Virus record (IMG/VR): IMGVR_UViG_3300032086_001785
Location: 1 to 29,290 of that record
Direction: 5' to 3' (one strand)
Source of the DNA: a virus
DNA length: 29,290 nt
Shown piece after piece: positions 1 to 29,290 of the stretch (positions are counted from its first letter, which is position 1; each line of letters starts with the position of its first letter). The position numbers and the translations under genes were made by a program. A model generated the notes under the pieces. It did not search any database and was not told the DNA's origin. It saw only the letters and a list, made by a program, of their open reading frames with translations.

Positions 1-36
1 CTTGCTACTATCACGTCCGAAGATCCCGACTTCTGA
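1..36 (+). CDS. Possible C-terminal tail of ssDNA-binding protein gp2.5 (partial)
   Basis: The first 36 bases read in frame 1 as LATITSEDPDF and then a TGA stop, four bases before the endonuclease start. An acidic tail ending in phenylalanine is the hallmark of T7 gp2.5 and bacterial SSB, which use it to contact polymerase and helicase. In T7, gene 2.5 sits directly upstream of gene 3, so position and sequence agree. Only eleven residues are visible and two acidic residues of the tail are weak evidence, so this is a tentative call resting mainly on synteny. Confidence 0.4.
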   Translation, partial: LATITSEDPDF

Positions 37-40
37 TGTA

Positions 41-436
41 ATGGCCAAGCGATTCCACAAGTACGGCAAACGCCAACCTGACGGGTTTCGCTCTGGCTTT
101 GAAGGCAAGGTCGCTGATGACCTCACGAACAACGGGGTGTACTGGGAGTACGAGCAACGCAAGTACAACCTCGTGATTCCACGGAGCTACACCCCGGACT
201 TTGTTCTGGGAAACGGAACTGTTCTTGAGGTCAAAGGTTATTTCGATCAGGAAGACCGACGCCTGATCAAGCTGTTCAAGGAGCAGCACTCTGATGTGGA
301 CATCCGGATGGTCCTCCAGAAGCCGCATCAGAAACTCACCAAATCAGGGCGTATGACCTACGCCACTTGGTGTGACCGTTACAACGTGCCCTGGTGTCAG
401 GGTCCTGAGATCCCAAAAGACTGGACTGTGCTGTAG
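41..436 (+). CDS. gp3: Endonuclease I, Holliday junction resolvase (T7 gp3-like)
   Basis: This 131-residue protein matches T7 endonuclease I (149 residues), which cleaves branched DNA and helps degrade host DNA for nucleotide reuse. The catalytic set is visible: FRSGFEGKV holds Glu21 (T7 Glu20), WEYE holds Glu36 (T7 Glu35), YTPDF holds Asp53 (T7 Asp55) and LEVKG holds Glu63 and Lys65 (T7 Glu65 and Lys67). The EQH-D-DIR stretch downstream is also shared. The ATG at 41 is chosen because it gives the family N-terminus and follows the upstream stop at 36; a TTG at 2 is in frame but would overlap that reading. No strong Shine-Dalgarno is seen. It lies between a probable gp2.5 and gp4 as in T7, and lacks T7's short lysine-rich C-terminus. 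Confidence 0.93.
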   Translation: MAKRFHKYGKRQPDGFRSGFEGKVADDLTNNGVYWEYEQRKYNLVIPRSYTPDFVLGNGTVLEVKGYFDQEDRRLIKLFKEQHSDVDIRMVLQKPHQKLTKSGRMTYATWCDRYNVPWCQGPEIPKDWTVL

Positions 437-444
437 TCTGTCTT

Positions 445-469
445 CGTGTTGTTTGGTTTTTGCAACACG
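445..469 (+). other. Stem-loop in the gp3-gp4 gap
   Basis: CGTGTTG at 445-451 pairs perfectly with CAACACG at 463-469 around an 11-base T-rich loop. No T-run follows the 3' arm, so it does not look like a terminator by itself. It lies just upstream of the terminator-like hairpin at 485-520. Possible roles are an RNA processing site or a transcript-stabilising structure; this is inference. Confidence 0.5.
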
Positions 470-484
470 GGTCGAAGGAACACT

Positions 485-520
485 GACCTCCAGGGCTTGA
501 AACCACCTGGGGGTCTTTTT
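485..520 (+). terminator. Terminator-like hairpin abutting the gp4 start codon
   Basis: GACCTCCAGG at 485-494 pairs with CCTGGGGGTC at 506-515 (ten pairs, one of them G-U) around an 11-base loop and is followed by five T at 516-520. The ATG of gp4 is the next base. The 3' arm contains a GGGGG run about seven bases before the ATG, the only Shine-Dalgarno-like sequence for gp4, so the folded stem would hide the ribosome site. It may act as a terminator or attenuator between gp3 and gp4, or as a translational switch. Confidence 0.7.
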
Positions 521-2149
521 ATGTCTCGCGTTGTTGGCAGGCTGAGCTGCCCACGCTGTGGATCACGGGACAACGTTGCTCAGTACGACGACGGGGGTCA
601 GCACTGCTTTACCCCTGGTTGCGGCTACCACCTCTCCACTTCCTTCACCATGCCCACCAATGAAGTACAAGCCAGTCAAGAGATCGATCCGATCCTTGGT
701 TCCTACAAAGCAATTCCAAGCCGCAAGATCCCTGAGGAGACTTGCAGGTCCTTCGGCTATTTCCAAGGTGTCTACGGCGACAGCAAGGCGTACTACTGGC
801 CGATCTACGACAAGGAGCGTCGGCTCACGGGGTACAAGATTCGTAAGCCGAAGAAACAGTTTGTTCAACACGGCTCCAACCCTGACAATACTTTCTTGGG
901 TCAGGAGAAGTGGAGCGGGGGTGGAAAACTGCTCGTTGTGTTTGAGGGTGAATACGACTGCTTGGCCTATGCAGCAGTCAGAAAGACCTGGCCCTGCGTG
1001 TCACTACCGAATGGTGCTGACTCTGCGGACAAGTGCATCCGATCTAATCTTGATTGGCTTCTGAAGTTCGAGGAGGTCATCCTGTGTTTCGATGCAGATG
1101 ACCACGGTCAGAAAGCCGCTCAGAAGGCCGTACAACTGCTTCCTCCCCGTCGAGGGAAGATCGGCACCATTCAGGGCTATAAAGACGCCAACGAGGCGCT
1201 TGTAGCGGGCGATAGCAAAGCCATCATGACGATGGTGTGGACAGCCACGGAGTATGAGCCTGATGGGATTATCAGTGGCTCCAAGTTGTTGGAGATGGTG
1301 CTCGAGGATCCGAAGGTTGAGAGTGCTGAGTATCCATACAGTTTCCTAAACGAAAAGCTTCATGGTCTTAGGAAAGGTGAGCTCGTTACTATCACGGCTG
1401 GCACGGGCATTGGAAAGAGCACTTTCGTCGCTGAGACGGCGTATGACCTCCTCGTCCGGCAGAAAGAGACGGTGGGTTACGTCGCTCTTGAAGAAAACGT
1501 TCGACGAACTGCTCGCCGTTTTGTTGGTATGGAGCTTAATTACCCTGTCCACATTGATCGCAGCATCTACACCGATGAGCAAATCTCAACCGCTTTTGAA
1601 GCAACTCTTGGAACGGGCAGGCTTTTCCTTTACGACCATTTTGGCTCTCTTGACCCTACCGTTCTGCTTAACCGTATACGTCATTTGGTTACTGGTTGCG
1701 GGTGCGACTGGATCGTGTTTGATCACCTATCGATTCTTGTCTCAGGTCTTGACCAAGGTGACGAGCGACGGGCCATCGACCAAACGATGACGAAACTCCG
1801 TAGTTTTGTTGAAGAAACAGGATGTGGGATGCTTTTGGTGTCACACTTACGCCGCCCTGTTGGCGACAAAGGTCATGAAAACGGTGCTCAAACGAGTCTT
1901 TCTCAGCTTCGCGGTAGTCACAGCATCAGCCAGCTTAGTGACATCTGTATTGGTCTTGAACGAGATCAACAAGCTGAAGACAGCAGTGCAACCACTGTTC
2001 GAGTTCTCAAAAACCGATTTACCGGGTGGTGTGGAGTTGCCGGGACTGTGAACTACAACGAAAAGACCGGCAGAATGTTGGAGCAAAAAGGAAGCAGCTC
2101 TACGAATAAGTCTGCCAAGTTCGATGATTCTTTTGAAACCGACTTTTGA
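521..2149 (+). CDS. gp4: Primase-helicase (T7 gp4-like)
   Basis: A 542-residue bifunctional primase and hexameric 5'-3' helicase, close to T7 gp4 (566). The N-terminal zinc site uses Cys10, Cys13, Cys29 and Cys34; the last pair is spaced by four residues instead of two. The TOPRIM fold shows EGEYD (Glu142), FDADD (Asp191, Asp193) and KDANEAL. The helicase has Walker A GTGIGKS (294-300), Glu324-325 in VALEEN, Walker B IVFDHLSIL (Asp401), LLVSH (His442), QLRGSHSISQLSD and the arginine finger in KNRFTG (Arg499). It ends in an acidic tail with a terminal Phe (FDDSFETDF), which in T7 docks on the polymerase. The ATG at 521 is preferred over the upstream GTG at 446 because the extra stretch would be encoded by the hairpins. 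Met44 (650) follows the zinc domain and could give a helicase-only form like T7 gp4B, but no clear ribosome site precedes it. Confidence 0.96.
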   Translation: MSRVVGRLSCPRCGSRDNVAQYDDGGQHCFTPGCGYHLSTSFTMPTNEVQASQEIDPILGSYKAIPSRKIPEETCRSFGYFQGVYGDSKAYYWPIYDKERRLTGYKIRKPKKQFVQHGSNPDNTFLGQEKWSGGGKLLVVFEGEYDCLAYAAVRKTWPCVSLPNGADSADKCIRSNLDWLLKFEEVILCFDADDHGQKAAQKAVQLLPPRRGKIGTIQGYKDANEALVAGDSKAIMTMVWTATEYEPDGIISGSKLLEMVLEDPKVESAEYPYSFLNEKLHGLRKGELVTITAGTGIGKSTFVAETAYDLLVRQKETVGYVALEENVRRTARRFVGMELNYPVHIDRSIYTDEQISTAFEATLGTGRLFLYDHFGSLDPTVLLNRIRHLVTGCGCDWIVFDHLSILVSGLDQGDERRAIDQTMTKLRSFVEETGCGMLLVSHLRRPVGDKGHENGAQTSLSQLRGSHSISQLSDICIGLERDQQAEDSSATTVRVLKNRFTGWCGVAGTVNYNEKTGRMLEQKGSSSTNKSAKFDDSFETDF

Positions 2150-2165
2150 CGTTCACCTCAAAGAA

Positions 2166-2426
2166 ATGAATCCCCTCAAGGTCACGGCTTTGGCTGTGAC
2201 TGAGAAGGGGAAGAGGTACCTCCAGTCCTTCTTCAAGTCCAATGACCCCTGCAATCAGCTCGAGTACAGCCGACTCGAAGACCTCCTCGACTTCTGCTAC
2301 AGCAGGTGCCTCCAAGTCCACATCGATCCTGACGTTCGACGTGGAGACCAATGCCCTGAACCCCAGGGAAGTGACTACGATTCACTGCTGTGCAATCCAC
2401 TCAAAGACCCAGACGCAGCTGCATAA
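2166..2426 (+). CDS. Small ORF between gp4 and gp5, overlapping the polymerase start (uncertain)
   Basis: This frame opens shortly after the gp4 stop and reads NPLKVTALAVTEKGKRYLQS and on through QLEYSRLEDLLDFCYSR and LQVHIDP. Its codons up to about 2330 favour C or G at the third position as the surrounding genes do, and the composition looks protein-like. The competing frame over 2242-2325 gives a Ser/Thr/Ala-rich stretch with no such pattern. From about 2326 the polymerase frame is clearly the coding one, so the last 30 residues here look like overprint. It may be a small real gene of unknown function with an unusually long overlap, or the sign of a frameshift that alters the polymerase N-terminus. 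An ATG at 2124 is also in frame. I do not recognise the family. Confidence 0.4.
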   Translation: MNPLKVTALAVTEKGKRYLQSFFKSNDPCNQLEYSRLEDLLDFCYSRCLQVHIDPDVRRGDQCPEPQGSDYDSLLCNPLKDPDAAA

Positions 2427-4080
2427 GAATCCCAAGGAATGGCTGAGCCTCCTTGAGAACGCTGATGTGCTGGTGGGTCACAACATCATCCAGTACGACA
2501 TCCCTGCTATTCAGCAGGTGTACCCGGACTTCAAGCCCAAGGGAAAGATCATCGACACGTTGATCCTGTGTCGGATGCTGTACCCGAACATCCTCGATAC
2601 TGACTTCAAGAAGAAGTGGGAGGGGATGCCTATTCAGCTGTACGGCAGGCACAGTCTTGAGGCGTATGGCTTTCGTTTGGGCTACAGCAAACGCCACGCA
2701 GATCTGACTGATTTCAGTGAGCTGACTGAAGAACTTGCAGAGCGTTGTGTCTGTGATGTTGAACTAAATGTTAAGCTTTGGCACAGGTTGCAACCCAAGG
2801 CCGACAGCATCCCTTGTGCCGTTGACCTTGAGATGAGATTTGCAAGTCTCATCGCCCTGCAGGAAAGATCTGGCTTTGGCTTCAACGTTCAAGGGGCGTT
2901 GGAACTAGAAGCTGAGATCAATGGACAACTGAATACTCTCAACGAGCGTTTGAGACAACGGTTCCCGTTCGTTGACGGAGGGCTCTTCACCCCACGGCGT
3001 AATGACTCTTCAAGGGGTTACGTGGAAGGCGCAACAATGTGCCGTCTCAAAGAGTTGAATCCCAACTCCCGAGACCACATCGCCTGGGTTTTACAGAACC
3101 AACTGTCTTGGCAGCCCACTGAGCTTACGAGTTCAGGTAAGCCCAAGGTTGACGAGACAGTTCTGTCGAAGATTCCTGGAGCTGAGGATTTCGTAGAGAT
3201 CCTTACGCTGCAAAAGCGGCTGGGCCAACTGAGCACTGGTAACAATGCTTGGTTAAAACTCGTCGAGCGTGACAACAGGATTCACGGCAGTGTGATTACT
3301 GTTGGTTGCGCTACGGCTCGCTGCAGTCACGTCCACCCCAACACAGCCCAAGTTCCCGCAGTCAGGTCGGTCTTGGGTAAGGAGTGCCGGACTCTGTTTG
3401 AACCTGTCACCCTCGGGGGAGGGCGAAGCATCAAGCAGGTGGGCTGTGACCTCAGCGGGATCGAAGCTCGTTGCCTAGCGCATTACTTGTGGCCACTGGA
3501 TGATGGAGCCTTTGCTGATGAGGTTCTCAACGGTGACATCCACACCGCAAACCAAAAAGCTGCTGGTCTAACTACAAGAGACCAAGCCAAGACATTTTTC
3601 TACGCCTTGATGTATGGAGCGGGCGCTGAAAAGCTTTCCATCATCACAGGTCAAGACGGTAAGAAGCTGAAGCGTAAATACTTCAAGAATATGCCTGCCC
3701 TGGCAATGCTCACCAAGATGGTGACTGAAAAGGCGGAGACGCAGGGCTACATCAAAGCTTTAGATGGTCGAAAGATCTACATCAGATCGCCGCATAGTTC
3801 TTTGAATTTCCTTTTACAATCAGCAGGCGCTCTCGTTAGCAAGGTTTGGTACAACACTTGTTACGACGAGCTCACCAACGCTGGTTTGATCTATGGCAGG
3901 GACTGGACGTTCCTTGCTCACGTCCATGACGAAATCCAATTCTCAGTCCTCGAGCAACACGCCGAACGAGTCGGAGAACTTGCAGTTCGATCTGCTGCCT
4001 TGGCAGGAGACGCGCTTGGATTTCGTATTGAAGTCGGTGCTGAGTTCAAAGTCGGAAACAACTGGGCAGATTGCCACTAA
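2242..4080 (+). CDS. gp5: DNA polymerase, family A (T7 gp5-like)
   Basis: A 612-residue replicative polymerase with 3'-5' exonuclease. Exonuclease motifs: FDVETN (Asp33, Glu35), HNIIQYD, and CDVELNVKL. Polymerase motif A is CDLSGIEARCLAHY (Asp403), motif B is RDQAKTFFYALMYGAG (Arg446, Lys450, Tyr454, the T7 Tyr526 position) and motif C is HVHDEIQF (His562, Asp563). T7 gp5 has 704 residues; most of the difference falls in the thumb, where T7 carries its thioredoxin-binding loop. Here only some 25 residues link RFPFVDGG to ELNPNSRDHI. The 28 residues before ILTFDVETN are Ser/Thr-rich and atypical; the ATG at 2242 is the only in-frame standard start before the first motif, and has no good ribosome site. 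It lies between gp4 and gp6 as in T7. Confidence 0.96.
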   Translation: MTPAISSSTADSKTSSTSATAGASKSTSILTFDVETNALNPREVTTIHCCAIHSKTQTQLHKNPKEWLSLLENADVLVGHNIIQYDIPAIQQVYPDFKPKGKIIDTLILCRMLYPNILDTDFKKKWEGMPIQLYGRHSLEAYGFRLGYSKRHADLTDFSELTEELAERCVCDVELNVKLWHRLQPKADSIPCAVDLEMRFASLIALQERSGFGFNVQGALELEAEINGQLNTLNERLRQRFPFVDGGLFTPRRNDSSRGYVEGATMCRLKELNPNSRDHIAWVLQNQLSWQPTELTSSGKPKVDETVLSKIPGAEDFVEILTLQKRLGQLSTGNNAWLKLVERDNRIHGSVITVGCATARCSHVHPNTAQVPAVRSVLGKECRTLFEPVTLGGGRSIKQVGCDLSGIEARCLAHYLWPLDDGAFADEVLNGDIHTANQKAAGLTTRDQAKTFFYALMYGAGAEKLSIITGQDGKKLKRKYFKNMPALAMLTKMVTEKAETQGYIKALDGRKIYIRSPHSSLNFLLQSAGALVSKVWYNTCYDELTNAGLIYGRDWTFLAHVHDEIQFSVLEQHAERVGELAVRSAALAGDALGFRIEVGAEFKVGNNWADCH

Positions 4081-4447
4081 GACTTGCAAGACTTGCAAAG
4101 AAACAAAACCTGTTGAGCAGTTCTACCTTTGCGGTACTTGGCGGAGGCCTGACTGCATTGAGTGCAACAAGGAACACCAACGAAAGACGTACAGACTACG
4201 TAAGCAATACAAAGCGCCTGAGCTAGGAACTCCTTGCGATTGCTGCGGTCGTACTGATCAAAAGTTGTGCTGGGATCACTGCCACACGACAGAGGAGCAT
4301 CGTGGCTGGATCTGCAGTAATTGCAATCAAGCGATAGGAAAACTTGGGGACGATATTGAAGGCGTCCTAAAGGCTGTGGACTATTTAGCCAGCTTCCATA
4401 ATCTAGGTCTGAACCAAGAAACCAACGATGACTTGGCTACTGCTTGA
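4037..4447 (+). CDS. Endonuclease VII-like zinc-binding HNH-type nuclease
   Basis: The recognisable protein begins near 4079 with a four-cysteine knuckle (CKTC, then CIEC about 25 residues on), followed by the recombination endonuclease VII signature: CDCCG, then LCWDHCHTTEEHRGWICSNC and NQAIGKLGDD. The two CxxC pairs bind zinc and the DHCH block is the catalytic beta-beta-alpha-metal site. Such proteins cut branched DNA, and many free-standing phage members act as homing nucleases. The start is uncertain: the frame is open back to an ATG at 3893, deep inside gp5, but that part is polymerase overprint. GTG at 4037 or TTG at 4028 are the nearest starts. It overlaps gp5 at its start and gp6 by 20 bases at its end, so translation is probably coupled. 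T7 has no equivalent at this position. Confidence 0.82.
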   Translation: MLSSKSETTGQIATKTCKTCKETKPVEQFYLCGTWRRPDCIECNKEHQRKTYRLRKQYKAPELGTPCDCCGRTDQKLCWDHCHTTEEHRGWICSNCNQAIGKLGDDIEGVLKAVDYLASFHNLGLNQETNDDLATA

Positions 4448-5207
4448 TGCAGATATGCTGCTGTTTCAAGCAGTTGTTTCTGCAGAAGTTGAGATCGAAT
4501 GGTGTCCTGACATCATCACTACTCACCTTCCCCTCAAAGAGGTTCGGTACATTTTTACTGAACTGATTGAGTCCAAGAAGCGCCAAGCAAACGCAGACAA
4601 GATCTGCTGCTGCTGGACTTCTAACAGCAACTTCCGCAAAGAGGTTGAACCCAGCTACAAAGCAAACCGCAACAAGCTGGATCGTCGGAAACCTGTCGGT
4701 TTCAAAGCCGCAAGGCAATGGGCAGAGGCAGCTTTCCCTTCGGAGTGTTGGTACAACCTCGAGGCTGATGATGTCCTTGGCATCCTCGGGACTCGCAACC
4801 AACAACGAACCGTCATCTGGAGTGGTGACAAGGATCTCAAACAGATCCCTGGTTTGCACCTAACCAACGACGGTGAGCTCATCACCATCAATCAACTTCA
4901 AGCTGATGCCTATTTCTATCGTCAGATTCTTACCGGCGATTCCACTGACGGCTATCCTGGTTGCCCTGGGGTTGGCCCAAAGACAGCGGAAAAGCTCATC
5001 CCAGAAGAGGGATTTACAGAGGCCTCCGCATGGGGAACTGTAGTTGGGCAGTACAAGAAGAAAGGTCTAGGTGCTGAGTACGCCTTGACCCAAGCACGAC
5101 TTGCACGAATCCTTCGTGAAACTGAGTACACCTTTGATGAAGTTCAACTATGGACCCCTCCCACGATCCAGTACGACCAAGCCACTACGCCTTCGACGAA
5201 GGAGTAA
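4428..5207 (+). CDS. gp6: 5'-3' exonuclease, FEN/PIN-like (T7 gp6-like)
   Basis: A 259-residue exonuclease related to T7 gp6 (300 residues) and flap endonucleases. It removes RNA primers and degrades host DNA to mononucleotides. Metal-binding motifs are visible: LLLDADMLLFQA (Asp7, Asp9) at the N-terminus, LEADDVLG in the middle, SGDKDLKQIPG, then the helix-hairpin-helix region DSTDGYPGCPGVGPKTAEKL. The PSYKANR and KPVGF stretches match T7 (NYKANR, KPVGY). The ATG at 4428 lies inside the last codons of the endonuclease VII-like gene. The C-terminal EYTFDEVQLWTPP matches T7's NEYNF...IYLWRP and marks a natural end. Confidence 0.94.
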   Translation: MTWLLLDADMLLFQAVVSAEVEIEWCPDIITTHLPLKEVRYIFTELIESKKRQANADKICCCWTSNSNFRKEVEPSYKANRNKLDRRKPVGFKAARQWAEAAFPSECWYNLEADDVLGILGTRNQQRTVIWSGDKDLKQIPGLHLTNDGELITINQLQADAYFYRQILTGDSTDGYPGCPGVGPKTAEKLIPEEGFTEASAWGTVVGQYKKKGLGAEYALTQARLARILRETEYTFDEVQLWTPPTIQYDQATTPSTKE

Positions 5208-5470
5208 TCGAGTGCATTGATTACATCGAGTCACACGCCTTTGATTTTGTTGAAGGCAACGTAATAAAGTACGTGACTCGGTATCAGCACAAGAACGGTT
5301 CCGAAGACCTCAAGAAAGCTCGGTGGTATTTGGACCGCCTGATCGAACGTTACGAGCGTTTCGAGAAAACCCCACACAAAACCTTTTCCTACAACCTCGT
5401 AGTTGATGAACTCGAACGCGAACAAAGTCAAGGGCTGGATGCAAAAAGCGGACCAGCTAACCAATCCTGA
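5150..5470 (+). CDS. DUF3310 family protein (related to T7 gp1.7 nucleotide kinase)
   Basis: A 106-residue protein with the DUF3310 pattern: DPVRPSHYAF at the N-terminus, IECIDYIE, GNVIKYVTRYQHKNG and EDLKKARWYLDRLI. The same domain occurs in T7 gp1.7, described as a nucleotide kinase acting on dGMP and dTMP, so a role in dNTP supply is plausible. The protein is much shorter than gp1.7, and many phage DUF3310 proteins have no known activity, so function is not certain. It overlaps gp6 by 58 bases; the ATG at 5150 is chosen because DPxxPSHY is the usual family beginning. In T7 the gene is early, whereas here it stands beside the pyrophosphohydrolase and reductase genes. Confidence 0.87.
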   Translation: MDPSHDPVRPSHYAFDEGVIECIDYIESHAFDFVEGNVIKYVTRYQHKNGSEDLKKARWYLDRLIERYERFEKTPHKTFSYNLVVDELEREQSQGLDAKSGPANQS

Positions 5471-5735
5471 TACGGAGCGTCAGCTAACGTATGTGGAGGA
5501 AGAGTTCTACGAGTTGCTCTACGCAGTAACGAACGAGCCTCGTGAACAAGTTTTAAAAGAAGCTTGTGACCTCTTGTGGGTTACCTACGGGTACCTCCAT
5601 ACTCTTGGCGTCGATCCTGATGAAGCGTTCGACCGCATCTCTGTCTCTAACTGGTCCAAGTTTCCCTTCACCAAAGTGAACGGAAAAGTCCAGAAAGGTC
5701 CCAACTACCAACGCGCAAACCTCACCGACCTATGA
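5406..5735 (+). CDS. MazG-like NTP pyrophosphohydrolase
   Basis: A 109-residue all-alpha NTP pyrophosphatase. The magnesium-binding motifs are VEEEFYELLYAV (an EExxE pattern) and LKEACDLLW (ExxD). The C-terminal VNGKVQKGPNYQ is typical of small phage members. The family hydrolyses (d)NTPs to monophosphates, either to clear unwanted nucleotides or to tune alarmone and nucleotide pools. Two starts compete: ATG 5406 has no ribosome site but adds a helix-like NKVKGW segment, while ATG 5439 has AAGGG at 5430-5434 just upstream and would give 98 residues. The gene overlaps DUF3310 at its start and meets the reductase in an ATGA overlap at its end, suggesting translational coupling. Confidence 0.86.
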   Translation: MNSNANKVKGWMQKADQLTNPDTERQLTYVEEEFYELLYAVTNEPREQVLKEACDLLWVTYGYLHTLGVDPDEAFDRISVSNWSKFPFTKVNGKVQKGPNYQRANLTDL

Positions 5736-7123
5736 ACATCGAGAACCTGAATCCCGCCGTTGCAATGACCGGGCGGGTTGAAAGTTGGGTGAAAAACCCT
5801 ACTCGCCGGTACCCGATTTCGTGTACGGTGTTTGTCGTTGAAGACACGATGGACGAGCACCCCGATGGTTTGGAGGGCAGCTGGATCTTTGCATCTAAAG
5901 CTCTTCGCTATGGGGCAGGTGTTGCTGTCCACCTTTCTAAGCTTCGTCCGAAAGGTACCAAGAACAGCCACGGAATGGTTTCTTCAGGGCCGTGTGGCTT
6001 CATGGAGATCTACTCCAAATTCAATGAGATTCTCCGACGCGGCGGTACGTACCGCAATGGGGCGATCGTTGCTCACCTCGATGCAGATCACCCTGACATT
6101 ATTGAGTTTGTTAATTACGACCGAGCTCGTATTCCTTGGCTCAAGCGCTGTGTCAACGTTGATCCTGACATCATCAACAGCCCCGACAAGCTGAAGGCGA
6201 TCATGGACGCCGCCCGCAAGGGTGATGTGTGGATCGTCAAGAAGCAGTACGACAAAAACGGCGACCGGATCTACTCCAATGTTTGCCAGGAAATTCTGCT
6301 GAAGAGTCGTGACACCTGCTTGCTGAGTCATGTGAACTTGGGAATCACTGAGATCGGTGACATCCCCAAGGCGTTCCGTGACGGCATGGAGTTCCTGTGT
6401 GAGCTCTACAAAGAGACTGGTATCGAAGGCTCTGCGATCTACAGCCGCAAAGACAATCAAGTTGGTCTTGGTGTGCTGGGTCTTGCCAACCTGCTAGCTA
6501 TCGAGGGCGTGACTTACCGGGAGCTTGTTGTCGCTCTTCGTAACCGCAACCACGGCATTGCCAACGTGGGCACCAAAGCTGGACAAATTGCACAAGCCCT
6601 CTGGCTGGGCTTTATGGAGGCCTCCAAGGTGGCTGCCGACAACAATATGTCTCGAGCGTTCACCGTGGCCCCTACAGCCTCTTGTGCGTACCGCTACGTG
6701 GACCGTGCTGGCTACACCACAGCCCCCGAAATCTCACCTCCGATTAGCCGCAAGGTAGATCGTGATAGTAGTACTCTTGGCGTCCAAAGCTACGAGTTCC
6801 ATCCCAAGTGTGAGACCGCAGAAGAGGTCGGTTGGGATACATTTTTTGAGCTGAATTGTGAGTGGCAAAAACTCATGGACAGCACTGGAATGGCACACGC
6901 AATTTCTATGAATTGGTGGTCCGATATGACAACAATGGACCGCGAATTTATGTCACGATGGTTGAACTCCCCCTTGAAGAGTTTGTATTACTCTCTTCAA
7001 GTGATGTCCGATACGCAAGACAAAACAGACGCCTACGCAGCTATTAGCGACGTGGATGTTGATGCTTATCTTGCAGGCATCCTTGATGGGGATTCGGCAC
7101 CTGATTGTAATTGCGCAGAATGA
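5732..7123 (+). CDS. nrdA: Ribonucleotide reductase alpha subunit, short class I-like form
   Basis: The catalytic subunit that reduces ribonucleotides to deoxyribonucleotides. Active-site residues are visible: Cys31 in YPISCTVF, Asn183-Cys185-Glu187 in SNVCQEI, and Cys196 in DTCLLSHVNL. PTASCAYRY matches the phosphate-binding region. LKSLYYSLQ holds the paired tyrosines (Tyr730/731 in E. coli NrdA) that carry the radical between class I subunits, and DCNCAE at the end is the thioredoxin-reducible pair. At 463 residues it is far shorter than cellular enzymes (700 or more): there is no ATP cone and the protein starts just before the first redox cysteine. The short Cys185-Cys196 spacing resembles class II, which helps explain why such cyanophage genes were called class II; the tyrosine pair and the adjacent beta subunit argue for class I. 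Confidence 0.92.
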   Translation: MNIENLNPAVAMTGRVESWVKNPTRRYPISCTVFVVEDTMDEHPDGLEGSWIFASKALRYGAGVAVHLSKLRPKGTKNSHGMVSSGPCGFMEIYSKFNEILRRGGTYRNGAIVAHLDADHPDIIEFVNYDRARIPWLKRCVNVDPDIINSPDKLKAIMDAARKGDVWIVKKQYDKNGDRIYSNVCQEILLKSRDTCLLSHVNLGITEIGDIPKAFRDGMEFLCELYKETGIEGSAIYSRKDNQVGLGVLGLANLLAIEGVTYRELVVALRNRNHGIANVGTKAGQIAQALWLGFMEASKVAADNNMSRAFTVAPTASCAYRYVDRAGYTTAPEISPPISRKVDRDSSTLGVQSYEFHPKCETAEEVGWDTFFELNCEWQKLMDSTGMAHAISMNWWSDMTTMDREFMSRWLNSPLKSLYYSLQVMSDTQDKTDAYAAISDVDVDAYLAGILDGDSAPDCNCAE

Positions 7124-7836
7124 TGAATCCGTATCAGAAATTGCTAGCACGGAAGCGGTCTTGGACCCCAGTTCAGACGACCGCCGGTAAATTAAAGGAA
7201 GGCGCGGAGGAAGCTGTCTACCGTGCCCTGGCACTTCGCCAACTGGAGCTGCCCGTCGGAGAGTTCATCAACGACGCTCTACAGTCCGAGGTGCCGGAAA
7301 CGGCTCGTGAACTTTTGCTCACCAACATCAAGGACGAGGAGAACCATGACCTTGCACTGGGATACGCAGCAAGTGCGCTCGGCACAGATAGCCAAGCAGA
7401 AGCGGAAGCAGCTCGCCTCCGAAAAGCTTGGGAAGATCATCCAGACCACACCGTACTCAAAGCACTGGTGGCTGAGCGAAGCATATTCTTTGTTATCCTC
7501 CCCTTCTTCCGGTTCAACGGTGACGCTGGACTGAGAACCATCTCTGCGGACATCAGCCGTGATGAACAAGTACACGTCGCTACCAATAGCTTGGTATGTC
7601 GTGAGCTTGGCCTCACTGTTTCTCCTAGTTTGGATCGCCTCCGCAAGGCAACCATTAATTGGGTGATGCAGCCCCTGGGCAAGTCGGACGACAAGTACCT
7701 AGACAAACAGTTCTGGCTCGACCAGAGTGACAGTTTGATGTACGCAGGTAAGGCCGAAGGTCTCATCGAGACCCAACGAGCCAGGATGCCAGCGTTCTTC
7801 GAGATGTCGAACAGCGACCTGCCTAGTTACGCCTAG
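7120..7836 (+). CDS. nrdB: Ribonucleotide reductase beta subunit, divergent class I
   Basis: A 238-residue ferritin-like helical protein right after nrdA, sharing ATGATGA (start 7120 or 7123). Six candidate metal ligands fit the class I beta pattern: Glu43 (QLELP), Glu73 and His76 (EENH), Glu119 (VAERS), Glu149 and His152 (EQVH), with spacing near that of E. coli NrdB. The residue four after the first histidine, the radical tyrosine in E. coli (Tyr122), is Leu80 here; Tyr82 lies two further on. The C-terminus ends in SYA, so a tyrosine for subunit radical transfer may exist. It is shorter than usual (about 320-375). An overlooked beta subunit and a possibly new class I subclass have been reported for phage P-SSP7; this gene appears to be of that kind. 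The fold is well supported, the cofactor is not. Confidence 0.85.
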   Translation: MMNPYQKLLARKRSWTPVQTTAGKLKEGAEEAVYRALALRQLELPVGEFINDALQSEVPETARELLLTNIKDEENHDLALGYAASALGTDSQAEAEAARLRKAWEDHPDHTVLKALVAERSIFFVILPFFRFNGDAGLRTISADISRDEQVHVATNSLVCRELGLTVSPSLDRLRKATINWVMQPLGKSDDKYLDKQFWLDQSDSLMYAGKAEGLIETQRARMPAFFEMSNSDLPSYA

Positions 7837-7838
7837 CC

Positions 7839-8435
7839 ATGAAGATCCCAGATCACGACGCTAAGTTCATCGATCCAGATTTCTACTGCAATCCGAATGA
7901 TATGCAGTGGTCTGGGGTCAACAACAATTTCTGGTGGTTTGTTGCGATTGCAGTTTCTGCAGCCGCAGCAGCCGCCGATCAACGCAGACGGCAACAACAA
8001 CGAGAAGCTGAACAAGCTGCTCAACGTGCTGCACAAGAACGAGCAGAAGCTCAACGCCGTCTTGAACAAGAACAACGCCAAGCTCAAGAAGCTATTAATC
8101 AACAACGAGCTGAAAGCGAACGACAAGCTGCAGAAGAGCGGCGTGTCATGGAAGAGCAAGAGAAGATTGCTGCTGAGGTTGAGCGGCAAGCTGTGATTTC
8201 TGAAAAGGCCAGTAAAGCAATGCTTGGCCAGCAAACCATCAAAACTCAACGAGAGCAACAGATGGCTGAGAAAGAGCTCGCACAGCAAGCGCAAGTTGTT
8301 GAGCCTGACCGTCCTGCTGGCTCTACCGTTGGACAGCCTGGTGTTTCTCGGACAAAGGTTACGACTGGTAGCAGCGTCGGTGGCTACGGTTCAACCGGTC
8401 CTGGTCAAATCAACCCAACTGGTCTGAATATATGA
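7839..8435 (+). CDS. Ala/Gln-rich coiled-coil protein with N-terminal membrane segment, putative virion protein
   Basis: A 198-residue protein with three parts: a 30-residue start rich in Asp, Asn and Pro, a hydrophobic stretch FWWFVAIAVSAAAAAA (31-46) able to span a membrane, and a long Gln/Glu/Arg/Ala coiled coil (about 47-150) followed by a Gly/Pro/Ser tail ending in NPTGLNI. The gene at 8617 has the same layout and ends in SGGLNV. T7 gp7.3, a small virion protein encoded just before the portal, ends in SGGGINI, so these may be related ejection or tail-assembly proteins. The assignment rests on layout, tail motif and position. The low-complexity DNA leaves several other frames open by chance. 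Confidence 0.75.
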   Translation: MKIPDHDAKFIDPDFYCNPNDMQWSGVNNNFWWFVAIAVSAAAAAADQRRRQQQREAEQAAQRAAQERAEAQRRLEQEQRQAQEAINQQRAESERQAAEERRVMEEQEKIAAEVERQAVISEKASKAMLGQQTIKTQREQQMAEKELAQQAQVVEPDRPAGSTVGQPGVSRTKVTTGSSVGGYGSTGPGQINPTGLNI

Positions 8436-8605
8436 TTCCATATATCGATCCTGAGATCATCAAGTATTTAGAGGAGTTGTATCCCGACAAAGCTCCTGAT
8501 CTTAGTATGGAAGAGAAACAGATCTGGTTTTCTGCGGGGCAAGTCTCAGTTGTACGACATCTAAAAGATCAGTACAATCTTCAAGAGGAAACCAAGTATA
8601 ACTAA
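8432..8605 (+). CDS. Small protein, 57 residues, unknown function
   Basis: Starts with an ATG overlapping the previous stop (ATGA) and encodes MIPYIDPEIIKYLEELYPDK, then APDLSMEEKQIWFSAGQVSV and a short tail ending ETKYN. It is acidic and probably helical, with no membrane segment. The tight overlap, the lack of any other gene in 8436-8616 and natural composition support it as real. I recall similar short phage proteins with a WFxAGQxSV pattern next to portal genes, but no function. The two coiled-coil genes flank it. Confidence 0.75.
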   Translation: MIPYIDPEIIKYLEELYPDKAPDLSMEEKQIWFSAGQVSVVRHLKDQYNLQEETKYN

Positions 8606-8616
8606 CAGAGGTTACT

Positions 8617-9114
8617 ATGGCTGCTTGGCTACTCCCTGCCGCTACAACTCTACTTGCTGGTGCTAGCGCTTACTCAGGTTATCAAGCAGCGCAAGCAGCT
8701 CGATCACAAGCTGATGCAGCACGGCGTCAAGCAGCTGCTATCCGTGAGTCTTCTCTTCGTGAAGTAGAGCAACTCCAAAGAGAAGCACAACAACGAGCTC
8801 AGCAATTCCAAGCTCAACTTGAGCAAAGCAGGAAAGCCACTCAGCAACGTGCAGCTGAAGCAGCTCAAGCACAGCAAGTTGCACAACAGCAGATTGCACA
8901 GCAACGAGCTTCCTCTGCCTTGGCAATTCAACAGCAACAACTTACAGCTGCAATCCAACGACAAGCACAAGCAGCAAAAGTAGGTAAGCAAGCTCGTCGT
9001 CGAGTTGGGACACCAGCTGCGCTACGTACTAATTTGGAACTACAATCATCCCTTGCGCTTGGAAGCACTCCAGGGGTCGGATCAGAAACTCAATCTGGTG
9101 GTTTAAATGTCTAA
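8617..9114 (+). CDS. Ala/Gln-rich coiled-coil virion protein, T7 gp7.3-like
   Basis: A 165-residue protein with a hydrophobic N-terminus (AAWLLPAATTLLAGASAYSG), a Gln/Ala/Arg coiled coil (about 25-125) and a conserved-looking tail, RRVGTPAALRTN then SSLALGS and SGGLNV. A small protein just upstream of the portal ending in a Gly-rich GGxNI/V motif is the layout of T7 gp7.3, a virion protein linked to tail assembly and ejected into the cell. It has a good ribosome site, AGAGG at 8607-8611, and its end overlaps the portal start by eight bases. It looks like a paralogue of the gene at 7839. Function is inferred from position and tail motif. Confidence 0.8.
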   Translation: MAAWLLPAATTLLAGASAYSGYQAAQAARSQADAARRQAAAIRESSLREVEQLQREAQQRAQQFQAQLEQSRKATQQRAAEAAQAQQVAQQQIAQQRASSALAIQQQQLTAAIQRQAQAAKVGKQARRRVGTPAALRTNLELQSSLALGSTPGVGSETQSGGLNV

Positions 9115-10690
9115 TGCTGCGGCTCGTTACTCGGCGCTCGAGCCGGAAAAGGTTATTTATCTAGATCGCGCAATTGAGTGCAGTAAGTACACACTGCCTA
9201 CTCTGATCACTGATAACGATCGTAGTACCGGTAAGAATCTATACACGAAGATTGCTACCACCTACCAAGGACTGGGAGCTCGTGGTGTTAATAACTTAGC
9301 AAGCAAACTTCTGATTGCTTTGCTACCTCCTAACCAAGCTTTCTTTCGTCTTTCTGTAGACGATATGAAGCTCCAAAGGGAGCTAGAAAACTTTAAAGAA
9401 CTGCAGTCAGAGTTTGATCAGCAACTGGCTTTGATGGAACGCTCAGTGATGCGTGACATTGAAGAGTCAGGTGATCGTACTGCACTGTTTGAAGCGCTGA
9501 AGCACCTTATCATCGGTGGCAACGCGCTGCTCTACGTTTCTGAAAATGGTACCAGGGTATATCCACTCAAATCGTTTGTTCTTAATCGTGATCCTGAAGG
9601 AAATATCCTTGAGGTTGTTGTCCGTGAAGAGGTCAGCCCTGACGTTCTTCCCGAAGGTGTTGCGAGCAAAACAGCAGAAGGAAAGTTTGTAGATAAAACT
9701 GTTTTCCTCTACACCCACGTCAAGTGGGATTACGAAAAGGATCGCTGCATCTGGCAACAAGAGGCTTACAACAAGCCCGTTGGTAAGCAAGGTTCTGTTC
9801 CGATTGAGAAGAGCCCTTGGATTCCCCTCCGCCTTTTCCGGGTAGCCCATGAAAGTTACGGTCGTGGATACTGTGAAGAACTTCTCGGGGATCTGAAGAG
9901 CCTTGAGTACCTCAGCAAAGCAATCGTTGAAGGATCTGCAGCAGCTGCAAAGATCATCTTCCTCTGCAACCCGAACGGCACGACTCGTCCTGACGCTCTT
10001 GCTCGGGCTGCCAATGGATCAATTGTGGCAGGCAACCCAAATGATGTGGCTCCTCTGCAAATGCAGAAGCAAGCAGATCTCACGGTTGCTCTCAACACCA
10101 TTGCAAGAATCGAACAGCGTTTGAGCTTTGCGTTCTTGCTCAACAGCGCTATCCAAGCAGGTGCCTCTGGTCGTGATCGTGTGACGGCTGAAGAGATTCG
10201 GATGGTGGCTCAGGAGCTTGAGTCTGGCTTGGGTGGTATTTACAGCGTCTTAAGCATTGAGCTGCAGTTGCCCCTGGTTAACCGCAAGATGGCCATGATG
10301 GAGCGGCAGGGACGTTTACCTCGCCTTCCTAAAGATGTTGTCAAACCTCAAATCACCACCGGTCTTGACGCCCTCGGTCGTGGTAACGACAAAGCCAAGC
10401 TCATCGAATTTCTACAGACCTTGGCCCAAACAATGGGACCGGAATCTATGGCTCGGTATGTTAATAGCCGAGAGCTTATTACTCGTCTTGCTGCTGCTGA
10501 CGGTCTTGATACGTACAAACTCATCAAGAGCGAAGAACAACTTATGGCAGAAGAACAACAACAAGCTATGATGATGCAGCAACAAATGGCCGCGCAAGAT
10601 CCTAATAACGATCCTGCAAAACAGGCCGCATTAGTCAAAGCTGAAAATGACTCAATCCGGGCAGAGCAAGAAGCCGCAACCGGCGGTTGA
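9107..10690 (+). CDS. gp8: Head-tail connector / portal protein (T7 gp8-like)
   Basis: A 527-residue portal, close to T7 gp8 (536). The N-terminal third has the family pattern YTLPTLITD, then TYQGLGARGVNNLASKLLIA and LLPPNQAFFRL. The rest keeps the clip, stem and wing order seen in podovirus portals, with YGRGYCEELLGDLKSLEYLS and RDRVTAEEIRMVAQELE as the most portal-like blocks. The C-terminus is Gln/Met-rich (MAEEQQQAMMMQQQMAAQ), as in many members. The dodecameric ring sits at one capsid vertex, guides DNA packaging and anchors gp11. The ATG at 9107 lies inside the end of the preceding gene. Confidence 0.96.
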   Translation: MSNAAARYSALEPEKVIYLDRAIECSKYTLPTLITDNDRSTGKNLYTKIATTYQGLGARGVNNLASKLLIALLPPNQAFFRLSVDDMKLQRELENFKELQSEFDQQLALMERSVMRDIEESGDRTALFEALKHLIIGGNALLYVSENGTRVYPLKSFVLNRDPEGNILEVVVREEVSPDVLPEGVASKTAEGKFVDKTVFLYTHVKWDYEKDRCIWQQEAYNKPVGKQGSVPIEKSPWIPLRLFRVAHESYGRGYCEELLGDLKSLEYLSKAIVEGSAAAAKIIFLCNPNGTTRPDALARAANGSIVAGNPNDVAPLQMQKQADLTVALNTIARIEQRLSFAFLLNSAIQAGASGRDRVTAEEIRMVAQELESGLGGIYSVLSIELQLPLVNRKMAMMERQGRLPRLPKDVVKPQITTGLDALGRGNDKAKLIEFLQTLAQTMGPESMARYVNSRELITRLAAADGLDTYKLIKSEEQLMAEEQQQAMMMQQQMAAQDPNNDPAKQAALVKAENDSIRAEQEAATGG

Positions 10691-10871
10691 AGAAGTTAAA
10701 GCTGTAGAGGCTCCCGCTCCTAAAAAGAAGGAAGAGCCCAAGTCGAAGATGGATCTTCTGATCGATCGTCTTCGTGAAGAGAAGCCTCAGATTTATGAGC
10801 AATACGTGGCGGCTGCCAAGAACCGTCGGCCAGTTTGGATCTATCCTGATCTGACCGTTCGTATTGGTTGA
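10647..10871 (+). CDS. Small protein between portal and scaffold, unknown function
   Basis: A 74-residue protein whose first 14 codons overlap the portal end and whose stop overlaps the region just before the scaffold start. It has a Lys/Pro/Glu-rich N-terminal half (PAPKKKEEPKSK) and a helical C-terminal half, MDLLIDRLREEKPQIYEQYV, then RRPVWIYPDLTVRIG. It fills the gap between gp8 and gp9 exactly. No domain is recognised. It could be a minor head protein or assembly factor, but only its position suggests this. Confidence 0.72.
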   Translation: MTQSGQSKKPQPAVEEVKAVEAPAPKKKEEPKSKMDLLIDRLREEKPQIYEQYVAAAKNRRPVWIYPDLTVRIG

Positions 10872-10873
10872 TC

Positions 10874-11506
10874 ATGGAAGTCACTGCTGAAGGCGTGTTG
10901 GCTCCAGAGCAATCTGGACCTTACAGCGAGCAAGATCTGCAGGTACTTGAGGGTACTGAACAGCAGCAACAACAAGAGGAACTGATCGGTGGCAAATTCA
11001 AATCTGCCGATGACCTTCTCCAGGCTTATCAAGAACTTGAAAAGAAACTTGGAGGTCGCTCTGCTTATGAGGCAGCCGAAGAACAGTCTCAGGAAGAGGC
11101 TGCTCAAGAAGATCAAGAGTCCGAAGTTGCTGCTCTCTCTCAAGAAGAAGAGGCCACCATTATGGAAAGTATTGGTGGAGAGCAAGCCTTTTCGGCGGTT
11201 CAAGAGTGGGCTCGGGAAAATCTTGACCAAGCTGAACTCGATGCGTACAACCGTGAAGTAAACAGCGGCGACTACTACCGTGCTCGAAATGCACTGCAGT
11301 CACTGCAATATGCATATCAAGACAACGTGGGTAGTGAACCTGATTTGATTGGCGGCAAGCTGTCTGGTAACAGCAGCGATGTGTTCCGTTCCACTCAAGA
11401 AGTGATGGCTGCTATGAGCGATCCTCGCTATTTGAACGACACTGCTTATACCCAAGATGTCCAAGAGAAGCTAATTCGTAGCGACGTTCTTGGCCCTAGG
11501 GGTTAA
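10874..11506 (+). CDS. gp9: Capsid assembly scaffold (T7 gp9-like)
   Basis: A 210-residue, very acidic, Gln/Glu-rich protein in the place of T7 gp9 (307 residues), which directs procapsid assembly and leaves the head on maturation. Family features are the IGGKFKSADDLLQAYQELEK block and the C-terminal helical part with GGEQAFSAVQEWARENLDQA and SGDYYRARNALQSLQYAY. The middle (about 60-95) is low complexity, EQSQEEAAQEDQESE. An in-frame TTG two codons upstream exists, but the ATG at 10874 is the natural start, three bases after the previous stop. It is shorter than T7's protein. Confidence 0.92.
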   Translation: MEVTAEGVLAPEQSGPYSEQDLQVLEGTEQQQQQEELIGGKFKSADDLLQAYQELEKKLGGRSAYEAAEEQSQEEAAQEDQESEVAALSQEEEATIMESIGGEQAFSAVQEWARENLDQAELDAYNREVNSGDYYRARNALQSLQYAYQDNVGSEPDLIGGKLSGNSSDVFRSTQEVMAAMSDPRYLNDTAYTQDVQEKLIRSDVLGPRG

Positions 11507-11529
11507 TATCGAAATAGCGAACGTGAACA

Positions 11530-11553
11530 TTGTTGCCGCTGAGGCGATAACAA
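11530..11553 (+). other. Imperfect stem-loop in the capsid leader
   Basis: In the 88-base gap between scaffold and capsid, TTGTTGCCGC (11530-11539) pairs with GCGATAACAA (11544-11553) around a TGAG tetraloop, with one mismatch and one G-T pair. No T-run follows, so it is not a terminator. It lies 41 bases before the capsid ATG. The gap holds no strong Shine-Dalgarno and no promoter I can recognise. An RNA processing or stabilising element is possible. Confidence 0.45.
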
Positions 11554-11594
11554 CAGTGAAGACGAACGCAGCAAACTACTAACCAAACTTAGAA

Positions 11595-13007
11595 ATGCCT
11601 GACTTTGCATCTCTTAGCCGGTTGGGTAGCGTCAACAGCGTTCAGTTTAACGCTGGGTCTGCCGCCGGTAATTATGAGCGTGAAAACGCCAACTTCATGA
11701 AATTGTTCTCAGGGGAGGTGCTGACCACCTTCGCTCGAGAATCTGTGTTCAAAGACCTCACGATGAAGCGCTCGATCTCTTCGGGCAAGTCTGCATCGTT
11801 CCCCATCACTGGTCGTTTCTCTAGCCGTTACCACCGTCCTGGTGACTGGATTACCGGTCAAGGTAACAAGGGCATGATCGGCGAAAAGATCATCACCATC
11901 GATGATCTGCTTATCGCTGATGCTTCGATCTACGACCTCGACGAGGCCAAACTTCACTGGGACGTGAGGAGCATCTATTCCACGGAATTGGGCAGGGCTC
12001 TTTCGCGGGCATATGACCAGCGTATTGCTCGTACTCTTCTGACTGCTTCTGAGTCTGACGGTCGTGTGAAGGATTGGGAGTCCCGTAACTTCCAAACCGC
12101 TGGCGGTACTTTTGTTTCCGCTGCTTCTAACGTTGTTACTCTGAGCGAGAACTTTGCTACTGCTGAGCTTGGCTCTTGGGCAGTTGGTGAGGTTGTCTAC
12201 GGTGAAGATTCCGGTGCTTACGGTGTGATCACCACCGCTCCTACCAACGGCGCAGCAACCTTCGGTATCAACCCCCTGGGTTCTATCGGTACTGGTTCTA
12301 ACGCAACCTTCACCGTTGGCGAGCGTCTGTTCACCCTGAATAGCCTGCCTGGTGGTACCTCCCTGACCGGCATCGACCTCAACGCTGCGGCTGACCGCAA
12401 CGCTCGTGGCGATCTGATCGTTGAGAACCTGTTCCAAGCTTGTCAGTCCCTGGACGAAAAGGATGCTCCCAAAGAGGGTCGCGTCTGCGTTCTGAGCCCT
12501 GCGGCCTACTACGACGTTCTGGCTTCTGACCGCGCTATCAACACCGACTTCAACGGTGGTACCGGTGCTAACGGCACCTTTGCTCAGAACCGTGTTGCTT
12601 CTGTGGCTGGCTTCCGCCTCGTCACCAGCAACCACCTGGGCATCAACGCTTACACCAACGGTCAGTCTTACGTTGGTCTGAGCAACCAGTCTGCTACCAC
12701 CCGTGGTGAGCGTCCTAACTACATCAACGGTCGGGACGGTTCTGACGGTCGTGTTGCTGCTGGCTTCAACGATTACTTCCAAGACGAGCAAGGCAACACC
12801 AGCTCCATCGCCAACTGCTTCGGCCTGTGCTTCACCAAAGAAGCTGTGGGTACTGTGTCCCTCAAGGACATCTCGATGCAGATGACCGGTGCTGAGTACA
12901 AGGCCATGACTCAGAGCACCATGATGGTCGCAAGCTATGCCGTGGGTCACGGTATCCTGCGTCCTGAGTGCTGCGTCAGCCTGCTGCACGACGGCAATCC
13001 CTATTGA
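11595..13007 (+). CDS. gp10: Major capsid protein (T7 gp10-like) with extra beta-rich insert
   Basis: A 470-residue HK97-fold capsid protein, against 345 for T7 gp10A. T7-like blocks include the N-terminal RLGSVNSVQFNAG and GEVLTTFARESVFKDLTMKR, WDVRSIYSTELGRALSRAYD, EGRVCVLSPAAYYDVLA and the end, AVGTVSLKDISMQMTGAEY plus VASYAVGHGILRPEC. About 100 residues (166-265; bases 12090-12389) between the DQRIARTLL helix and the LIVENLFQACQSLDEKD helix have no counterpart in T7. They are Gly/Thr/Ala-rich, with VGEVVYGEDSGAYGVIT and TFTVGERLF, and look like a beta-strand module that could project from the shell. Codons strongly favour C, as expected for the most abundant protein. A terminator follows. 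I saw no frameshift extension comparable to T7 gp10B. Confidence 0.95.
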   Translation: MPDFASLSRLGSVNSVQFNAGSAAGNYERENANFMKLFSGEVLTTFARESVFKDLTMKRSISSGKSASFPITGRFSSRYHRPGDWITGQGNKGMIGEKIITIDDLLIADASIYDLDEAKLHWDVRSIYSTELGRALSRAYDQRIARTLLTASESDGRVKDWESRNFQTAGGTFVSAASNVVTLSENFATAELGSWAVGEVVYGEDSGAYGVITTAPTNGAATFGINPLGSIGTGSNATFTVGERLFTLNSLPGGTSLTGIDLNAAADRNARGDLIVENLFQACQSLDEKDAPKEGRVCVLSPAAYYDVLASDRAINTDFNGGTGANGTFAQNRVASVAGFRLVTSNHLGINAYTNGQSYVGLSNQSATTRGERPNYINGRDGSDGRVAAGFNDYFQDEQGNTSSIANCFGLCFTKEAVGTVSLKDISMQMTGAEYKAMTQSTMMVASYAVGHGILRPECCVSLLHDGNPY

Positions 13008-13013
13008 TAAATA

Positions 13014-13030
13014 GGTATTAGCTAATTACC
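13014..13030 (+). other. Short AT-rich inverted repeat after the capsid gene
   Basis: GGTATTAG at 13014-13021 pairs with CTAATTACC at 13022-13030 with one bulged T; its core TTAGCTAA is palindromic. As a hairpin it would need to open part of the stem for a loop. It lies just upstream of the strong terminator and may be a minor part of it or chance. Confidence 0.25.
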
Positions 13031-13038
13031 AATACAAT

Positions 13039-13067
13039 GGGGGAAGCAGAAATGTTTCCCCTTTTTT
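13039..13067 (+). terminator. Rho-independent terminator after the capsid gene
   Basis: GGGGAAGC (13040-13047) pairs with GTTTCCCC (13054-13061), eight pairs with one G-T, around a six-base loop AGAAAT, then six T (13062-13067). This is a canonical intrinsic terminator, 32 bases after the capsid stop and ten bases before gp11. T7 has its main late terminator, T-phi, at the same place after gene 10, where partial read-through sets capsid expression above the tail genes. The same use is likely here. Confidence 0.9.
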
Positions 13068-13076
13068 GTTGCGATA

Positions 13077-13715
13077 ATGGCGACTAGTAAACTCAACGCA
13101 GTTAACACGCTTCTTGCCATTATTGGCGAAGCTCCTGTAAACAGCCTCAACCCACCACTGACAGGTGATGCAAGCCTGGCAGATCAAGTTATTGATGAAG
13201 TGAGCCGAGAGGTTCAGGGTGCGGGGTGGTCTTGGAACACAATGCTTTATGACTCCATACCTCTGGACGCTTCTACAGGCCAGTCCCAACTTCCCTCCAA
13301 CACCCTGGCAGTACGGTTCAACCCTCTCTCGTACCCTAGTCAGCGGTTTGTTCTTCGTGGTCTTAGGCTTTTTGATCGCGTTAAAAATACATACGATCTT
13401 AGAACCAGCCTAGGGGTTGGGATGACTGGCAACACTAGTGACCTTGTTGCCGAGATCGTTGAAGAACTTCCTTGGGACAGCATCCCAGAAACTGGACGCC
13501 GTTACATTGTTATTCGTGCTGGACGTATCTTCTCTAACCGTGTTGTAACTTCAGCCAGCATTGAGAGCTATACGTCTGAAGATGAGGAACGTGCGCTGCA
13601 AACTCTGAAGCGTACTGAGGACATGGCTCAGAATTACAACTTCATCAGCGGTCCTGATGATATGTATGGCGGTCGTGTAATTACTAACTTTGGTCCCGAT
13701 ATTCTGAGCCGCTGA
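13077..13715 (+). CDS. gp11: Tail tubular protein A / adaptor (T7 gp11-like)
   Basis: A 212-residue tail adaptor (T7 gp11 is 196). The N-terminus, KLNAVNTLLAIIGEAPVNSL then LADQVIDEVSREVQGAGWSW, is the signature of the family, followed by PSNTLAVRFN and RGLRLFDRVKNTYDL. It forms the ring that joins the portal to the nozzle gp12. The ATG follows the capsid terminator by ten bases, with no strong ribosome site visible, and the stop overlaps the gp12 start (TGATG). Confidence 0.95.
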   Translation: MATSKLNAVNTLLAIIGEAPVNSLNPPLTGDASLADQVIDEVSREVQGAGWSWNTMLYDSIPLDASTGQSQLPSNTLAVRFNPLSYPSQRFVLRGLRLFDRVKNTYDLRTSLGVGMTGNTSDLVAEIVEELPWDSIPETGRRYIVIRAGRIFSNRVVTSASIESYTSEDEERALQTLKRTEDMAQNYNFISGPDDMYGGRVITNFGPDILSR

Positions 13716-16700
13716 TGTCACGAGAACTTTATAGCCAGATTATTGGCCCGCTGAATAAAGGCGTAAACCAGCAAGCCGATAGCTTTGTGCTGCCTGGTTT
13801 TGCCAAGGTACTTGAGAACGGTAACTGTGATCTTGTTGAGGGTCTGAAAAAGCGCTTAGGTTCTGTGCCTGTAAAGCGTGTAGACACTCTTACTCAGAAC
13901 GCTGGTGGTCAAACTTTGACTGCTCCCATCAAGTGGGATGAGGCTTGGGCGTTTGTTTACAATCGCAGTACGGATGAGCGGTTCATTCTGTTTGTTGTAG
14001 ACGATAGTCGTACCATTAGCCGTACAGGTAACACTACTAACGGCTCTGCTGTCATCACCTCTGTCAGCTCTATGACAGATGTGTTTGTTGGTGCTGGTGT
14101 CACTGGTACAGGTATCCCGGCTAACACGACGATTCTGGACATCGACGTTGCTAACACTCGTATTACTCTCAGTGCCAACGCAACAGCAACAAACACAGGC
14201 ACTACGCTGACAATTGATTCAAGCCTTACGTTTGTTACTGGCGTCTCTGACGTTGAGCCGATTACCGGAACCCTGCCTTCTGTGGTTCCTAATGAGCAAA
14301 CGTTTGCCAACGTCACCACTGCAAATCTTAACTACCTGCGTGGGTCTGGACGAGCTCGTGATCGCTTACGGGCTACCTCGTTCCAGGATTATGTGTTCGT
14401 TACAAATATCCAGCAAGAGGTTGAGTACGATTCAACCGAAACTCTGACTCGCTACAACATCAGCGAGATCAGTAACGCCTATGTTCCTACCCGTGCTCAA
14501 ATCTGGGTAAAACTAGTTGATTATGACACTCGTTACATTGTCCACGTAACGTTAGATAACGGGGATGAAATTGAGGGTTACTACCTCACACCATCTCTTA
14601 CAGACGCAGGTGGTGACGCAAACGTTGTTAGTTCTGACGACATTGCTGCCAGATTGGTAAGCAACACCATTGATATTACTGGTACCACTACGAGTGGAAG
14701 CAGCACTATCACAAGCGTAACTGCCGACGACATCGAGGAGTTACACGCTGGTGAAACGATTACAGGCACTGGTATACCTGCTAATACTTTTGTTGGGACT
14801 GTTGATTCTGACGCCCTTACCTTTACTCTTGTTAATGAGGCAGGTGCAGCTGTCAACGCCACTGCAAACGGATCCACCACCCTCACAATTGGTAGAGGAT
14901 TAGATCAAGTTGATATTCATAACGAACTTAACTTTACGATTGAAGACTCTCAGATACTGATTACTTGCGCCAACGCCAACCGTTCGATCACCAGCATCAT
15001 TGCTGCTGACGCTCGGGGTAATACCTTGATGGCTGGTTTCTCTAACCAAGTCACATCAATTACTGAGCTTCCTCCTTTTTCTTGGGAGGGGTATACGGTT
15101 CTCGTTGCTCCTGATGGGGCAGGAGATCAAAGTTCGTATTACTTACAGTTCAACGCTGAAAACACTACAACCAACGGCGACTTTGGACGCGGCGTGTGGG
15201 AAGAATCTGCTGGTTGGGGAACTCGTGGTGAGTATGACCAAACCACAATGCCTCACGCCTTTGTCCACTACAGAAACGACAACGGCCTGACGCGATTCAC
15301 GTTCCAGCCGTTTAGCGGTACTGCTTACACCGACGGTTCTACCTCTGTTGATATTCCTGGTTGGACTGATCGTTTAGCTGGTGATGAAGATGAGTTGCCT
15401 GGTCCGTCGTTTGTAGACAACACAATTAACGACATTGTGTTCTTCAAGAACCGCTTGGGCTTTGTGAGCGGTGAGAACGTCATCTTGTCTGAGGCAGGTG
15501 CTTACTACAACTTCTGGCAGCAATCAGCTCTGCAAGTCGTCGATAGCGATCCTATTGACCTGACCGCAGTCAGTAACGACGTTGCTGTGTTGAACTATGC
15601 GTTGCAGCAGCAGGACGAATTGATCCTGTTCTCCAACGAAAACCAGTTCCGTCTGTACTCTGGTGACAACGTTACGTTCTCTCCAGAAACAGCATCTGTT
15701 GGTCGTATCAGCTCCATCACTATGGAGTCAAAAGTACGTCCTGAGCAGGTTGGTCCGCAGGTCATCTTTCCAGTCAAAGAAGGTGACTTCACTGGTTTGC
15801 ATACCTTCATTACGACTGACCGAACCGTCGGCATCAACTTGGGTCAAACAGCTGTTATCACAGAAACTGTTCCCAAGTACATCCCTAAAAACATTGACTC
15901 GCTAGCTGTTAGTCGTACTGACCAGTACCTAGTGGCTCTTAGCAGGGACGACAACGACGCTCTGTATGTGTACCAGTTCTTCTGGGAAGCTTCTGGTGGG
16001 TCTTTGACCAACAGACAGAACGCTTGGCACAAGTGGACCTTCCCAAACAAAGAGATTCACTGGTGTGATTTTGTTGAAGGTACGCTCTATAAACTTGTTG
16101 AGTACGACAACGACGGTACTGCTGAGTTTTACCTTGAAGGCATTAACGCCTCACGACCTCCGCAGAACCCGAACGAATTGTTCCTGTTGGATCGTCAGCT
16201 GTCTAGTTCCATCACCACCGACCTTGGTGCTGTGACGTTCAGCTACGACGCTGGCACTAACAAAACCACTGTCAACCTGCCTTACCGTACTGTTAACACC
16301 AGTCAATTTGCTGTCATTAGAGTCGATGCAACCGACACCGCAGAGGCTCAGAAACGTTGGATCGTGGCTAATAATATCCCGGCTGACGTTACTAGTTTCG
16401 TTTGCGATAGCCTTGGGGATTTTTCGAGCAGCTCTTGGGTCTTTGGTGAACAATATACGTTCACTTTCAGGCCGCCTCAGCTCATGCCTTACTCAAGAAC
16501 AGCAACTGAGAACACTTTTATTGGCAATCGTACTGGGCGTTTGCAGCTTAGATACGTTGATATTTATTACAACGATTCTCGATACTTTAAAGTCGAGGTG
16601 ACTCCTAAGCACCGTGATGCGGTTACGTATGAGTTTGATCGTCGTGATCCGCTTAACGGCAACATCGTTCTTAGTCAGGAACCAGACTTTGAAGAGTCTA

Positions 16701-16834
16701 AGTTCCGCGCCTATATTCAAAGCAAGAACGACCAAGTTACAGTGGAGCTAGTGAACGACAGCATTGACCAGGCTAAGTTCATCGCTCTTGAGTGGACTGG
16801 TCTGTACTTTGACGTTGCGAGGAAGTTCGGCTAA
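13715..16834 (+). CDS. gp12: Tail tubular protein B / nozzle (T7 gp12-like) with duplicated inserts
   Basis: A 1039-residue nozzle protein, 245 residues longer than T7 gp12 (794). The N-terminus, IIGPLNKGVNQQADSFVLPG then NCDLVEGLKKRLG, is diagnostic. Later blocks such as FFKNRLGFVSGENVILSEAG, QQQDELILFSNENQFRLYSG and the C-terminal beta-rich region also match podovirus nozzles. Two extra modules of about 65-70 residues (about 104-167 and 322-391) share the pattern GxTTxGSxxITSV and TGTGIPANT and end in TLTI; they account for over half of the added length. gp12 hexamers form the tail nozzle and hold the fibres, so these modules may decorate its outside. Confidence 0.95.
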   Translation: MSRELYSQIIGPLNKGVNQQADSFVLPGFAKVLENGNCDLVEGLKKRLGSVPVKRVDTLTQNAGGQTLTAPIKWDEAWAFVYNRSTDERFILFVVDDSRTISRTGNTTNGSAVITSVSSMTDVFVGAGVTGTGIPANTTILDIDVANTRITLSANATATNTGTTLTIDSSLTFVTGVSDVEPITGTLPSVVPNEQTFANVTTANLNYLRGSGRARDRLRATSFQDYVFVTNIQQEVEYDSTETLTRYNISEISNAYVPTRAQIWVKLVDYDTRYIVHVTLDNGDEIEGYYLTPSLTDAGGDANVVSSDDIAARLVSNTIDITGTTTSGSSTITSVTADDIEELHAGETITGTGIPANTFVGTVDSDALTFTLVNEAGAAVNATANGSTTLTIGRGLDQVDIHNELNFTIEDSQILITCANANRSITSIIAADARGNTLMAGFSNQVTSITELPPFSWEGYTVLVAPDGAGDQSSYYLQFNAENTTTNGDFGRGVWEESAGWGTRGEYDQTTMPHAFVHYRNDNGLTRFTFQPFSGTAYTDGSTSVDIPGWTDRLAGDEDELPGPSFVDNTINDIVFFKNRLGFVSGENVILSEAGAYYNFWQQSALQVVDSDPIDLTAVSNDVAVLNYALQQQDELILFSNENQFRLYSGDNVTFSPETASVGRISSITMESKVRPEQVGPQVIFPVKEGDFTGLHTFITTDRTVGINLGQTAVITETVPKYIPKNIDSLAVSRTDQYLVALSRDDNDALYVYQFFWEASGGSLTNRQNAWHKWTFPNKEIHWCDFVEGTLYKLVEYDNDGTAEFYLEGINASRPPQNPNELFLLDRQLSSSITTDLGAVTFSYDAGTNKTTVNLPYRTVNTSQFAVIRVDATDTAEAQKRWIVANNIPADVTSFVCDSLGDFSSSSWVFGEQYTFTFRPPQLMPYSRTATENTFIGNRTGRLQLRYVDIYYNDSRYFKVEVTPKHRDAVTYEFDRRDPLNGNIVLSQEPDFEESKFRAYIQSKNDQVTVELVNDSIDQAKFIALEWTGLYFDVARKFG
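14024..14215 (+). repeat. Module copy 1 in gp12
   Basis: Encodes residues about 104-167 of gp12, beginning GNTTNGSAVITSV, passing TGTGIPANTTI and ending TGTTLTI. It aligns along its length with the copy at 14678-14887. The shared residues are protein-level; the DNA has diverged, so the duplication is old or both copies came separately from a common module. Confidence 0.8.
14678..14887 (+). repeat. Module copy 2 in gp12
   Basis: Encodes residues about 322-391 of gp12, beginning GTTTSGSSTITSV, passing TGTGIPANTFV and ending GSTTLTI. It is a few residues longer than copy 1 near its end. A Thr/Gly/Ala-rich beta-strand composition suggests a small immunoglobulin-like or beta-sandwich domain. Confidence 0.8.
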
Positions 16835-17745
16835 TGGCTGCAGATAGAGAACCAAACATCGGTGGCGGTGGAGACGGTAGTACTCCTGGTGTAGGAGGAA
16901 GTACTGGTAATGAATCTATGGCCGTAGGCGCTAGCGCGTTTGATGCGTTTACAGCTGTAACTCAAATCACTGAAACTGGTCTTGAAGTAGCTAATCAGAT
17001 CTTTGCGTTTCAAGAGGCACAAGCTACTGCTGATATTAAAACTGCTGAACGGCAAATAGAGTACTGGACTAAGTTCTCTCAACAAAACCGTGAGAACTAC
17101 AGGGCTTACGACCAACAACTGGACTCTTGGTACAGAGCTTCTGATTACGTAGAGAACTTCAGGCAGTACCAATCAAAACTGCAAGAGCAGCGAGCTGAGT
17201 TTAAAGGAGAGGTTTCTACAGCAGCCACTCAAAACTTTGCACGACAGCTTGCTGATATTGAAGGTCGGTTCTACGAAGAGGAAGCAAAAGACGAGATCCA
17301 GATCAACGCAATTATGCTGGACAAGTTTGCCAGAGCTTCTAAAAAGGCAGCCACTGGTCAAGTCGGTAGAACTGTTACTCGTATTAATAACCAGTACAAC
17401 CAGCAGTACCTACAGAATTTGGGTAACCGCCAAATTACTCGTGAGTTCCGTTTGGCTGACAAGCTCAAGATGGGTGAAGCAGCTAACGTTGCTCGTCAAA
17501 ACACTGTTAACAAAATTCAGTTCTACACTCCTCAACCTATTGCTGATCCGGTGAAACCTTTGGCTCCTTTGCCAATTAGAGTAGTGGAACCTCTAGCAAC
17601 ACCTGGCCCAAGCAAAAGCGCTTTGGCTATTGGTATTGGCAAGACTGTTCTTAGCGGCATCATGGATTACAAAGCAAGTCTTCCTGAAGCCGGATCTACT
17701 GAATACGACGAAAAACCACCTGCAAGTACTGGAACTGAATCATGA
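16834..17745 (+). CDS. gp14: Internal core / ejection protein (T7 gp14-like)
   Basis: A 303-residue protein in the gene 14 position (T7 gp14 has 196). It starts with a Gly-rich stretch (NIGGGGDGSTPGVGGSTG), has a long helical middle (about 50-215) rich in Gln, Glu and Arg, and a Pro-rich end with a short hydrophobic segment, SALAIGIGKTVLSGIMDY. In T7, gp14 is ejected first with gp15 and gp16 and forms a pore in the outer membrane. The Gln/Asn-rich helical composition and location support the call more than direct sequence identity. The ATG overlaps the gp12 stop (TAATG), and the end overlaps the gp15 start by four bases (ATGA). Confidence 0.83.
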   Translation: MAADREPNIGGGGDGSTPGVGGSTGNESMAVGASAFDAFTAVTQITETGLEVANQIFAFQEAQATADIKTAERQIEYWTKFSQQNRENYRAYDQQLDSWYRASDYVENFRQYQSKLQEQRAEFKGEVSTAATQNFARQLADIEGRFYEEEAKDEIQINAIMLDKFARASKKAATGQVGRTVTRINNQYNQQYLQNLGNRQITREFRLADKLKMGEAANVARQNTVNKIQFYTPQPIADPVKPLAPLPIRVVEPLATPGPSKSALAIGIGKTVLSGIMDYKASLPEAGSTEYDEKPPASTGTES

Positions 17746-20537
17746 CCAGCAGCTTTGGCATCAATCCTCAGCGTCAAGTACGTGATCTTGTAAGCCTGCC
17801 TAGTGCTCCTCAAGAGCCTGCAGCTCCTGCTCGGCCTGCTGAAAAGCCTCAGCAAGTTGGCGGTCAGTTGCTTTACGGTCGCGCTTATCAAGAAGACAAC
17901 CGAGCCAAACAAGTTATTGGTCAGATCTCTGATTTTCTAAAGGACCAAGGGGTCTTTGATCGTGCCGTTGGCATGATGCGTAAAGATTATGTTGAGGGTA
18001 AAAAGCGTCAAGCAGAAGCACTTCTAGAGCAAGAGGCTGCTGCGTACAAGGATGCCTCTGAGAACAAAGCAGAAACTCAAGCTCTCAAAGACTCTGGTCG
18101 CCCTGACTTAGCTCGTGAGAACCAGCTTCGTAACCCATACGTCAACTTTTTCTACTACAACACCAAAGCAACTGACGCTGGTAAGCAGATTGCTGTTGAG
18201 CTAGCTGATTGGGTAAACAAATCTGTTCCTACTCTTTCGCAGATTGAGAACCCGGCTGAACGTTCGGCACTGATTACTCAAAAGGCTATTGAGCTTAAAA
18301 AGCCTTACGCTGATCTCCCTGCTGCTCACGTTGCAGCAAAGATCGATCCGTTGATCGCTAGCGTCAAATCTGACTCAAACAAGCTGGTTGCTAAAGAGGT
18401 CCTTGAGCGTCGAGCAGAAACTCAGATCCGTGAAACGCAAGAAGCTTTCACTAATGAGCTGAAGCTTCGGGGTACTGTTGCCAAAGCTGATCCTGGATCA
18501 CCCCGATCCATGACCTTTGTTGCTGGCGCTGGTCGTGCTGCTTATCTCAAAGGTCGTTCAATCTATGTAGATAAATACGGCTACGACGAGTCTCAGTATC
18601 ACCAGATGCTGTTCGACATCTTGCCCACAATGTTCATCGACCAGTTCGGTGGAGCAGATGGTCGTAACGATCTTCTTGATCAAGTTACTTACAGCAGCTT
18701 TATTGACAGCCTTCAAGGGATCAAGAACAAAGACGGTATTGAGGTTCTTGATCTGATCAAGCGTGGAGATAAGAACCGTAAGTCCCTGCGTCGTACCATC
18801 CTTGAAGGTGTTGTTAACGAGCAAAAGTTATTTGACAACCTACAGCGCAGCGAAAACAATCGAATCTCTCAGCTGCAGCGAGAGTGGAAAACTGGTCAAC
18901 GTGCGTCCATCAAAGATTGGATTAGAAACAACCCCAACGCTACTCAAGAGGATGTACTACAAGAACGCAACAGACTGATTCGTGAAGTAGATCAGAATCG
19001 GGGGCTGCTGCCTCGAGATATGGAAGTTGAGGATGCCATCAAGTTTTATGAAAAGGCACTGCCTGACATTGAATATGCTCTTCCTGACAGGCAAAAGCTA
19101 AACGAAATTAACATTGCTAAGAGCTTGGTAGCTAGCGGTGTTGTTCAAATGCCTGAGGATCAGCTTGAGCGTTTGACAGGTACTGACGCTTTCTACGAGA
19201 TCGCAAAGATCTATAACGACGCTGACGTTTCTCAAAACAGCCCTGACGTAGCAGCAAACACAGCGAGCGCTATGAAGACGCTCAAGCAAAACCTCAGGAC
19301 TACCATCCTGAACGGAGAGTACGCCAGAGGAATTGCCACGTTGCCTGAGGGTCCTGAGCGGACTGCAAAACGCAGGCAGCTTGATGAAGCTATTGAACGG
19401 GCTCAAAGCCAATTTGAATCTGAACTGTCTCCTCAGCTGAGAGCACGTATTGGTGCTGCAGGTCAGCTTACCCCTGAAAAGCTGCAAGACATCATTACAA
19501 CTATTGAGACGGAACAATTCAATCGTCCTATCTATTCAAAGGTTGAGGATCACTATTTTGATAAAGTTTCCGGTGCTCCTACTCCTGTTCCCCCTCTTGC
19601 TATTGATAAGTGGGAACCAAACAAAGGCTGGGAGATCACCATTAACGACGTAGATGACGGTCGTGCTTGGAGCCGGTTGTCTAAGAGCTACTTCTACAGG
19701 AACCCTCAACAAGCTCGTCAGTGGCTGAGCAACAATTTTGTTCTACCCTCTTCTTCGATCCAAGAGTTGCATAAAGCTTTAATTAGCGGTGACGTGTCTA
19801 ATATTAGTGAGGCAACTCGTAAACGGATGCAAAATGTTATGTTCGCTTTTAGTAGTACTGGTTTAGGTCCAGCGGACGTTGCACAGCAACAAGTTATTCG
19901 TTATTTGACCAAGGATCAAAACAACAACGTTGTAAGCCCACTGCCTAGGAAAGTCGGCCAGAGCTATACCCAAAACCTCGATAAGCTTGCAAACCACCTT
20001 GCTGTTCCTATTGCTGGCACTGGCGTAGCTCCTAAGGACCTGCTGCTGTATATGTCAAACAACGGTGAGCACGGTCATAGCAATAACAACGCTATCGACT
20101 TCTTTGTTGAGCGTGGTAACCGGTATCAAACAGCAAACCGTTTTGGTTCTCCTGTTAGCGGCAGAGTTGTGTTCGCTAACTACGTGGATGGCTTTGGTAT
20201 GACTGTTGTGGTTCAAGCCACTACTAACGGTGACGGGTACAAGAAAGGAGACCGTATTCTTGTCGGTCACGCTGATCAGCTGTTAGTCAAAGAAGATGGT
20301 TTTGTTACTAAGGGTGATCCCCTTCTGGTTGCTGGTAACCGTTTGAAGCCGTCTGCTAACACTGGTAGAGGTACTCCTGGTCACCTTCATCTGCAAGTGA
20401 TGCAAAAGCCTGAAGGTAAAAACTGGGAAGGTAAGTGGGTCGATCAGCAGGTATACCAGTACAGTCAACCGGAACAGCAGTACTTCTTTATGAAGAACGT
20501 AGTTCCTATGTACTCTCGGTTTGAAAAGGGGTCATAG
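17742..20537 (+). CDS. gp15: Internal core / ejection protein (T7 gp15-like) with C-terminal M23-type peptidase domain
   Basis: A 931-residue protein in the gene 15 position (T7 gp15 has 747). Residues about 20-40 are Ala/Pro-rich; about 45-700 are mainly helical with many charged residues, as in T7. The last 160 residues differ: HSNNNAIDFF (His779, Asp786), FGSPVSGRVVFANYVDGFG, VGHADQ (His843), VTKGDPLLVAGN and RGTPGHLHLQV (His881, His883) follow the order of an M23 (LytM-type) zinc peptidase, which cuts peptidoglycan cross-links. T7 gp15 has no such domain; T7 keeps its wall-degrading transglycosylase in gp16. The first zinc motif has a longer His-Asp spacing than the usual HxxxD, so activity needs proof. 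Probable task: opening the wall during DNA ejection. Confidence 0.88.
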   Translation: MTSSFGINPQRQVRDLVSLPSAPQEPAAPARPAEKPQQVGGQLLYGRAYQEDNRAKQVIGQISDFLKDQGVFDRAVGMMRKDYVEGKKRQAEALLEQEAAAYKDASENKAETQALKDSGRPDLARENQLRNPYVNFFYYNTKATDAGKQIAVELADWVNKSVPTLSQIENPAERSALITQKAIELKKPYADLPAAHVAAKIDPLIASVKSDSNKLVAKEVLERRAETQIRETQEAFTNELKLRGTVAKADPGSPRSMTFVAGAGRAAYLKGRSIYVDKYGYDESQYHQMLFDILPTMFIDQFGGADGRNDLLDQVTYSSFIDSLQGIKNKDGIEVLDLIKRGDKNRKSLRRTILEGVVNEQKLFDNLQRSENNRISQLQREWKTGQRASIKDWIRNNPNATQEDVLQERNRLIREVDQNRGLLPRDMEVEDAIKFYEKALPDIEYALPDRQKLNEINIAKSLVASGVVQMPEDQLERLTGTDAFYEIAKIYNDADVSQNSPDVAANTASAMKTLKQNLRTTILNGEYARGIATLPEGPERTAKRRQLDEAIERAQSQFESELSPQLRARIGAAGQLTPEKLQDIITTIETEQFNRPIYSKVEDHYFDKVSGAPTPVPPLAIDKWEPNKGWEITINDVDDGRAWSRLSKSYFYRNPQQARQWLSNNFVLPSSSIQELHKALISGDVSNISEATRKRMQNVMFAFSSTGLGPADVAQQQVIRYLTKDQNNNVVSPLPRKVGQSYTQNLDKLANHLAVPIAGTGVAPKDLLLYMSNNGEHGHSNNNAIDFFVERGNRYQTANRFGSPVSGRVVFANYVDGFGMTVVVQATTNGDGYKKGDRILVGHADQLLVKEDGFVTKGDPLLVAGNRLKPSANTGRGTPGHLHLQVMQKPEGKNWEGKWVDQQVYQYSQPEQQYFFMKNVVPMYSRFEKGS

Positions 20538-20554
20538 CGTTTTCTAGTCATATC

Positions 20555-20581
20555 CAGTAGTTTGGAGGAAGCGAACTACTG
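20555..20581 (+). promoter_or_regulatory. Hairpin presenting a Shine-Dalgarno in its loop, gp16 leader
   Basis: CAGTAGTT (20555-20562) pairs perfectly with AACTACTG (20574-20581). The 11-base loop contains GGAGG (20564-20568), the only strong ribosome site before the gp16 ATG at 20592. The linear gap from GGAGG to ATG is 23 bases, too long for normal initiation. Folding could expose the site, and the stem might shorten the effective distance, as reported for T4 gene 38. Alternatively it limits gp16 translation. Confidence 0.6.
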
Positions 20582-20591
20582 TTTGGTCTAG

Positions 20592-23500
20592 ATGCCATAC
20601 GTACCTCTTTCTGACGGCCAACTTATCTTTGTAGAAACTCAAGAAGAAGCAGATCGTTTATATAACGAGAGCTGGGGTCAGGGGGCTGCTGCGGAGGCAC
20701 AACCAGCAGCACCTCAACAACCTGCTCCTGCTGAACAGCAACAAGAAGCCGCTCCTACTGCTCAAGCACAACCTGAGGTTCCTGAAGAGCGAACCTCTTT
20801 GCGCTCTGAACAGGAGCGACCTCTGACTAAATACATCGAAGACCTTGGTCGTGCTGGTGTTGATGGTCTGCGTCAAATTGTTGACCAGACGTACGGCATG
20901 GGCGAGATGATGGCCGAGTTGTACGCAGACGTTGAAGCCGGTCTGGGTGACACTGCCGGTATGATCGCTGGCGGTCCTGCTCTTGGCGGTAGCCTCAACC
21001 CAAACGCTCTTAAAGATCCTGACGTTCTCCGGGAAGAGCTGAATAACGCTGGTTTGGCTTTTGATGCCGTTGTTAAAACCGGTAAGAACCCTGAAGGTTT
21101 TAGCTACGGAATTAAACCCAGTGTTCCTGTTCTCGGTCCTTTGTTCAGTGAGGAAAGTGATCTTGTAGATGAATATGTAAAGCCCAAAACTGCTCCAGGC
21201 AAATTCGTGTCTGGTGTCGTCAGTATTATTGGTGCTGACAAGATTGCTAAAAAGATCGGTCTTAATCCGAACACCGCACCTGCTCTTGCTCAAGTATTTA
21301 AAGCAGAAGGCGCTAAGCAAAAGATAAACGCAGGCACCCGTTACCTCTTCAAAACCTTTCTTCCTGAGTTGGTTGGAGACAGCATCTACTTCGGTCCTGA
21401 TCTACCGCCAGAGCTGAATCAAGAGCTTGAGGAAGTCCGAGCAGAGGCTACTCCTGAGCTGCGTCGAGCAGCTATGAAGACCCTACTGGCTAGGGATGAC
21501 ATTGAGTTTGAGTACGCAAGCGCAGCACTAGAAAATCTGTACTGGGGTGCCGGTACTGTTCTTGGTGTTGATGCTATTGCTAAACCTCTACTTAAAAAGA
21601 TCTTCAAAATCGGTAATAACTCCGTACAAGACGTTCAAAACGGCGTACCTATTAACGAAGCAATCGATAAGCGTGTCGATGAGGGTTTCAAAGAAGTCGA
21701 AGAGGTTCTTAGCGAGAACGTCTACGACATGGCCGACACCGTTCGTGATGAGCGGCTTGGTCAACTAAACACTCTCATCAACCGCCGTATTGAAGAGAAC
21801 GTTTCAAAGATTGCTCTTAGCTCTCGCTCTGGCGCTGAGAACTACATCACTAAGCAAACTGATGTTGGTCCACGGCTGAAGGAAGCTTTGGATGCTGTTG
21901 ATGAGATCCCTGACATTGGTGAGGAACTGCCTCAGATCAGTGCTCGCGTCAACGACCTTCAAAAAGCTGCTGGTGTTTCTTCTGTTGATCAGCTTGAAGC
22001 TAAGCGTGTGATGCTTACTAAGCGGATTGAAGATTACAACAGAGCAGCAGCTGCTGATCCTGAGTGGATTAACAAAAGCACTGGCACTGGTAAACGCAAA
22101 ACAAAGAACAGCACCAAGGTCCGTAAAGCTACCCAAGCTCTTGCACGACTGGCAGATCTTGAGCAAGCAAACATCGAGCTCAAAGCAGCTCAAGAGGTGA
22201 TGGATGCTCGTGAGGCTGGCTTCAGCAAAGTCAACGAGTTGTTGCGTGAAGGTGGTGAGTCTTCCCTTGGTTTCAGGAACTCTCTCAACGATGCACGTAC
22301 TCTGATCAACAGCATTGAAGAGCTGGACAAAGAGCGTATTGGTCTACTGAAGAACCGCAACAGCGCTCTGTTTGAACAGAATCGTTTGGACGAGATCAAC
22401 AACGATCTCAAGCTGCCTGGTCCCCTTGGTGAGGCTTACCGGGAACTCAAGGACCTTGTTGATTCCGCTGAGATTGCTAACAACTTCGGCAACCTCAACG
22501 AAGAGTTTATGCGGAACTTTGTTCTCCGTGCTGAGGCTATCGAGAACAAGATCATGGAAGTCGGTGGTATGCAGCCGATCGTTCCTGAGATGCCAAAAGG
22601 CACTCCGTTTGATGATGAGTTCAAACAGCTTGAGATACCTCTGACTGGTGAGGAGGCTGTACCGCCTGAACTGAGTAGCGGTATTCCTCGTACTGCTGCT
22701 GCTGTTGAGCTGCCTGCTCCTATTACCAAGAACGAAGCTGGTGAGCTTGCTATCGACAGCAACAAAATCACCAACAACATCCAACTCAAAACGACTCGGC
22801 CGCGGCCTACTAGCGTCTCTAACCAGCAAGTTATTGATCAGCTCAACAGGCGTCAAAACAAGATGCTCGATCCTGCTGATAACGCAGAAGAGTTCTTGGA
22901 CAACCTGGACGAGATGGACAAGATCAACAAAGATCTTCTCGCTGCTGGTCGTACCGAAGAGGCTATTGAAGCTACTAAGTGGAGAAACACCAACAGCATT
23001 AAATACGCCACTAGCTGGACTAACGCCAAGATTCTGAAGCTGGCTATTAAACGTCAGCAAGAGAACGCTCGTTGGGTTCCGGCTCAAGCTGCTGAGGCTG
23101 TGTTCCGTTTGTCTGCTCTTCAGGGCTACGACAAGAACCTTGCTCGTATTCAGACCTACTTGCAAGCTGAGAAGATCGCCAAGAAAGAGAAGAAAGATAC
23201 AAATGTACTGATTACTGTTCTTGCTCTGCTGGATACCTCATCCACTCAGCTGCTGCGTGATGCTCGTGATATGCGGGCCATTGTTCGGCAAGAGAACGCA
23301 GATGCTCTTATCAAAGAACAAACCCTCCGTAACTTCAAAAACTCTTACGTCGAGCTTCAAGCTGGCGTAAAAGCTGTCACTGAGTTGATGGACGTTGCAG
23401 GTAACCGCTTGCAACTCTTTGGTAAGGCACGACGTTTGGTTGCTGGACCCAGCATCAACGACATCTTCAATTCCTATATGAAGGCTTTTGGAGATGTTGA

Positions 23501-26228
23501 TGAGCTGTCTGAAACCCTGGCAAAGAACGCAAAGAAAGCCAAGGTTGAAATGGACGCTAAGTTCAACGATGTCTTTGAACGCCTTGATAACGGTGAGGAA
23601 GTCTCACAAGCAGATCTAGAAGGTCTTGAGGATCTGGCTGATCAGATCTACATGGCCCAAGGTGATCTTAAAAAACTCCAAGACCTGCAAGTTACTGACA
23701 GGGACATCTTGGCTCGTATTCAGGTCAACGCCAGTATGAGTGGCCCTGATCTGTTCTTGACGATGCCTGTTGATGGTGTTGCTAACGGTATCCAAGAGAG
23801 TGCTTTGCGGGCTGTTGGTTACGGCGTCAACGGTTACTGGGCTAAGTGGGTCACTCAAAACCCTGAGGTCAGTGAAGCTGCAATCAAAGAAGCAAGGATT
23901 AGCGCTGGTGTTATGTACCAGTGGTTGTTCTCGCTAAACGAAGGCTTTGAGATGGCTTACCGACGGTTTGTTTACGGTAAGCAAATTGCTGATCCCAAGC
24001 AGCTAACCAACAAAGCGTATGAAATGGCTCAAACCGGTGGTATCCGTCGGGAAGAAGCAATCAACCAAGACCTCAGCGCTGAATCGCTCAACATTCCGTT
24101 CATCAACTACGTCCTTGAGCGTAAGAAAAACGGCGATGACAAGCTGTTCGATGCCATCAACAAGGCTCGGGTTCTCACAAAAGTGTTCCATGACTACACC
24201 ATTCCTGGCGAAGCTTGGAACCTGCGTGGACCTGCTGGTAAGGTTCTTGGCGGGTTTACTAGCCTTACTCGTGGGATCACTAAAAACATCCCGCTTGGCG
24301 GAGAGAAAGGTTTAGGTACTCACAGCTACTACCCCGGTGGTGAGTATATGAACCTCAGTTTGGCGACTCAAATTGCTGGTTCTGCTGACGAGTTTGTCAC
24401 AACTCTGTTTGCTCACGGTCGAGCTAAAGCAGAAGCAAAACTTATGGTTGATGACCTAATTGCTTCTGGTACTTATGCAGCTGAAGACCGAGCAAAGATG
24501 TATAGAAAACATCTTGCAGAGGCTAAGAGCCGTATCTACAAAGATAAGATCCGGGTTGGTTATGACCAGCGGGTAATCGGTCGAGCTGTTAACGAGGAAA
24601 AAGTCCTTGAGATGACTCGGGCCATCAACTTGGTCGAAGAGCTGACTGGACCTCTTGGTGATATGGAGGATGCCATCAACGTGCTGCGGAACTCTAAAAA
24701 CCCGCAGATGGCTGCTTTCTCCCGTCACGTTATTCCGTATGTTGTTTCTCCTGCTAACGCTATTAAGCGTGCAGTTAAATACGCATACGGCGGTCAAGTT
24801 GCCAACTTCGCTCTTGATATTGGTCGCCTAGGTTTCAAAGAAGCCGCAGGTCGCCTCCCAGAGAAAGTCATCGCTCAAGCTGATGCAATGAGCAACGGCG
24901 GTCTTACCAAGCACGTACTGGAGTTTGAATCTAAATACTTCAGTGAGGATATGGCTGTCCGCAGTAAGGCACAAGGTGCTCTAGCTGTTTCTGCTGGCAT
25001 CATGACCACCACTTGGGCGATGGTCAATATGGGCGAGCACGACATCACTGGCGGTATGGAGCACACCTACCGTCAAGGTGAAGCAGTTAGAAAACCCTAC
25101 ACCTGGCTGATTAACGGTGAAGAGTACAGCTACCGTTGGTGGCCCATCATTGGTCCTGCTATTGCTTTCCACGCAAACCTGCGGGATATGGATCAACACG
25201 GGACAAACCCGATGAGTGATCTTGTTTCGTTTGCTCTGGCAACAACTGCAAACACCATTATGGAAGTGCCTGCTTTGGCAGGTATTGAGCAGCTGTTCAA
25301 AGTTGTTAGCAGCACTCAAGATGGAAACGTGAATCGTCTCCAGAAGTTCCTTGCTGATGGTGCAGCCAAAGCTGGTGATCCTTACCTCAACCTCCGTAAG
25401 TTCCTCAAGTTTGGCGTTGACCCCCGTAAACCTGCTGATGCACTAGGCCGCTTCAAGCTTCCGTTTACGGAGCGCTTCAAAACTGAGCGGACTGCACAAG
25501 GTGAGGATGTTGGTTTTGCTAAGCAAACCGCTCAACAGGTTGGTGATGTTGCCAGTATGGCTGTCAGCATGATCGCTAACTCTTACGAAGACACTCCGTT
25601 CACCTTTATTGCAGAAGCAATGATGAACGAGTTCAACGGAGATGAAGATGTTCGTCTGCGGTCTCGTAAATCCATCTGGTACGGCAAACCTGAAGAAACC
25701 GTCAAAGCAAACCACGCTGGTATCTTCTGGCCTCTCCAATCTGTGTTTGGTCGGTATATGCCGTTCTCTACCAACCAAAACGACATCGTTAACCGTGAGA
25801 TGTTGAACAACATGATCTCTCCTCCTGCACCAAATATGTTTGCAGCTGATGGAGTGAAAGCTGTTGATAAGACGGTTCTCAATAACTTTGGGTTCTACCT
25901 AAACACTGAGTACACGTTCTACAGCCCACGGTTCAGAAAGACTTACACAGGTGTTAATGAGTACCTGCGTGATGTCATTAAAGATCCTTTGTACCAATCT
26001 CTTCCTTCCCTTGATTCTCCTTACGCAATGGGTAACACCTTTAGCGAGAAAGAGTTCAATTGGGACCGTGAGAACAACAGTCGTAGAGCAATGTTGATGA
26101 AAGAAGTTAGGGCGCTCTACAGTGGAGCAAAGGAAAAGTTCCTACAAGGAGACCAGCCAAATCAACGATTTAAGGCTCCTGAAAACCTCAAGCAGTACAT
26201 CAACACCCAACGAGGGATGATTAAGTAA
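20592..26228 (+). CDS. gp16: Internal core / ejection protein (T7 gp16-like), very large
   Basis: At 1878 residues this is the longest protein of the window and exceeds T7 gp16 (1318). It starts MPYVPLSDGQLIFVETQEEA, directly after an in-frame TAG, so the start is fixed. Residues 35-70 are a Gln/Ala/Pro-rich linker; most of 90-1350 is helical. A hydrophobic part (about 1460-1560), with GALAVSAGIMTTTWAM, YRWWPIIGPAIAFHANLRDM and FALATTANTIMEVPALAGI, could insert in the inner membrane. I see no N-terminal lytic transglycosylase signature like that of T7 gp16; the peptidase in gp15 may replace it. The call rests on position between gp15 and the fibre, size and composition. The last bases overlap the fibre start (TAATG). 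Confidence 0.85.
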   Translation: MPYVPLSDGQLIFVETQEEADRLYNESWGQGAAAEAQPAAPQQPAPAEQQQEAAPTAQAQPEVPEERTSLRSEQERPLTKYIEDLGRAGVDGLRQIVDQTYGMGEMMAELYADVEAGLGDTAGMIAGGPALGGSLNPNALKDPDVLREELNNAGLAFDAVVKTGKNPEGFSYGIKPSVPVLGPLFSEESDLVDEYVKPKTAPGKFVSGVVSIIGADKIAKKIGLNPNTAPALAQVFKAEGAKQKINAGTRYLFKTFLPELVGDSIYFGPDLPPELNQELEEVRAEATPELRRAAMKTLLARDDIEFEYASAALENLYWGAGTVLGVDAIAKPLLKKIFKIGNNSVQDVQNGVPINEAIDKRVDEGFKEVEEVLSENVYDMADTVRDERLGQLNTLINRRIEENVSKIALSSRSGAENYITKQTDVGPRLKEALDAVDEIPDIGEELPQISARVNDLQKAAGVSSVDQLEAKRVMLTKRIEDYNRAAAADPEWINKSTGTGKRKTKNSTKVRKATQALARLADLEQANIELKAAQEVMDAREAGFSKVNELLREGGESSLGFRNSLNDARTLINSIEELDKERIGLLKNRNSALFEQNRLDEINNDLKLPGPLGEAYRELKDLVDSAEIANNFGNLNEEFMRNFVLRAEAIENKIMEVGGMQPIVPEMPKGTPFDDEFKQLEIPLTGEEAVPPELSSGIPRTAAAVELPAPITKNEAGELAIDSNKITNNIQLKTTRPRPTSVSNQQVIDQLNRRQNKMLDPADNAEEFLDNLDEMDKINKDLLAAGRTEEAIEATKWRNTNSIKYATSWTNAKILKLAIKRQQENARWVPAQAAEAVFRLSALQGYDKNLARIQTYLQAEKIAKKEKKDTNVLITVLALLDTSSTQLLRDARDMRAIVRQENADALIKEQTLRNFKNSYVELQAGVKAVTELMDVAGNRLQLFGKARRLVAGPSINDIFNSYMKAFGDVDELSETLAKNAKKAKVEMDAKFNDVFERLDNGEEVSQADLEGLEDLADQIYMAQGDLKKLQDLQVTDRDILARIQVNASMSGPDLFLTMPVDGVANGIQESALRAVGYGVNGYWAKWVTQNPEVSEAAIKEARISAGVMYQWLFSLNEGFEMAYRRFVYGKQIADPKQLTNKAYEMAQTGGIRREEAINQDLSAESLNIPFINYVLERKKNGDDKLFDAINKARVLTKVFHDYTIPGEAWNLRGPAGKVLGGFTSLTRGITKNIPLGGEKGLGTHSYYPGGEYMNLSLATQIAGSADEFVTTLFAHGRAKAEAKLMVDDLIASGTYAAEDRAKMYRKHLAEAKSRIYKDKIRVGYDQRVIGRAVNEEKVLEMTRAINLVEELTGPLGDMEDAINVLRNSKNPQMAAFSRHVIPYVVSPANAIKRAVKYAYGGQVANFALDIGRLGFKEAAGRLPEKVIAQADAMSNGGLTKHVLEFESKYFSEDMAVRSKAQGALAVSAGIMTTTWAMVNMGEHDITGGMEHTYRQGEAVRKPYTWLINGEEYSYRWWPIIGPAIAFHANLRDMDQHGTNPMSDLVSFALATTANTIMEVPALAGIEQLFKVVSSTQDGNVNRLQKFLADGAAKAGDPYLNLRKFLKFGVDPRKPADALGRFKLPFTERFKTERTAQGEDVGFAKQTAQQVGDVASMAVSMIANSYEDTPFTFIAEAMMNEFNGDEDVRLRSRKSIWYGKPEETVKANHAGIFWPLQSVFGRYMPFSTNQNDIVNREMLNNMISPPAPNMFAADGVKAVDKTVLNNFGFYLNTEYTFYSPRFRKTYTGVNEYLRDVIKDPLYQSLPSLDSPYAMGNTFSEKEFNWDRENNSRRAMLMKEVRALYSGAKEKFLQGDQPNQRFKAPENLKQYINTQRGMIK

Positions 26229-28222
26229 TGGCTTTTGCTTCTATCACATATACCAGTGCATCTGGTACCACCTTTGCTCTGACGAATAGTGATGGCAACG
26301 CCATTGAATATCTTCGTCAATCTGATATTGCTGTAACCGTCAACGGTACGCTTCAAACGCTTACCACTGATTACACGTTCAACGCAGCTGGGACCTCAAT
26401 TGTCCTTAACACTGCAGTCAGTAGTGCAACGGTTGTTATTACTCGAACGACCAGCATTACTGACGCCACAGTGAGTTTTACTGCTGGCTCTACGCTGACA
26501 GCTCAGGACCTCAACAACTCTGACAGACAGAACCGATTTGCTCTGCAAGAGTTTTCAGATACCTACGGTGCCCTTACTACCGGTACTGGTGATCTAAGCG
26601 CTCTTGCTGGTTTCATTGGTAGCGCTGAGACGTGGACTTCTGATAACGCTCACGCAGCAACCACAGGAGCTATTGACGCTCGCATTGACACTGCACTGAC
26701 GACTGACATCAGCGGTGGTGACGGTGTAACGATTACCACTGACACTCCTGCTGCTGGTCAGGTCCGGGTTGACCTTGATGCTGACATCGCCACTCTGCGG
26801 AATATGCAATCTGGAGCGGCCACTGCTCTTGCTGCTCTGACCTCTACGGAACTTGGGATCCTTGACGGGGCTACAGTCACCACTGCAGAGCTGAACACGC
26901 TGGATGGAGTTACTGCTACTGCTGCTGAAATTAACGTCCTTGATGGAGTTACTGCAACTACTGCTGAGCTGAACATCCTTGATGGGGTGACGGCTTCTAC
27001 GGCTGAACTGAATATCCTTGACGGCGTTACTGCCACCGAAACTGAGCTCAACGTCCTCGACGGTATTACTGCTACTACGGCAGAGCTGAACTTTGTTGAT
27101 GGTGTTACTTCCAACATCCAAAACCAGCTAGACGCTAAGCAGCCACTGGATGCAGAGCTGACTGAGCTGGCTACGATGCCCGCTACAACCGCTTCAGCCC
27201 TTGCAGACCTAACTCAAGCTGAGGTGCAAGTTCTTGATGGTGCAACTCTAAACACTGCTGAGCTTAACCAGCTTGATGGCAACAGCCTGACCAACTCTCC
27301 GACTTGGACTTCTACTACTGATTACCCGTCAGCAAGCGCAATCAACACCCGCTTTGTCGGGTTGATGGACAGCCTTGGTGGTTTTGTTGCTATTGCTGAT
27401 GACCAAAGCTTCCCGACCACTAACCCAGATCCTTCTGACAACGCAGGTACTGTCGTCAGTATTGCTGATGCTGGTGGTCTTGTAATTAACGCCTCTGGTG
27501 AAAGCACTACTGGTCGGACTACTGGTTCTGATGTCGTAACGATTACTGGTTTCCCTGCAAGCCTCCAAAGCACTACCTTTGCTGCTGGTCTTGGTCTGCA
27601 GGTTCAAACCACAACGACTCTGCACACCTACACGTACCACAAGATCATTGCCAAAGAAACTGATGTCATTCAGCTCAGTCAAGACATTGAGGACTTTGGT
27701 AACCGCTATCGGGTAGCTGCTACTAACCCCAGCACCGATAACGATGAAGGTGATCTGGTCTACAACACCACTGATGATGTTCTGAGGGTTTTTGACGGTA
27801 CTAACTGGGTCGCTGCAGCAGCTGCTAACGCCTCTCAAGTAGCGTTTAGTGCTGGCGGTGATATTGCTGCTACTGATGTTCAAGCAGCTATTGATGAACT
27901 AGACGACGAAAAAGTACCCCGTACTGCTACTACTGGTGCTGCAGTTGTTCCTGCTGGTACTGAACTTCAAAGACCTACTGGTGTTGCTGGTCACCTCAGA
28001 TTTAACACTGATACAGATTCTTTCGAAGGTTTTGACGGTACAAGTTGGGGTAACATTGGTGGAGGAGCTTCCGCTGGTGGAGCTATTTACGAGGCATCCC
28101 AAACTATTAGTGCCGACTACACTATTACGTCCGGTACAAACGGCCTCAGTGTATCTCCCATCACCGTAAATGCTGGGGTCACCGTCACCATTCCTGCCGG
28201 TTCTACCTGGACAATTGTTTAA
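26228..28222 (+). CDS. gp17: Tail fibre with T7 gp17-like N-terminus and TAELN repeats
   Basis: A 664-residue fibre. Residues 1-125 match the T7 tail fibre attachment domain, with NGTLQTLTTDYTFNAAGTSI, AGSTLTAQDLNNSDRQNRFA and LQEFSDTYGAL. From about 205 comes an array of 13-residue units, LDGVTATTAELNI, with further degenerate copies near 335-350. The C-terminal part includes QAAIDELDDEKV, AGHLRFNTDTDSFEGFDGT and a beta end, QTISADYTITSG to PAGSTWTIV, common in cyanophage fibre proteins. The N-terminal part binds the tail, the rest probably forms a trimeric shaft. It has no recognisable receptor-binding tip, so the next genes may supply adhesin function. Confidence 0.92.
   Translation: MAFASITYTSASGTTFALTNSDGNAIEYLRQSDIAVTVNGTLQTLTTDYTFNAAGTSIVLNTAVSSATVVITRTTSITDATVSFTAGSTLTAQDLNNSDRQNRFALQEFSDTYGALTTGTGDLSALAGFIGSAETWTSDNAHAATTGAIDARIDTALTTDISGGDGVTITTDTPAAGQVRVDLDADIATLRNMQSGAATALAALTSTELGILDGATVTTAELNTLDGVTATAAEINVLDGVTATTAELNILDGVTASTAELNILDGVTATETELNVLDGITATTAELNFVDGVTSNIQNQLDAKQPLDAELTELATMPATTASALADLTQAEVQVLDGATLNTAELNQLDGNSLTNSPTWTSTTDYPSASAINTRFVGLMDSLGGFVAIADDQSFPTTNPDPSDNAGTVVSIADAGGLVINASGESTTGRTTGSDVVTITGFPASLQSTTFAAGLGLQVQTTTTLHTYTYHKIIAKETDVIQLSQDIEDFGNRYRVAATNPSTDNDEGDLVYNTTDDVLRVFDGTNWVAAAAANASQVAFSAGGDIAATDVQAAIDELDDEKVPRTATTGAAVVPAGTELQRPTGVAGHLRFNTDTDSFEGFDGTSWGNIGGGASAGGAIYEASQTISADYTITSGTNGLSVSPITVNAGVTVTIPAGSTWTIV
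26861..27094 (+). repeat. Six tandem 39-base units encoding a 13-residue repeat
   Basis: Six consecutive units of 39 bases encode variants of LDGVTATTAELNI (first LDGATVTTAELNT, last LDGITATTAELNF). A partial seventh unit (VDGVTSNIQNQL) follows. Degenerate copies lie before (TSTELGI) and after (LDGATLNTAELNQ, near 27233). DNA copies differ at many third positions, so expansion is not very recent, yet the exact 39-base spacing would allow copy-number change by recombination. Confidence 0.9.
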
Positions 28223-28224
28223 TT

Positions 28225-29214
28225 ATGACAATTCAAATTAACGGAACCTCTGGAATCTCGGGTGTGGATGGCTCTGCCACCACGCCTGCACTTCAGGGGA
28301 CAGATACAAACACGGGTATTTCGTTTGGTACGGATACGGTCAACGTTGTCACGGGCGGCAGCACTCGCACCACGGTTGACAGCAGCGGGCGGCTGTTGGT
28401 TGGTACATCCACGGCACAGGGCAATAACCGCTTGCAGCTTGAAGGCTCCGCATCTGGAGCGTCTGAATGGGCAGGAATCAGCCTGCGTAGAGGCGTTGCT
28501 ACTGCGTCTTTAACCAGCGGGCAATATTTAGGTGCTATTTCCTTCCAAAGCCAAGGTGGCGCAGAAGGTGGCGTAATAAGAGCACAATGTGATGATAATT
28601 GGAGCGCCTCAAGTCATCCCACAAGGCTGACCTTTGAGACAACTGCATCAAGCTCTACTTCTCCGACGGAGCAGATGAGGATTTTGAACAATGGCGCCGT
28701 TGCTATGTCAACGGATACGACCTTCACGCAAGAGTCAGGCGCAAAACTAACCGTTCGAAACAATTATAATTATACGATTGCCTGTAAACGAACTGGAACT
28801 GGCGGCGAAGGTCAGATTGCGTTTAAGAACGGAAACGGACTTGTCGGAAGCATTACGACCAGTGGATCTGCAACTTCTTTTAACACTTCTTCCGACTACC
28901 GCCTAAAAGAAAACATTGTCGATCTCGATGGTGCTATTGATCGTGTCAAACAGTTAGCGCCCAAGCGGTTCAACTTTGTTGTTGACGAAACTGACACTGC
29001 TGTTGACGGTTTTCTTGCTCACGAAGCGCAAGCCGTTGTTCCCGAAGCAGTTACTGGCACGCACAACGAGGTTGATGAGGAAGACAATCCCGTCTACCAA
29101 GGCATCGACCAATCCAAACTCGTGCCACTGCTGACTGCTGCATTGCAGGAGGCGATAGGCAAAATTGAAGCCTTAGAAACCCGCGTCGCCCAACTCGAAG
29201 GAGGCACTAACTAA
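28225..29214 (+). CDS. Fibre-type protein with C-terminal intramolecular chaperone (peptidase S74)
   Basis: A 329-residue protein. The N-terminus, MTIQINGTSGISGVDGS, and the stretch VDSSGRLLVGTST are typical of phage fibre and appendage proteins. The last 107 residues form an S74 chaperone: SSDYRLKENIVDLDGAIDRV, then FLAHEAQAVVPEAVTG and a final coiled coil, LQEAIGKIEALETRVAQLEG. In endosialidase-type proteins this domain helps trimer folding and then cleaves itself off just before the Ser of SDxRxK; Ser223 and Asp224 are the matching residues here. Codon choice (more GCG, ACG and CGG in the first half) appears to differ from gp17, suggesting a swapped module. The gene sits three bases after gp17 and overlaps the next start (TAATG). 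Confidence 0.9.
   Translation: MTIQINGTSGISGVDGSATTPALQGTDTNTGISFGTDTVNVVTGGSTRTTVDSSGRLLVGTSTAQGNNRLQLEGSASGASEWAGISLRRGVATASLTSGQYLGAISFQSQGGAEGGVIRAQCDDNWSASSHPTRLTFETTASSSTSPTEQMRILNNGAVAMSTDTTFTQESGAKLTVRNNYNYTIACKRTGTGGEGQIAFKNGNGLVGSITTSGSATSFNTSSDYRLKENIVDLDGAIDRVKQLAPKRFNFVVDETDTAVDGFLAHEAQAVVPEAVTGTHNEVDEEDNPVYQGIDQSKLVPLLTAALQEAIGKIEALETRVAQLEGGTN
29198..29204 (+). promoter_or_regulatory. Strong ribosome binding site for the last gene
   Basis: AAGGAGG ends nine bases before the ATG at 29214. It is one of the few full Shine-Dalgarno sequences in the window and supports the partial gene start, even though it lies inside the preceding coding region. Confidence 0.75.
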
Positions 29215-29290
29215 TGACACTTAAAATTAACGGTGCAACTGGTGGCTCCGTCTCTATTGATGCACCAGACAACACAAGTCCTGCGGGAAC
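29214..29290 (+). CDS. N-terminus of a further fibre-type protein (partial)
   Basis: The last 77 bases read MTLKINGATGGSVSIDAPDN and on, open to the window end. The beginning resembles that of the preceding gene (MTIQINGTSGISGVDGS), with the shared MTxxINGxxG pattern, which is common at the start of cyanophage fibre or appendage proteins. The overlap TAATG with the preceding stop and a strong ribosome site support it. The function of the full protein cannot be judged from 25 residues. Confidence 0.75.
   Translation, partial: MTLKINGATGGSVSIDAPDNTSPAG

Follow-up and report, generated by a model that had tools for sequence, protein, structure and literature searches.

The locus

The window is an entire virus record of 29,290 nt. 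Its gene content is that of a T7-like phage: endonuclease I (gp3), primase/helicase (gp4), DNA polymerase and exonuclease, along with ribonucleotide reductase, a head-tail connector and a Gp10A-like capsid protein. The nearest match of gp4 in the searched phage records is the gp4 of Prochlorococcus phage P-RSP2 (64.5%), a phage described as an outlier within the cyanopodoviruses in the excerpt of PMC9860041.

The gp3 stop codon TAG occupies positions 434–436 and the gp4 start codon ATG lies at 521, so the gap between the two genes (437–520) is 84 nt long. The features of the junction are listed in Table 1. An earlier reading made from the letters of the window (the sequence-only reading) had described the gap as a 7-bp hairpin (hairpin 1) and a 10-bp hairpin (hairpin 2) with a T run that ends at the ATG; the sequence confirms this. 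Hairpin 1 has seven perfect pairs between the arms CGTGTTG (445–451) and CAACACG (463–469). In hairpin 2, the arms GACCTCCAGG (485–494) and CCTGGGGGTC (506–515) form ten pairs, one of them G-U, around a loop of 11 nt. An N-terminal extension of gp4 from GTG 446 was rejected, given that in relatives without an inserted ORF gp4 begins right behind hairpin 2.

Table 1. Features of the gp3–gp4 junction in the window.
Feature	Position	Strand	Basis or remark
gp3, endonuclease I; last codons join the upstream helix	41–436	+	Pfam PF05367 (Phage_endo_I), E 9e-31; PHROG 945
P1 helix, 5' arm within gp3: TCCT 403–406 and GATCC 409–413	403–413	+	Between-lineage co-variation with the 3' arm
P2, small stem around the gp3 stop codon, 419–427 with 435–442	419–442	+	RNAalifold core; by eye in the window
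Hairpin 1, 7 bp, window lineage only	445–469	+	Sequence; distribution
P1 helix, 3' arm GGGTCGAAGGA	469–479	+	Duplex with 403–413, −13.9 kcal/mol; swap tests
Hairpin 2, a conserved 10-bp stem-loop, SD-sequestering and terminator-like	485–515	+	Sequence, folding, conservation
Shine-Dalgarno (SD) sequence in the 3' arm of hairpin 2, GGGGG in the window	509–513	+	GGAGG in 32 of 34 versions
T tract (TTTTT), from the stem to the start codon	516–520	+	Sequence; kept in the versions compared
gp4, T7-type primase/helicase	521–2149	+	PHROG 239, E 2.5e-171; Pfam DnaB_C and Helic-prim_T7_N

The SD of the window lies 7 nt upstream of the gp4 ATG. The gap contains one more SD-like string, AAGGA at 475–479 (AAGGAA to 480), some 40 nt away from the ATG and probably within a helix. 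Neither the role of SD for a leader ORF nor that of a standby site was accepted for it, since by eye no conserved start codon follows it and it pairs in P1.

Elsewhere in the window, an ORF of 100 aa (2124–2426) overlaps, in another frame, the start of the DNA polymerase ORF (2242–4080), whose assigned start or frame is provisional; the S-TIP37 record carries a remark that the polymerase may be read in two frames. Direct repeats of 39 nt (13 codons) are found at 26846–27109 within the 664-aa ORF 26228–28222.

Hairpin 2 against the background of the genome

Strict T-tailed hairpins were defined as having at least 9 pairs, at least 6 G-C pairs and at least 5 T in 6 positions. The plus strand of the window contains two of them, hairpin 2 and a hairpin at 13039–13062 behind the capsid gene, and the other strand contains none; one in total was found on the plus strands of 12 simulated genomes. 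Of 2000 simulated genomes, 29 contained a T-tailed stem that bears an SD and is followed by a start codon at SD distance. Hairpin 2 escaped a generic terminator scan, which allowed loops of no more than 8 nt. The fold of a 131-nt segment around the gap is slightly better than that of shuffled sequences (z = −1.7), and for the hairpin 2 span alone z equals −4.2. Rfam yielded no matches at the gathering score in the window and none up to E = 1 in positions 380–560. At the level of sequence, the reality of hairpin 2 is settled by its conservation in relatives.

Conservation and distribution in relatives

Pairing in relatives had been named beforehand as the point on which the hairpin should stand or fall, and it is conserved: in 34 distinct versions of hairpin 2, 94.7% of 374 cells are paired. 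The 5' arm CCTCCA is identical in all 34 versions. The 3' arm reads GGAGG in 32 and GGGGG in two, the window among them. The loop varies in both length and letters, without any conserved motif in the 34 versions, and the inner part of the 3' arm varies too. The two outer pairs have changed on both sides, from G-C to A-U in nine versions and from A-U to G-C in three. Column shuffles never matched the percentage paired, the number of double-change cells or the covariation score (0/500 each); they did match the number of pairs with double changes (196/500) and the number of pair types (426/500). Slid partners were paired in 34–64% of cells, against 94.7% in the true register. Five of the 11 pairs are invariant and hence uninformative by covariation. 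The CCTCC/GGAGG core was never swapped for another stem sequence in the 34 versions; thus the evidence for it is conservation, as a dual role would predict. Judged from the aligned sequences, hairpin 2 is a real conserved element.

From the first search for gp4 relatives, 80 of 250 loci were retained: 41 with gp4 at least 61% identical and with sequence 5' of gp4, 34 with identity of at most 46%, and five beginning inside gp4. Hairpin 2 is present in 41 of the 41 former loci and absent from all 34 loci of low identity; two loci below 47% identity (L049 and L051) contain a looser match somewhere in the locus. The second search, with P-RSP2 gp4 as the query, provided 53 loci, 25 of them P-RSP2-like. 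All 22 P-RSP2-like loci having 5' sequence carry hairpin 2, and none of the remaining 28 loci do. Among 16 named phages it occurs in the isolate P-RSP2 and is absent from the other 15 (P60, Syn5, S-CBP1, 2, 3, 4 and 42, S-TIP28, S-TIP37, SS120-1 and others). These counts leave out L112 and L162, which have a hairpin of the same kind without gp4 downstream, and the loci starting within gp4 (L038–L040, L044, L045, L246, L257, L262). In the material examined, hairpin 2 is a feature of the P-RSP2-like group.

The ribosome site and inserted ORFs

The spacer between the SD and the start codon is 6–8 nt in 34 of 34 versions, with 4–6 consecutive T inside. The sequence-only reading stated that hairpin 2 hides the only SD-like sequence for gp4, and folding supports this for the only well-placed SD: in the predicted ensembles of 32 versions the mean unpaired probability of the SD is 0.0013. 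Among the window gene starts inspected by eye, gp4 alone has a full five-purine SD at normal spacing. Most genes of the window phage, also by eye, are without an SD, so genes of this phage do not strictly need one.

In some relatives another ORF stands between the hairpin and gp4. This is a 67-aa ORF in the L041 type and one 196-aa ORF in the L159, L240 and L250 types, where it follows three different versions of the hairpin. Both start directly behind the hairpin with the same kind of SD distance, and an ORF inserted before gp4 takes over the ribosome site of the hairpin. Given this reuse of the SD, the element belongs to the position after gp3, serving whichever gene is next. Pfam gave no match for either of the two inserted ORFs tested. 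The 196-aa ORF begins with MRVLIGCEHSG and resembles a moving cassette.

A helix between gp3 and the gap

A co-varying structure overlooked in the sequence-only reading is the P1 helix, formed by the end of gp3 with the bases just 5' of hairpin 2. It was evaluated by an alignment-free swap test in which the gp3 segment of each lineage was paired in silico with its own downstream segment and with those of other lineages. For 15 representatives the mean energy was −15.6 kcal/mol with the own segment vs −11.9 kcal/mol with the others, and 0 of 20,000 permutations were as good; for 12 representatives of the window's clade the values were −16.0 vs −12.5 kcal/mol (0/20,000). Other gp3 segments, used as controls in the 12-representative set, produced fractions of 0.56, 0.78, 0.70, 0.01 and 0.25. 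With 17 clusters the result was 0/50,000, the 5' segment of L115 being misplaced in this comparison and anchored separately in the 15- and 12-representative tests; in all swap tests related lineages were counted though they are not independent. P1 is weak in several lineages of the 17-cluster comparison and was not recovered by RNAalifold on the full alignment A1. The RNAalifold core of P2 was obtained from 18 relatives without stop-shifting insertions. Together P1 and P2 make an imperfect long stem in several lineages; its folding energy is no better than that of some other gp3 stretches and is not distinctive.

Hairpin 1, located between P2 and the 3' arm of P1, does not belong to the conserved element. 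In a check of the window and L001–L046, only the window, L001, L002 and L003 had its stem. In P-RSP2-like phages a small hairpin of another kind is seen by eye in this place, and its GGTAA could pair to either side.

The string TGCTATAGT at the end of gp3 doubles as one side of P2. By eye, it is kept as TGCTACACT or TGCTACAGT in L012, L019, L030 and L089, where the gp3 stop is earlier. The conservation of this string might reflect a host promoter or its place in P2; a sigma-70 scan had no match there in the window.

Terminator-like properties

The G+C-rich stem of hairpin 2 is directly followed by a run of 4–6 T in 34 of 34 versions, as in intrinsic terminators. A rough terminator score equals 17.4 for hairpin 2 of the window, while the T-tailed hairpin after the capsid gene scores 24.5; across 32 versions of hairpin 2 the score is modest and widely spread, from 1.8 to 32.1. 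Termination or pausing at the T tract is plausible. The comparison case for a T-tailed hairpin behind the capsid gene is T-phi of T7, which the hairpin at 13039–13062 resembles in position. P-RSP2 retains both T-tailed hairpins at the same two gene boundaries, after gp3 and after the capsid gene.

Similar hairpins and promoter candidates elsewhere

Other viral contigs contain CCTCC..TAAATA..GGAGGTTTTT hairpins right before genes, with an SD in the 3' arm, a T tract and a start codon. A scan for this stem carrying TAAATA in its loop returned at least 120 stretches, of which 80 loci were examined (L119, L124, L140, L146, L150, L171, L175, L177 and L179 among them). A nearby start codon with an ORF of at least 40 aa is present in 73 of the 80, the start being 7–11 nt behind the SD, with 38 distinct protein starts. 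The TAAATA of the loop resembles the T4 late promoter, given as TATAAAT in the excerpt of PMC3037559, and the contigs probably come from T4-like phages. RNAs begun at such a promoter would lack the 5' arm, and therefore their SD would be open.

In the leader before the capsid gene, the window at about 11530–11560 reads ATTGTTGCCGCTGAGGCGATAACA and its P-RSP2 counterpart reads ATTGTTGCCTCTGAGGAGATAACA. A small stem in it shows a matched change from CGC/GCG in the window to CTC/GAG in P-RSP2, which suggests another conserved RNA element or a phage promoter. A 10-bp hairpin at 20555–20581 precedes the ORF at 20592; its loop shows GGAGGA, 23 nt from the ATG. On the reverse complement of P-RSP2 (L110), intergenic CACGACC strings at 3236, 38934 and 41028, one of them between gp4 and DNA polymerase, are candidate promoters of a single-subunit RNA polymerase.

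Interpretation and alternatives

We propose, with a probability of about 0.6, that the terminator-like hairpin sequesters the ribosome site and would thereby damp the first gene after gp3. In this model the gp3–gp4 junction would be a conserved cis-acting mRNA leader with one hairpin, having two roles, at its core. In the nascent RNA, ACCUCC of the 5' arm would pair with GGAGGU of the 3' arm just 5' of the U tract, and this pairing together with the U tract may delay or halt some polymerases on their way from the ssb-endonuclease genes into the primase gene. Whenever a transcript extends past this point, the 3' arm of the hairpin would also be the SD of the next start codon, so ribosomes would have to wait until the hairpin opens. 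Both effects would reduce expression of the gene that comes first after gp3, usually that of the primase-helicase. The closed ribosome site is better supported than partial termination. Directly seen in the sequences are the pairing, the SD with its spacing, the T tract, the co-variation of P1 and the reuse of the SD by inserted ORFs; the effects on RNA and protein, and any coupling to gp3 translation, are inferred. P1 would link the end of gp3 to the bases just 5' of hairpin 2; since ribosomes completing gp3 would disrupt it, translation of gp3 could tune the module. The suggestion of the sequence-only reading that the hairpin couples helicase production to pausing or RNA processing is a guess.

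Hairpin 2 could be only an intrinsic terminator, or a stabiliser of the 3' end of the ssb-gp3 transcript, with a 3' arm that resembles an SD by coincidence. The presence of the stem and T tract in all 34 versions, the similar hairpin that follows the capsid gene in both the window and P-RSP2, and the lack of an SD at most genes here are consistent with such a role. We consider it unlikely, however, as the distance from SD to start stays within 6–8 nt in 34 of 34 versions, inserted ORFs preserve it, and no other stem sequence ever replaces the CCTCC/GGAGG core. In addition, hairpin 2 resembles intrinsic (Rho-independent) terminators in the G+C-rich stem with a following T run at a gene boundary, but differs from them in the start codon immediately next, the descending arm that is itself an SD, and a T run of only 4–6. 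The gp3–gp4 junction shares with the T7 RNase III sites a structured RNA in an intergenic gap of the T7-like early/middle region, and RNase III processing there is possible. That such a T7-like site explains the locus, the P1-P2 stem being cut and hairpin 2 becoming the 5' end of a stable gp4 mRNA, is very unlikely: the imperfect long stem in several lineages and the co-variation of P1 would agree with it, but several lineages have a weak P1, and conservation is strongest in a short 10-bp SD hairpin and not in a long double-stranded substrate.

A purely translational operator, perhaps bound by the ssDNA-binding protein or by gp4 itself and with no RNA ends at the site, is quite unlikely. It would agree with an invariant CCTCCA in all 34 versions beside a variable loop and inner 3' arm, and T4 gp43 and gp32 regulate in this way according to the excerpt of PMC3014915; however, at least four consecutive T follow the stem in 34 of 34 versions, exceeding the needs of an SD spacer, and no loop motif is conserved. 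Least probable of all is a switch of the T4 gene e type, in which a phage promoter inside the hairpin would start RNAs without the 5' arm and with an open SD. T4 gene e works so (same excerpt), the TAAATA-core hairpins of other viral contigs share the anatomy, and the 5' arm is unusually invariant. On the other hand, neither the loop nor the bases 5' of the 5' arm are conserved, and GACCTCCAGGGG (up to two mismatches) is not a repeated intergenic motif in the three genomes scanned.

Relation to known systems

Inhibitory RNA structures at translation starts are described for T4 genes e, soc, 49 and I-TevI (PMC3014915, in part). As in these cases, the SD and/or the start region is enclosed in an RNA helix before a phage gene, the SD is predicted to be paired in a stable stem of a transcript initiated upstream, and the stem is conserved across related phages. 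In the T4 cases, late promoters beside the ribosome-binding site give transcripts without the 5' strand, whereas no such promoter is evident here. Further differences from the T4 cases are a T tract directly after the stem, a downstream gene that serves replication, and a helix extending back into the gene upstream. Since T4 closes the SDs of these four genes by structure, the principle is already known. What varies here is the combination: in this phage group an SD hairpin and a T tract stand together ahead of a replication gene, with a link back into gp3. The openly licensed papers searched name no such element for cyanopodoviruses.

In the expression platforms of riboswitches and other leaders, a stem closes the ribosome-binding site and one stem decides the expression of the gene behind it. 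Hairpin 2 would likewise decide the expression of the next gene; unlike riboswitches, it shows no evident ligand-binding domain and has no Rfam match.

A broader and tentative possibility is a composite attenuator. As ribosomes translate the end of gp3, P1 would open or close and so tune a portable hairpin acting as both terminator and ribosome gate for the next gene. T7-like phages of the P-RSP2 type would place it before replication genes, and other, probably T4-like, marine phages would have arrived at the SD-terminator design on their own, placing a late promoter in the loop.

Returning to the damping hairpin proposed above, it locks the predicted ribosome site and resembles a transcription stop, and therefore the amount of the replication protein is probably limited. 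The element stays put while the gene behind it changes, and so it behaves as a movable expression leader. If the proposed function is true, one 31-nt RNA would govern two steps for the replication genes of P-RSP2-like cyanopodoviruses, the entry of transcription into them and their translation. It would give the phage a simple means to set the dose of primase-helicase, and it may serve as bait for the same design elsewhere.
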